From positions 3,152,001 to 3,216,000 of the forward strand of contig NC_016478.1 of the NCBI RefSeq assembly GCF_000226095.1: a DNA stretch of 64,000 bases, written 5' to 3'. This document shows positions 1 to 64,000 of the stretch, piece after piece; position 1 is the stretch's first letter; the number at the start of each line of letters is the position of its first letter. Below the pieces are notes generated by a model. It saw only the letters and a list, made by a program, of their open reading frames with translations, ran no database searches and was not told the DNA's origin. The position numbers and the translations under genes are program-made. Source of the DNA: Thermothelomyces thermophilus ATCC 42464. Taxonomy: Eukaryota; Ascomycota; Sordariomycetes; Sordariales; Chaetomiaceae.

Positions 1-2501
1 ACGTAGTCATTATATGAAACACTCGCTTTGTCTACGCTAATTATCTGACTTGTCTTCTTCTAGCCTACGGACCCAGAGCGACGCATCAAGCATGGGCCAC
101 CAAAGATTTGCGAACGCGACTACTACCTCTTCGGGCGGCGGCACCGAAGAAAAGTTCCACTGAGGGCGGGTAAATTAGGCGACGCGACATCGCCGGTAGC
201 TGAACCGCCCTATCGAACCCAAGATTGAAGCCATATGTGTGGCGTATATTAAACAGTCAACGGGTAAGTCCGGGGTCAATGCGCGTCGGCAACTTTCTTC
301 GGCAACTGGGTCAGGGGTTTCGAGTTCCTGTTGGAAATCCTATTGGGGCGTTTGCAAGGCTGCCGATCAATGCAACGACAAATGTTGACGCCGCCAAACC
401 GGGCGCCCGGGATGGCAGCTGTTCCTGGAACGGGATGTTTGCATTCATGGTCACGGAATGGAATACCACGTCATACGTCTCACAAGAGCAAGGGAAGCAT
501 GGCACCATGGCGAGTGTTTCGGCAGTTCCGGATGCCACTGGGAGTTGACTGAATCTCGGCGTATGCAACCTCGTTCATCTATAGGTCCAGGTATGTGGAA
601 GGACCCCAACAACGCAGCAGGTCGAAGTTCGACCAAATGCCAATTGGATTACAATCATTAAGGTAGCCAATTCCATGGGAGCAAGCACTGTAACAAGATA
701 CAGGACCAGACCCTCTCCTACGTGGAGGAGCCCACGAAAAAATATGTTCGCCGCGTAAATAAGGGGCTGAGGTGTGATGGCTGTTTGTGTATCTAGAAAG
801 CCATCTGCACTCCTTCTCTCATTGTCAACGTGTGAAAGTTGCCGTGATGAAATCAGAGGCGCTGGCTGAGGGAACGGGAACTGTGAGAAAAATCTGGCTG
901 TTGGTGCTTAGCATACCCTATCGAACGACAAAGGTCCAAAGCTACGAACGGGTTGCTTTGCTTTAACGTTATATGGGATAGGTAGCAAAGGTCGAGCTCG
1001 TCCGCCGAACCTCTTTGGCACTAACTGATATCTAACAAGGGACTAGTAGTGCCCATGAGCAAGAGGAGTAACGGAGCGAACCCGTAATTACTGGTTGATT
1101 GTCGACGACTACAGCTGAGGTGAACAGCGCGGCTTCGGAGGGCGCGGATCCTTGCAAGACGGCAACCCAACTTCCTGCCTTCGCGGGTGGTCGTCAACAC
1201 TCGCTCCTGGCTGGGCCAGAAGCAAGCAGGTGGCAAATTTTCAGGCTAATCTCAGCAGAGGCCCGCAAGAAAGAGCCGTACGTTCCCGTTCATCGTGAGG
1301 ATTATTATGCAATTCTTCCGATTGCCGGAGGCGCAGCTGCAATGCCTCCAGCCATCAGTCTCTTGTAGGAGAGAAAGGCGTTTAGCTGTTTTGTTCGTCA
1401 CATGAAAAACTCGGGTCGGTAGAGACAGTCATTCATGGGGGGCTTGCTCGGTAGGCCACTTTCAACGATCATCTTCATCCTCGGACTTTGCATGAAGAAG
1501 AGAACGGCCGCAGTAGCGTTTAAGTCAGGAATGTCGTTGGCCGAATCCCCATCATCATCGTGAGAGAACAAATTCGTTTAGTTCACCACGGCATTTTAGT
1601 TGCAGTACGCAGTCAAATTTGCACAGCAACTGCGCGACTCACTGCGTCTTTCGTAAGAATAATGGTGATGATCTAGCCCTGAGAACTGACAACTTTATAC
1701 GCTGCTTTGTGAACTACACCGCTGGCAAAGTTTATTGACCTCTCAAACAAGGAAGGCGACTGGAAGCAGATTTCTGCCGCTCTCAAACCAGGAAAACATC
1801 GTCGGATGGTGGCCTTTTTTCTCGTGTGGCCAGCTGCCTGAGGTGCCGGCTCTCCAGCGTCAGCCAATGTTGGCGCGGTGCTGATTTATGTGCGGCCAAA
1901 TATGCGGGCATAGCTTTGGTCGATTGCAGCTGATGCTTGCAGTCGTGTGAAGCTTGTGGTTCGAGTAGGTCCAAAGAAAACACTTGGACTGTCTCCCCAA
2001 GCGTCATCTTGGCGGAAGATGTGTTGAAAGCACATCTTGCTAGCATTCCCCTGCATTCTGCACCTTGCCGCTGCACATACATACAAGTACAGATTGCGTT
2101 TACTAAAGAAATAATACGAATAAAAAGCGTGAGTAGCCTTGATTGTCGTCCGAATCCTTCTGAAGATCATCCGGGCGGTTCCTCATACGGGCCATTTGAA
2201 GAAGATCGAATTGAGGGCTCCCATCTGTTCTTTCTTTTTCGTTCCCAATCTCCAAAGGCGTTAATTTCGTCTTTTCTTCTATGGAAGGGGCCACACTATG
2301 TACATATGTAATCCGTACTGTAGTCGGCAACCTGTATCCGTAATTATCGCACAAGCATGTAGATATGGGTCCCCGCCCACAGGTTTCAAGCCCCACTAAA
2401 AAATAGCGATAACGATAACAGCCGCGCATGCAACAGAAGGGGAAAAAACTCGACCGACAACGGTTGCTGGTGAAAGCCAACAACCGCCAACAACCGACAA
2501 A
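1..2501. other. Intergenic region without a supported gene
   Basis: I see no gene here. The open frames are short, overlap on both strands, lack conserved domains and mostly begin at TTG or GTG. A copy of the ATCCGTAC-type short repeat lies near 2301-2325. The last 200 bases before the SDA1 start are CAAC/CCGACAA-rich and are probably its 5' leader. Confidence 0.6.
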
Positions 2502-4870
2502 ATGGTGAAAAGGAAGGTCGCGGCGCTCGAAAAGGTCGAGGCCGACCTGGTCAATCTGCAGTACAAGATTCGGAGGGATCCCAGGTCAGTCTCAGCACTG
2601 CCGCCTGCACATTTGCATCCGCGACGAGTCGCTAACGGGCGCCCCCAGGTCGTACGCTCAGGAATTCCACGATCAATGGCTCGCATACGATGCGCAACGG
2701 CAGATCTTCATGTCCTCGCCCACCACCGCCTCGAGCGAAGATGTCAAGAAGTTCCATGATCTCGTCGACCTGGTAGCCCACGTCGCCGACCTCTACCCCG
2801 ACATTACGGCCCCGTTCCCCGACCACCTCAAGGAACTCCTCAACCAGCACCATGCGACGCTCGATAAGGAACTGCGCGAAAAGGTGGTGGGCAGCTTGGT
2901 GCTGCTGCGGAGGAAGGATGTGATCGATTCGACGAGTCTCCTGACTACTCTCTTTCCCATTCTCATCTCGACGCCGAGCAAGTCGCTGAGATCACTGCTC
3001 TACACCAAGATCATCAGCGACCTGAGGGAGTCGAACTCAAAGGCGACAAACCACCGGCTTAATCGGACCATCCAGACCGTGCTGCACAACCTCGTCACGT
3101 CGGACCGCACCTCGACCAAGGGCATGTGGGCTTGCCGGATCACCCGCGAGCTGTGGCGCCGCCAGGTCTGGACCGACGCGCGCCCGTGCGATGTCATGAA
3201 GGAGGCGTGCCTCAGCGACAACGAGAAGGTTGTCGTCGGCGGAGTGAGGTTCTTCTTGGGCGGAGACAAGGAGCGCGAGGAGCTTGAGGACGAGTCCAGC
3301 GACGAGGACATTGACATCAAGAAGGTCAAGCACCAAGGGACCATCAACAAGAAGACCAAGAAGCGCCAAAAGGCGTACGAGAAGGCCCTTGAGAAGATCA
3401 AGAAGTGCGCCGCTAAGCCTTCCTCTGTTATACCGCCGACCGTAGCTGACCCGCAGCAGGCAAGAGCGCAAGAAGCACGCGCCGCATCCGTTGAACTTCT
3501 CGGCTCTGCATCTCATTCACGATCCCCAAGGCTTCGCCGAGAAGTTGTTCCAAAAGCACCTTCAGAATACCAAGAACAAGTTCTCGCTTGAGAACAGGCT
3601 GCTAATCCTCCAGCTGGTGACCCGCCTGGTCGGGCTGCACAAGCTCATCATCATCTCGCTTTACTCGTGGTTCATGAAATACCTGACGCCGAAGCAACTC
3701 AACGTCACCTCCTTCCTCGCCTCGCTGGCCCAGGCAACGCACAACCTGATCCCGCCAGATGTCATCGAGCCCCTGGTGGTAAAGATTGCCAACGAGTTCG
3801 TCTCGGAAGCATCCGCGTCCGAAGTGGCCGCGGCGGGCATCAACGCCATCCGCGAGGTGGCCCTCCGTCAGCCGCTCTGCATGAACGAGACCCTCCTGCA
3901 GGATTTGGTCATGTACCAGAAGAGCAAGGACAAGGGTGTCGTGATGGCGGCAAAGGGTTTGCAATCTCTGTACCGCGAGGTCTATCCCGAGCTCCTGCAG
4001 AAGAAGTACCGCGGCAAGGAAGCCACCATGAGCCTGCGTGCGGGAGAAGTTAAGCAGTTGAAGTTCGGCGAGGAAGAAGAGGGAGGTATCGAGGGCATCG
4101 AGCTGCTCGAGAGATACAAAGAGGAGCAAAAGAGGAAAAAGCAGGAGGAGCGGGCTCTGAAGAACGGAGGGACCGACAACAAGGAGGACAGCGACGACTC
4201 GGACAGCGAGAGCTTCAAATCGGAAGAGTGGGAGATCGCCTCGACCGACAGCGAGTCCTCGGGCGGCTGGATCGACGTCAGCAGCGAGTCGGAAGACGAC
4301 GAGCCAGCCAAGAAGAGGCGGCGCAAGGACGACGAACAAGACACCGAAGAGGCCCCCGCCCTGGTCGACACCTCCACCGAAGCGGAGGCCGCGCAGGCCG
4401 AGATCAACCGCATCTCCAAGCTCGCCACCACCACCATCCTGACCCCCGCCGACCTGGCCAAGCTGGAGGAGCTCCGGCGCGAGGCCAAGCTCGACAAGGC
4501 GCTCGGCCGGGCCTCGAAGCGCAAGAAGGAGCTCATCGAGAAGCACATCGAGGACGGGCTGACGGCCGACGACATCGAGCTCCCCGCGCAGCTGGGCAAG
4601 AAGACGACCAAGGAGGAGCGGGTGGCGCTGGCGCGCGAGGGCAAGCCGGCCCGCGAGGAGCACAAGTCGACGCAGGCGATCCGCCGGGCCAAGAAGGACG
4701 CCGAGGGCAAGAGCACGACCAACCGGGAGAAGGCGCGCAAGAAGAACTTCTTGATGACGCTCGGGAAGGCCCGGGCCAAGAACAAGCGGAGCCTGGTCGA
4801 GGCGAGCAGGACCATGAGGGCGCACATTGCGCGGAGCAAGCGCGGAGGAAGGAGGAGGAACGGGGGTTGA
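2502..4870 (+). CDS. SDA1: SDA1 homologue, 60S ribosome biogenesis factor
   Basis: Three exons (2502-2584, 2649-3404, 3460-4870) give a 749-residue protein, close to the family's usual size. Introns 1 and 2 are 64 and 55 bp, each with a GCTAAC/GCTGAC branch site, and both junctions restore frame: DPR-SYAQ and IKKQERKKHAPHP. The N-terminal half is a helical-repeat NUC130/133-like region. The family signature NFSALHLIHDPQGFAEKLFQ follows exon junction 2. Two acidic stretches (ESSDED; DSDDSDSES) and a very basic C-terminus (KNKRSL...RGGRRR) fit a nucleolar protein. In yeast, Sda1 joins pre-60S particles and is needed for their maturation and export, and it affects actin organisation and G1 progression. 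The role here is by homology. The ATG sits in AAAATGG context and gives the conserved start MVKRKVAALEK. Confidence 0.95.
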
Positions 4871-5314
4871 TGGACGCATCGGGGGCGTGCTCTTCTTCTA
4901 CACATCATACCTGTTGGACATGCTGGACTACTTGGGTGGACGGAACGGAGATTTGGGATGGTGCGCATCACCATCATAGTGTAGGTCGTGTCCGTAACCA
5001 CTAAACCTACGTTGGTTCACGGGATCCTTGTCTCATGCGGGTTGTAGTTGCGGAGTTGGAACATTCGAGTTGTGTGTGGTTGCCGGCGATCATTGCCTAG
5101 TTCTCAGCAGATGAAATTGGTGGCTACGGGGGGTATTCGACTCCTTAAAAACATTTTTGCACCCTGGGTAAGAGCGGGATACGGTGGTCTACGTGTTGGA
5201 CTTTGATTTTAGTTACTTCAATGGAGGTGGAAATGAGGGGTTCGGGGATGACGGGGAGGAAAACCAGAGTTCTTAGAGTCGTATCTCGAGCATTGAGCCC
5301 CAACCACAGGAAAT
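4871..5314. other. SDA1 3' flank / tRNA 5' flank
   Basis: No gene is seen. The sequence probably holds the SDA1 3' UTR and terminator, then the short leader of the tRNA gene. Confidence 0.5.
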
Positions 5315-5408
5315 AGTCCTGTGGTCTAGCGGTTAAGATTTCGCTCTTATACCCCTCGCAAGGGTCATGGGTATGCGACGGTCGCGGGTTCAATCCCCGC
5401 CAGGACTA
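5315..5408 (+). tRNA. tRNA, probably Ile (UAU), with a 21-nt intron
   Basis: The cloverleaf is clear: acceptor stem AGTCCTG with CAGGACT (7 pairs), D arm starting GTCT, T arm GCGGG-TTCAATC-CCCGC, 5-nt variable loop CGGTC and discriminator A at 5408. The anticodon stem is TCGCT/TGCGA with a loop beginning CTTATA, so the anticodon is UAU (5348-5350). An intron at the usual place after position 37 spans about 5352-5372. A T-T mismatch at the 31-39 pair slightly weakens the anticodon stem. Introns are common in eukaryotic tRNA-Ile(UAU). The tRNA call is firm; the isotype is less sure. A short T-rich run (CCGTTTTATTTTTG) directly downstream would serve as the Pol III terminator. Confidence 0.8.
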
Positions 5409-6050
5409 TCCGTTTTATTTTTGTAAATAATCCAAGCTCTTCTCAGCTTTCCTTCGGTATCCGGTTAGGAAGCTGTCCGTGACTTCCATGCAAGAACCGG
5501 CTACCTGGGCACTGGTGCGCTTGTCGTCGCTGAAGGAACGCTCTACCCGTAGTTCTTTTTTACGTTTAATCAAAATCGTTTCTTGCGGAAGCAGTCCGGA
5601 TGAAAGTCACGTGACGAAGATGACCTTCTTCCTGGTTGCATGTACAATGCGTTTGCAAAAGTTGTATACGGATTACATAAAAATCGTACAATTAAAATGG
5701 CTCAGGGAGTCGACCTGGCCAGCGCAAAGCCACCAGTTGGGTCAGTAAGGTCTTGGTCAGGCCAAATCAGGCGTTCTGGTCAAGCCACCTGATGGCAGAC
5801 TCGATACGGAGTGCGGAATATGGACCACTTGCATTTCTGCTTCGTATTGTCAATAAGGCGGACCCAACTAACCCGTGTCTTCGCTGTGCTTCCATTCTGC
5901 CGACTGGTGATGCACCGAGCTTTTCCGAAAACAGCTCCGGCCCCGAGTTCCTGCTGGGATGCACAGCCACAGGAATCCGGTTGCGCCACATCACGTAAGC
6001 ATCACAGCGCCACATCCGTCGGTTATGCTGGAGTTCATTAAACTACATAG

Positions 6051-6077
6051 TACTCCGTAGTGTACGGAGTAATCCGT
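6051..6077. repeat. Short inverted repeat, TACGGAGTA/TAATCCGTA family
   Basis: TACTCCGTA is followed two bases later by TACGGAGTA, then by AATCCGT. It is one of about a dozen related copies, all seen between genes in this window. Confidence 0.6.
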
Positions 6078-6474
6078 CCTTCCCAGGCCATGACTCCGGG
6101 GGTCTGCGGTGGATCAACGTGGCCCCATCCGGCTTTCGAGCAAGGGACCTGTGGACCGTTGACCGCAAACACGATGCGCGAGTTGTTCCAGAACTTCCCA
6201 TATGTTGGCCCACCATGGGTGAACGAGGAGCCTCTCCTGAAGCACAGGACACGCGAAACATCAGATGTGCTCAAACTGGAATAGCGCCGTTGTGGTGCAT
6301 ATGTACTGTACTCGTGAAACATAGCTACTGTAAGGCTCGACTCTCCAACAAAGGACTGTGTCGGATATCGAACGAATTCCTTGAAGCTGATGCAGGCAAC
6401 GCTCTGTTTTGTCGTTGGTCGGCCGATTGATGGCTCGTGGGTTATGCTGGCCTCACGCCGTTCTGTTTGTAATC

Positions 6475-6515
6475 CGTACAGTATATACCTAGGTATGTAC
6501 AGTACATACATTACT
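6475..6515. repeat. Short palindromic repeat cluster (GTAATCCGTAC / GTACATAC)
   Basis: The stretch has GTAATCCGTACAGTATA followed by CCTAGG and GTACAGTACATAC. It belongs to the same intergenic repeat family as the copies near 35.2, 39.9 and 43.5 kb. Confidence 0.5.
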
Positions 6516-7157
6516 AGTACATTATGCTTGGCCCAGATGCACAGCCTCAAGAGTATCGGAGATGAGAATGGTCGAGTTATCAGCGAGGACACGTAGTGTA
6601 CGGGTTATTTATTACCGCTTGGAGGCCGCCAACTCCAAGAACCTTGAACGGATGGTTATCCTAATGTTAACCCAATCCTGAGCGGACCAAAAGTAGTGAG
6701 CGGATTGATCTGTGGAGCCGCGTCCAATATGAAACGGCCTCACAGATTTCGACACTTCCTTTTTTTTTGGGGGGAGCGCTCTCTCTGTGCACTGACACCA
6801 GTGTCTTAAAGATATGGAGCCCACTGCCGGTCTGAAATGATGCAGCAAAAAGGAGGGCAACCAAGTTGGCGGGCGAGCGCTGTGGGAAAGTGTGAGGCGG
6901 AGCTTAGAGCGGAAGACCCGGCAGTCGGGAACGGAAATTGCCGACTCGCCGACGTCAGGGTCCCCATATGACAAGTAGGTAGTCAAGTTGCGGTGGGTTT
7001 TCTTCTCTTAACCAGCCATCCGAACCGATTTGATGAAGGGCTGTGTGTTGTGTGGGCTAACTAGTGTATGCATGTCTCCTGCGTACGGTTTGCTCTCTCC
7101 TGGGCAAAACTGCCGATTGCCATGCTTGATCATGGAGGCGATACCAGAATCCGTATA

Positions 7158-7192
7158 GGTACCTCCGTACTCCGTACTAGGTACGGTACCAA
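7158..7192. repeat. Palindromic repeat, GGTACCTCCGTAC...GTACGGTACC
   Basis: An almost perfect inverted repeat that starts GGTACCTCCGTAC and ends CTAGGTACGGTACC, with an internal second copy of TCCGTACT. It could form a hairpin. Confidence 0.6.
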
Positions 7193-8304
7193 CCTCCGAG
7201 TGGAGGCGCCGTTTCATCGCTGCCTCCGCGTCCCGCATCATGGCATGTGGAGCACAATTCCGGTGGGCAACTTGTACCGATGAACTCGTGAATGCAATAG
7301 GAAAGAGTGCAGCAAGCTCTCCACTACTTCAGTCTCTTCATCACGTCTTGCAGACGTTTGACTCTGCGCGTCTGGTCTCTCTGCTTGTAGGTTTCGTTCC
7401 TTTGTCGCATCCTAAAGTGTATAGTAAATGCCGAGCGAGGCAGTGCAAAGAGGAGCCAACAGCATCTTCAGCTTTCCGTGGCTCGAGCACCGCCCGACCA
7501 TAAAGTTCCAGCCTCCGTTTCGCATCGTTGTGCCCGCAACTTTGCCCAGTTGTGCAAACTGCACGGATTTCGACAGCTTTCCCTCGTCACCATGGTAGCT
7601 AAAGTGCGTTAACTCCGCAGCAAGGCAGCAGCTTATCCAGAAGCTGTCAGCTGCATTTTCTCCCGAATCGGCCAGGTTATCCGTACTAGAGTCGTGCTAT
7701 CCTGCTTAGTACTGCTGTAGGAGTGTGCCCTGAAACTTGGTACTTAACAGCATCATTTGCTGAACGGAGTCGGTACCTGCAGTTATGCGCTCTTTACTGC
7801 CAGAAATAAGGTACCGCTTCGCCGGCGAGGGTACCTGCAAGCAGGAGCGATGGACTGCGTTGCTGTGACCGCTGAACAGCCTATTTCCCCGAGGCGCTTC
7901 CTGATTCGCCCAGCGGTCAGCAAAACTTGTGGGGCTCCTCGTCCCGAATTGGCTGACCGGTTTCCCTCACAATAGCTTACGCGTCCTCGTCCCAAAAGCG
8001 ACAGATATCCCTGCACAATCAGCGCTTGCTGCGACCACTGCCCAGTTCTGCGTCGGTCGATTCAAAACTGGGCTTGCTTGCCTCCCCTTCCTGCCCTTCC
8101 CTTCCTTTAACACCTCTTGCGTCTCAGCACGCCTTAAACAAGTGATCGCGAAGAAACAACTCATTTCTTCACGACATCGCTGGAAGGGCATTTAACAGCA
8201 GGACGCAGCGAAGCTTTTTTTTTTTTGAACGACTGACCCAACCAACGGTTTCCGCGCCGTTTGACCACTCGATTAGTCATTCCAGGCTGGGCAGTCGGGA
8301 CGCA

Positions 8305-9740
8305 ATGGCTGGATCCCAACAATCGGGCGGCGGGTTTGACCCCCTCGAGTTCATGGACTTCTCACAATACGACAGCAACAACAATAACAACAACAACAAC
8401 GACAACAACAACGCCAACACCAATAACAACAACAACAACACAAACACCAACAACCTCGGGTACCAGCCATCATCGCTGTCGCCCTCATCCTCGATCACTC
8501 TCAAGTCAGAGACTTCGGATGCACCGTCGCTGTTTCCCTCCAACCAGGGCTTCTCGGCGCCCAGCCATCAGTACGACCTCTACAAGCAGCAGACAGGCCT
8601 TGTCCCTGGTGCATTGACCACCACCCTGTCCATGAATGAGCCCCACGGTTACTTTCAGGAGTTTCTCGATCTTCAACAGAACGACATGCTCAGTGGCTTG
8701 GGGGGAGCGGACGATGTGTTCGACTTCAACGCGCCTTTGACGGGCGGCCTTGATGCTTCGGGGTTGGATCTGGATATGGGCTTCCAGACACAGGCGTCGG
8801 ATACCGGGATCTACCTGAACTCGACCATCAACCCCAGCGCCATTGGTGGGCAGGAGCCTGATGCTCTGACCTCGCCCCTGCCCTCCACACCCGCACTGTC
8901 GACGCCCCCAGGCCGCGTGTGGCCAGGTATTCACCAACAGCAGGCAGCCTTGAGGGCACAACAGAGGCGACAACAGCAGCAGCAGCAGCAACAGCAACAA
9001 CAGGTTAAGCAGGCGCCAAAGCCCAGGTCGCCGCAGACCAGCAGCTCTATTGCTGAGCAAAACGTTCAACAAATACTCAACTCGATGCGTTCCGAGCCCG
9101 TGCAATACACGCCCATCAAGACTCTACCGCATATGAACTTTACCAGGCGGCCAAAGACAGATGCGGAGATGGACGAGGATGAGAAGTTCCTGGCCAGCGA
9201 GGAGGGCAAGAAGCTCAGCAGCCAAGAGCGTCGCCAGCTCCGAAACAAGGTCTCCGCCCGCGCCTTCCGCGGCAGGAGGAAGGGTAAGATAGCTCCCCTA
9301 ATTTGTTTCCTAATAACCCCTCCATCACGCGGCTGCGTGCAGTATCACTAACTCGAGCGACAGAGTACATCAGCTGGTTGGAGACCCAGCTGACGGACAA
9401 GGTCAACGAGGCCGGCCTCCTCCGGGCGCAGAACCAAGCACTGATCGAGGAAAACGCGCGGCTGACGGGGCTGACCAAGATGCTCCTGTCGTCGGAGCAC
9501 TTCCGGGACATGCTGGCCGACCTCAGCTCAAACCCCCAGAAGCTGGCCGACCTGCGCTCCGCCAACGAGCCTCAAGCCCAGCAGCAGGCGCGCCAGCAGG
9601 CCGAGCGCGAGGCCCAGATGCAGGCCCGCCTGCAAGCCAACAAGGACGCCAACCCCCATCTCGCCGAGCAGCAACACCTCCAGTACCAGGAGCACTTTCG
9701 CCTACACATGATGGCCAACCGTCATACGAGCGTCGCTTGA
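8305..9740 (+). CDS. bZIP transcription factor
   Basis: Two exons (8305-9283, 9364-9740) encode 451 residues. The 80-bp intron (GTAAGA donor, CACTAAC branch, CAG end) splits the bZIP domain and joins RRK to EYISWLE in frame. The basic region is about residues 310-330 with core NKVSARAFRGRRK. The leucine zipper follows from EYISWLE on, with heptad leucines in LRAQNQAL and LIEENARL. The N-terminal half is low-complexity: an Asn run (about residues 28-50, AAC repeats) and a Gln run (about 224-234, CAG/CAA repeats) typical of activation domains. The C-terminus is Gln/Ala-rich. NKVSARAF differs from AP-1/Yap (RAAQRAF) and Gcn4/CPC1 types, so I assign no symbol. It should act in the nucleus; its targets are unknown. 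Confidence 0.92.
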
Positions 9741-11632
9741 GTAGCGATTTTTCAGCGTTTGCATGTGCCTTGAAGAAATTACTATTGGAGTGGTTATTTG
9801 TGGACTTCGGCGTTGGGCTTCTCGGGTGCTGGGATATGGCTCGTGTGCATAGCGGATACTCTCTGATTCTCTTTTTGTATAGCCTGTTTTTCTCCTATCT
9901 GTTTATTCGGCGGCCCTGCCCCCCCTCAGCTACATGCGGAATGCATCAAAGACATGACAGACGTTGCGAGCCACTTTACGGCTCCAGAAGAGAATACAAT
10001 CCGCTCTGCTCTTCAGCTTGCGCGCATCTCGCCAGTCGATGTTATTATGACTACTTTTAGGGCCGCGTCTGTGACGGCTTTTGCCCTGTTCTGCCTTTTT
10101 CCATTGTCGCCTTTCACCTTCAGCCGTTCTCGCTTCTACCCACTTAGGGTTCACGCGGCCCATCCTCACGAACTTTCCTGGATTTAATTAAGCTGCCGTC
10201 GTGTCATGACCCGATCCGGCCTTGTTAGGGCGATCTGGGGGACGGTCAAAGAGCGGAGAACGCACAAGTTCGTCGTTTGATACATGGTTTGCTTCCGTTC
10301 ACAGTTGCTGTACTGCGATGGCCAGCGGCATGAACTACGAGATGAGCACAGCGGTCATCAAGTCGAGGTCTACTTAGCATGCCTTAGAAGCAGAATCGGA
10401 AGTGTTACGTGCAATGCTTTATTCTTGTTTCTTCTCGGGGCTTTGCTTCCCTCATGCTGCCAGGTTCAACAGCAGTTAGAGAGAATGGATACCTGATGAA
10501 TTTTCACACTTGAGATAACAGTCTCCTCTAGTTTGCTCATTGTCTCGGAAAGAGAGAGAAAAAAAGGCAAAATGCTGGGTTCCTCGAACCGAGGCTCATC
10601 ACTTACACACCAGCTCACGTCCGTTTCGCCTTCGATAACAACGACAATTCAAGACGTTCCGGGCTGTAGTGTATAGGATGGTAGCCGATTTCGGTAACCA
10701 TCTCACAACAGCCAACTTGTCAACTCGACGCCTGGTATCAGCCAAAGTCAAGACCAGGATCCCGGACTAAGGAGTCACGATGGAGGACTGAGTTTGAGAC
10801 TCTACGTGTCGGGAGGGACGGCTCGGGATCGGGGGTCGGCAAGTGGGGGAATAAATAATATATATTGGTGCTTGAGCGCAGGCAAGCCATACATGCATTC
10901 GTAGCGAGTGTGCAGCAATAAACGTCCGATCCGGCTAAAGTTGACCACCACGACCGCCGTCCAGATTTGGCCGTGTCTCCGCTGCTGCGTGGGCCTGCGC
11001 GCAGTTGCTCACTTGCGAGCAAGCTGCAGTGCTGGGTAATCAAGATTTAAATCGCCTAAGTACAGCGCAGATTGGGGGGCCGTCTATGTTACGCTGCACT
11101 TGGGGGGAGATAGCAGTATCAAGAGTTCTCCGCTGGTGGTTTTCCTGCGGGATCCAAAGGACTACCCGGTCAAATCAAAAGCAAGCTATGGCAAAACCTA
11201 GGTTGGAACCAAGACGTACAAAGCGGTTCCAGTCGTCTGGATCTACGTTGTGCGACTTGGCGCAATATAGCGAAGTCGGATCACTCAGAGGCCCTATCCA
11301 CCTTGGGTCTATCATTGCAACGTGCGTCGTCAGCATATTTGGAGAGACCAACAGGAATGAGGGAAATGGAAGTTACCAAGCAGCGTAAAGTGATACAAAC
11401 CCTAGACATAACGAGGTGCTTTCCGTTCCTGGGAGAATCGAAGCAGTATATAAGAGGGCAAGTGAGAAGGGGCGTTGAAAAGCTAGACTATACCAACCTT
11501 GCATTAAAAGTAGCTCGTTAAAGGTTGCTCAAAAGGTTTGTGATCGCATAGCGGCGGTCATCTGTTTCTCGCGCCTCCATCTTGCCAACAGACCTGCTTC
11601 ATATAGTCCTGACGGAAGATATCTATATACAG
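9741..11632. other. Intergenic region without a supported gene
   Basis: Only short open frames without recognisable domains. The first 200-300 bases are probably the bZIP 3' UTR. A TATATAAG-like motif lies at about 11446-11455, some 180 bases before the tyrosinase-like start. Confidence 0.5.
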
Positions 11633-12704
11633 ATGGCTCGATTCTCTAAGCTTGCCGTCGGCCTCCTCATGGTGTCTTTGGCTTCTGTGGCCTGCACCAA
11701 CCCGGCCAAACGCAGGGCATGGTAAGCAGGATATCTGCCCGGATCCATCGTTGCTCGACACGACTAACTGACTGACTGACTGATTCGTCTTTGGGTTGGG
11801 AGGGCAGGCATACCCTGAGCAACGATGAGAAGCAGGTGTACATCCAGGCCGAGCTTTGTCTCATGGAGCTGCCCGCCAAGCTGAGCTTCCCGGCGGCCCG
11901 GACGAGGTTCGACGAGCTCCAAGTCATCCACCAGCTCCAGGCATATGCCACCCATTTCGTGGTGAGTGAAGATGAGGCTATTTCAGGGACGACAAAGTTA
12001 TCTTGCCCGCTGACGTGCTTTCTCTGCGTCAGGGGGCGGCCACGGCGGCGTGGGTGGGCAGGTGAGTCTAAGTTTATGGATCTGCTTGCGTTCTTTGTTC
12101 CTTTTACCTTTACTTTTTCGTCTGGTTTCCTACATCTGTTCGGAAATCCACTACTTGCTATCAGATCCCCTCGTGCTATGGTGGTGTTGGCAAGTCGCAG
12201 TTTCGGTAGTCTCGAGGGCGATCGATCGAAAGGATATTTGCTGACCTTATCCGTCGGGGCGAAATCCGACTCATAGATGCTCAACGGTGTCTCGAGCCCC
12301 GGCGACCCTCTATTCTACCTACACAACACATGGCTGGACAAGGTGTTCTGGGACTGGCAGGCCAGGGACAGGTCGACGCGCACGACGACCATCGGCGGGA
12401 CCAACATCGCCCCGGACGCGCCGCCGGGCTTCCCCACGCGGCCCTCGAATATCCCGTTAGTCTGCCCCTGACTGATATCCTCCTCATGCTTAGGGTCGAC
12501 AATTCAATGGCGTTCGGCGACACTGATTGTATATCTAGCAAGCCTGCTGGTGCCGACGGCAACCCTGGCAAAACCACCACGCTAAGCCATGTGCTCAACA
12601 TGTACGGCAATATGCCCAACGCGACGGTGGGTGACGTCTTGGACATTCAGGGCGACTTTGTCTGCTACGAGTACGTCGAGCCAGAGGAGGAGGTGACGGT
12701 ATGA
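11633..12704 (+). pseudogene. Tyrosinase remnant lacking the copper-A site
   Basis: Segments of a secreted fungal tyrosinase remain. These are a signal-peptide-like start (MARFSKLAVGLLMVSL) then CTNPAKRRAW (11633-11721), SNDEKQVYIQAELCLMELP...YATHFV (11808-11961), GGHGGVGGQ (12035-12061), NGVSSPGDPLFYLHNTWLDK (12277-12455) and GADGNPGKTTTLSHVLNMYGN (12539-12704). Tyrosinases oxidise phenols with a two-copper centre held by six His. The second and third copper-A ligands and the whole stretch up to the first copper-B ligand are missing, as if deleted between 11961 and 12035. The conserved LHHTWLD reads LHNTWLD, so a copper-B ligand is also lost. The 71-bp 'intron' at 11962-12032 does not restore the frame of the GGHGGVGGQ piece; skipping that piece (11961 to 12277) would. 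I call it a host pseudogene. A shortened non-enzymatic secreted protein is possible if transcribed. Confidence 0.8.
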
Positions 12705-14146
12705 ACTTGCCACTCGAATCAATGTGGTACCTTGGAAAGAGGGAATGCTGCCCGAGAGTTGGAGTCCGGCGTGGTCCGAGCCGGGTTGAGCACGATGAGG
12801 AATCATCTGAAGTACGTAAGACAGGTACCGTTAAAGATGGCAATTCAAAAAAAGGGCGAGACCATGGTGTTGACGACTTTTGTATGGAATCGGTGGTCTC
12901 TTTTCAGTCCTATCGCCAGCATTCGGCTCGCATCTTCTTCTGGAATTGACCGCACTAAGGCAGCCAAAGTTGCTTGGATGGCGACTGAGCTCGTGATTGA
13001 TATCGTCCTGTTGCTGGAGCAGTTGTAGACCTGCGGGTCAAAGTCAATTGAACTCTGGTGGTGCAACGGGAGACTGCGGGAGGGTTGTCAAACGATTTTG
13101 ACCTCTCGATTCATCATTGACTCTGGTTCTGGAAGAGAAGGCATCATCGACGATTTTTTTTTTTTTGTTGTTGTTGTTGTTGTTGTTGATTAGACTCGGG
13201 CGAGATCAGAAGAAGGATGAGGACTCAGAACCCAGAGGAGTCGAGGAGCCGAACAGTCTGTGTGCGGGTGCATTCCAACTCTTTCTGACCGACTTTCTCA
13301 AAAGCGCCGAGTCCGCAAAGTGGCCCTGCTCCATCAATGCCCCGGGCAAGTCAGGCATGCGGAAGGAAAGAATGGAGCTAGGCCGGGGCACCTGCAGCTT
13401 CCGGCGTGAGACCGTGGAGAAAATGGATTATTGAGAGGATGGGTTTCTTTCTGTCTCCCGCTCAGGTCCCGAAACAGAAACAGTGGCTTTCACACGCATC
13501 GACCGGCCTCCAGGGCATCAGACCAGAGAAAAGGGTGACCTGCCCGGTTTGCTGTCCAGTGGCTTCATGGTGGCTCGTTTTGGGGGAAAAAAATGGAAAA
13601 AGAAATACGAGACAAATCGGCGACGAGGCGATTTTGCATACCTCTATCCGTACATGCGCATATGCACGTATGACGGAGTACACTCCCGGAGAGTTTGCCG
13701 TGCCGCTGCCGTTGCATCAAAGGGAAGCCAAGGTCAGACCAGTCCCAGGTTGCATTGGCAGCGGCACGCACCGCGTCTGCGCCAAGAGGGGAGCAGCGGG
13801 GTCCATCGCCCTAGCAACGCTTTGTTTACTCGGGCCACCATTGGCCTATCGATCCTCGTTCCAGGCCGGCCGCGGCCTGTCACCGCCTATCCGCAAGCCC
13901 TGTCACCGCCCCTAGACCAGTCGGGTGTGCCCGCCGCCAAAACAACCGGCCTCGCCTCGACATTTCGAACGAGTGCCAGCGCATCGCTGCTTTAGCCTCT
14001 CCACTCGCGTGGGCGCTCCCATTGGCACTCGCCCGTTGCCCCGAGCTATGGGCTGTTCAGGGGACGCGCATGTCTTGTTCTGAGCTCTGTATAAACAGCG
14101 AATCTGTTGTCGCGCTGCTCTTTTGCTCGAAGCCGTTCTATTCAAC
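12705..14146. other. Intergenic region with T and TTG runs
   Basis: No supported gene. A T11 run followed by (GTT)n lies at about 13154-13188. A TACGGAGTA-type fragment (GACGGAGTACAC) lies at about 13673-13684. The last 200-300 bases are CG-rich and probably form the promoter and leader of the 1502-residue protein gene. Confidence 0.5.
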
Positions 14147-17100
14147 ATGCCGCGGAAGGCTCCAGAGCTGGATCTGGACTTTAACATATATGTCGACCCT
14201 TCCTGCCTGAGCGAACCAATGGACGGCGAAACCCCCGCGACGGTGCCACCATCGGCCGATGAGGTGCACGAAACTGTTGTTCCCGACACGCCCGAGGAAC
14301 TGGTTACCGCAGACGCAACGGTAGATGCAGACCAAACAGCCCAGGACGCCACAGGTGGTGCTGCCGAACAGCAGGAGCCGGAACCACCAGCTCCGGAGGG
14401 GGATATCGCACCCTTACAGAGTGAGGGCCCTGCGATCGAGGAAGCTGAACAACCAGAAGTTGAGGCTACGGAGCAGGAGCCTGTGGCTGAGCAACCAGAG
14501 ACCTCTACAGAGGAGAAGCTCCTGGAGGAACCACCAGCCCCAGAGGATGAACAGCCCGCCCAGCCTCCTGCGGCCGACGAGAGCGCGTCCTCGGCGTCCA
14601 CCGAGGACGCACCAGTGACGCCCGATGCAAGCCCGGAGGCGGACAGCGCCCCCGAGCCTGAACAAGCAGACGAGCCGGTCGCTGAAGATTCGGCGGCTGA
14701 TGTCGACACCGAGCCGAGCTCTGGACCAGAGCCTGCAGACGAACCTTTTCCGGAGGCTGCAGCTGAGGAAGAGGCTGTTGCCGAATCTACCGTCCCGCAA
14801 GACCAGAAAGATGGCGATGTCGAGCCCCAGTCTGCGGAGGAGCCCGTGATCATGGATTTTGATCGCCAGGAAGAGGAGACCGAGGCGACAGCGGAGAATG
14901 CTCCCGCATCGGATGGGCCCGTCGAAGAGGATACATCTGCTCCAGAGGTGCCGGCCGAAGAGAAACCCTCTCCTGAAAGCCAGGACATCCTGGCCGGGAA
15001 CGCCGATGTCGAAACCTCTCCGAGGGTGGAGTCAGACGGCGAGGAGGAGCGAGGACCCCAGCGGAACTTCACCGACAGGAAGACATCGCTGAGAACAGAG
15101 GCTCTCATCCAGGCCGCGGCGCGTGCCGTAGTCGCAAAGATCGAGAAGCGCAAGAGTGGAGACCTTCCCGACCACGACGACGACTTCGATGAATCCCTTA
15201 TCACTGGGGATTCGCAGGACACCTACGTGCCGGGGACCGACGTCCAAGATAGCGTAGGCCATGGCAGCCGGCCTCTCAGTCGGCAGTCGTCGGAATCGCA
15301 CGCCGTCCGCCACATCCCCTCCCGCTCCACCTCGAGCGACGAGGCCGGCGACAGCAGTTCGCACAACGGACGCGATGACGACGTCTTCAGCGTCCGCAGC
15401 ACCCGGAGCTCCCTCTGCTCCCTCGACAACGACAACTTCCATGCAAAGACCCCGCAGGCCAAGGAGAGCCTCTCCCGCCGTGACTCGTACTCCTCTACCC
15501 TTCACCACCACTCCTCCCCCTCTCCAGCCCGCACCGTCTCCAACTTCTCCACCATCTCGGGTCTCTCCCAATATGACAACGACTACTACGACTCCGACCT
15601 CAGCCCCAAGCATACCTTCATCCCCTACGACGCCACCATAAAGCCCACCAGACAGACCACCCGCCGCATGCCCTTCCGCACCCCGTCCGAGATCCGCGCC
15701 ATGCAGATGTCCTCGCCGACGCCCTCCGTGTTCAGCGGCAGCTCGCCTGTCCGCCGTTCTCCGGGGAGCGGCGGAGGAAGAGAAAGCAGCGGGAAGCGGT
15801 CGTCGCTCTCGCGGCTCGGAAGCCCCGCGGCGGCCGCGGCGGCGCAGTACTCGCCCAAGGGCCGGTCGACGCCGCCGCGGTTCAAATCGGCACCCCCGCA
15901 AGAGGCGCCCCTGGTGCTGCTGCACGTCACCCTGCTGCCGCTGCGGTGGGCGTGGGCCGGCGTGCTCGAGAGCCTGGACTCGCTTGCCGTCGGGGGTAAG
16001 GCCGCGGGCGTCGCCGCCGGCGAGGAGGGGGGCTGCTCCTCGACGTCTCCGGAAGCGGGGGCTGGCCTCCCCTCTTCCGCTGCTGCTGCTGCCGCCGCCG
16101 CCTTGCGAGCGTTCGAGCCGAGTGACCAGCTCAAGAGCCTGCGGGACGCCTGGCGCGAGCTGCAGGACCGCGTCGGGGACACGGTCCTGGAGCGCGGCAT
16201 CCTGCTGCCGCACCCGCAGAGCGACTACGAGGTGCTGGAGGAGAGGCTGCTCGAGGCGCTGGAGCTGCCCCTGCGCCGCCGCGCGCGCATCCTCGAGTGC
16301 GGGCACTACGTCGGTCCCGCCAACGTGGATCCCGACGAGAGCAGCGATGAGGAGGGTTACGACGACGAGGAGAAGGAGGACGAGAAGAGGAAGAAGAGGC
16401 ATTGGTGCTCCACCTGTCGCGAGGAGATTCGGTACGAGGACCTCGGGCCGGGCAAGGTGTTCCGCGTCAAGGTGTACGCGAGCAATGGGCTGATGAAGGC
16501 GGGCGCGTGGGAGGCCTGCTGGAAGGAGATGGAGCGCGTCGACGTCGAGCTGGAGCCGATTGTGGACGTGGCGGTGCAGAACGAGCTCGAGAGGCTCGCG
16601 GTGCTGCAAATGGAGCTGGATGAGCAGCGCCGGCGGGAGCTCGAGATGATGGAGAGGACGCCCGATCCCGAGCCCGAGGCGGAGCTGAAGCGCGAGTCTA
16701 CCTTCGGGCAGGACCCGGGGTCGCCCAGCCGGCAACAGACGGAGCACCCGACCTCCGAAGCCGACCTCTCGCACATGGACGCACAGAGGGCCATGATGTC
16801 GTCCCCCGCCCCGTCGCCGGGCATGCAGCTGGCCAGGCGTACTTCGACCCCCCAGCCCTCGGCATCAACCACTCTCGTGCGCGCGGACACTCCCACCACC
16901 TATCCGATCGATACTTCTGAAGAACGCCGTCTCCGGGATGAGGAGCGCATGCGCGAGATCTACGGTGACAACCCGCCGGCTCCACCTCCCGCTCCCGCTC
17001 CCGCTTCCGCTCCCGCTGCTGCCCCAGCCCGGCTCCCTGCGCCGCCAGCACCAGCAGAACAGGCACAGCACCAGCAGCAACAGCACCAGCACGCACACTA

Positions 17101-18655
17101 CCAGCAACTCCAGCATGCCCACTCCCATGCGCTGACAGCCGCTGCCCCTCCGCCTTCGATGCCTCTTCTTACTGATGCCCCGTACCGACACCATCCCCAG
17201 CACGACCCTTACCACACCAACCCCCTGCAGCAGCAACCCGATGACCCATACGACCAGCGCGGCCGTCGCCAAGGCCAGCAGCAGCGTCCCCCGGCGCGGC
17301 CAATCGTGCTGGACGAGAACTCGGGCTTCGTCGAGCTGCTGATGGAGGCCTTCAAGGTGCTGTTGCGCGATCCCAAGAACGTGGCCATCATCGTTCTCTG
17401 CGTCTTCCTCGTCGTGCTCATGAAGCGGCCCGGCGGGGCGCCACAACAGTTATCACCAGCACCACTACCACCATCACCACCACCACAACAGCAGCAGCAG
17501 CAGCAACAACCGCCTGTGGTGCAGGTCGTGCCGCCCAGTCTGGGGCCGGCAGGAGGGTATCGGATGGACGAGGGACACGGCCACGGCCGTGATGATGCTC
17601 ACGCCGCCTCCAAGGGCGTCGTCACGCCGCCGAGCGTGAACGCGCCCGTCATGGAGTACGTCGAGGAGGTCTTGGCGAGCATGGCCGCGCCCGAGGTGGA
17701 CGACGGGCTGGGGCCTGTCGGCGCCGCTGCTGAACCGGCGGTGGTCATCAAGCAGGCTGAGGACGTGAGTGCTGTGGAGGAGCCCGAGGCGGAGCCGGTG
17801 GAAGCGGGAGCCGCTCAGGTCGAGGAGGACTCGGCGGCTGCCGAGCAGGTTGCTGGAGTTGAGGCGACAAAGGCAGAGGAGGGGGGGAAGGTCGTCGCCC
17901 CTGCCCTTTCCCTTTCCCTCCCCGCCGACGTATGCCCTCCGCGCGGGCTGGAGTATCCCATCACGCTCGTGGGAGAGGTCCCGGAAATTGGGGAAGCAGA
18001 GTCGGAGGATGATCAGTCCTCCGCCGCTCCGCAAACTCCGTCCCCCCCGGAAAGCCCGGCCGACCAGGAGGCCGTTTTGGAACAGTCGGCTGCGCTTGAG
18101 CCGGAAAACCCAGAGGAATCAAATGCCTCCTTTGAGGCTGCGGCGGCGGAGGCCGAGGGTAAGCCGGAACAGGACGGCCCGGCTGGCAGGTGCGATGTCG
18201 ACGCCGATTTCGAGGATGATGATGATGATGAGGAGGAGGAGGAGGAGGAGGAGGACAGCGCTAATCCGGACACCGACGACGCGGGAGAAGACGCGGCCGT
18301 GCCCGCCGCCGCCACCACCACCGCCACCAGCTCATCGACGCGCTCCGCGTCCACCTCCCCCGCGTTCCTGCCCGGCCCGTTCGTGACGGAGCGCAAGACG
18401 GTGCGCGTGTTCGAGACGGTGACGGAGACGGTGCGGGTGAGCGTCGTCACGCAGACCGAGACGGTCTCAACGGTCGTGACGGCCATCCCGCAGACGGTCG
18501 AGGAGACGGTGTACGAGACGGAGACGGTGCGCATCACCGTCTCGGTGCCGGTCGAGGAGCAGAAACATCAGCAGAAACATCAGCAGCAGCAGCAGCAGAA
18601 GCAGAAGAAGAAGGTCCAGGCCAGCAAAGGGTGTAGGCGGACGGGCTGGTTCTAA
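14147..18655 (+). CDS. Large acidic single-pass membrane protein, function unknown
   Basis: One uninterrupted frame encodes 1502 residues from the first ATG (AACATGCCGCGG). I do not recognise a named family. In order: a Glu/Pro/Ala-rich acidic N-terminus (about 1-330); a Ser-rich segment (about 360-600) with SYSSTLHHHSSPSPARTVS; a compact conserved-looking block (about 590-840) with APLVLLHVTLLPLRWAW, SLRDAWRELQDRVGDTVLERG, ILECGHYV and a CxxC in HWCSTCREEIRYEDL that could bind zinc; Pro/Gln-rich repeats; one hydrophobic segment (about 1078-1095, NVAIIVLCVFLVVLM); a second acidic region with a DDDDDEEEEEEEE run (about 1360); and a Thr/Val/Glu tail repeating TETV units. The block before the membrane segment is probably the folded part, facing cytosol or nucleoplasm; the rest looks disordered. 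It could sit in the nuclear envelope or ER. Function is not inferred. Confidence 0.85.
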   Translation: MPRKAPELDLDFNIYVDPSCLSEPMDGETPATVPPSADEVHETVVPDTPEELVTADATVDADQTAQDATGGAAEQQEPEPPAPEGDIAPLQSEGPAIEEAEQPEVEATEQEPVAEQPETSTEEKLLEEPPAPEDEQPAQPPAADESASSASTEDAPVTPDASPEADSAPEPEQADEPVAEDSAADVDTEPSSGPEPADEPFPEAAAEEEAVAESTVPQDQKDGDVEPQSAEEPVIMDFDRQEEETEATAENAPASDGPVEEDTSAPEVPAEEKPSPESQDILAGNADVETSPRVESDGEEERGPQRNFTDRKTSLRTEALIQAAARAVVAKIEKRKSGDLPDHDDDFDESLITGDSQDTYVPGTDVQDSVGHGSRPLSRQSSESHAVRHIPSRSTSSDEAGDSSSHNGRDDDVFSVRSTRSSLCSLDNDNFHAKTPQAKESLSRRDSYSSTLHHHSSPSPARTVSNFSTISGLSQYDNDYYDSDLSPKHTFIPYDATIKPTRQTTRRMPFRTPSEIRAMQMSSPTPSVFSGSSPVRRSPGSGGGRESSGKRSSLSRLGSPAAAAAAQYSPKGRSTPPRFKSAPPQEAPLVLLHVTLLPLRWAWAGVLESLDSLAVGGKAAGVAAGEEGGCSSTSPEAGAGLPSSAAAAAAAALRAFEPSDQLKSLRDAWRELQDRVGDTVLERGILLPHPQSDYEVLEERLLEALELPLRRRARILECGHYVGPANVDPDESSDEEGYDDEEKEDEKRKKRHWCSTCREEIRYEDLGPGKVFRVKVYASNGLMKAGAWEACWKEMERVDVELEPIVDVAVQNELERLAVLQMELDEQRRRELEMMERTPDPEPEAELKRESTFGQDPGSPSRQQTEHPTSEADLSHMDAQRAMMSSPAPSPGMQLARRTSTPQPSASTTLVRADTPTTYPIDTSEERRLRDEERMREIYGDNPPAPPPAPAPASAPAAAPARLPAPPAPAEQAQHQQQQHQHAHYQQLQHAHSHALTAAAPPPSMPLLTDAPYRHHPQHDPYHTNPLQQQPDDPYDQRGRRQGQQQRPPARPIVLDENSGFVELLMEAFKVLLRDPKNVAIIVLCVFLVVLMKRPGGAPQQLSPAPLPPSPPPQQQQQQQQPPVVQVVPPSLGPAGGYRMDEGHGHGRDDAHAASKGVVTPPSVNAPVMEYVEEVLASMAAPEVDDGLGPVGAAAEPAVVIKQAEDVSAVEEPEAEPVEAGAAQVEEDSAAAEQVAGVEATKAEEGGKVVAPALSLSLPADVCPPRGLEYPITLVGEVPEIGEAESEDDQSSAAPQTPSPPESPADQEAVLEQSAALEPENPEESNASFEAAAAEAEGKPEQDGPAGRCDVDADFEDDDDDEEEEEEEEDSANPDTDDAGEDAAVPAAATTTATSSSTRSASTSPAFLPGPFVTERKTVRVFETVTETVRVSVVTQTETVSTVVTAIPQTVEETVYETETVRITVSVPVEEQKHQQKHQQQQQQKQKKKVQASKGCRRTGWF

Positions 18656-20385
18656 TGCGCTATGTTAAACATGGGTTTTGTTGAAGGGGGGGGGGGGGGG
18701 GAGGAGGGAGCGGATGGCAAATTGCATGTCTTGACTATGTGATGAATGGATGAGATTCATGGACACGATGGATATGCAGGATGAAGTGGCATAAATGTAT
18801 GGAGTGAAATGTGGATTTTCTTTGTTCTTTTCTTACTTTTCATCGTTTCCTTTTCCTCTTTCCTTTCTGCTCGTTCCATTAGGTATGCATAGCGGTAGTC
18901 GAAACATCTGATGGAAATCATGATGACCTCGTTAAATCCGTCCCTCTTTGTTGACTTGACAATGCTTTGATTGTGCATAACCAGGTATTTCCTCCTCGAC
19001 CTTGTTGTATGTGAGTCCGAATGTGCAATGAATCGAGGTGCATCTCCCGAATTGCTCTCGAATGCAGCGGTTGCGCTCATGTTGACAAACTTCCCAATCA
19101 GGAGTGCGCAGGGGTCCAAGTTCCATCGGAAGTGGGTCTGCCTTGTATTGTCTTTCTCGGGCTCGAAACCGCAAAGGCAAACGTGAGGCTAGGGCATTCG
19201 GGCCTTCTGGAAGCCTTGGCTGTTGCAGTCGTGTTTCTTTCAGAGTGGGTTTCGAGACTGATGTTGACGTTATGGGCTTGGTGCGGCGCCATCCAAGATT
19301 TGGCCAGATATGATCGGGCCTGATCGGTACCCCTGAAGATCAGGCCCGGGGCATGGTGTGCTGAAACTGGGGTCTTATCACGGGCTATTATTGCGTCCCC
19401 ATCTCGGTGCGTTCCCGAGTGTTCTCCCTGCAAGGTACCGGAGCTCTGAATCCGCATCTTCCAACGCGCTTGGGGTCGCAAAAACGTGAAAACAAAAGAA
19501 AAAAATGGCTTTGATGAACTGTACCAGATTCACAAGTGCGCCTAGCTTCCTTTGAAATTTTTACTTCCCATCGGCTGACCCAAAGCGGGATTTTCGATGA
19601 TTGCTTCTCTGCCACAGAAAGCGGTTCGGGCACGATTTGCGATGAACTGTCCATTGGCGTGCTGCAATTGGCGAGGAGGCCCCAGATGCAAAATGGGACC
19701 GTGCACAATCTAGTTATCTGGTCCCTTGATGACACTTTCTGACCACAGGAGACAGGAACGGCTCCTGCCTTCCCCCCCAACGGTCTCGCCCAAGGTTGCG
19801 GATTATATTCACTGCCTTTTGTTTGTGCCGCTGGCTGTTAGCAAATCCGCTCGTTTATCGATTGATGCTTTCCAGTGCATTTTCAATTCCTTCCTCAAGT
19901 TGGCATTGGCAGCGGGCAGGCACGCTTTTATTTTTAAAACTCTTTCTTTTTTTCACGTTGCATCTGTCGCGCGCAGAATTGTGCAGCAGATCCCTTCCGC
20001 CAAATAACTAAATAACTAACGCTATTCCAAGTTAGATTTACCCGACTCAAGTGTGTGCCCTTTTCCTGGCGCAAACCGCGGCCCACCGCAGCCCGGCCAA
20101 CCGATCGCCCACCCCTGATGAGGACGGCTCTACCCTGACAATCCTGAATTCGTGAGGCTCTCGCCCACCGTGCTTCAGTTGCTCGAAACCGCGCCGAGAG
20201 CTCACCACGAGACCATTCGACCAACGAGACGAGGTCGGACGAACCCGACAGCAGCGGCCCCCCCGACGCCAAAGGGGCTCGCGGTCTCCCTCGTGTCCCG
20301 GGTCGTCTCTCGAACCCGCCTGTGACAGCCGCAAGGACGCGACCGAAACCGACTCGAAATCATAGATGCCGCCCGGTTGGCCACA
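18656..20385. other. Intergenic region and long leader of the DOCK gene
   Basis: The 3' flank of the large membrane-protein gene has a long G run near 18687-18704. No gene is supported between the two large genes. The last few hundred bases are rich in CGACC and CGAAACC motifs and probably make the DOCK promoter and 5' UTR, which ends in a short overlapping upstream frame. Confidence 0.5.
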
Positions 20386-20425
20386 ATGCCCTGGCAACCG
20401 CTGCCTCGCATTGCCTTCGCCGTAG
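20366..20425 (+). promoter_or_regulatory. Upstream ORF overlapping the DOCK start
   Basis: An ATG in AGATGCC context at 20366 opens a 19-codon frame that ends at a TAG (20423-20425), beyond and out of frame with the main ATG at 20386. If the transcript starts upstream of it, this frame would reduce initiation at the main start. Whether it is used is inference. Confidence 0.35.
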
Positions 20426-23400
20426 CGACATTCCCCTTTGCCGCCTCCCACCCGGCCGACCTCCCCCTCGAGCTGGGCGACGAGCTCTACATCATCGAGG
20501 AGACCACGGATGGCAACTGGCTCCGCGGATACCTGGTGGCGCCGCCGAGCCTGCTGGCCGGCCTGACGAGCGTCAAAGGACAGACCCTCGAGGCTCGCGT
20601 GTTCAGCGGCATCTTCCCCCGCAGCTGTGTCGAGATCCGCGAGGTATTGGGCGAAGGCGATGAGAGCGATTGTCATGACGCAGATAGCGAAGATGCATCC
20701 GAACCGACTCCAAAGCGCCCGGAAGAAGGTGACTCGGCAAAAAGCGGCATAGAAGGAGCTAATGGCGAGAAGAGGAAGCGGAAGGATAGGACGAGGGGCT
20801 CGCCGACCAACGGTTGGAGGGAGCGTCCTGGCTCCCCGAACGGCGGCCCGGGTCGGTTATCTGTGCCCGTAAAGCGCAACCCGGATGCGCCACGCCCGCC
20901 CGCGCCTGTGCCCATGCTCAAGATTGGCGACGAGACCCCGACGTCGACTTCCGAGCCCCTCATTGACGAGATCGCGTCCTGCCTTCGAGAATGGCATTCG
21001 ACCAACCTCCACGAGCTGCTCCTTTCCCGCCAGTATGCCAAGCTCGACACCCTGTCCAAGCTCATATCCACTCTCAACTTAGCGAGGCAGCAGTTCCTGC
21101 ACGACGTGCTGACCACGTGGGAATATGAGATCCTCCGAGAGAAGACCGTCTGGGACCTGGTGCGCGTCAACAAGCTCTGCGGGGGCGAGGTGATTGTGCG
21201 CGACCCGCACGAGCGCGGCCGGGTGCTCACCGGGGATGACTCGGTCGTCGAGATCACCAAGTTGCAGTCGGTCATGAGCCTGCTGGACGAGACGCCGACC
21301 CACACGCCCGAACTCACCGCGCTTCACCACCTGTTGGTAGACATCAAGGGCTTCGCCGGCGCATCCACCGAGGCCACGACCCTGGTGCTCTACCTAGCCA
21401 CCAAGACCGCCGGGGGACCCCTCACACCCCTAACCGAGAGCTACATCGTCGAGATACCCGCCGGCGGGCAGATGGTTCACCTCGCCCGAAACATGCATAT
21501 GCGGACGCTCTTTGCCGGCTTGTCCGCCAGTGAAATCGGGGATGTCCCCTCTGTCGAGTCGGAGCTTTACCTGGTCGCCAAGATCCGCGCGTCGCAGCCG
21601 GTCGTGATTACCAAGCCCAGCTCGCGGTCCGGCAGCAACTCGGGGTCGGTCCCGCAGTTCTTCAAGGATCACGCAAAGCCCCCGTTGTCCGCCGGAAGCA
21701 AGTCGGTGCGCAGAAGTCTGATGTGGGCGGGCAAGAGCACGCGGTCCGCATTTTCGCGGGGCAACGCCAGGCTCGACTCGTTGTCGGAGCAGCCAGAGGA
21801 GGAGGTCGCATCACCAGCCACAGCAGGCGCCGAGAGCATAGACGGAGCCCCCCCTAGCACGGCCAACTCCAAAGCGGGACGCGCATCGGTGGATGAGCAC
21901 GCCGCCCATACAGCCGACCGGACCGTCGGTGTCGGTGTGCTCAAGTTGAACTCGGTCATGAAGCAAGAGGAAGAGGAGGTCGAGCACATCGTGAGCATAT
22001 GGGCGCCGTCTGCGAGGCACGCTCCCGAGAGGCAGGACGGTGAGGAGTGGGACCCGGTGCTGCGCGAGATCATGGACAGCAAGACTGGGTCCTATGAGAA
22101 GTCGAGGAGGGCAGAGCGCCTGCAGGTGCATCTGCGGGCGTTCAATCATCCGGATGCAGATGCCCTGATTAAGGCGACCCCAACCGTGCTTTCTAACATC
22201 TGCAAGACGAACAAGATGGGCTTCTCGGGCGCCCCGACGAAGCCGCGGTCCGACATCTACTTGACCATTGAAGAGGCCGTCTTGACGCGGCAAACCTTGC
22301 TATCCCGATTCGGCGGAAGCCCGGCAGCGCTACCGAGCAGCCTCCACGCCAACAATCTCCAGATCACTCTCGAAGTGCGCAGGTCCAACGGCGAGCGCGT
22401 CGAGAGCTGCATCTACCCGTCGTCCAATGCCGAAGCCACCAGCGCATGGAAAACCGTCGTCGCCGAGCGCGGCGAGCCGTGGCGACAGACGGTCAAACTC
22501 GTCCTCGCGCCCCAGGATGTACATCAGGGACACGTGGTGATGCATCTCGCGGACGCGCCGAATCCGCCGTTTGCTGTCGCATACATGCCGCTGTGGGACC
22601 AGCATGCCTTTATCCGCGACGGGGCCCACGGTCTGCTGCTCTACCGGCTGGACGAGCACACGGCCACGGCCCAGGCTGGCCCTCAGGGCAAGGGCGGCTA
22701 CCTGAACCTGCCATTCTGCCTGCGGGGCAAGGAGGAGCAGCAGGCTGAGGTTACGGGGCCGCTCGCCATGGTGCGCGTGGAGACCTACCTCTGCAGCACG
22801 AGGTTCTCCCAGGACCGGGTCGTCTTGGGACTGCTGGCCTGGAAAGAATCCTCTCGGGAGGGGATTCCGGTGCTCCTGAAGCAGTTCATATTCGTCCCCG
22901 AGATCGAGGTCGTCAAGCTGTTGAACGATGTGTTGGACGCGCTGTTCGGAATCCTCTGCGAGTATTCCGGCAATGACGACTACGAGGATCTCGTATTCAC
23001 CGCCCTCGTGAGGGTGCTGGACATCGTCCACGACAGACGGTTCAACCTGGCCCCGCTGGTCGACCAGTATGCCGAGAGCAGGTTCAACTACCCTTTTGCC
23101 ACGCTCTGCCTAGTCAGGTCCTTCACCCGGCTTCTGTCGAAGCCTACCGAGCCCGAGACGGCGCGAAAACTCCGCGCCACCTTCAAGGTCGCGAGGCACA
23201 TCCTCAAGTTCATCACGCACGCCCGGGGCCAGCAAAAGGCCAAGGAGTCCGGCATCGGGATCACAGGGTCGAATCCGGGTTTCACGCGCCACCTCCGCGT
23301 CATCTTCAAGGCGCTGGATGCCATGATGCGCAGCTCGGCGCCCGTGCTCGTCGGCAGCCAAACCCTTGCCGTCCAGCACTTCCACACCTGGCTTCCCGAG

Positions 23401-26400
23401 CTTACCGGGCTCCTGAGCACCGAAGAGATCCTGCACATTGCCATCGACTTCATGGAATCCTGCTCCGGGGTCAAGGGCAAGCTGGTGCTGTACAAGCTGG
23501 TGCTGATCATCAACTACTCCAAGCTCGACATCTTCTCCCACCCAGAGCAGCGCTCTGCCCTGAGCGCCAACACCGTCCGCTGGATCGCGCCACACTGGGG
23601 TCATGTCGACGAGGTCACGGATCTGTGGAAGGAGCAGGTGCGCCTCTGCTGCTCCGTCCTCGCCAGCCAGATCGATCACCTGGGACCAGAAATCCCGGAT
23701 TACATCCCAAAGATCATCCAGTCCTACCTCGTCATCCAGGCCACCCCCAGGAAGCCCAAGGACCGCCTCTCGCTCCTCTTCCCCGCCACCTATCCCTTCC
23801 CGACGAAGCCCATCGCCGAAGAAACCGCGTTCGACGAGGCCCTCATCGAGCTGTCGGCCGTCCTGTCGGCCCTCTCCAATTCCCCAAGCGGCATGCAGCT
23901 TGAGCTTGCCGAAGACGACCTGCACGTCATTGTGGAGAACTGCCTGCGCGTGCACATGAGCATCCTCAAGGGCGAGGCCTTCCCTCCCGGTTGGCTCAGC
24001 GTGCACATCTACCACCACAAGTCCACCATGCGCACTCTGCAGTACCTAGCAGGCATCCTGCTCGAATCGTTCCTCCCGGACCCGGACGAGGCCGAGAACT
24101 TCAACACGGAGCTGTGGAAGCTGTTTTTCACCACCCTGCTGCAGCTCGTCGGCAGCCCGTCGCTCGCGCTCGAGACGTTCCCCGAGCAGAAGCGCCGCGC
24201 CGTGTGGAAGATTGCCGGGGACGTGCGCGAGCACGGCGCGGAGCTGCTGCGTCGCACTTGGGAGGCCATCGGCTGGGAGACGACGCCCGAGGAGCGCGCG
24301 CGGTACGGCCTGGCCAAGATGGGCGGCTACCAGGTGCAGTACGTGCCGACGCTCGTCGGGCCGATCGTCGAGCTGTGCCTGAGCGTGCACGAGGGCCTGC
24401 GCAGGATGGCCGTCGAGGTGCTGCAGACCATGATCGTCAGCGAGTGGACGCTCAGCGAGGACCTGTCGGTCATCCGGACCGAGATGATCGACTGTCTGGA
24501 TGCCTACTTCAAGGCGAAGCCCCTGACGGAGAGCATCCTGCAGAAGTTGTTTGTCGGGGAGCTGCTGGGGCGGTTTGAGCCGCTGTCGAGGAGCAAGAAC
24601 GACCCGCTCTACGCCGCGCTGCGGGAGCTGACGGATACCGTGGATGTCTTCTTGGATCTGCTGGTCGCCGTGCATAGCGGGGATGGCTCGGGCGAGGCGT
24701 CGCAGATCATCCACCGGCTGCGGCTGATGGAGTTCCTGCGGGATATGCAGAAGGAGGACATCTTCATCCGCTACGTCCACCAGCTCGCAAACCTCCAGGC
24801 CGAGGCCAGGAACCACGCCGAAGCGGGCCTGGCCCTGCGGCTCCACGCCGACCTGTACGACTGGGATCCTCTCAGGACGACACCCGCTCTGCAGGACCCG
24901 GAATTCCCCGCCCAGAGCCACTTTGAGCGCAAAGAGCGCATCTACTTTGACATGATCAAGCACTTTGAAGACGGCGAGGCCTGGAGCAGCGCCCTCGCCG
25001 CTTACAAGGAGCTGCAGACGCAGTACGAAACCAACACGTTCGACTTCGCCAAGTTGGCCCGCACGGAGCGCGCCATCGCCTCCATCTACGAGACCATTAC
25101 CAAGGGCGACAAGCTGGTGCCCAAATACTTCAAGGTCGTCTTCAAGGGCCTCGGCTTCCCCGCCAGCGTGCGCGACAAGGAGTTCGTCTTTGAGGGCTCC
25201 CCGGCCGAGCGCGCCGCCAGCTTCACGGATCGCATGCAGGAGATGTACCCGTCCGCGCGCATCGTCACGAGCGAGCACATCGACGACGTCGAGGGCCAGT
25301 TCCTGGTCATCTCGGCGCTCAGCCCGCACCGCGACCTGAACCACCATGTCTACCAGCGCGCGCGCGTGCCCCAGGTCATCCGGGACTATCTTGTCTCGGC
25401 ACACCCGCGGCGCTTCTCGGTCACCGTCAAGAGGGACACCACCGGGCCGCCGGCGGAGCATTACGCTGAGAAGGTGGTGTACACCACGGCCGAGTCATTC
25501 CCGACCATCCTGCGTCGCAGCGAGATCGTGTCGGTGGAGGAGGTGCGGCTGTCGGCAAAGGAGACGGGTCTCGAGAGGATCGTGCGCAAGACGGCGGAGA
25601 TGTCTGCGCTCGAGAAGAAGGTGGCCGAGGGCGAGGGCGGCGATGAGAACGCGCAGCTGCTGCTCGACGCCGTCAGCATCAGCGTGAATCCCAACTCGGA
25701 GAGCAGCGTGGTGGTCTATCGCGATCTAGTACCCGGCATGTCGCGTACGGGTGAGCCGTCGCCAGCTGGGGAGCTCGATGAAGAAGATGCTGGAGCGCCT
25801 CAGCTGGGTCCCCAGGAGAATGCCATCAAGATGGCACTCGTGGACCACGCGATCATGCTCAAGAGGTGCCTGGCGACGTTTTCGAAGAGCGGCAATGAGC
25901 TCCTCACAAGACGCGTTGAGGAACTGCAACGCTGTGAGTATTCTCCTCGGAAGAAGAAGGAACACTTCAAAAAAGCTGGGAGATGGTGCCTGCTACTAAC
26001 ACGCATAATGCATGCAGTCTTCGAGTCAACGTACGCTCCAGAAATCGCAATCTTTACCCCCGCGCAGCCGCTCCGCAGTACCATCAGCCCGTCGCCCACC
26101 TGGTCACGCTCACCGCAATCGGCCCTCAGCAGCGGCGGCGGCGGCGGTGGCGGCCGCCCTCACCACGCCGCCACCAAGTCCACGTCCACCGTCCCGAACG
26201 GCGCCGTCACGGAGGAAGCAACCGTCGTCCAACCAGTCTCCCTTCGCCAGGGACGCGGACCCCGTCTCAGTTTCCTCGGTGGCCGCAAGAAGGATCAACA
26301 GCCGTCCAAAGAAGTCAACGGCGACCACCATCACCAACCAATCCAAGAAGACCCCGAACCAGTAGCGACAAACGGGAGTAATAACACCCCTTCCTCGGCA

Positions 26401-26838
26401 GCTAAGGAACCACCGAGACGCTCCCTGTTCCGCACCCTCCCGCATATCGCCACCACAGATGCCGGGTCAGCATCGGCCAGGGAAAGAGCCGGATTACACC
26501 CGGTGCAGACAAACGGCACAGACCTATCTTACCCGCATAGTTCCACCGCGGTTGGAAGTGAAGTGAAGGGCGGGAGCTCGGAGACGAACAGTGCTGCCAC
26601 CACTCCCGGCGGACTGCTGGGGGAGAAGGACGGGTATGGCACAAAGGTCTACGAGACGCCATATGTTCAGACGCAGCAGCAGCAGCAGCAGCATCATCAT
26701 CATCATCATGCAGGGGGGCATACCTCCCTCATGGGCCACGGGGTGGGCAGTGTCAGGAAGAGGTTGAGCATGCTGAAGCTGGGGAAGAAGAGCAGTCGGG
26801 AGCGAAGCGGTGGGCTAGGCGGAGTTGATGAGGAATAA
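20386..26838 (+). CDS. DCK1: DOCK-family Rho/Rac GEF (Dck1-like)
   Basis: Two exons (20386-25933, 26018-26838) give 2125 residues. The start is the CCACAATGCC ATG; the frame is open a little further up but with no ATG. Domains in order: N-terminal SH3 (about 8-75, ELGDELYIIEETTDGNWLRGY...GIFPRSCVEI); long helical linker; DHR-1/C2-like lipid-binding domain (about 620-770, SDIYLTIEEA...HLADAPNPPFAVAYMPLWD); armadillo-like middle; and DHR-2 catalytic region (about 1440-1860) with KYFKVVFKGLGFP and EHYAEKVVYTTAESFPTILRRSEIV. The tail is Ser/Pro-rich with Gln and His runs and a basic end. DOCK proteins exchange GDP on Rac/Rho GTPases and pair with an ELMO protein (Dck1-Lmo1 in yeast). A role in polarity and hyphal growth is expected from homology. 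The 84-bp intron is a multiple of three and has no stop, so retention would insert 28 residues; splicing restores RFFESTYAPEIA. Confidence 0.93.
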   Translation: MPWQPLPRIAFAVATFPFAASHPADLPLELGDELYIIEETTDGNWLRGYLVAPPSLLAGLTSVKGQTLEARVFSGIFPRSCVEIREVLGEGDESDCHDADSEDASEPTPKRPEEGDSAKSGIEGANGEKRKRKDRTRGSPTNGWRERPGSPNGGPGRLSVPVKRNPDAPRPPAPVPMLKIGDETPTSTSEPLIDEIASCLREWHSTNLHELLLSRQYAKLDTLSKLISTLNLARQQFLHDVLTTWEYEILREKTVWDLVRVNKLCGGEVIVRDPHERGRVLTGDDSVVEITKLQSVMSLLDETPTHTPELTALHHLLVDIKGFAGASTEATTLVLYLATKTAGGPLTPLTESYIVEIPAGGQMVHLARNMHMRTLFAGLSASEIGDVPSVESELYLVAKIRASQPVVITKPSSRSGSNSGSVPQFFKDHAKPPLSAGSKSVRRSLMWAGKSTRSAFSRGNARLDSLSEQPEEEVASPATAGAESIDGAPPSTANSKAGRASVDEHAAHTADRTVGVGVLKLNSVMKQEEEEVEHIVSIWAPSARHAPERQDGEEWDPVLREIMDSKTGSYEKSRRAERLQVHLRAFNHPDADALIKATPTVLSNICKTNKMGFSGAPTKPRSDIYLTIEEAVLTRQTLLSRFGGSPAALPSSLHANNLQITLEVRRSNGERVESCIYPSSNAEATSAWKTVVAERGEPWRQTVKLVLAPQDVHQGHVVMHLADAPNPPFAVAYMPLWDQHAFIRDGAHGLLLYRLDEHTATAQAGPQGKGGYLNLPFCLRGKEEQQAEVTGPLAMVRVETYLCSTRFSQDRVVLGLLAWKESSREGIPVLLKQFIFVPEIEVVKLLNDVLDALFGILCEYSGNDDYEDLVFTALVRVLDIVHDRRFNLAPLVDQYAESRFNYPFATLCLVRSFTRLLSKPTEPETARKLRATFKVARHILKFITHARGQQKAKESGIGITGSNPGFTRHLRVIFKALDAMMRSSAPVLVGSQTLAVQHFHTWLPELTGLLSTEEILHIAIDFMESCSGVKGKLVLYKLVLIINYSKLDIFSHPEQRSALSANTVRWIAPHWGHVDEVTDLWKEQVRLCCSVLASQIDHLGPEIPDYIPKIIQSYLVIQATPRKPKDRLSLLFPATYPFPTKPIAEETAFDEALIELSAVLSALSNSPSGMQLELAEDDLHVIVENCLRVHMSILKGEAFPPGWLSVHIYHHKSTMRTLQYLAGILLESFLPDPDEAENFNTELWKLFFTTLLQLVGSPSLALETFPEQKRRAVWKIAGDVREHGAELLRRTWEAIGWETTPEERARYGLAKMGGYQVQYVPTLVGPIVELCLSVHEGLRRMAVEVLQTMIVSEWTLSEDLSVIRTEMIDCLDAYFKAKPLTESILQKLFVGELLGRFEPLSRSKNDPLYAALRELTDTVDVFLDLLVAVHSGDGSGEASQIIHRLRLMEFLRDMQKEDIFIRYVHQLANLQAEARNHAEAGLALRLHADLYDWDPLRTTPALQDPEFPAQSHFERKERIYFDMIKHFEDGEAWSSALAAYKELQTQYETNTFDFAKLARTERAIASIYETITKGDKLVPKYFKVVFKGLGFPASVRDKEFVFEGSPAERAASFTDRMQEMYPSARIVTSEHIDDVEGQFLVISALSPHRDLNHHVYQRARVPQVIRDYLVSAHPRRFSVTVKRDTTGPPAEHYAEKVVYTTAESFPTILRRSEIVSVEEVRLSAKETGLERIVRKTAEMSALEKKVAEGEGGDENAQLLLDAVSISVNPNSESSVVVYRDLVPGMSRTGEPSPAGELDEEDAGAPQLGPQENAIKMALVDHAIMLKRCLATFSKSGNELLTRRVEELQRCEYSPRKKKEHFKKAGRWCLLLTRIMHAVFESTYAPEIAIFTPAQPLRSTISPSPTWSRSPQSALSSGGGGGGGRPHHAATKSTSTVPNGAVTEEATVVQPVSLRQGRGPRLSFLGGRKKDQQPSKEVNGDHHHQPIQEDPEPVATNGSNNTPSSAAKEPPRRSLFRTLPHIATTDAGSASARERAGLHPVQTNGTDLSYPHSSTAVGSEVKGGSSETNSAATTPGGLLGEKDGYGTKVYETPYVQTQQQQQQHHHHHHAGGHTSLMGHGVGSVRKRLSMLKLGKKSSRERSGGLGGVDEE

Positions 26839-27750
26839 TTGGCGAGGGCGGAATCTATCTCCCGGTTGCTGATCGGGATGTCTATGCATTGAGTTCTTCT
26901 CTCTTTTGTGGGATTTTTTTTTTTCTCTTCTTCCTTTTCTATTCTCTTCTTCTTCGCGTATTCAAGGTTGTAACTTTTTTGCTGGTCCATTTCTGCATCT
27001 TCTTTTTCCTCTATTTTCTTCTGTTTTGGTTCTGGATATACCAGCCAGTCCCGTATACCCATGTGCTAGGTCTGGAGGGATCAAAAATGAGAGTGAGAGG
27101 GATGGATATCTGGTGTTTGTTTGCGTTTCGCCCTTGTCTTGCCTGTCTTTTTTACACTTCTTCCGTACCATTCGAGTCACATACCTATACCGCATCCCTT
27201 TGGCTGGCTTCGGTTTTTTTTTATTTATATTACGATACGCGAAACCACTGAGCGAGCAGCTGGCGGGCCTGCCGTCCTTTTCTATTTTCTCTCTGTTTTG
27301 GCATCTGTTCCTGCTGATATCTCATAATGTGTGGATAATGTATTTTAGTTTCCCATTCCAAGCCGTGCTTCATTATAGTGTTACTCTGCGGCCAGGTTGA
27401 GAGCGGCCCGTTCCGGGTGAACTGAGCTGTCTGCATATTTTGCATGCTTCTGTACCTCTACCAACGAAGACCTCTTGCCGCCATTCGGCGTATATGATAA
27501 TGCAAGCAGCATGGCTGAGTAAGTATGAGAAACTGCAGACTTAATTAAGCAAACGCGCTGAGCTGACGAAAGGCCACATCTCAGCTTTTCACATGTGTCT
27601 TCTTCTGCCAAAGCAAGTGCCCATACATTCGGTTCACAGTCTAAGTTACCACCACTTCATCTTCACTTCCGTAGGGAGGAGGGTAAGTACACCAAGACCT
27701 ATGTCAACACAACCATGTGGTTGCCGCATGCGCTTGACCCAATAGTCCCC
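26839..27750. other. DOCK 3' flank and glycosyltransferase promoter
   Basis: No gene. The stretch 26891-27320 is strongly T/C-rich on the plus strand, like a 3' UTR. An upstream in-frame ATG of the following gene lies at 27715. Confidence 0.5.
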
Positions 27751-29537
27751 ATGGCCAAACAGATCATGCGCCTCTCTGTCCGATCACGATACCGGCTGAT
27801 CCTGCTGGGCCTCGTCACTCTCATTATCTGGTACTCGCTGCTCCCGGACGAGTACATATCCGAGTCCTCCGCACAATACCCGTGGTCAGTGCCTGACCCA
27901 GATGGGAACGCCGCCGCCGTCGAGATGTACGAATGGGATCCCTTGGCCGCTTGGGAAAAACCCGATGCTGTCCTCAGAGAGAAGGCATACAGGCCAGCGC
28001 CCAAACCTGCAGCTCCAGTCCCGGACCCGTTCCCCCTGCTGTCTCAGAACCCACCGCCGGCCCCTAGACTCCTTCGAGCTCCGGAGATCAACCGCCCCCC
28101 ACGGCGCCACTATGCCGAGCAGACTCCCCTCTTTGTGGGCTTCACGCGCAACTGGCCGCAGCTGCTGCAATGTGTCGTGAGCTACATCGCGGCGGGGTGG
28201 CCTCCGGAGGACATCCAGGTCGTTGAGAACACCGGGGTCATGTACGCGAACCAAGAGGGCCGGCTGACACTTCAGAACCCGTTTTACTTGAATCACACTC
28301 AGCTGAGAATGCTGGGTGTGAACATTATCATCGCAAGTGCCTCCCCTTTCCTCCCTCCCCTGGAACCCCCCCTCTACCTTGTCCCCTGAGTTCGCACTAA
28401 CCATGGTTAGTAGACACCAACCCTGCTTACCTTTTCGCAACTCCAAAACTTTTACCTCCGGTACTTCTCTCCGCCAGTATTATTATTCCTTGCCAATTTT
28501 TTTTCAATATTTATTTATTTATTTTTTTAGTAAATACAAAGTTACGTCATCCTCGTACTGACCACCAAACTCACTCCAGAACCGCCCTCGACCTCGCTTT
28601 CCCGTACTACTTCTGGACGCACCAAGACGTGCTCGTCTTCTCGCACGAGAACCTCACCGACGCCCACGGCAACCGGGGCCCATCCCTCTACACCAACGCC
28701 GTCCGCACCCTCCGCCACCTCATCTCCTCCTCTTCCTCTTCCTCCACAACCGGGAGCAGCAGCAGCAGCAGCAGCGATGACGACAACGACAAGGACGGCG
28801 GGAGAATCCGCCGCCCGTGGGCATGGGCCCACCACTTCTTCGCCTACGACCACCTGGCGCTGGTCCACCGCGACGCCGTGCTCGCCGCCGGCGGGTGGGA
28901 CGCGCACATACCCTTCTACGCGTCCGACTGCGACGCGTACCTGCGCCTGTGGTGGGCCGGGTACGCGCAGACCGAGGGCGGCGTCGGCGTTCCCGGCGGC
29001 CCCGGCGAGGAGGTCGGGCTGGTGCTGGACGTCGGCAGCGTGATGGAGGACGTCGGGGCGCTGCTGCGGATTCCTGGGTCCCGAGCGCGGATGCCTCGTG
29101 TTCCGGGCGAGGAGGAGGACGCCAATGATGACAACAATGATGATGACGACGACCAAAAAGAAGAAGAAAATTTATGGGGTCGGGGTCGGGATCGGGATCG
29201 GGATCGGGATCGGGATTATTTCGAGAGCTGGGAGCGGCTGGTCGCGCTGGGCGAGAAGATGCGGGCGGCCAAGTACGCCGGGGGCAACGCGGGGCGCAAC
29301 ACGTGGCAGGCGAGGCAGAAGGGCGGCCAGGGCGAGCCCTTCTACCGGGACCCGGACGGGTTCGAGGCCGGAGTCGGCATGCTGATCGACCTGGGCCGGG
29401 CCGTGTTCGCCGAGAAATGGGGCCACAGGGGTTGTGACGTCGCCCGGATGGGGGTCACGGGGGAGGACGCCTGGCGGCTGGAGCGGGACTGGGACGAGGA
29501 GACGGAGGGGCGCGGCTTTGAGGGGGGTTCATGGTGA
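27751..29537 (+). CDS. Type II membrane glycosyltransferase-like protein
   Basis: Three exons (27751-28332, 28414-28460, 28580-29537) give 528 residues, or 540 if the ATG at 27715 is used. Intron 1 has a GC donor (GCAAGT) and a CACTAAC branch; intron 2 is GT-AG. The joined frame reads VNIII-TPTLLTFSQLQNFYLR-TALDLAFPYYFW. A short basic N-terminus and one hydrophobic segment (RLILLGLVTLIIWYSLL, about 11-27) suggest a type II Golgi or ER anchor. The lumenal part has PLFVGFTRNWPQLLQCVVSYI and, after a Ser/Asp-rich insert, HHFFAYDHLALVHRDAVLAAGGWD and FYASDCDAYLRLWWAG, whose DCD resembles the metal-binding DxD of GT-A enzymes. A (RD)n run encoded by CGGGAT units sits at about 29178-29216. It is probably a fungal glycan-modifying transferase; donor and acceptor are unknown. 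Confidence 0.75.
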
Positions 29538-30540
29538 TAAACGGTGTGTGTGTGCATGCTGTATGCATGTCTTATGTGTTGGCTTGTCTTAGATCGGAAA
29601 AGGGGGGGAAAAGGGGGGGGGGGAAAGGGGGGGAAAAAGGGGGGGGGGGGGTTGAATCACGACTCTCACGAGGGAAAAAAAATAAAAATAAAAAACTCCA
29701 AGCGTCCGAAAAGCGGGTGATTGGGTAATTGATGAGTGATGCACATACATACGGATACATGCACACATATCCAGTACACTGAGGGGTTGTTAGTGGAACA
29801 AGGGATGACCGGGCATGAACGACACCGAGTCGCTTTGCGCATCGGCGCATCGGCGCAAAGCCGGCACAACGGGATTGGCCCAGTTCTTTTCTTCCATTTT
29901 CTTCCCTTCGCAACAAGCGAGTCGGTGCTGCAGTGCCGCGCTGCACAAGCACGACATACATTTGCCGATACGATTTGGCCGGCTTCGCAGGCTTGCTATG
30001 CAGAGTATGCAGAGGACATGCGTCTCGCGCTGCAAGCGAGAGCCAGTAGGCTGCCGAACTGAAAGCCAATGATGACATACCATCCATACTCGGCGGGAGC
30101 AAGTGTTGGTGGGGTGCCAGGAAGTTCTATTGACGCTCGTCGCAACCTGGCCATGGGAACGGGGATCGCAGGCGCCTCTGCTGAGCGTTCGGTCTCAAGA
30201 GCACCGTCTGCCGGGCAATATCTCCAGTAATGCCCCAGACCTACGCAAGCAGGCTGCAAGGTTGAGAGAGGGAGGAAGTAGGTATTATAGCAAGAGAAAG
30301 AGCCAGTTCATTTTTTTTCTTTTGTGCTAGTAAGGAAACACTTGCCGTAGTGGCTGTTGTTGTAGAGAACCGCATCGCCATCTGTCTTCACATACGCCTA
30401 AAAGCCAAAACTCGATAGGCAACTCTCTTTCCATCTCGGAAACGGAAAACAAAAGGAAAAAAAGGGCGAATTTCTTCCTCCAAGGAACGTGGGACTAGAT
30501 CTTGTAACAGCCATCCGAGAAAAGGATAACAATGATCCGC
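29538..30540. other. Intergenic region with G-rich tract and GCGCATCGGC repeat
   Basis: A G/A-rich low-complexity tract spans about 29598-29653. A short direct repeat of GCGCATCG occurs at about 29837-29853. No gene is supported. The right part is the 3' flank of the minus-strand C2H2 gene. Confidence 0.5.
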
Positions 30541-32084
30541 TTAACACCGGTGCATGCACGCGCCGTTGCCGCCGCCCATGGCAGCATACAAGCTCTGCTC
30601 ACCGCTCGTCGATCCCGTGTAGTAGGCCGAGTCCCCCTGGCTGAACACATCGTAGCCCAAAAGTCCGTGGCTGTTGGCCAGCACGCTCTCGAGGTCCACG
30701 CGCATGCTGCTGACCAGCTCATTGACGAAGTCGTCATCCTGGAAGTCCTCAAAGAATTGGCCGATCTTGGACAGCTCCGGCCCCGCGCCACCGGCCGCGT
30801 TGCCGACAGCGGCGACGTCCCCCCCGAACCCGGGACTTGGAGGCGGGCTGGGCTCGCCTGGCGCGGCCGGAGCAGCACCGGTACCTGCGCCAACACAGGC
30901 ATCGGTACCGGTACCGGCGCCGAGAACCGCTGCGGCCGTAGCAGCCGGCAGGGCCGACGCTTGCTCCTCCTGGAAGTGAAAGGTGCGCAGCACCTTGGTC
31001 TCGACGTTGCGGATGATCTCGACCGTCTTTTGGTTGACCTTTTCCTGGACCTCCTCAAACAGGGTGCTGACGTACTTTTCGATCTCCGGCCGGACGAGCC
31101 TGGGGATCTCAACGCGAAGGAACTCGCGCGCCTCTTCGAAGCTCGCGAACTGCGACCTGGCCGACCGTGAGGAGCCGTTGGCGTCCGAATCGTAGTCTGT
31201 CGGGGAAAAAAAAAAGGAAGAGTTAGTTGTGCGTTTGTCGGTCGGAGGAAAGAAGGAAAGAACAGAGAAGGAAGGATGAGAAGGAGGAGATGGGACGGAA
31301 CACGCACATGGTGAGGGGATCTTCTTGTCGTCCGGGAAGATGGTGCGGTACATCTCTCCCCACTTGTCTTCTTCGGAGCAATTTGGCTTGGCCCGAGTGC
31401 GGAGCTGTTTCTCCTGCTCCTCGCTGATGGCGTGGAACGATTTCTCCCGCAGCTTGCAGGGGACCTGAGCCCGCACGTGCTGTTGGAGCAGCTCGGACTT
31501 GTCAAAGTGATCGAAGCATCGGGGGCAAAAGTTCTTGAGCGAGTGACGGCGGTAGACATGTTCCCTATCAGCAAAAGTTGTCAGCACTTCGCCTGCAACT
31601 CAGAACAAGCCACCAGCGCTCCGGTCACGGGAAGGAGTTAAACCTACTTCACCCGATGAACATCGTCCCAGCCTGGGCCACAGCAAGTCTTCGTAAACCG
31701 GTACCCGGCCGGATCATGCTTGGAGAAAGGGCAGGCAAACTTCTTCCCGCCCCCTTCCTTGGGGTTCACCTTTTTCTTCTTCGCCTTTTCGCCGCCGCCG
31801 CTACCGCTCACGTCGCCCCGGCCGCCGCTCTCGTCCCCGTCGTCCTCTCTCACCCTCTTCACCCTCCTCCTGGCCCCCTCAACCGCCGCGCCGGCACCGG
31901 CGACAGCACCAGCGACGGCGGGTGCAGAAGAAACCGATTTGTCAAGACATCGATCCAGAGATATTTGTAGGAGAGCCATAGATTTATCCACAATTTCCTT
32001 CTTCTTGCGCTCCAAGAAGCTTTCGCGGTTAGCCGAGTGTGATGGTGGCGGTGACGGCGAAGTGCCTGAGCTACGGGGTGCCAT
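30541..32084 (-). CDS. Fungal C2H2-type zinc finger protein
   Basis: Three exons on the minus strand (32084-31648, 31564-31308, 31196-30541) give 449 residues. Introns are 83 bp (GTAGGT donor) and 111 bp (GTGCGT donor). The frame closes as HRVK-EHVYRRHS and IPSP-YYDSD. The core is a filamentous-fungal family: FACPFSKHDPAGYRF...CCGPGWDDVHRVKEHVYRRH, then NFCPRCFDHFDKSELLQQHVR. These are two C2H2-like fingers, followed by the family tail KWGEMYRTIFPDDKKIPSPYYD. The N-terminus is Ser/Pro- then Lys/Gly-rich. The C-terminal half has a predicted helical stretch (SFEEAREFLRVEIPRLVRPEIEKYVSTLFEE region) and an acidic, Ala/Gly-rich end. Members are presumed DNA-binding regulators from domain architecture, with few characterised. 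It is transcribed towards the glycosyltransferase gene. No target is inferred. Confidence 0.85.
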
Positions 32085-35000
32085 GGACCGACTGGGCTAA
32101 ACCGGAAAGGAGAGGCGGGTTCGATCCGGGTGGGACTTAGTCAGGGAGGAGAGCCTGGGTCTTGAGACATGAGATCCAGGTTGTTGGCGTGGCTTTGCTT
32201 GAGCTCTTTGAGGTAGTCGTGTTGTTTTGTGGCGTTGCCCAAGATGTTGTTCAGGGAAGGGGGGGGGCGGGGGGGCAGTAGGATAAGGCGAATCAGGACG
32301 AAGAGGCTTGCGACTATAAGATGACTGAGGAGGAGGCTTGCCAATGAAGATGGCCGAGATATCTGCCCCGTTTGTGCAAGGAGGAACAGATGTGGCTCCG
32401 AACCTTAGAAGAATCCTGTGCGAGAGACGAGCGAAGACCTAAGGAGAAAGAAAGGGCAACAAAGGAGTCGCGGGACTCCTTCTGGAACTATATAGCCGTT
32501 TCAGTTTGCGCAATTGCGGAATTCAAGCCCCCTCCGGACACCTCGGGACTGCCGTGACACACCCGTTCTCAGCGTCCCGAATGACCACAGCCACTCCCCA
32601 ATTCGTCGACTCCCCACGCCGAGAGATGCGTGCGTCGGCCCTGACCCGCACGCTACATCGAGCGGGCATTGGTTCGCTGCACCGATGACTCGCATTCAGC
32701 GCCCAAGAGGGGAAAGCATGAGGGTCAATGACCTTGGCTGTATGCAGATGCGGTGGTATTGCGCGAAGTGCCAGGGCGAGATGCAAGTATGCTCAAATGC
32801 GGGAACTTGGTTCGCCGCTTGGTAATGGGACCCGCAGGTAAGGCTGAGCGGGGGAGACGAGGGCGAGGAAATTCCTATTCGGCAATCAAGGGCGAGGGAA
32901 GATGGTGACGACTCGGGATATGGTCCTGTTATGACTCGGGCTTCTGATAACGTGCGTGTCAAGTAGCTGACACGCCGCCTGACAGCCAAATGAGGGGGAC
33001 AAATTCAGCGCTGTTATGGGAGCGGGAGCCCTTATCGAGTCGGCAAAGGCCGGAGCTTCGGTGACAACTTTCCGTTAACACCAGTTGTTGCATGAATCGA
33101 CCCAAACAGGAGCAGAGCCGCAAGACCCAGCTTCCCATCTTGACCCGTCGACTGACCGAAAACGATACTGGAAGAACAGCTCAATCGCGGAGTTAGCCAG
33201 CTGAGTCACAGGGTAGCAACCGTCCATCGCGCGTTGACGGCTCCATAACCAGACTTCAGCCGTGTTCCGAGAGAACATGTCCTGCCCAGCCATCGACAAC
33301 AGTTGTCAAGGTTTGGTGCAAGTGCTCAATGGCGAACTCCAAACATGTGGTTGATGCCCAAGACTGGCCCTGAAGGCTGGACCAAGATAAAAGCTCAGCA
33401 AGTGAACCTGTTGTTCATCAGAGATGGTAAGTCGACAACATCACCCAACACCAGCCATCCGGTATCGACTCGGGAAAGTACCAAACAATACAGAATCGGC
33501 TATCAACACCATCGCAAGTCAGAACCTTGCCCAGACAGATACAATGTCACAACAGAGGGGCGGCGAGCTTCAGCTCTCGGGCGAAACGTGAGTGAACCAG
33601 GGGGGCAGAGACCGAAAAAGGAACAAATACCTACCGAAGAGCAGACAATCCTCGGGAAATACAACATACTCGTTGGAGAGATACCTCGGCAGTGACGGAG
33701 GCGTCACAGAGCGGCTGCTTACAGGGCTCAACGTCAACGGTATCATGAGCCGAGCCCGAGTAGTCCAGAGCGAGGCAGGAAGGCTGGCGGATAAAGTCAC
33801 TCAACCGCCCCGGGGACAAAGTTGACCAAATGGCGGTTCGAATTGTCTCACAAGGTTGAAGGACTGTACGTCAATACCTGGGGGATGCCGTTAGCACGCC
33901 GGAAGGTCAAGCAGGGTTGGGAGCAACGGAGGCATTACCCCTTTCCCGACAGCGGGAATTGGATCCAAATTCCTACGAAGAGAAGTTAGCTGTATTTCGA
34001 GCGCATGTCCTGACGTTTCCATTGACCATACCGCGTAATCGAGATTCGGCCACCACCCCTTCTCTCTTTTTCTTTTCTTCTCCTCCTCCTTCTTCTTCTT
34101 TCCCCCGTATATCCGACTTAACCCTGAGTTGCCGAGCAATAGCGAGAATGGCTGCTGAAGTGCTTTCACTGCTCTGGCCCCAGTTCGCGTGCGGTTTGTG
34201 AGCAAAGTTGGCTTCCCAGTGATCGTGGAGTGCATCCTCAAGCAGCTCCTGGTGAACGACTGCTGACTTGCCCGCAGGTGAGCGAAGGTTAATACCCTCA
34301 ACGAGATCTCTGTGCCTCTGTTGGTTGGATTGGTTTATTGGACATCGGTGTTTTGGCCTGTTGGTTGTGGCATCCGCCACCGTAGAGCCACTGCTGCTCT
34401 TAAGGTCCTGGGCAACATGATCGAAGTGAGAATATAGGAAAGGTGGCGAGCATAAAGCAGGGCGTAAAAGAAGACTCTCGGCTCTCTTCGGCTGCTCGCG
34501 GGCAAGATCAACGGTTAGGGTAAAGAGATGACACGGGCGGCTTCGATGCACTTGGCGAGTCAGCTCACCGGAAATCCGAGGGAGAACAGTCGACGCAGCA
34601 CAGCTCAACCATGGTTTGAACCCAGAGCACGGCGACCCAGACGTCACATGACATTGGTCGCAAGAGCGGCCGAACCCCGAAGCTTCCTGCCAGATGAAGC
34701 CATATCAAGGGTATCGGGTGCCACGCTTTTGGCCATGCCAAACGTGCTCGAGCTGTTGGCCAGGTAGAGCACCGTTCGGAGCCATGGCATGGTAGGGAGG
34801 ATGGCTTAAGGAGGCAAGACTCCGTGTTGGTGCTGAAACCGTCGCAGGTGTTTGGCCATCGCTTGTGCTGCGGGAGCTGTTCGGGTTTTTGGAGCTGTTG
34901 GGGCTGTTGGAGCTGTTGGAAAATGATGTTAGTTTTGGAAGTCGTTATTAGAGCTTCAGCTTCTGGTTCTGCCACCGGCAGACTTGGTTGCTGGGCGAAC

Positions 35001-36016
35001 TGAGACACGACGTCGCCAGTTCTTTGGCGCTGCTAGCTTCGCCTGAGGTTTTGGCGTGTTTGGTGAGAGGTAGGCTACCGGTAATCCGGGGGTTGCACCG
35101 ATCAGAATCACCCCATTCGTTCACAACACGACGGGAACACGCGTTTGGCGGTTGTGGCAGGTCTGGTAGTGATTGGAAGCAACCCCTGTGACGCGTGCCT
35201 GTCATTCAGGGTAGCTACCTAAGGTAATTTGTACTGTACTGTATGTACGGAGTAGTGTAATGTACTGTATGGATTACATAGTACGTTATGCCTGACGTGG
35301 GGCAACTTATACCCCTACACAGTAGTTAATCGGTACTCTGTACGGAGTAATCCATACTACGTAGTTCGTGAGAAAAAAGTATTCGGTCCTCGATGCGACC
35401 AAGCGAGCTCGTCTGCACTTTCGCCAGTCGGGATGCAATGCCAATCGTGTCTCTGGGATCGTGATGCACTTCATGCACGGCATCGCTTCTCATGAGCAGA
35501 TATATGATTCCTATATATATATTCTTCCTGCTCAGCGTGCAATGCTATCCCTCTGATTGCAGACCAATTATTTGTCGAGCACCTTCCTCCAATAATTTTC
35601 GGCCATCAGTGATTCGGAAAGTACGGATTACTGGGTCTGGGTCTGGGTCTAGAAGAGGCCAAGCACCCTTAATCACACAACACCATTCCGCAAGTAGGTG
35701 ACTGACTCGTTGCGTCATCGCGCGGCAGTCACAAGGGTCTCCCGTCAGCCCCGCGAATCCTGCGCTCCATCCTTTCCAGACTCCGAGTCTACTGTGGTAA
35801 GCACAGCCAGAAGCAGCTGGAGATGCGGGGCATGCCCCGGAATCATGCCCCGGAGTCATGCCAGGAGAAGAAGGTCAGGAAGGCTCCGTAGAGCCTCATA
35901 TTTTTGGCACAACATACGCGCAAGTTTAATTTACTCTGTAGATAGACTCACTACCACAGAGAACAAGAACCGCAGCACTAGACAGACCAACGCACGTCCC
36001 CGAACCCGCTGAAATC
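32085..36016. other. 3.9-kb intergenic region, no supported gene
   Basis: This is the longest gene-free stretch outside the AT-rich block. Open frames are under about 230 codons, lack domains and mostly lack an ATG. A short GGAGCTGTTGGGGCTGTTGG-type repeat lies at 34875-34920, and three TGGGTC-type units at 35631-35651. The TACGGAGTA repeat cluster at 35229-35365 is listed separately. A TTTCTTTTCTTCTCCTCC pyrimidine tract lies near 34063-34105. Confidence 0.5.
35229..35365. repeat. Cluster of TACGGAGTA / GTACTGTA repeats
   Basis: GTACTGTACTGTATG, TACGGAGTAGTG, TGTACTGTATGGATTACATAGTA and CTGTACGGAGTAATCCATAC lie within 140 bases. It is the densest copy of the family in the window and may be a nested or decayed miniature element. 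Confidence 0.6.
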
Positions 36017-37620
36017 ATGGGACCGAGAACCATCCGACTAGGCACGGCGTCGCCCGCAACTCAGGCCACCACAGCCCAGATGCTGGTTCAGCTCGAGCGC
36101 ATCGCGCGGCGGGCTGCGTCCAAGAGCATCGACATCCTTCTGCTGCCGGAAGCCTACATTGGGGGCTACCCTCGCGGTAGTTCTTTTGGCTGTGTCATTG
36201 GCTCCCGCTCGCAGGAAGGCCGAGACGAATATCTGCGCTACTTCCAGAGTGCTGTTGACCTCGGGGATACAGTCGGTGACGGAGCCGGTGCCGGGCAGGC
36301 CTGGGTGAACAGAGAGTTGCCGGGTGATGCGGTGCCCGGGTCTCGGCCTGACGGCGATCTCCCCAACAAGCGGGGCGACGGAACTCGTGAGGAGTTGGAG
36401 CGTATCGCTCGCGAAACCCAGATCTTCCTCGTAACCGGCCTGATCGAGAAGGCCGGGGGGAGCATATACTGCTCCGTTGTCTACGTATGCCCGAAATTGG
36501 GCATCATCGGGAAGCGGAGGAAGGTCATGCCTGTAAGCTCTTTTTGCCTCAATCTCTATTCTCCGAGTCTCCCTTCTAAGATGTTGCTCAGACTGGTACC
36601 GAGAGGCTGGTCTGGGCCCAGGGTTCGCCCGCCACGCTCCGCGCCGTCAGCACGACCATCCGTGGGATACGCGTGAACCTCGCGGCCGCCATCTGCTGGG
36701 AGAACTACATGCCCCTGGTGCGCCAAGCCCTCTACGCGCAGAATGTCAACCTCTACCTGGCCCCGACCGCCGACGGCCGCGATGCCTGGCTCTCCTTGCT
36801 CCGCACCACAGCCATCGAAGGCCGCTGCTTCGTCGTCAGCTCCAACATGTGCGTGAGAGACAGCGCTTCGACAAATGGGGACACCACCGCCGCCTCCGTC
36901 CACCGTGCAGACGAAATCAACGGCACAGCTCGAGACCTATCCCCTCTCACTCGGCCGAACACGCATCCCCACCACCTATCAAGCGCGATAGAAGAAGAAG
37001 ACAACGAGATCGCCTTCCCCGGCCCAACAGCAACCTCGCCCTCGACCTTCGGCCCGTCTCACGACGCCCACTCTCGGGAGAGCGACCCGCCCCGCCGGCG
37101 ACGGTCCGTCTTCGACGAAGACGGCAACGAGATCGTCCTGGCGTGCAAACCCCCAGTATCTCCACTCGCCCACACCGCCGCCGCACCCCCAAAGCCGCGC
37201 GGCAGACGCCGGTCCGTCTTCGACGAGGACGGCAATGAGATCGTCCTCTGCGCGGGGGATAGCAGCCCTGGCGACAAGGAGCGGGGGAGGAGGACGGGGC
37301 GGGCGGAATTGCCTCCCATCGCGACCGCGACCACTACCACCACCGCCACAGTTCCCAAGCCCACGACCGCGGCAGCAACGCAACAGGCGCCGAAAACCGG
37401 GTTCATCTCCCGCGGCGGGTCTGCCATCGTCTCGCCCTTTGGGGACGTCCTGGCCGGCCCGCAGTGGGAGGACGACGAGGGCATCATCTACGCCGACGTG
37501 GACTTTGACGACTGCATCCGGGGCCGGCTGGATCTGGACACGGCGGGGAGCTATTCGCGGAACGACTCGTTCAGGATGGAGGTGCGGGGGCTGGATCTGA
37601 CCGCCCTTCCTTATCATTAA
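36017..37620 (+). CDS. Nitrilase with long internal insertion
   Basis: Two exons (36017-36532, 36592-37620) encode 514 residues; fungal nitrilases are usually about 330-380. The 59-bp intron joins KVMP to TGTERLVW. The Glu-Lys-Cys triad of the C-N hydrolase fold is present: E45 in LLPEAYIGGYP, K169 in KRRKVMPTGTER, C207 in AAAICWENYMP. The family's late motif RGGSAIVSPFGDVLAGPQWE is also intact. Nitrilases turn nitriles into acids plus ammonia. Between SNMCVRD and that late motif sits an extra disordered, Pro/Thr-rich segment of about 180 residues containing two copies of RRRSVFDEDGNEIVL (37092-37140 and 37204-37248) and a weaker third (EEEDNEIAF, about 37000-37020). The insertion sits at a surface loop and leaves the triad intact. 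Activity is likely; the nitrile substrate is unknown. Confidence 0.88.
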
Positions 37621-38029
37621 CGGATCCATTTTAATCTCTGCTAGTAAAGTGTAAGTGAAGGTGAGAACGAACTCGGTTCAAGAATGGATTGAAGCCCATA
37701 GTCCATGTTAGTAATCTTAACAAGGCACAATTGGAAGTAGTAGGTAGGTAGTAATAGGTTGGCTTCTGTCAAAGTGTTTGCGGCCGTATAGCGGCAATGG
37801 CTGAAGCAAATCTTTTTTGTTCCTGGACATATTCGCAGCTTGCGCGTGCTGATTGTGGCTGTTGTTCTTGACTCGAAACTTCATTCCATAGCCATCCGGA
37901 CGTGGCCCTGGTCATCCCATGATTCCTAAAACGCCACCAACGACCCGAAAACGCAAAGTCCGTAACAAATCCCACCATATCCCTATCCCGTCATGAACTC
38001 ATCCGTAACCCAATCCTAACCTTTCTTCC
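37621..38029. other. Intergenic space between convergent genes
   Basis: Shared 3' flank of the nitrilase and the minus-strand gene. A GTAGGTAGGTAGTAATAGG run lies near 37740. No gene is seen. Confidence 0.5.
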
Positions 38030-39247
38030 TTAGACCGTGTCCCGCTTCCCCTCTCCCTTCTCCTCTCCCAGCCCCTCCCGCGGACTAGCCAACGAACTTG
38101 TCCCCGCCGCCGGCGCAGCCAAGCCCCCGCCGATACTCCCCGCGACGCTGTCTGCCCGTCCATGCCCCATCAAGCCGCTTCTCACGCTGGCTGCATCCCC
38201 GCCGCCGACGCCTCCGTTCCCGGTACCAAGACCAGGCTTCGCATACAAGCTATTCCTCTCGCTGGCCGCAGTGCCCAGGATCCCTGTCGCCGAGTAGATG
38301 CTCGTCCTCTCGTTAGCGCCGCCTCCCATCACACCACTGCCTGCACCCCGGTGGAGGCCCGGGGTGGGTGGCCCGTTCCCGGCTGCTGCCGCCGCCGCCG
38401 CCGCCGCGCCGTCCATGGTCGCCGAGAGGACGCTGAGAGGCAGGGATTCGCGGCTGCCGCCCCAGAGGGAAGAGGGAGCGAGTGCGCGAACGGAGGCGTC
38501 GGTGTCAAAGGAGCGTCGGCGGCGGCGCTTGGACGAGGAGGCGAGCGTCAGGATGGAGGCGTTGTCCGTGAGCAGGTTGTTGGCGGTTGCGCTCGCGTAA
38601 GTGGTGGTTGCTAGGTGAGCCGGGATCGCGGAGGCTGGGGAGGTGGATGGGAAGGGTTGGTTGAAATGAATGACTTGGGAGTTGGAGCTGTGCGAGTGAT
38701 GGTTTGTGGTTGCTTGGTTGTTGGTCCCGCCGGGGTTGGGCGCGATCGTTTGTATTGTGGTGAGGGTGGTGGTGAGCGACCTGACCGAGGGCGCGGGAGA
38801 GGAGAAGGTGCTGTCTCCGCCTCTTCTGCCATTTGCGGTTCGGCTGGTGCCCGCGAGGGACGAGTCCCCATGGGAGGGGGCAAGTATTGAGCGAACTGTC
38901 TCATGTTCCATCGAGACTGTGGGTGCCATGGAGCGGGCCCCCGTCGTCGGGGGCGGTTGGTCGTCGCTGTCCGACCTTACAGAGTCGGATCTGTCGAGAG
39001 ACGATACGCTCGTTAACCGCCGGCTGGGTCCGGAGGATACAGAGTAATGACTGGGGCGCGGAGAGATGCCGACGGCGATGCGGCCGGACTGTGGGTAGGG
39101 ATTGTTCTGAGGTTTCTTGGCACCGTTTCGTTTTGAGCCCGAGAGACGGCCTCCGTCGCCCGACGAGGTAGCTTTCAGATTCGCCAGTTTCTTCATCAGC
39201 GCAGAGAAGGGCCGTCGGCGGCCCAGCCGACCTGACTGGTCTGTCAT
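38030..39247 (-). CDS. Conserved low-complexity fungal protein, function unknown
   Basis: A single minus-strand exon encodes 405 residues from the ATG at 39247 (MTDQSGRLGRRRPFSALMKKL). The frame also has an ATG at 39424, which would add 59 residues of unremarkable sequence; I prefer the inner start because the basic stretch after it looks like the conserved N-terminus. The protein is Ser/Thr/Gly/Ala-rich. Recognisable blocks are SVSSLDRSDSVRSDSD, RRRRRSFDTDASVRALAPSS, LWGGSRESLPLSVLSA, an Ala run (about 300-308), ANERTSIYSATGIL and ASERNSLYA. I recall this SFDTDASVRALAPSS block as conserved in ascomycetes and sometimes labelled a polycystin-like cation channel. I see no membrane segment, so that label looks wrong. 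The many Ser sites beside basic residues suggest a phosphorylated scaffold or regulator. Function is unknown. Confidence 0.75.
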   Translation of the reverse strand: MTDQSGRLGRRRPFSALMKKLANLKATSSGDGGRLSGSKRNGAKKPQNNPYPQSGRIAVGISPRPSHYSVSSGPSRRLTSVSSLDRSDSVRSDSDDQPPPTTGARSMAPTVSMEHETVRSILAPSHGDSSLAGTSRTANGRRGGDSTFSSPAPSVRSLTTTLTTIQTIAPNPGGTNNQATTNHHSHSSNSQVIHFNQPFPSTSPASAIPAHLATTTYASATANNLLTDNASILTLASSSKRRRRRSFDTDASVRALAPSSLWGGSRESLPLSVLSATMDGAAAAAAAAAGNGPPTPGLHRGAGSGVMGGGANERTSIYSATGILGTAASERNSLYAKPGLGTGNGGVGGGDAASVRSGLMGHGRADSVAGSIGGGLAAPAAGTSSLASPREGLGEEKGEGKRDTV

Positions 39248-40435
39248 GGTGTCAGCTCCGTTTCCCGAGCGAGGAAGACGTGACGAGGATTCGAGGACAC
39301 GGGAGCGGACAAGTCGGGGGTGGCTAAATCGACCATGGAGAAGGGAACTGGGAAGCGAAGCGGCACGACAAAGTGCGCCAGGGTTGTGGAGCGAAATGTT
39401 GGGGTAGGGGCAATCAAGTACCATGCGGTCGGCTTGCAGTTTCGGTCATTGCCATGAATTCGCGCGGGGGTGGGGAATTCTGCGCTCCCCAAGAAGTCGA
39501 AAGTAAACTCGGCTAGGTAGTTATATGGCAATCAGGAGGAAGTATCTAGTTCGTGCGTTGGCGCGATGGGGAGTTTGAGTAACGGCCGAGGTTCGGGTTC
39601 GACGTGACCGACTGGGCTTATTATAGGGGAGGACAGACGGAAACAGGCAATTGCGTCTTTGCTTCGTTGGCGATTCGGTTAGGAACAGGTCCCAAGCTGT
39701 GTTGTTGCAGTTGGGCTCGGTAAGTCAAGGGGCGTTCGGAGCAGAAGGACAATCAAAGTCCGTTATTTCATGAACTGGGGGAACAATGGCGACGAAAGAA
39801 TGATGATGCTTGATTGCACCTACGTTTCAAGGATCGGGCATTTGGTGCTCGATGGGGTTCACCTGCGAGCCGCCAAGTGTGAGGTGCCAGGGTCGTGGCG
39901 ACGTGGAAGGAAGCGCCAAGCAACCAGGGCGCTAAGTGTACGCCCGTACAGAGTGTACATACATACTTGTAATCCGTACAGTAAATAACTACCAAACAGC
40001 CAGCAACTGTAGGTACGGAGTAACCCGGCCACTTTCACGTGCCACCAAGTTATGTGGGTCGTCCCTTCTTGACTACAATAACGTTACCATTCCATTCCTG
40101 GAAGAAAACGTTGAAAAGATGAGCTGAGCCAAGACTTCAACGCTCCCCGGTATCGTTCAACCTACCATACCCTGGCGATAATTACGTAGTCCTCTGCTAA
40201 GACCGCTGAAGGGGTTTGCTGACTCTACTATAGTCTGACGACGGCAGGCAACTATCCAGCCGCTCATTCTTTGGGCTTTCTTCCAGCGTTGTCTTTTGCT
40301 TTGATGTTCTTGGCGACCTTGGATTTGCCACGGGCATGCGGTGAAACGTTCTTGGCTGCAAATCCACAGCAGCTTCACACATCACGAGCCAACGCAGCGT
40401 AGCTGAACTACCGACATGTTACGCCTTGAAGCGAC
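39248..40435. other. Intergenic region between divergent genes
   Basis: The common upstream region of the minus-strand low-complexity protein gene and MLH3. It carries a repeat cluster at 39938-40023. No gene is supported. Confidence 0.5.
39938..40023. repeat. TACGGAGTA / TAATCCGTAC repeat cluster
   Basis: CGCCCGTACAGAGTGTACATACATAC, then GTAATCCGTACAGTAAATA and GTAGGTACGGAGTAAC. The CGCCCGTACAG core recurs at 43524. Confidence 0.6.
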
Positions 40436-43337
40436 ATGTCAATCCAGCAACTCCCCGGGGACGTTGCTGCGCAGATCAAATCCTCAGCAGTCATTACCTC
40501 GCTGAACGCCGTAGTGTACGGTCTCCTTCAGAATGCACTCGATGCAGGAGCATCCAAGATCGTCATTTCCGTCGACTACAGCCGTGGCAACTGCTCCGTT
40601 GAAGACAATGGAACTGGTATCGAGCCGGCCAACTTTCGGGAAGATGGGGGTTTAGGCAAGCTTCATCGTGAGTGCACCCTGAATAGCGTGCCGCGGACCG
40701 ATGGTAATTGACAATCGTAGACACCTCCAAATACCCCCCTCGACCTGACTGTCATGGAAAGCATGGCGGATTTCTAGCCTCTCTCGCGGCGCTGTCATTG
40801 CTTACCATCAGCTCGCACCACCACGCGTACCGGACACATAACTCCTTGACCATACACAACTCTAGGGTGCTCACTCGCAATCTTCCCGCCCCGCCAGAGC
40901 AGCGGGTCTTGGCCTTTGCGAGCGGAACTCGTGTCAGTGTCCGTGATCTATTTGGTTCTATGCCAGTCCGAGTTAGACAGAGAGCCATCGAAGTGGAACG
41001 AGCGGGAACTTCGAGAGAATTTGACCGCCTGATAGTCAGTGTCGTCGCTCTTCTTCTTCCCTGGCCAGGGGAGGTGACGGTATCCGTTCAAGACCTGTGC
41101 GCTCGCCGAACAGTGTCTCTTCGGGGATCAGGAGTGGTTGATGGCAACGAGAGTAATCCAATCCTTGCGCCTCTCACCGTCACTAGGGCATCAACGCTCC
41201 TCGCAGCCGCTTCGCTAGTGGACAAGGAGAATCTGAAATTTTGGGTGCCGATTGGGGCCACCGCTTCTGGAATCTCCGTGAGAGGATGCGTGAGTCTCCA
41301 GCCAGTCGCTACGAAGCGAGTGCAGTTCATCGCTATCGGGGTCCACCCGTTACTGAACGAACATCGGTCAAATCTCCTTTACGATGATATCAACCGTGTC
41401 TTCGAAGACTCGGGTTTTGGCATGATTGAAGAGGCGGCTCTCGACGAAGATGGGCGCCCATCAAAGCCCGAGGGCTTCACTAACAAGGAGCTAAAGTCAA
41501 GGAGAGGTGTTGACAGATGGCCCATGTTCTGTCTCCAGATAATACTGGGTGCAGAAGCAAGCGCTGTCGACTTCGGCGAGTACCTTGACGCGAGGCATCA
41601 AAACGTGGCGGTGATTTCGGATCTCCTCCAGGTAATGGCGTACGAGTTTCTAAAGAAGCATCACTTTCGGCCAAAGCCTATTACTGCCATTCAGCGTCTC
41701 AGACGGTCGAAAAGCAAACCATCTGCTGGCGAAGCAGTTCCCGTGAGCCAGCGATCCGGCCCAGGGAGTGGCGCACGCGAACGCAATGCACCACAGCGCC
41801 TGAGAAGCCATAGCTCCGAGAGACAATCGATATCCTCCCCTTTTGCCTCGTGGTCTAAAACAAAATCGACTGTGCCAAGAGACCACGGTACCAAGAAAAT
41901 GGACGCTTCTACCCTGGCTTCTCAGCGAGAAAGCGCTTGCTCAGGCGTTCCGAGAACACCTACAAACTCAGAAGAGCCTCTGTTCGGTCACTCTGGAGCC
42001 ATTTTACGGAAGCCGTTTGAGGACGTGGACGATGACCCTCAGGCGGCAGGGGAAGCCTTGTCAGGTGAACCGTCATCTGACGTTCAAACGGGGACACAGT
42101 CGGGAACTGCCAAAGATGCTGTTGTTTGGGTTGACCCTACAACCTTAATCAGGTCATTGATCGACCCTCGCACAGGATTCGCCGTGACAACTCGCCGTGA
42201 CACCCCTGGCAAGAAGACTAAGCCCCAGCCGGCGCTCAGAGAGGAAGCCAAAAGCGTTCCTCGACGTCAAAGATGCGGATCTCCCGGACTCACTGATCCG
42301 ACTACCATCTTTCAGCCAGTAGAACATCGAATTCCCCGGATTCTAGGAGAACATGAAACAACCTACTGCAATCACAAGGGCGGAACCCGAGACTCGCGGG
42401 ACCTTGGAGAGCTCAGCGTAGAGTCTCTGAATGGAACCATGTTGGAGTCGCTGGAGGGACGAATCACGAAGACGTCTCTTCGGGAAGCAGAGGTCGTGGC
42501 ACAGGTTGATCGGAAGTTCATCTTGGCCAAAATATCCTCGACTAGTCGTGGTCCTGAGGCAGACCGCATGCTTATCCTCATCGACCAGCATGCCGCAGAC
42601 GAGAGATGCAAAGTCGAACGCCTGCTAAAGGCCTACTTCATTCCTGATTCGGCCAACAGCAGCAGGCTAGTGGCACATACACAGAATCTGGACAAGCCAC
42701 TTCGGTTTGAGCTTCCGGGGCAGGAAGGATATCTCCTCGTTCGGTTCAGGGACTGGTTCACGCACTGGGGTATTGTTTATGAAGTGGAACCTGGAGTGTC
42801 GCCTGAGGAAAGTATGACAGTTGTGGTCCGGAGCTTACCATCCAGTGTCTCGGAAAGGTGCTGCGTCGAGCCTCGTCTTGTGATCGACTTGCTCCGAAAA
42901 GAGATCTGGGAGCTTCACGGCTCAGGCAGCCGCGGGTCAGCTCGGCCGCTTGTCGTTGGAAGAGACGACGATTGGGTTGCAAGATTCCACGACTGCCCCC
43001 AGGGTTTGTTGGATTTAATCAACTCGAAGGCCTGTCGGAGTAAGTCCTCCCCTTGTGAATCGCATCTGAGAATGGTAACTAATTGTTAGCAGGCGCGATC
43101 ATGTTCAACGACCAGCTGACTCCGGAGCAGTGTTCAGACCTTGTTGGGCAACTCGTAGCTTGTGCCTTTCCATTTCAGTGTGCTCATGGGCGGCCTTCGA
43201 TGGTCCCGCTAGTTCGTCTTGGTCGAGAAGGCACATCCGGGCAGAGTAGTAGTGCGGAGCCAGGAGGGGGAGATCTGTTAAAGGCGTTGAAGAGGTGGAA
43301 ACAAAGCTCGGCAGTTGAAACGGAAATGGACACTTGA
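40436..43337 (+). CDS. MLH3: MLH3, MutL-family mismatch repair/meiotic endonuclease subunit
   Basis: Three exons (40436-40667, 40721-43039, 43093-43337) give 931 residues. Both introns are 53 bp, and joins read GKLH-HTSKYPP and ACRS-AIMFND. The N-terminus is a GHKL ATPase with LLQNALDAGAS (Mg-binding Asn kept) and VEDNGTGI. The C-terminus has the metal-dependent endonuclease motif DQHAADERCKVE (about 698-709) and the Mlh3-specific ACRSAIMFNDQLTPEQC with FPFQCAHGRPSMVPL. The middle (about 430-640) is a poorly conserved linker. Mlh3 pairs with Mlh1 and acts in mismatch repair and in resolving meiotic crossovers. The usual catalytic Glu of the GHKL fold (E before LxxNSxDA) reads Gly here (VVYGLLQNALDA), and the GFRGEAL loop reads GGFLASLAAL. 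This may be a group-wide trait of filamentous ascomycetes rather than damage, since the frame is intact and the nuclease motifs are perfect. Confidence 0.95.
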
Positions 43338-43755
43338 GTCTTCTAATTCCTACTAGACACCCTGGAAATGAAGATGAAGATCCGTGAATCGAAGACCATT
43401 GCCAAGTCTCTGACGCGGCTCCTAGTTGTAAGTGAGTGTCATTCCAGGACACAGATTCAAAGGGGGGCCCTGAGTTTAAGGGGAAAGGGTTAGGGTAGGT
43501 GCGGATCCTCTACATACAGTGTACGCCCGTACAGTACTATGTATGTGTGTACATACAGTACATACCTGGAACGCCCGCACGGACCCGCCGCTAGCTAACA
43601 GGGGAGCTCGAGCTCCAACCAGCAAGGTTCCCAATGTTCGTCACTCAACTCCGCGAGCAGCGACCACACTCCACACTCGAACTTCGCGACACCACCCATA
43701 AACCAGCTCGCGACAGCCGACCAACAACCGCCAATCCGGCGACAAAGATGCGGCC
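43338..43755. other. MLH3 3' flank and VPS11 promoter
   Basis: Carries the repeat at 43511-43570. The rest is the leader of VPS11. No gene. Confidence 0.5.
43511..43570. repeat. GTACGCCCGTACAG / GTACATACAGTACATAC repeat
   Basis: ACATACAGTGTACGCCCGTACAGTA is followed by GTGTGTACATACAGTACATACC. It shares the CGCCCGTACAG core with 39941 and the GTACAGTACATAC part with about 6500. Confidence 0.6.
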
Positions 43756-46700
43756 ATGGCGCTAACAGTTCGTCCCTCATTTCCAATCCCAGCACCACTA
43801 TCCCGCCCTTCCCCCGCTTTTCAATCCAAAGTTGACCCCGCCAAACCACACAAAGCAAGCTAACCCAACCCTCTTTTTGCCCTTAATCCCCATTGTAGTG
43901 GAGGTCCTTCGACTTCTTTGACGCGACGCAAATTACCCTGCCCAGCGACTCGAGCGATTCCGTCAACACTCGCTCCCTCTTCGAGAACAACGAGATCTCG
44001 GCCGTCTGCTCGGGATCCGACAGCCTCTTCCTAGGCAGCTACGACGGCACCGTGCGCATCGTCGGGCCCAGCTGGAAGGTCGTGCGCAGCTTCCGCGCCT
44101 ATGATGCGGCCGCTTCGGGGGGCCTCGGCGGGGCGGGCGATGGCGGGGCGGCGGGCGGGATGAGCATCACGCACATGCGGCAGGTGGAGGGGACGAGCTT
44201 GTTGGTTACCGTTGCGGTGCGTCTTTATCACGTTCTCTTCCCGGATCGGAGAGATATGGCTGGTTGAAAGGTAGTGGTGGTGATTTGATTGTGGGGGGCT
44301 AATTTTCGGTGCTAGGAAGGCGGTGGTGAACATCAACCTGTGCTGAAAGTCTGGGCGCTCGATAAGCCGGTCAAGAAGACGGGTATCCCAACGTGCCTGA
44401 GCACGGTCGCGATCAATAATGGAAAGAAGCCTTTCCCGGTACGTCTCACCCGCGGTGCGGCGACCTGTTCAGGGTCTAACGGAAGGGGGAAGAAGTCTTG
44501 GACTGACTGGGTTGCAAGGTATCGGCCTTTGCAGCCACCGAAGACCTGACACAGGTCGCGGTTGGGTTCGCCAACGGCGCCGTCACTGTGATTCGTGGCG
44601 ACTTGATCCACGACCTTGGCACCAAACAGCGTATCGTCCACGAGTCGGACGAGCCTATTACCGGCGTGGAGTTGCATGTCGAAGGGGGGTTGACGACGCT
44701 GTTTGTCGCAACCACATCGCGCATCCTGAAGCTAGTCATCTCCGGCCGCGGCCATGGGCAGCCGCCGAAGACGGTGGAGGATACAGGATGTGGTGTCGGC
44801 TGTATGGCTGTGGACAAGAAGACCGGGAGCATCGTTGTTGCAAGAGAGGATGCGGTCTACTATTACACGCTCGACGGCAGGGGCCCACCAACCGCGTATG
44901 AGACGCCGAAGAAGCTGATCTCGGTGTATCAAGACTACATCGCCTTGGTCTCCCCTCCCACGCCCGCAGGTGAGACGGACGCAATTCGGCGGCGGTTCTG
45001 GGGAGCGACGGCAGACAGCATCTACACCTTCACGCTGATACACCCGGACCTTAGGATCATCGCCCACACTGAGACGGTGCTGTCTGACGTCAAGCACATC
45101 TTCCAGCTGTGGGGTGATTTGTACATGCTCACACAGGACGGCAAGGTTAGTTCTTGGTCACAAGCTCCGGGACAGCGGAAGAGCTAACAACACTAGGTCT
45201 TTCGCTACCGCGAAAAGTCGCTCCAGCAGCGCCTCGAGATGATGTACCAGCGCAATCTCTATACGCTTGCTGTTGAGCTCGCGCAGAAAAGTGGGATGGA
45301 TGGGCAGCAGCAAAACGTCATCTACCGCAAGTACGGCGATTACCTCTACCACAAAGGCGACTACGACAACGCCATGACCCAGTATATCAAGGCGATCGAC
45401 AGCACGGAACCATCGCAGGTCATCAGGAAGTTTTTGGACACGCAGAGAATACACAACCTCATTGAGTATTTGGAGGAGCTGCATGAACACCACAAGGCCA
45501 CGTCGGACCATACGACACTCTTGCTAAACTGCTATGCCAAGCTCAAGGATATCGACAAACTGGAGAAGTTCATCAAAACCCCGGGAGACCTCAAATTCGA
45601 CCTGGACACGGCTATCTCCATGTGCCGGCAGGGCGGTTATTATGAGCAAGCAGCCTATTTGGCCAAGAAGCACCAAGAGCATGACTTGGTTGTTGACATC
45701 TTGATCGAAGACTCTAAGGCATACAATGAAGCCCTTGACTACATCTGGCACCTGGATCCAGAAACAGTGAGTATATCCCCAACGGTCATGAATGCCTTTT
45801 GCTAACGGACCAAGGCATACTCTTGCCTCAAAAAGTACGCCCGCGTCCTGATCGAAAACTGCCCCAAAGACGCGACGCAGTTATTTATCGACTACTACAC
45901 TGGGCGGTTCACCCCCAAGGTAGACCTTCCGGAGCCCAACGCCCAACCTGCCGGCAATGGCGGTTTTGTCGTCGGGGCTGCAAACGCTGTACAGAACCTC
46001 AGCAACCTATTGCCGTTGCCATATATGAACACGGCGGCGGTATCGGCACAACAGTCCAACGCTAACCCAACAGTTGGCGACCTTTCTGTCAACCCAGCGG
46101 CAACCGCGCCAAAGTACACTCCGCCGCGGCCCCGTACAGCCTTCTCCTCTTTCATAGACCACCCCGACGAGTTCATTGTTTTCCTGGAAGCATGTCTCAA
46201 CGAGGGCAGTCTCTCCGAAGTGGACCGGTCGGACCTCTCTACCACGCTCTTCGAGATGTATTTGCACAAATCCAACGAAAAGAAGGGCGACGACCAGTAT
46301 CGCGAAGAGTGGGAACAGCGGGCCAAGGCACTGATCAATAACAAACCACAAGGCGCCGGCGCCGGCGCCGCTCCGAAACCGCCCATCGAGAATTCCAACG
46401 TCCTCCTCCTCTCCCACCTCTCCGGCTTCCGCGACGGCACGACCCTCGTCAAGGAACAGTCCGGCCTCCTGTTTGACATCTTCCGCTCCTACACTTCGGC
46501 CAAAGACACACGCGGCGCGATCAAGGCGCTCCGCAAGTACGGCCCGGAAGAGCCCCAGCTCTACCCGGCGGCGCTCTCCTACCTCACCTCGGACCCGCGC
46601 ATCCTCGAAGAAGCCGGGCAGGAGGAGGTCGCCTCCATCCTCGAGCGCATCGACAGGGACGGCCTGATGGCTCCGCTCCAGGTGGTGCAGACGCTGGCCA

Positions 46701-47185
46701 AGAACGGCGTGGCCAGCATGGGCCTGCTGAAGCCGTACCTCTCCAAGCGGATCGAGCAGGAGCGCAAGGAGATCGCCGAGAACAGGCGGCTCGCCGCGCA
46801 GTTCCGCGCCGAGACGGAGACGCGCCGCGCCGAGATCGCCGACTTGGGCTCCAAGCCGGCCGTGTTCCAGGCGACGCGGTGCGCCCAGTGCACGGCCGCG
46901 CTGGAGCTGCCCGCGGTGCACTTCCTGTGCAAGCACTCGTTCCACCAGCGCTGCCTACGCGGCGGCGGCGGCGGCGGCGGCGCCAGCGGGGCCAACGCCG
47001 ACGGCGAGGAGTGCCCCATCTGCGCGCGCGACAACGCCACGATCCGGGCGCTCAAGAAGAGCCAGGAGGAGAACGCGGAGCGGCACGAACTGTTCAAGGA
47101 CGATCTGGAGAGGAGCGAGGACCGCTTCAAGACCGTGTCGGAATGGTTTGGCAGGGGAGTCATGAGCGCGCCTAACGTGGAGTAA
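43756..47185 (+). CDS. VPS11: VPS11/PEP5, HOPS and CORVET tethering subunit
   Basis: Six exons (43756-43767, 43899-44216, 44316-44438, 44519-45145, 45197-45766, 45815-47185) give 1006 residues, the usual size. The first exon has only four codons (MALT) and joins WRSFDFFDATQITLPSD, the conserved start; the other five junctions also close in frame. The N-terminal half is a beta-propeller (about 1-350, SLFENNEISAVCSGSDSLFLGSYDG). An alpha-solenoid with a clathrin-repeat region follows (KYGDYLYHKGDYDNAMTQYI...HLDPETAYSCLKKYARVLIENCP). The C-terminus has a RING-type zinc finger (about 904-957): CAQC, then HFLCKHSFHQRC, then CPIC. Vps11 is the core subunit that links Vps18 and others for endosome and vacuole fusion. 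A short Gly run (GGGGGGGAS) sits in the RING loop. The gene ends 127 bp before the convergent lipoate-ligase gene. Confidence 0.96.
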
Positions 47186-47312
47186 GCCTTGCGCCGTGGT
47201 GTGTCTGGTGTGTCTTGCTGTGGTATTACAAAAGTATCTTAGAGATGTCTATCTGTCTCGGTTGATTGGGCGGTCGGAAGAGAGGGGGAAGGGGAAGCTG
47301 TTTAATCATAGA

Positions 47313-48872
47313 TCAATGGGCTCCGCTGAGAAGGAACTTGCCAATGGCCGTGGCCGATATCGTCTGCACAACTGCCTGAGCGACAGGACCGCCGCCGCCC
47401 TTAGAGGTGGGAGTTCGGATGCCGAACATGTGATTCAGGAAGTCTCCAACGTCGTTGACGTCGACAGGTATTTGGCTGGCTTCCCCGAGCGTCTTTCGCC
47501 AGTCTTCAACGTAATGCAAGCGTTGGTGGACAAGAGCCTTGCTCAGGATGGCGTCTTGGCTCGCCTCGTCAATAACGTCGGCATACTTGAGGCCGGCCAC
47601 GTTTGCCGACTGAATCTCGCCGTGGTGGACGGTGAAATGTGCTCGGAACTGGGCCGCTTCAGTAAGTTTCCCTGCCATACCGGGTCTTGAAGGATGGAGG
47701 AGGGCCGCACTTACGCCCCGTGGCAGCGCTCGGTTCCACTCGGGCCGTTCCCGGGGGTCATCCTCGGTCGGATGCGTCGAGAAGGTGAACAGGGGCGTCT
47801 GGCCAAAGATCCAGTCCGGCGACGTCAGCTCCCGCAAGCCCTTGACGACCTCGTCGTTCGCCAGCGCCTCCTCTTCCCCGATGACCACCTCCTCCCCCGC
47901 GTCGTCCCCGTACATCCTCCTGAACTCCGCCACGACCGCCTCCACAAACTCGTCCCTGCCGACCCCGACGTTCCGGATCGGGCTCCTCACGCTCTCCACC
48001 CCCCTGGCCTTGATGAACCCCTCCGCGGGCGAGCGCAGCAGCGCCGAGACCCTCGCCAGGTTCTCGGACCGCAGCAGACACGTGCCGTGGTGCAGCGAGC
48101 GGGTGCGCGTGAGCTTGTAGGCCGACCCGGACACCTTGAACGTGCGGGGGCCCCCCCGCGCACCGTTGCCTCCGCTGTCGTCGTCGTCGTGGCCGCCGAC
48201 GTCGATGACGATGTCGTGCCGCCCGTTCACCCGGACGCCCCTGACGCCGCAGCCGGCCGCGAGCGCGCGCACCACCATCTCGGCGTGCTTGTCGCGGTCG
48301 AAGGCCGCCGGCGGGCAGATGACCGAGTAGTTGGTGTTGCCGGCGTCGTGGAAGACGGTACCGCCTCCGGAGCGGCGGCGGACCAGCGAGATAGGGAGGC
48401 GGGAGGTGGCGGCGTCATTGTTTCTGCTGTCCGCTGTGTCTCCTCCTTTCTCCTGCTTTACTTCTGTCCCGGATGGTGGTCGTGGTGATGGTGGCAGTGG
48501 TGATGGTGCAGAAGGAGAGGGGGGGGAAAGAGGAGATGATGGCGATGCTAATGACGGGAGGCCTTCCCGCAGGGCGTGCAAGTTGACCTCGAGCCAGGGG
48601 TTCTGGTTGCGGCCGATGACGACACTGGGGCGGTTGGTGTAGAGAAAGAGGATGGTGGAGTCGGGGCGGGACCGCTGCAGGAGGTGGTGTTCAATGGACA
48701 GGTTGAGGTATGGGTCTGTGGAACTGGAGCGGTAGATCTGGAGAGGGCGGGAGAGGTTCTGGGTGTAAGGCCGTGTTTGAGTGGGTGAAGCTTGTTTGAA
48801 CGAGAAGTGAAGTGAGCGAAGAGAGAGCGAGAGACGCCGGGTGATGGCACCCGGTCGAAATTGGAGAGGCAT
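47313..48872 (-). CDS. AIM22: Lipoate-protein ligase A, mitochondrial (AIM22-like)
   Basis: Two minus-strand exons (48872-47715, 47648-47313) encode 497 residues. The 66-bp intron (GTAAGT...CAG) is a multiple of three with no stop, so it reads through. Splicing gives LPRG-FRAHFTVHHGEI, the family sequence, so I favour splicing. The N-terminus (MPLQFRPGAITRRLSLSLRSL) is basic and Ser/Leu-rich like a mitochondrial presequence. Ligase motifs are PYLNLSIEHHLL, NRPSVVIGRNQNPWLEVNL, the lipoyl-AMP-binding RRRSGGGTVFHDAGNTNYSV (about 160-180) and KVSGSAYKLTRTRSLHHGTCLL. The enzyme family attaches lipoyl groups to E2 and GcvH proteins; Aim22 is the yeast member. Two low-complexity inserts (Ser/Pro-rich near 100-150, DDDDSGGNGARGG near 230) lie in loops. 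It is divergent from ARO2, whose start lies 529 bp away. Confidence 0.94.
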   Translation of the reverse strand: MPLQFRPGAITRRLSLSLRSLHFSFKQASPTQTRPYTQNLSRPLQIYRSSSTDPYLNLSIEHHLLQRSRPDSTILFLYTNRPSVVIGRNQNPWLEVNLHALREGLPSLASPSSPLSPPSPSAPSPLPPSPRPPSGTEVKQEKGGDTADSRNNDAATSRLPISLVRRRSGGGTVFHDAGNTNYSVICPPAAFDRDKHAEMVVRALAAGCGVRGVRVNGRHDIVIDVGGHDDDDSGGNGARGGPRTFKVSGSAYKLTRTRSLHHGTCLLRSENLARVSALLRSPAEGFIKARGVESVRSPIRNVGVGRDEFVEAVVAEFRRMYGDDAGEEVVIGEEEALANDEVVKGLRELTSPDWIFGQTPLFTFSTHPTEDDPRERPEWNRALPRGVSAALLHPSRPGMAGKLTEAAQFRAHFTVHHGEIQSANVAGLKYADVIDEASQDAILSKALVHQRLHYVEDWRKTLGEASQIPVDVNDVGDFLNHMFGIRTPTSKGGGGPVAQAVVQTISATAIGKFLLSGAH

Positions 48873-49401
48873 TGGGGATTAAATTCGAGTGGTGGGGAGC
48901 TAGTGGGATGTCAATTCCATCTTTACCAAATCCTGTCTTATTGCACTGGTTGCTGAATTCCCCCCTCGTTGATGAACTTCAAAATCTTTTGGAGCGTCCG
49001 AAGGTTTGTTTTTTTTTGGTCAGAGCTTTTGCAATTTTGAACAGGTACGGAGTACAGTTGCAGCGTAACAGCGGGAGGATCATCGGCCCCACATATCCCA
49101 TCTTGCCAAGCCTTACCAATCGGGTAGTGCCCATCGTCCCACAATCTGGTCAGCGGGGTCCGATGGCGGCGGATGGAGGGGTCCCGGGTATGAGCTTTTC
49201 CAGTGCGATTCCGATATTTTTTTGACAGCGTTCGCGGAGATCCAGCCCACTCTCCGCCGAGTCACCAGCCATAATAATCCTCTAGTTAAATATCACGAAA
49301 TAACCCGCCTATACGGACGTTGAAAAGGCGGCAAACATTCGGCCGCGTGTGCTCAACTCAAGTTTTCCCGCCATTCATATATCTCAAGCCCCCCTCCCAT
49401 C
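48873..49401. promoter_or_regulatory. Divergent promoter region, AIM22 and ARO2
   Basis: The 529 bases between the two starts hold no other gene. A TACGGAGTAC repeat fragment lies at 49045-49055, and a GAGTCAC half-type AP-1 site near 49258. I see no clear TATA box. Confidence 0.5.
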
Positions 49402-50802
49402 ATGTCGACGTTTGGCGAATATTTCCGAGTCACCACGTACGCTACACACCATCTTGGCCGAGGCGCCCGCTGACGTTGACCACTACAGCTATGGCGAGTC
49501 GCACTGCCGCTCAGTCGGCTGCATCGTCGACGGATGCCCGCCTGGCATGGAGCTCACCGAGGACGATATCCAGCCCCAGATGACACGCCGTCGGCCGGGA
49601 CAGAGCGCCATCACGACCCCGCGCAACGAGAAGGACAGGGTGTTGATCCAGAGCGGAACCGAGTTTGGTGTCACCCTTGGGACGCCAATCGGTATGATGG
49701 TGCTGAACGAGGACCAACGGCCTAAGGGTAAACCCAAACCCAAAGGATTTCCCGACGTATCGTGACTCATCGCTGACGAGCGCACTCAGACTACGGCAAC
49801 CAAACCATGGATATCTACCCGCGACCTAGCCATGCCGACTGGACCTACCTCGAGAAGTATGGTGTCAAGGCGAGCAGCGGCGGTGGCAGGAGCAGCGCGC
49901 GCGAGACCATTGGCCGTGTTGCGGCCGGCGCCATCGCCGAGAAGTATCTGAGGTTGGCCTACGGCGTCGAGATCGTGGCCTTTACCAGCTCCGTCGGCAA
50001 CGTCCACCTGTTCCCCCCAACTGCTGAACATCCCAGCCCGAGCACGAATCCGAACTTTCTCGCGCTCCTGCAGACGGTCGATCGCAAGACGGTCGACAGC
50101 TTCCTCCCAGTTCGCTGCCCCGACGAGGCCGTCTCCCGCAAGATGGAGGAGACCATCGCCGAATTCAAGAAGCGCGAAGACAGCATCGGCGGGACGATCA
50201 CCTGCGTCATCCGCAACGCACCAAGCGGGCTGGGCGAGCCCTGCTTCGACAAGCTCGAAGCGAAACTGGCACACGCCATGCTCAGCATCCCGGCCACCAA
50301 GGGCTTCGAGATCGGGTCGGGATTCGGTGGTTGCGAAATTCCCGGCTCGACGCACAACGATCCTTTCATCCCGGCGACCAATGTGGAGCTCCCGTCCAGC
50401 GTGGCCGAGAGCGGCGCCGCCAAGTCGGGCTTCGCGCGGCCCAAGTTGACGACCAAGACCAACTACTCGGGCGGCATCCAGGGAGGTATCTCCAACGGCG
50501 CGCCCATTTACTTCCGGGTCGCCTTCAAGCCGCCTGCCACCATCGGTCAGGCCCAGACGACCGCGACGTACGACGGCTTATCTGAGGGTGTTCTGGCGGC
50601 CAAGGGACGGCACGATCCTTGCGTCGTGCCGAGGGCGGTCCCCATCGTCGAGGCCATGGCGGCCCTGGTGCTGATGGACGCGGTGCTAGCCCAGCAGGCC
50701 CGGCATACTGCCAAGAGCTTGCTGCCACCGTTGAAGCAGACGATCAATTCTGGAAAGCCGGCTGGAAACGGCGTGACGGAGACCGAGGAGAAAAGTCCAT
50801 AG
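49402..50802 (+). CDS. ARO2: Chorismate synthase
   Basis: Three exons (49402-49436, 49489-49727, 49790-50802) encode 428 residues. Introns are 52 and 62 bp, and joins read [12 protein letters not shown] and [11 protein letters not shown]. It makes chorismate from 5-enolpyruvylshikimate 3-phosphate, the last common step to aromatic amino acids. Signatures: [18 protein letters not shown] (first motif), RRRPGQS, DYYPRPSH-type [35 protein letters not shown] (second motif), GFEIGSGF and [17 protein letters not shown] with [23 protein letters not shown] (third motif). The length fits bifunctional fungal enzymes that carry their own flavin reductase activity in the same chain (known for Neurospora and yeast). 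A perfect TGACTCA lies inside intron 2 (49763-49769), matching the Gcn4/CPC1 site that controls amino-acid genes. No Gly/Ser-rich extension is seen. Confidence 0.97.
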
Positions 50803-51961
50803 ATTTGTTATCAAAAAGATGGGATTAGGATACCCGGTATTAAATATTGAACAAAATAAGGGTTGAGATATAACAACAAATCTGCTCACATTGCGATCAA
50901 AGCACTCTTGTGCAACGGAAAACCGCGGCTGCCATCTGAGGCGTAATCTTCCAACCACGAGGCGGCACGAGAGCTGCGAATAGTTTCCGATACAGACAGG
51001 AGTTATTGTCTCTAAGGCATTTGAGTTGCTAATTGAAATTTTGCACTTCTTCTGATGGCAATCCTCCTGTCTTTCTTCGCATGGGTCCGTCTTTTCTCGA
51101 GCTCCCGCAACGAGAGCCTGCTTCGGCACGATTATTTGGCCGTGACCTATTTTATTTAGAGCATGACATTGTATCTGTGCGGCAAAGCCACACCAGGAAA
51201 TTAAGGTACTCTGCATGTTTTGCATTCCTCGGGTATCTCTCTCCCTCTCCTTTCCTAACCCCCCCCCCCCCCCAAAAAAAAAAAAAATTGCGGATAATCT
51301 CAAAGAGCAGAACGATTACCGGTTCGTTACCTAGACCAGGGTCAGGGGAAGGTAGGCCTCTGGAAGCGAGTGACCAAGGTTACGCTGCATACGAAAGTGT
51401 CATGCATGATGGCTAGGACTAGACTACGGAGTAGTGTAGGTCTTCTCAGCGAAAAACGACGCGAGGGACAACGGTAGGAGAGAGGCGGGTGGGGGGGGAA
51501 ATGTCCGAAGAGTCTGCAAGGCACGAGGGCTCGGCTGGGGTGGTCTAACTACACTCCGGAACTCTGGTAAGACGAGTCTGCAAACCCTGGCGTGGTGCAC
51601 TGCACAGGAGGCCGTGGGATTCTTTTCGGGGAAACTGCCTGTCGGTCATATAACTAACTACCAGACGTTATGGAGGAAATCAAAAGGAAGTCCAAGTAAA
51701 ATCAGAAAACAAAAGTTCCGATTTGGTAATTATGCATTTTGAAGAAAAGAGAAAGAGCGCATTCTCATGGCACTCAAAACCCTGTCAAAAAAAAAGGTGT
51801 ATACAGAATGTGAAACCAGAAAGATGATGACCCTTCGACCGTCTATCAAAAACTTTCAACCACAAAACCACCGCGCCACCGTTTGTTAATGAGCCAACCC
51901 CTTTATGAAACAGCAGATTTTGAAACCTCCCCCAGGCGCCAGGGCACCGATGACCGCTTAT
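50803..51961. other. Intergenic region between convergent genes
   Basis: About 1.16 kb with no supported gene. A C15-A14 homopolymer lies at 51259-51287. A CTACGGAGTAGTG repeat copy lies at 51424-51436. The rest is probably 3' UTRs. Confidence 0.5.
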
Positions 51962-52959
51962 TTAGCACTTGACGGGCAGGGCCTTGCTGGAGCCGGGCTT
52001 CTTGGCCAGGGCGACCTCGTTCTTGCGGCGAGTGACGAGGCCGGGCAGGACCTTGCCGCCGCCGTGGACCCACTTGGGGAGCTCCTCGCTGAGGACCTTG
52101 TTGACGTTCTCGCCCTTGTTAAGACGCTTGACGAGCTGGGAGCTCTGGGCGGCGCCGCAGCCGACGTTGAAGGACCAGCTGACGAGGGCACCGAACTGGT
52201 TGTAGTTGAGGACCGCCTTGCTGTTGAGCATGTTGGTGATGCACTTCTCGAATTTCTGTTCGCCGGGAGGAAGTGGGCTTGGTCAGCACAGCACCTTTCA
52301 TTGTCCCAAATTGATCTCGCTTCTCGTGATGGACAGTGAGAGGGGACTATTATTAGGGGGAGGTGTGCTTACCCTCATGTCCTCGGCCAGCAGCTTCTTG
52401 CCGTCAGCCGTGGAGAGCGGGATCTTGTACTTGACTTCGGCGCACTTGGGCTTGGTGCACATGTGGCCGTAGCCGACCGTAGCGTGGCCGGTAGCATCGG
52501 TGTCTTTTTCGGAAAGCAACAAGTCAGCCAGATGATTACACGAGTAATGAATCTCGACGAGTGAAAACGGTGGATCGACGTACAGATCTTGGAGCGGAAG
52601 CCCTCAGACTTTGCGATCAGGTCAACGGTCGCCGAGTTCGACTTGGGGGCAGCGCAGGTCGAGCCGCCGCCGCCGCTGGAGCCGCACTTCGTGGTGACGA
52701 AGCCGCTCTTGCCGGTCTTGACGTAGTAGTCGGAGACGTAGCAGCCATCCTGGGTCTTATCCCAGATGTTGTAGCCATTCACCGAGGTACCCGTAGTCTG
52801 GCAGCTAATCTTGATATCGAAACCCTTCTTGTAGGTCTTCTTGACGGGGTAGCTGGTGCCGGGGCCGGAGCGGCAGCTAAGGCCGCCGTTGGCGGTGACG
52901 GGGTAGGCGGCGGCAGGGGCCAGGATAGAGGCGAGAGCGGCGAGGATGTAGAACTTCAT
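51962..52959 (-). CDS. Secreted GH24 lysozyme with N-terminal SH3-like domain
   Basis: Three minus-strand exons (52959-52584, 52503-52373, 52255-51962) give 266 residues. Introns are 80 and 117 bp; joins read GFRSKI-YTDATGHATVGYGH and LAEDMR-KFEKCITN. A signal peptide (MKFYILAALASILAPAAA) precedes an SH3-like cell-wall-binding module (about 18-92, LSCRSGPGTSY...YVKTGKSGF), a Gly/Ser linker (SSGGGGS) and a GH24 phage-type lysozyme domain. The catalytic set is complete with T4 lysozyme spacing: E119 (AKSEGF), D128 and T134 in YTDATGHATVGYGH. A conserved NYNQFGALVSWSFNVGCGAAQ motif is near the end. GH24 enzymes cut the MurNAc-GlcNAc bond of peptidoglycan, so this should act on bacteria outside the cell. 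It is divergent from the CHAP gene, with which it shares about 92% of the SH3 module. Fungal GH24 with SH3-like modules are known. Confidence 0.93.
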
Positions 52960-54175
52960 TTTGCCGGTAATTAGTAAGAATTGGGAAACGAAGATGGTGT
53001 TGTTGACTATTCGAAGAGGAAGGAGGAGAATGGATCTAATTAGAAATATTCAGCTGAAGTCGAAGATGATAGGAAAAGTCTGGAATGAGAGGAAGTTGTT
53101 GGTGTTGAGCGAGAATGGGTGTGATTTCGTCGGACAGCGACGCCGTCTATATACACGATGCCCTCGCCGTTGGTCTCCCCGAGATGGAGAAGTATGGGGT
53201 GTCGATCATGCCGTCTTACCTCAAAGTTCACGATGCTGTTTCTGGAGGACTTGTGGTGGGTGCCCTCTTTCCCTGGCCGGTATTGGTTTAGGACAAATCG
53301 GGTCCGGGGTCGACGGCCTGAAGTTGTTCCTGGTTTACATGCGAGATCTATTCTCAGGATCGATTGCGGGGCGGGCTTACGCTCGCTGGGTTAGCGGACA
53401 ATGGCATGTTGACGCATGAGTGGAACGTTGATCGACCCTTGGAGGGTCGCATGCCTCGGTAGAGAGGACTTGGCCGAAGAGAAGCGAGACTGCCATAGAT
53501 CTTCGGTTCTTGGGCAAGCCACCCACGACTTGCATCTGCCCTCTCAGCCTCTCAGCGAACCCAGGAATTCCCCAATTCGGGCTGGTGCGTGCTGCAGCGG
53601 AAGGAACCGGTTGGAGATCGGCCAGATTCATGCTCCCAAATCGGCGGGTCCAAAATCCTGAAATAGCCCTATGGGATGGATATGGCTTGGATTCTGACCA
53701 ATCAGACAGGTCACGGCGCTTGACAAGCCTCGTTCTCCTGCCCGAATTAGACACCGGACTCCCCTTGTACTCCACGTAAACGGGCCCGATGCTACCCTGA
53801 CGTTGCCTGATCTCGCTGAAACCCTGGTCGGTTGCTCCACCGTTGCGTTCTTCCAGAATAAGCTCGACTTATTGTGAGCAGGTTCGGACGACATTGCTGC
53901 AGAGACACCGAACCTAGCGTTTTAGCTTACTACACTACTCTAGTAGGTCTTCGTCGTTCTTGTCGATGGGGTCTGGATCTCCTTAGACCGACGGCTCGAC
54001 GCTGGCATAGGGATCATCTCAGAAGCAGCACCATATTCGTGTTGTTTCAGGAAACAGGAAGAGTTTTTGGTAGTGAGTTATAGCCCAGGCGGCAGCGACC
54101 GATGTAGCTCTTGCCTAGCTGCATCGATGCAATAGTGTTGATGAAGTGGCCTAAGGCAAATCCAAGAGCGCGTTC

Positions 54176-54216
54176 TTTTTTTTTTTTTTTTTTTTTTGGG
54201 GGGGGGGGGGGGGGGG
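54176..54216. repeat. Homopolymer tract T22-G19
   Basis: A run of T is directly followed by a run of G. Such tracts are unstable, and exact length may be uncertain in the assembly. Confidence 0.8.
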
Positions 54217-54639
54217 AGGTGGCATACATTAATATCGAGCCTTAACTCGCATGGAAACGAGGTTCCGAAGCCAGTGGGGGATGTCAGGCAACTATCTGGT
54301 GAGCGAGACAAGGCGTTCATCTTCCCACGGTCAACATACCGCGACTCAATGTGGTCAACACAGGCAACTACTGAAAATTCTACACATGCGCAGTTACTGA
54401 TGTGAGTATCTCCTAAGGGAAACTTTGGTTGTCTCGCATGTAGTGTAGTACCTGAGTGCTGCAGCGAGGTCTTTCATGAGCGGCTCGAGTGTGGTTGGTG
54501 ATTTTTTGATCTTGGTTTCCGTCTGTTATTGGCTCGTCCCATAAACGAGTGACAAGTAGTTTGCCGAGCCCACTGCTTACCCTATGCTGCTACGTGCAAT
54601 CCATAGTTCGGATAAATACTTGGTATGTAGTTAGTGTAC

Positions 54640-54655
54640 GGATTACATAATTACT
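54640..54655. repeat. TGTACGGATTACATAA repeat copy
   Basis: The core matches TACGGATTACATAA near 5669 and TATGGATTACATAG in the 35.2-kb cluster. Confidence 0.5.
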
Positions 54656-55497
54656 ATGTTTGGTGAACTCGCTGCGCCGCGAAGCTGGGGCTCCACCAGA
54701 AATCATGCTTATTTTCCACACTAACTCAAGACAACTCCACGCTTTGCGTCTGTGCTCGAATCAACGAGCTTCTCAATCAATCGAGTTGGGCGTGAGCAGA
54801 ACACGTGTTTCTGGCACGAACATGACGATGTCCTTACCCTACATAGCAGGTCTTTCGGGATGCTATGTACCTATGTTTTACCATCCTCTCGCGGGCATGA
54901 TAAGCAAGCACCTAAATTAAGATTGCCGGGACTGCTATTGGGCGGCCTGTTCCATACCTCAGGGTAGCATTGGAGCTTCCTTTCCTGGATGGGACTAGGG
55001 GTTTCTCCATGCAGCCCACTCGCTCTCAGTGCCGTTGGGTGTCATCGATCGGACAAATCTGCCCGTTCCTGACAGATGGTATGCGCAAGGGTGCCATGAG
55101 CTGCAATCTCCCGCCTGCGCTTCCTGCAAATCACAGGGGGCAGCTGTGTTCGCCATCTTACTGCCTCTTCCGGTACATTCTACACACATACACTCCGGAC
55201 TATACCGCGCAATGGAACGAGTACCGGCAAGAGCAGGGCTGAGCATTCACCAGTTCTCGGGCAGCGACTGCGCGTTCCGTTCGTTACAAATTCGAACTCT
55301 CAAAATAAGTCTCTGGTTTTTGACAGTTCAACAAGTATAAAGAAGTCGACAATCTCGTCGATCGTCAAGCTCGAAAAAGTCATTCACTCAGACACACTCA
55401 GCACACTCACTTCCTTCGAGCACCACCACTTCAACACTTTCCTCTTTTCTTTCTTCTTCTTCTTCTTCTCTTCCACCTTCGGCAACACTCCTTCACC

Positions 55498-56286
55498 ATG
55501 AAGTTCGCCCTTTTCGCTGCCCTCTTCGAGGCCGTGGCCGTCACGGTCACCAGCGCCTATCCCGTCACCGCCAACGGCGGGCTTAGCTGCCGCTCCGGCC
55601 CCGGCACCAGCTATGCCGTCAAGAAGACCTACAAGAAGGGTTTCGATGTCAAGATCAGCTGCCAGACCACTGGCACCTCGGTCAACGGCAACAACATCTG
55701 GGATAAGACCCAGGATGGCTGCTACGTCGCCGACTATTACGTCAAGACCGGCAAGAACGGCTTTGTGACCAGCAAGTGCCCTGCTAGCGGCGGCGGTGGC
55801 GGCGGTTCCACCAAGCTTCCCGGCCCCGTCAAGAACGACTATCCCTACAAGAACAACTGCGGCGGCGTTGACCCCTGGAGATACTACAAGTGCCGTACGT
55901 TTCTGCCTCTCTCCCCTCTCCCCCCACATCTCGGTGGATGTGTGGCCGACTAACAAGCTTGTCATGTAACAGAGTGCACCTCCTTCGTGGCGTGGCGCAT
56001 CAACGAGCGCCTGGGCATCAAGTTCCACAACATGTACAAGGGCGTCAACTGGGGCAATGCCAATACCTGGGACGATGCCGCCAAGCGCACCGGCGTCAAG
56101 GTCGACAAGACTCCCAAGCCCGGCGCTATTGCTCAGACCAACGCCGGCCGGTACGGCTACGTCGCCTGGGTCACGGCCGTCAATGGCAACAAGGTCACCA
56201 TCGAGGAGTACAACTGGGCCAAGCGCGAGGGCTATGGCACCCGCACCGTCGACAAGAGCACCTTCAACTACATTCACCTCAAATAA
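55498..56286 (+). CDS. Secreted CHAP-domain protein with N-terminal SH3-like domain
   Basis: Two exons (55498-55894, 55973-56286) give 236 residues. The 78-bp intron (GTACGT donor) joins YYKC to QCTSFVAWR. A signal peptide (MKFALFAALFEAVAVTVTS) precedes an SH3-like module (about 20-94), a Gly6 linker, and a CHAP domain (about 110-236). CHAP proteins are NlpC/P60-type Cys peptidases or amidases that cut peptidoglycan cross-bridges or stem peptides. The catalytic Cys (C134, QCTSFVAW) is present, as are NWGNANTW and PGAIAQ. The His expected in the GHVAWV motif is Tyr here (GYVAWV, Y195, codon 56158-56160). That is one base from His (CAC to TAC), so the copy may be inactive, a binding-only protein, or may use another residue. 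It pairs with the divergent lysozyme gene and shares its SH3 module, so a joint role in attacking bacterial walls is plausible. Confidence 0.93.
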
Positions 56287-56555
56287 GCGTCTCCGTGGAG
56301 TCGCCAAGGCAATTTTCTTGATGATAGGGAGGATCGAGAGTTGGCGGCGGCGGCAGTTGAGGTCGTGTATTAGACAGGGTCGAGGTTGTTGTTTTTTTTG
56401 GCTGGTTTGTTGCATAGATCTGGGATTGGTGGGATGTTTTGAAGTGAGTTTTTACTGCTGTTTAATACTTCTTTTCACTGGAGGATTTTGAAACTTTGTA
56501 TATATTAATTCTTATCACTACACACATTTGCCTGGAAATGTTTATTTCCGGCAAC

Positions 56556-57007
56556 CTACAGCCCCCCTTCATCATGCCCACGAGAACTGCAAGCTCCAGT
56601 TTCCCGCCCCAGCTTTTGCTCCCGCTCTTCATTAACCTTGCCGCGTCCAGCTGCCGCCTCGGGCCCGAACGCACTCCTTAAAAACAGGTCATCTACCACC
56701 TCGGCCGCCCTCTCGTCCGGCACTTTCAACCGTAGGAAGAACTGGTTCCTCACCTCTTCGTCCCAGACCCATCGGTTCGTCCCGTCCCGGCAATCCAACA
56801 CCCAGTTGCGCCCCCACGCGTTGCCGAACTCGAACAGCCCATCCCCGCCTTCCTCCTCGTCCTCCTCACCCCCCAGCCCCCGGATTGCGTAATTACGCCA
56901 CCGCCAGCGGATCCCACGACGGCCGCCGGGTCCCGTACCTGTACCACACGTACGCCATCCCCACGGGGTCCGCCCTTTTCTTCCCGGCCATCATCGCCTC
57001 AGCAGCA

Positions 57008-57042
<35 letters not shown>

Positions 57043-57315
57043 AACAGGGGTCGTCGTTGTCGTCGTCGTTATTCTCGTCGTCGCATCCATGAGCGGCCCG
57101 CCGGTGAGCAACGCGCCCGCCGACGTCGTCGCCGAGGAATACGACGCGGACGCGCGGCGGCCAGCCGGCGCCGGCGTTGACCACGTGCGCGGCCCGCGCC
57201 GGGTCCGAGCCGGCAAAGTTCCAGCTACCACCACCGCCACCGCTGCTGCCACCGCCGCTGAAGAGATCCGTGTCGATGATCAGGTTCTTCCGAGCGGCGA
57301 GGGCGAGGGTAATGC
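56556..57315 (-). pseudogene. Decayed inosine-uridine-type nucleoside hydrolase
   Basis: Minus-strand pieces, from about 57315 downward, match the fungal nucleoside-hydrolase-like family: NLIIDTDLFS (the metal-binding start), NFAGSDPARAAHVVNAG, VVFLGDDVGGRV, LLTGGPLMDA, MAYVWYRYGTRRPSWDPLAVA and NRWVWDEEVRNQFFLRLKV. They lie in different frames. The segment after NLIIDTDLFS jumps straight to what is normally the second half, so about 150 residues are missing. A stop follows PLAVA, and at least one frameshift separates the DDVGGRV and TGGPLM parts. GAC/GTC and GCC/GGC trinucleotide runs (about 57001-57090) expanded inside the gene, giving Thr and Ala runs. The family hydrolyses nucleosides to base plus ribose; this copy cannot. 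Confidence 0.78.
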
Positions 57316-57807
57316 TAGCCTAAGGGCGGAATAATAGCTAACGGTTTCATGCTCGCTGCGCTGAAAATACGAATTGGTACTGGTACTTGATGACGAGGAC
57401 GACGTTGCCTGACAGACATGATCGAACAAATGCCCAGAAAACTGAATGCTTAGCCGTGCCACACGTGATTACTAGTTTACATGCAGACATGAAGATCAAT
57501 CCTTCGGATATTATCTTGAGAATAGCAAGCTTTATTTCTAATGAGCATGACCAGGACGTTTAGCTTTCGTCCATCACGAGTCGGCTATCATATGGGGTAC
57601 CTTAATAGTCGGGTTTATCATCCGTATTGACTTAATTAATTTATCTAGTCGAGGGCTGTGGCTGGGAAACTACTGTGTAATACCATTGACGGGGAGCTAA
57701 GTTGAATAACCGCAGGAAAGCAAGTAAGGCGTAGTCAATTTGCAAATAGTCGTTTCTGGGAGCAAAAAGAGGCGGCATGGAGTGCCAACAAAAAGTATGT
57801 CTCCAGT
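57316..57807. other. AT-richer intergenic region
   Basis: Nothing gene-like. The stretch is richer in A/T than its surroundings. Confidence 0.5.
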
Positions 57808-57901
57808 CTCTCCCGCCGGGAATTGAACCCGGGTCTCGAGCGAGGTCAGGACTTGAAAGTCCGATGACAAGCTCACATACTGACCACTATACTACGGAAG
57901 A
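57808..57901 (-). tRNA. tRNA-Asp (GUC) with a 22-nt intron
   Basis: On the minus strand: acceptor TCTTCCG/CGGGAGA (one G-T pair), D arm GTAT-AGTGGTCA-GTAT, anticodon stem TGAGC/GCTCG, anticodon loop TTGTCA...C with GTC, T arm CCGGG-TTCAATT-CCCGG and discriminator G, the Asp identity base. An intron sits after position 37 (57843-57864, minus). This gene and the Ile-type gene at 5.3 kb are the only tRNAs I see. Confidence 0.88.
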
Positions 57902-58952
57902 TTTGTGGGTGTGTTCACCCACCGTAGCTTGCTGCATGGGGCCCACAACCTGCATTATCATTGGTAGCTGCAATGCAGCATGGAATCCTCATAGGTAGAC
58001 ACGAGGACTCGATTAAAAGCAACGGCCTAGGATTTGGTGGATTGGGAACTTTGATTCCTTCACGTTCCTTTCATATTTCCTCATTACATCCCATAGAATA
58101 TCTCTTTTTGTGTATGTCAAGTCCGGCGTAAGATAAGAGATACCTGGATCATGTAATTGTTTTTCTTTTTCTTTTTCTTTTTCTTTTTTTTTTTTTTTGC
58201 CTGGTTCTGTTTGATTGGTAAAGACAAATGAGGCTATGCATCGGAGGGCCCTAGAAACGGCCAATTACACCTGTAGCCACTAGGTGGGAGAACTCGAGCT
58301 GCTGTTAGCTAACGGTTGTTATGTCTTTGCCGAGACCCAAGCGCTAATTACGTTATTGACGGCCGGGCAAGAAACTGCTGCGACTGCCTACCTTACATTC
58401 AGCGATTCAGCGGAACTTCTTTTCTTCTTTCACTTAAGCCCTGCTTCATGGCGTATCGTTCACCTCCAAAACAATGGATGACGTTACAGCCCAACAGCCA
58501 CTGGCCCTGCTTTATTACATGTCGGGCAGTTATCTTAGATTGATTTGTTCCTCACATCCAACCCGTGTTGCCGCCAAATCCGGAGTGATCACCTAGCCAG
58601 CAACAGGAGCTTCGTCACCTCCGATTCTAGACTCCAACACGACTCTCCCCTCCAACAAGCATGCCTAATTGTTGTTACAGGATTCAGGCACTCGGAGGCC
58701 AGACTTGGCCGAACCACCACCAAGGAACGACGGACCAGGGTTCAACATGTATTTAGAGAGCTTCTACCAGTGCCTCGGGCGCTCGACAATAATCAACCAT
58801 CATCCTTACCACTTCTGAGGCTCATACTAATAGAGTTCCAGCAGTGCCTGCCACAGCGCTCACACACCGCTGTGGTTGCCCCGATTGCAGCACTCCCTGC
58901 CGTGCTGTAGCACCTATTCTCTCTTTTTACTTTCGCGGTATCTATCCTCGAC
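57902..58952. other. Intergenic region with CTTTTT run
   Basis: About 1.05 kb without a supported gene. A TTTTTC-repeat and T14-type run lies at 58158-58198. Confidence 0.5.
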
Positions 58953-61022
58953 TCAGAGGTCGATTTCGGGTCTCCGGCGGCGATACTGCATCGTGGTGGT
59001 CGGATCGGCGCGGAGAGTCCAGCCGTAGTGGCGGATCCGGGGCCGGGGCGCGTCGGGCGAGAGGCGCCAGTCGTACTTGAGCAGCAGGTGGATCAGGACG
59101 ACCTTGGCCTCGTTGGCGGCGAAGAAGCGGCCCGGGCAGGCGTGCTGGCCGTGGCCGAAGGAGAGGTAGTCGGGCCCCGTGCTGACCATCTGCGCGACGT
59201 GCTCGCGCCCGGGCGTCTCGCGCATGCGCAGGAACCGCCGGCCGTCCCACGCCTCCGGCTTCTCGTACACGCCCGCGTCCCAGTGCTTCCGCGCCGTCAC
59301 CGCCACCATGCTGCCCTTGCGGATCGAGGTGCCGTCCGAGAAGCGGATGTTGTCCGACGCGAGGCGGCGCATGCTGACTGGTAATTATTACCAAGTTGGT
59401 GATTTATAGCGCCGGTGAAGGTGAAGAAGAAGAATAATTAAGAAAAAAAAGTGGGGGGAGGGAAGAGGGGGAAGTGATATGTTTGGAAGAACAATGGGTG
59501 ATGGAAATAGGATTCGTTTCCCACTTACTAATGCCGGTCGGCTTCAAACGCAGGCTCTCCTTGAGGACGCTGTCGAGAAGTTTCATGTTGTAGAGCGACG
59601 TCTTCTTCCACCCGCCGTCGCGGAGGACCTGGACCATCTCGTGACGCAGCTCGTCCAGGATGTCGGGGTCCTGAGCAATGTCACTCATGACCTGGGTCAC
59701 GAGCTCCGTTGTGGTGTGGATGGCGGCCATCGACAGAGTGAGCTGGGCGACGGTCGGGTCATATTCCCTTCCCCGGGCCTCGCGTTCGAACCTGTTATTC
59801 CCCCCTCGTGCATTCCCGGATTGGTTGGCTCACGTGTAAGCGCGAATCGAGCAACCGCAGGAGAGCAGAGACGAGAAGGAAAAAAAAAAACATAAAACAG
59901 GGAAAAAGTAAAAGAGAATAGAATTAAAAGAAAAAGCGGGGAGGGGGGCGGGGACGTACCAGTCGATGGCATCATCGTACTCGACCTTCTCGCCGCGCAG
60001 CTTCTGCAAGCGCCTCTTGTCGAGCACGGCGCCGATGATGCGGCGGGCCTCGGCGACGTCGGCGCGGGCGCGGCGGCACGAGGGGAGGAACCAGTGCACG
60101 AGGGCCCTGAGCGGGGCGGGCCACAGGCGCAGCTCCTCGGCGGCGCCGAAGGCGTCGACCGTGTACTCGCGCGTGACGCGGAGCCAGGCCTCGTTGCGGC
60201 AGATCTCCTCGCCCAGAAACACGCGGGAGGAGACGCGGGCGACCAGGCGGAGGAGACGCTCGCGCGGCGAGATCGTGTGCCGTTCTAATTAGCGGTTGAT
60301 TCAATCAGTTAATGACGAGATGGTCACTGGCGGTAGAGACCCCCCCCCATTTCGTTTTTGTGTGGGGGAAGGGGGTGGGCGGCATTACCTTGATCGTCGT
60401 CTGCAGGGTACAACTCGTTCACGGCCAGGGCGGTCTCCTCAGAGAGCGGCTCGGTGATCTTGTCTATTCAGGGGTAGAAGAAGGTTGATTAGTATCACCC
60501 ATGTTGACACTATGCGAGGAGAAATTATATCATTACTTACTTAGATACTTTGTAAGGTCTTTCATGATGACCTCCTGGACAATTTGCGAGTCTCGGCTAC
60601 CCTCGCGGAAACCCTCGAAACCGGGGATGTGAGCAAGGAAGTTCTAATTATTAGTTATAGTGAAAGCGACGATTATTAGCCATCTGCGTGCTCTCGTTCT
60701 GTCTGAGCATGGATAAGTGCTGTTATGTAGAATACATAATTAATTAAGATCAGGTACCTTTACAATCCAACCGGCGAAGCTGAGGCGCGGGTCGTTGCGC
60801 ATCTCGTTGGTCAGATGGGGCAGCAATACAATGACCTCGCCGGCGTCGCCGATGATGCGGGCCGGCTGGTTCGGGTGCTCGCGGAACCAGGCATCCAGCA
60901 TGGCGCGCGAGTTAATGACAAACTCCTGCTTGCGACGCGTCTCGGTGAGCTCGAGCGGCTTGCGCGGGTTGAGATGTATGCCGAACGCAGTGATAAGCTT
61001 CCTGGAGCGTTGAAAGCAGTGT
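58953..61022 (-). CDS. Cytochrome P450, ent-kaurene-oxidase-like, N-terminus missing
   Basis: Six minus-strand exons (61022-60758, 60643-60541, 60463-60389, 60284-59960, 59791-59529, 59377-58953) give about 485 residues, and all junctions close in frame (WIVK-NFLAHIPGFEGF, KYL-NKITEPL, DDDQ-ERHTISPRERLL, DAIDW-FEREARGREYD, KPTGI-ISMRRLA). It has HIPGFEGFREGSRDS, RVSSRVFLGEEICRN, the I-helix region MAAIHTTTELVTQVM, K-helix ESLR, and the haem loop FGHGQHACPGRFFAA with its Cys ligand. The family includes ent-kaurene oxidase-type and other fungal secondary-metabolism P450s. Substrate is unknown. No membrane anchor or ATG is found: upstream, the frame is open only to 61060 and then meets the AT-rich block. 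The gene is thus 5'-truncated, probably by that element, and is perhaps not functional although its remaining exons are intact. Confidence 0.88.
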
Positions 61023-61060
61023 CTGTAGTAGGTGGCTATACGAAGGAAAGAGTGCCTTGT

Positions 61061-64000
61061 TCAAGCTATCTATAAAGGAGACAAAACGAGTGGTATTTAT
61101 AGACAAAGGGACTAGCTAATGCGTTAAACAGCCTTATACAGCTGTGGCAAACGCGTGGCTAATACGCTTGGAAGCTCTATAGCTTCTGATACACCCCCTA
61201 GTTAAAGGCGATAGTCGTTTAACTGCGCTTTGTAGTGATACTATTCTTGGTATTATATCCTTTGTTACTCTTACCTCGATAGCTCCTTTAAGGGCCTGCC
61301 TTCTGTATTTAGAAGTCTAAAAGAGTTAAGTATAGTAGAGTGATTCCTTTAAAGCTATAGATTAAATATAGCTATTATAGTTATAATAGTAATAGTATTA
61401 CTAGTTTTAATTATAATAATAATAATAAGATGATACCTCTTATGCTTAAATTAATAGATGACTTGTTAGGTACGTCTGCCGTAAATACTATAACTGCTAG
61501 TAGGTTAACTCCTACTCTTATAATACCTTAAAAGTATAAGTATACTAAAGCTTCTAGACTGTAAGTGTTCTTATTATCTCTATTTGATTAATTTCATTAC
61601 CGGTTTTATAGTTTTCTAGCGATTCTAGCAATTTAAGCAGGTTTACGTAGTTTGGCTTCTTCTAGTTAATTTGATAGTAACTCTATTATAGCTTCTAATG
61701 CTCTACTAGTCATGTCTAGATCGTTTAAGCTAACTAAATATAGCGATATCGAAGCTAGTAAGCTTTGTAAGGTGCCCTATAAAATGTATATATAGTCGGC
61801 TCTAATAGGACGTTCTTTTAGCAAATGTCGTAATCATTCCGGCACTAGCTCCTACTACTACCATTATACGTATAGTTCTTATAAGTATAAAGAGATGTAT
61901 ACTAATCGCCTATATATCTAATAGCTCTTATAATACTTATACTAATTATAATAGTAGTCCTACTTCTTATATTAGGTCGGTAAAGGATTTAATAAAGGCT
62001 TTACTAGATAGAGCTAAGGCTTCTATAAGTCCCTATATCCTAAACCTCTACCCCTAGTATATAGGCAAATTGCTAATAGTTATATATAGGATCTTAAGAA
62101 GTTATATATAGTTCTTCGGAATGACCTTAAACACGCTAGTGTAAACGATATAGAGGAGTACGAGCTTGATGAGGCTAAACTCGCGTGTTTTACGAAGATC
62201 GCCTGCTTTATATACGATATCTTCTACTAGTTAGGCAAGATCAAGGAGGCTTATAATGCTTATATTAGCGCGTCCGATGACACGTTAGGCGCTATATCGT
62301 TACCTAGCTAGGATAAAGGCAAGGGTAAGGCTATTAATCCTAGTGATGGCTAATAGTAGTAGATAAGAAGTATTAGGTAGTATTTTATTTGGCGAATTTG
62401 ACTTATTTTCTACCCCCTAGTTATATAAGCCTGTAACTGCCTTCTAGCGCTCGAAGGCTTATCGGTTAAGTTGTTTAGTAAGCCTATTTACTAGTATCTA
62501 ACTAGTTAATAAATATATAGCTTTAAACGTTCCTTTCGTTACTTCCTAATGTAACTATATATTATGGATATCCATATATTATAGGCAAGTATTAATATGT
62601 TCGTTCTTAGCTATCATTAGTTAAATAGTTTATTAATTATTATAGTAAATGTTCTAAGGTTCCCTAAGCTTAAGATCGATATCTATAAATAACCTTTTAA
62701 GTGCTATAGCCTCTCTTACTATAAGGGAGAGCGTTAGAAGTTCTGCTTTAGTACTTAACGTTATAATAGTATCCCAGCGTAATGCCTTCTATATAATAGA
62801 ACCTCCGAATAGGAAGAAGATATATCCCTATAACAAATACCATATATCTAGATTATCTACGTATAAAGCGTCCCTAGTGATTATAGGCGTCGGACTTTCT
62901 AACGCTCGCTTACCTCTATACTAGATTAATAGGCAAGAGCTCCTGAATAGATATCTTACTACTCGCTATACCTCTAATAAGTAGTCTAGTCCTAGGTTAG
63001 TTAGGTATTAAGAGAGTACTAAATAGGTATATATAACGTCTAGACATAGTATAATTATATAGTATAGGATTGATCTGACAAGCTCCTAATACTCTTTGAT
63101 CTATATACTAGTAGCGCTCCCTTCGAACTTCTTAAGTTCTTGATAGCTTAAGGGAGTTAGCTTATATACGTTAGGCATATCTAGCTTATATCTTCTTACT
63201 ACCTTTCTAATATATTAGTCGTAGATTAATTATATCTTATATATAGGTCGGTCTTAAATCACCTTAATGCCAAGGAACTAACTAATATTACCCTGCTTAT
63301 AGATATTATATCGAGCTTTAATTCCTTCTATCACCTGCTCGGCTACTATAGCGTTACTTTTATAGAAGAAGACTAAGAAGTTATTAATATAGAAGATTAG
63401 AATGACTTATTTGTCATAGCTTAAGAAGAGGCACTTCTCTTTGCCTAATGGTTCTATACCTAGATCTAATAGCGTTTTATAGAACTCCTTATACTATAAG
63501 AGTAGTAAGTCTCTTAAGCCGTATAGAGCTCTTTACAACTCTACGTATTTCCCTAGCTACTTAAATCCTTCTAGTAATTCGTAGATAATAGGATCATCTT
63601 CGGGTCGTTCGGCGTTAAGGAACGCTTACGCTATATCAAACTGCTTAGCTTCCAAGTCAAAGTACGTAGCAATCGCTATTATTATATAGAATGACTATAC
63701 TACTAGAGTAGCTATATATATACTTTCTACTAAGCTGATATCTTATAGATCTCCTTATATATAGATCCTTGCCTTATACTTCTCTAAGAAGCCGTCCTTG
63801 TTAAACTTGTATATAAAGACTTATTTTAACGGGATAGGTTATACTTTTGCCTACTTGTATAGTATAATCTTTTACGTTCCCTTGCTCTCTAAGTTATATA
63901 TCTCCTCGCGAGCCGTGTCTTTAAACTGCTATCCTAATAGATAGTTATATAGGTCTCGCTAGTTAGTAAGAACGCAAATAAGATCGTTAATATACTAACA
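61061..64000. repeat. AT-rich, RIP-type repeat block
   Basis: Base composition changes within about 100 bases of the P450 remnant, from GC-rich to strongly A/T-rich with abundant TATA, CTATA and TAGTA words. No long open frame survives on either strand. In filamentous ascomycetes this pattern is typical of repeats mutated by repeat-induced point mutation. The block continues past the window end. Confidence 0.85.
62500..64000 (-). mobile_element. Fossil Ty1/copia-type LTR retrotransposon (Pol region)
   Basis: On the minus strand, at about 63050-64000, residue patterns of a Ty1/copia reverse transcriptase can be recognised, with an RNase H-like part expected toward lower coordinates. The element is thoroughly broken, with dozens of breaks, and runs off the window, so its left boundary is uncertain and no terminal repeats could be paired. 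Divergence may be RIP-driven and thus need not mean great age. Confidence 0.6.

What the first reader, a model, noticed from the sequence alone, without database searches (positions are those of the whole stretch)
51962..56286. Divergent lysozyme and CHAP genes share a nearly identical SH3 module
The secreted GH24 lysozyme (minus) and CHAP protein (plus) have unrelated catalytic domains, but the module from AYPVTANGG to its last Cys differs at only 6 of 75 residues by my count. The DNA (52908-52684 versus 55555-55779) differs at about 19 of 225 bases, roughly 92% identity, many of the changes silent. The modules form an inverted repeat about 2.6 kb apart. This points to recent module duplication or gene conversion giving a two-enzyme, one-binder kit that could cleave both glycan and peptide parts of bacterial walls.
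Basis: partly seen in the sequence, partly recalled or inferred. Interest (0 to 1): 0.75.

Follow-up and report, generated by a model that had tools for sequence, protein, structure and literature searches.

The report
Two enzymes sharing one homogenised binder
In this heat-loving fungus and several relatives, two neighbouring genes for unrelated bacterial-wall enzymes carry nearly the same wall-binding piece, which appears to be copied between them species by species, and in this genome one of the two enzymes seems to have lost a residue it needs to work.

Summary
The host is Thermothelomyces thermophilus. The gene pair is old. Over 18 pairs from different fungi, the two SH3 modules of one species resemble each other more than chance pairing gives (0 of 100,000 permutations): T. 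fergusii 0/75 differences, Corynascus similis 2/75, T. thermophilus 6/75, against 9-16/75 between orthologues of these three. A by-gene tree is rejected. Three dispersed SH3 copies checked show no such signal. I read this as repeated, mostly non-crossover gene conversion confined to the module, not recent duplication. It is not universal: 6 of 18 pairs are not homogenised and 4 are intermediate. Silent-site evidence inside T. thermophilus is modest, because codon bias explains most DNA identity.

The 'two-enzyme kit' is doubtful here: the CHAP protein has tyrosine where the other 119 of 120 aligned homologues have the catalytic histidine, its only deviation at 54 conserved columns. GH24 keeps its catalytic residues. 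Fungal SH3-GH24 muramidases and module sharing among wall hydrolases are published (PMC10394673); my searches listed no paper on the pairwise homogenisation.

The parts
51962..52959 (-). GH24 (phage-type lysozyme) gene, 3 exons (52959-52584, 52503-52373, 52255-51962), 266 aa: signal peptide, SH3-like module, Gly/Ser linker, catalytic domain
   Evidence: gene model; Pfam PF00959 2.6e-40; 8b2s_A 3.8e-88; only GH24 match found in the genome. The first intron ends in an unusual AAG acceptor, inferred not proven
52684..52908 (-). SH3-like cell-wall-binding module of the GH24 gene (75 codons)
   Evidence: Cys spacing 24/20/19 equals that of the solved T. saccata domain (positions from PMC10394673)
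55498..56286 (+). CHAP gene, 2 exons (55498-55894, 55973-56286), 236 aa: signal peptide, SH3-like module, linker, CHAP domain (MYCTH_2085328)
   Evidence: gene model; Pfam PF05257 1.4e-17; 100% to P0002; only CHAP match found in the genome
55555..55779 (+). SH3-like module of the CHAP gene (75 codons), inverted copy of 52684-52908
55975..55977 (+). Codon of the presumed catalytic Cys134 of the CHAP domain, kept
   Evidence: C in 119 of 120 aligned CHAP proteins
56158..56160 (+). Codon TAC, Tyr195, at the position of the catalytic His of the CHAP domain
   Evidence: H in 119 of 120 aligned proteins, Y only here; aligned to GHVA of 2lrj, 9eum, 2k3a, 9euf and 9r7g
52960..55497 (.). Intergenic stretch between the two start codons; both genes are transcribed away from it (divergent pair)
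   Evidence: gene models

Best explanation
This is a divergently transcribed pair of secreted peptidoglycan-directed proteins, a GH24 muramidase and a CHAP amidase/endopeptidase, each with the N-terminal four-cysteine SH3-like wall-binding module of fungal lysozymes. The pair is old, but the ~225-bp modules are re-homogenised by ectopic, mostly non-crossover gene conversion between the two inverted copies, repeatedly and independently in several lineages (the pattern is shown at the protein level; the DNA mechanism is inferred). Conversion stops at the module edges because nothing beyond them is homologous, so signal peptides, promoters and catalytic domains evolve separately while both proteins keep a matching wall-binding surface. 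In T. thermophilus the CHAP catalytic His is replaced by Tyr, so the likely working state is one active lysozyme plus a binder with little or no CHAP activity (inferred).
For: Permutation over 18 pairs: mean within-species cross-gene distance 0.180 against 0.277 (sd 0.0115), 0 of 100,000 as low. By-gene topology rejected: dlnL 181 over 19 pairs; dlnL 73 with only Thermothelomyces/Corynascus constrained. Simulation under the no-conversion tree: own partner mutually nearest in 9 of 19 pairs against 1 in each of 500 simulations; distance drop 0.095 against a maximum of 0.032. Five of 19 pairs are sisters with support 95-100: T. thermophilus, C. similis, T. fergusii, Humicola, Monosporascus (tree printed). 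A one-residue insertion at column 8 is in both genes of 4 species and in neither gene of the other 15; 13 private residues are shared by both genes of a species against 1.4 expected, 3 of 100,000 permutations as high. Control: NlpC-linked modules of T. thermophilus and Humicola and the GH184-linked module of T. terrestris are not closer to their own species' CHAP and GH24 modules (ranks 16/18, 18/19; 15/18, 12/19; 13/18, 18/19). A signal-peptide motif is in 12 of 18 CHAP and 0 of 18 GH24 proteins, so no exchange is seen (the motif was chosen after looking). In T. thermophilus, AT-ending codons are shared by GH24 and CHAP (p 0.002) but not with the NlpC copy (p 0.45, 0.51). His to Tyr.
Against: No DNA of other fungi was available, so silent-site conversion tracts could not be shown. 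In T. thermophilus the silent identity is only about 1.5-2 sd above codon-usage expectation, dS is 0.31-0.34, and the differences are not clustered into tracts (p 0.12, 0.46). Six of 18 pairs (Rhypophila, Apodospora, P. didyma, P. australis, Dactylonectria, Cladorrhinum) are not homogenised, five of them with both genes apparently on one contig, so linkage is not sufficient; four more are intermediate. The column-8 insertion is absent from the CHAP of Corynascus novoguineensis, so it is not a fixed clade marker. The Tyr could be a sequencing error, or another residue could serve. Co-expression and wall binding are untested here.
Confidence: 0.78

Rival explanations
1. Parallel selection without conversion: both modules face the same bacterial wall ligand, so they accept the same substitutions in each species.
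For: The loop aligned to the triglycine-contacting loop (columns 4-11) matches within species more than chance, 118 of 152 cells against 79 expected; in T. thermophilus codon bias explains most silent identity.
Against: T. fergusii is 75/75 identical, including four residues private to it among the 19 pairs; a one-residue insertion is shared by both genes in 4 species; AT-ending codons are shared in T. thermophilus. Each change would have to happen twice.
Confidence: 0.12
2. Recent duplication of the module from one gene into the other in the T. thermophilus lineage.
For: High identity with sharp edges in this genome.
Against: Both genes carry the module at the same N-terminal place across many genera, including Monosporascus outside Sordariales (order recalled).
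Confidence: 0.04
3. Active two-enzyme kit, with Tyr195 an assembly error or tolerated (a question separate from conversion).
For: At the other columns conserved at 95% or more the T. thermophilus CHAP has no deviation, as expected of a functional gene; His is kept in the other 119 of 120 aligned proteins.
Against: The window and the database protein agree on Tyr (though they are probably the same assembly); CHAP enzymes are named for Cys and His.
Confidence: 0.22

Closest known systems
Fungal SH3-like CWBD GH24 muramidase (Trichophaea saccata, PDB 8b2s; PMC10394673)
   Same: 4-Cys SH3-like module, short Gly/Ser linker, GH24 domain; aligns over residues 20-266. Removing the module lowered the OD-drop from 0.50 to 0.17 in that paper (Table 2).
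   Different: That paper does not mention CHAP in its main text and, in the sections I read, does not treat gene neighbours or conversion.
SH3-like module sharing among fungal wall hydrolases (amidase, C40, M23, GH24, GH73, GH184; PMC10394673 Fig. 5 legend)
   Different: Here two of them are divergent neighbours whose modules are matched within species.
Recurrent homogenisation of inverted repeats, Saccharomyces flip/flop region (PMC9731477, abstract read)
   Same: Inverted repeats kept alike by continual homogenisation over long times.
   Different: There 4-kb repeats holding whole genes and repeated inversion; here ~225 bp inside two otherwise unrelated genes, and no sign of net inversion in the signal peptides.
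Bacterial CHAP hydrolases (S. saprophyticus 2k3a, organism recalled; PcsB 9r7g)
   Same: CHAP sequence family; Cys, Glu and Asn positions kept.
   Different: Catalytic His is Tyr in the window protein.

Membership tests
[quoted passage not shown]
   Cys at module positions 12, 36, 56, 75: spacing 24/20/19, the same as the paper's; all four invariant in the 8 modules. The disulfides themselves were not tested
[quoted passage not shown]
   8b2h 2.9e-32, 8b2g 1.8e-28, 8b2f 8.3e-27
[quoted passage not shown]
   needs protein
GH24 lysozyme | Catalytic Glu with Asp at +9 and Thr at +15 (T4 spacing, recalled) | tested here: met
   E119, D128, T134; same residue in 120, 115 and 115 of the 120 listed homologues
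[quoted passage not shown]
   PF05257 1.4e-17; Cys134, C in 119 of 120
[quoted passage not shown]
   Tyr195; His in 119 of 120 aligned. Related by descent; I do not file it as a working CHAP enzyme
Concerted evolution by gene conversion | Paralogues more alike within species than orthologues between species | tested here: met
   holds in a subset of lineages
Concerted evolution by gene conversion | Silent sites homogenised along a tract | tested here: inconclusive
   T. thermophilus only: 56 of 68 codons against 51.1 expected; AT3 sharing p 0.002; no tract clustering
Inversion between inverted repeats (flip/flop type) | Orientation switches that would exchange promoters and signal peptides | tested here: inconclusive
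   indirect only: a signal-peptide motif is in 12 of 18 CHAP and 0 of 18 GH24 proteins, which speaks against exchange; orientation in other genomes was not seen

The most novel reading that the evidence does not exclude
The two inverted SH3 modules act as a self-homogenising targeting cassette: conversion keeps the wall-binding surface of two unrelated hydrolases alike while it changes from species to species, so both enzymes switch bacterial target together; in T. thermophilus one partner has become a catalytically dead binder that still shares and exchanges the module.
Probability: 0.25. Interest if true: 0.75.

Novelty: new variant of a known kind. Interest (0 to 1): 0.58.

Why it matters
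Gene conversion is usually discussed between whole paralogous genes. Here it seems to act on one ~225-bp domain shared by two genes that are otherwise unrelated, repeatedly in several fungal lineages, with the putative target-binding loop changing in step. It gives a natural system to ask whether conversion keeps enzymes that attack the same wall aimed at the same ligand. The single lost catalytic residue in the reference genome of a fungus used in industry (recalled) also cautions against annotating this protein as a working peptidase.

Tried and rejected
Recent module duplication: rejected because the pair with both modules occurs in many genera. DNA identity as proof of recency: weakened, since codon bias predicts 51.1 of the 56 identical codons. 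Patchy conversion tracts inside the module: no clustering, p 0.12 and 0.46. Exon shuffling: both modules lie inside exon 1 with no intron at either edge. Recombination with crossover: the signal peptides show no exchange. A bacterial or viral DNA source with the pair: viral contigs gave no relative; genome contigs gave one, a Nocardiopsis protein. Scan for bacterial-type promoters between the genes: not meaningful in a fungus. Literature: the searches listed no paper on homogenised SH3 modules in a fungal GH24/CHAP pair; only listings were seen, plus the papers named in the report.

Pairs used and dropped: the two homologue searches listed only the best 120 of 506 (CHAP) and 120 of 495 (GH24). 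I took 18 pairs (17 named fungi including T. thermophilus, and one metagenome contig), matched by species name or contig length, one per species. Left out: Apiosordaria backusii (CHAP partial), Coemansia and Linderina (many copies), metagenome contig 46177 (second protein not classified), and species with only one of the two genes listed, including T. hinnuleus (GH24 only) and Chaetomium tenue, C. sepedonium, C. novoguineensis and Thermochaetoides (CHAP only). T. hinnuleus entered, C. sepedonium and C. novoguineensis, and all 120 listed CHAP proteins. I matched species by eye, so other usable pairs in the lists may have been missed.
Full report
What is there. The window lies on contig 7 of a 38.74-Mb, seven-contig genome. 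Its CHAP protein is 100% identical to MYCTH_2085328 of Thermothelomyces thermophilus ATCC 42464. Two genes diverge from a 2.5-kb intergenic stretch: a three-exon GH24 gene on the minus strand and a two-exon CHAP gene on the plus strand. Each codes for a putative signal peptide (read from the sequence), a 75-residue module, a Gly/Ser linker and a catalytic domain. The modules differ at 19 of 225 bases and 6 of 75 residues, exactly as reported, and identity drops to chance outside them. The modules match the solved SH3-like wall-binding domains of fungal muramidases, which Pfam misses or scores below its cut-off in the three proteins of this genome. The genome searches find one GH24, one CHAP and three such modules; the third, on contig 3, sits on an NlpC/P60-like protein. 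Such searches give lower bounds.

Is the identity more than chance or codon bias? Homology is certain. Recency is not shown by the DNA of this genome alone. Of 68 degenerate codons for the same residue, 56 are identical; the codon usage of the three genes' other parts predicts 51.1 (sd 3.2), and of whole genes 49.3 (sd 3.4). dS is 0.31 (NG86) to 0.34 (YN00), against 0.60 and 0.69 (NG86) to the contig-3 copy. A sharper sign is the sharing of AT-ending codons: five shared, p 0.002, while neither gene shares them with the contig-3 copy more than chance (p 0.45 and 0.51).

Comparison across fungi. Homologues of both proteins are listed from many Sordariales and from Xylariales, Hypocreales, Pezizales and Kickxellales (order names recalled). 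Locus tags are consecutive in T. fergusii, Thermocarpiscus and Monosporascus, and two apart in Humicola hyalothermophila. In 17 of the 18 pairs used both proteins come from one contig, judged by equal contig length; three of the 17 were so by choice (T. thermophilus is the window itself, Dactylonectria and MG15585 were picked by contig). The arrangement is therefore old and the module was not recently duplicated. Yet within T. fergusii the two modules are identical (0 of 75), in C. similis they differ at 2 and in T. thermophilus at 6, while orthologous modules of these three species differ at 9, 13 and 15 (CHAP) and 13, 13 and 16 (GH24). In an additive tree with an old split of the two genes, the summed cross-gene distance would not depend on which species are paired, so a permutation test is apt: observed mean 0.180, permuted 0.277 (sd 0.0115), 0 of 100,000 as low. 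The by-gene tree is rejected with dlnL 181 for 19 pairs and, constraining only Thermothelomyces and Corynascus, dlnL 73. Each of 500 simulations on the by-gene tree gives one pair whose own partner is mutually nearest, against nine of 19 observed; 0 of 500 reach the observed drop. Catalytic-domain trees of each gene were built for comparison; their species groupings differ in detail (T. fergusii joins Chaetomium in the GH24 tree, Humicola in the CHAP tree), so I do not lean on them.

Where it fails. Rhypophila, Apodospora, Podospora didyma, P. australis, Dactylonectria and Cladorrhinum show no clear within-species likeness; Chaetomidium, T. terrestris, Achaetomium and metagenome pair MG15585 are intermediate. 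Linkage on one contig is thus not enough; Cladorrhinum's two genes are on different contigs. The column-8 insertion shared by both genes in four species is missing from the CHAP of C. novoguineensis. T. hinnuleus GH24 has a module closer to the T. thermophilus CHAP module (4 differences) than to the T. thermophilus GH24 module (6), and the T. thermophilus and T. hinnuleus GH24 proteins differ at 6 of 75 module residues and at 6 of the remaining 191 (counted from the alignment).

Mechanism. Controls argue for exchange between the neighbours, not a species-wide trend: modules on NlpC (T. thermophilus, Humicola) and GH184 (T. terrestris) proteins, the three that could be tested, are not closer to their own species' pair than to others. 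Gene conversion fits the size: a review gives a minimal efficient segment of about 200 bp in yeast and says most follow-up studies reported mean tracts of 200-300 bp (PMC3924818, passages). The module is also short for repeat-induced point mutation, whose lower limit in Neurospora is about 400 bp (recalled; the RIP paper PMC12543289, passages, says that length, identity and periodicity of the repeats matter). A crossover between the inverted copies would exchange promoters and signal peptides between the enzymes. A signal-peptide motif recognised by eye is in 12 of 18 CHAP proteins and 0 of 18 GH24 proteins, so exchange is not seen; in the other six pairs the signal peptides are too diverged to tell. 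The loop whose T. saccata counterpart contacts triglycine (PMC10394673, Fig. 3 legend) matches between genes within species in 118 of 152 cells against 79 expected; the residue aligned to the contacting His8 is S/S, T/T and Q/Q in T. thermophilus, C. similis and T. fergusii, but differs between the genes in Dactylonectria, Humicola and P. didyma. This could reflect conversion alone or selection for a common target; I cannot separate them.

The two-enzyme claim. GH24 keeps Glu119, Asp128 and Thr134 (T4-type spacing recalled). The CHAP protein keeps Cys134, Glu211 and Asn213, but residue 195 is Tyr (codon TAC at 56158-56160), where the other 119 of 120 aligned proteins (the best 120 of 506) have His. 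It is the only departure at columns conserved at 95% or more (54 in the catalytic part), and eleven other fungi checked the same way have none. Solved CHAP proteins have His in the aligned GHVA motif in all five alignments printed (2lrj, 9eum, 2k3a, 9euf, 9r7g). CHAP stands for cysteine, histidine-dependent amidohydrolase/peptidase (PMC11345752, passages). The likely result is loss of most activity; a sequencing error cannot be excluded. So the kit in this genome is probably one muramidase plus one binder.

What is known. SH3-GH24 fungal muramidases, their structure, cell binding and activity, and the occurrence of the module on amidase, C40, M23, GH73 and GH184 enzymes are published (PMC10394673: results, methods 2.2, conclusions, and the first part of the legends and tables read). 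CHAP is not mentioned in its main text. Long-term homogenisation of inverted repeats is known from Saccharomyces (PMC9731477, abstract). I found no report of the present pattern in the searches.

Noticed in passing
L003:1447-2196 (G000 contig 3): Third SH3-like module of the genome, 75% DNA identity, fused to a diverged NlpC/P60-like domain (Pfam below cut-off) in a gene read as a single 249-aa open frame.
   Followed up: partly
window 51962-52959: No 100% match to the 266-aa GH24 protein was listed (best 95%, T. hinnuleus), so the gene may be unannotated, differently modelled or hidden in a 90% cluster; its first intron seems to end in AAG.
   Followed up: no
L009:311-2002 (Nocardiopsis sp. 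FR4): The one relative confirmed in the bacterial/archaeal collection: a protein with what look like four tandem SH3 modules and an NlpC/P60-like domain; a possible hint at a bacterial source.
   Followed up: partly
proteins P0005, P0008, P0242: Some relatives carry two tandem SH3-like modules; in P0005 the two differ at only 8 of 73 residues.
   Followed up: partly
protein P0103 (metagenome): A CHAP relative with Ala at the catalytic Cys column but His kept: possibly another inactive CHAP.
   Followed up: no
proteins P0035, P0039, P0043 (Coemansia): SH3-CHAP proteins of distant Kickxellales fungi are 67-71% identical to the window's, suggesting transfer between fungi, contamination or strong conservation.
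   Followed up: no
window 51254-51287 and 54186-54219: Homopolymer blocks (C then A; T then G) in inverted orientation on either side of the GH24 gene (repeat I2); probably chance low-complexity sequence.
   Followed up: no
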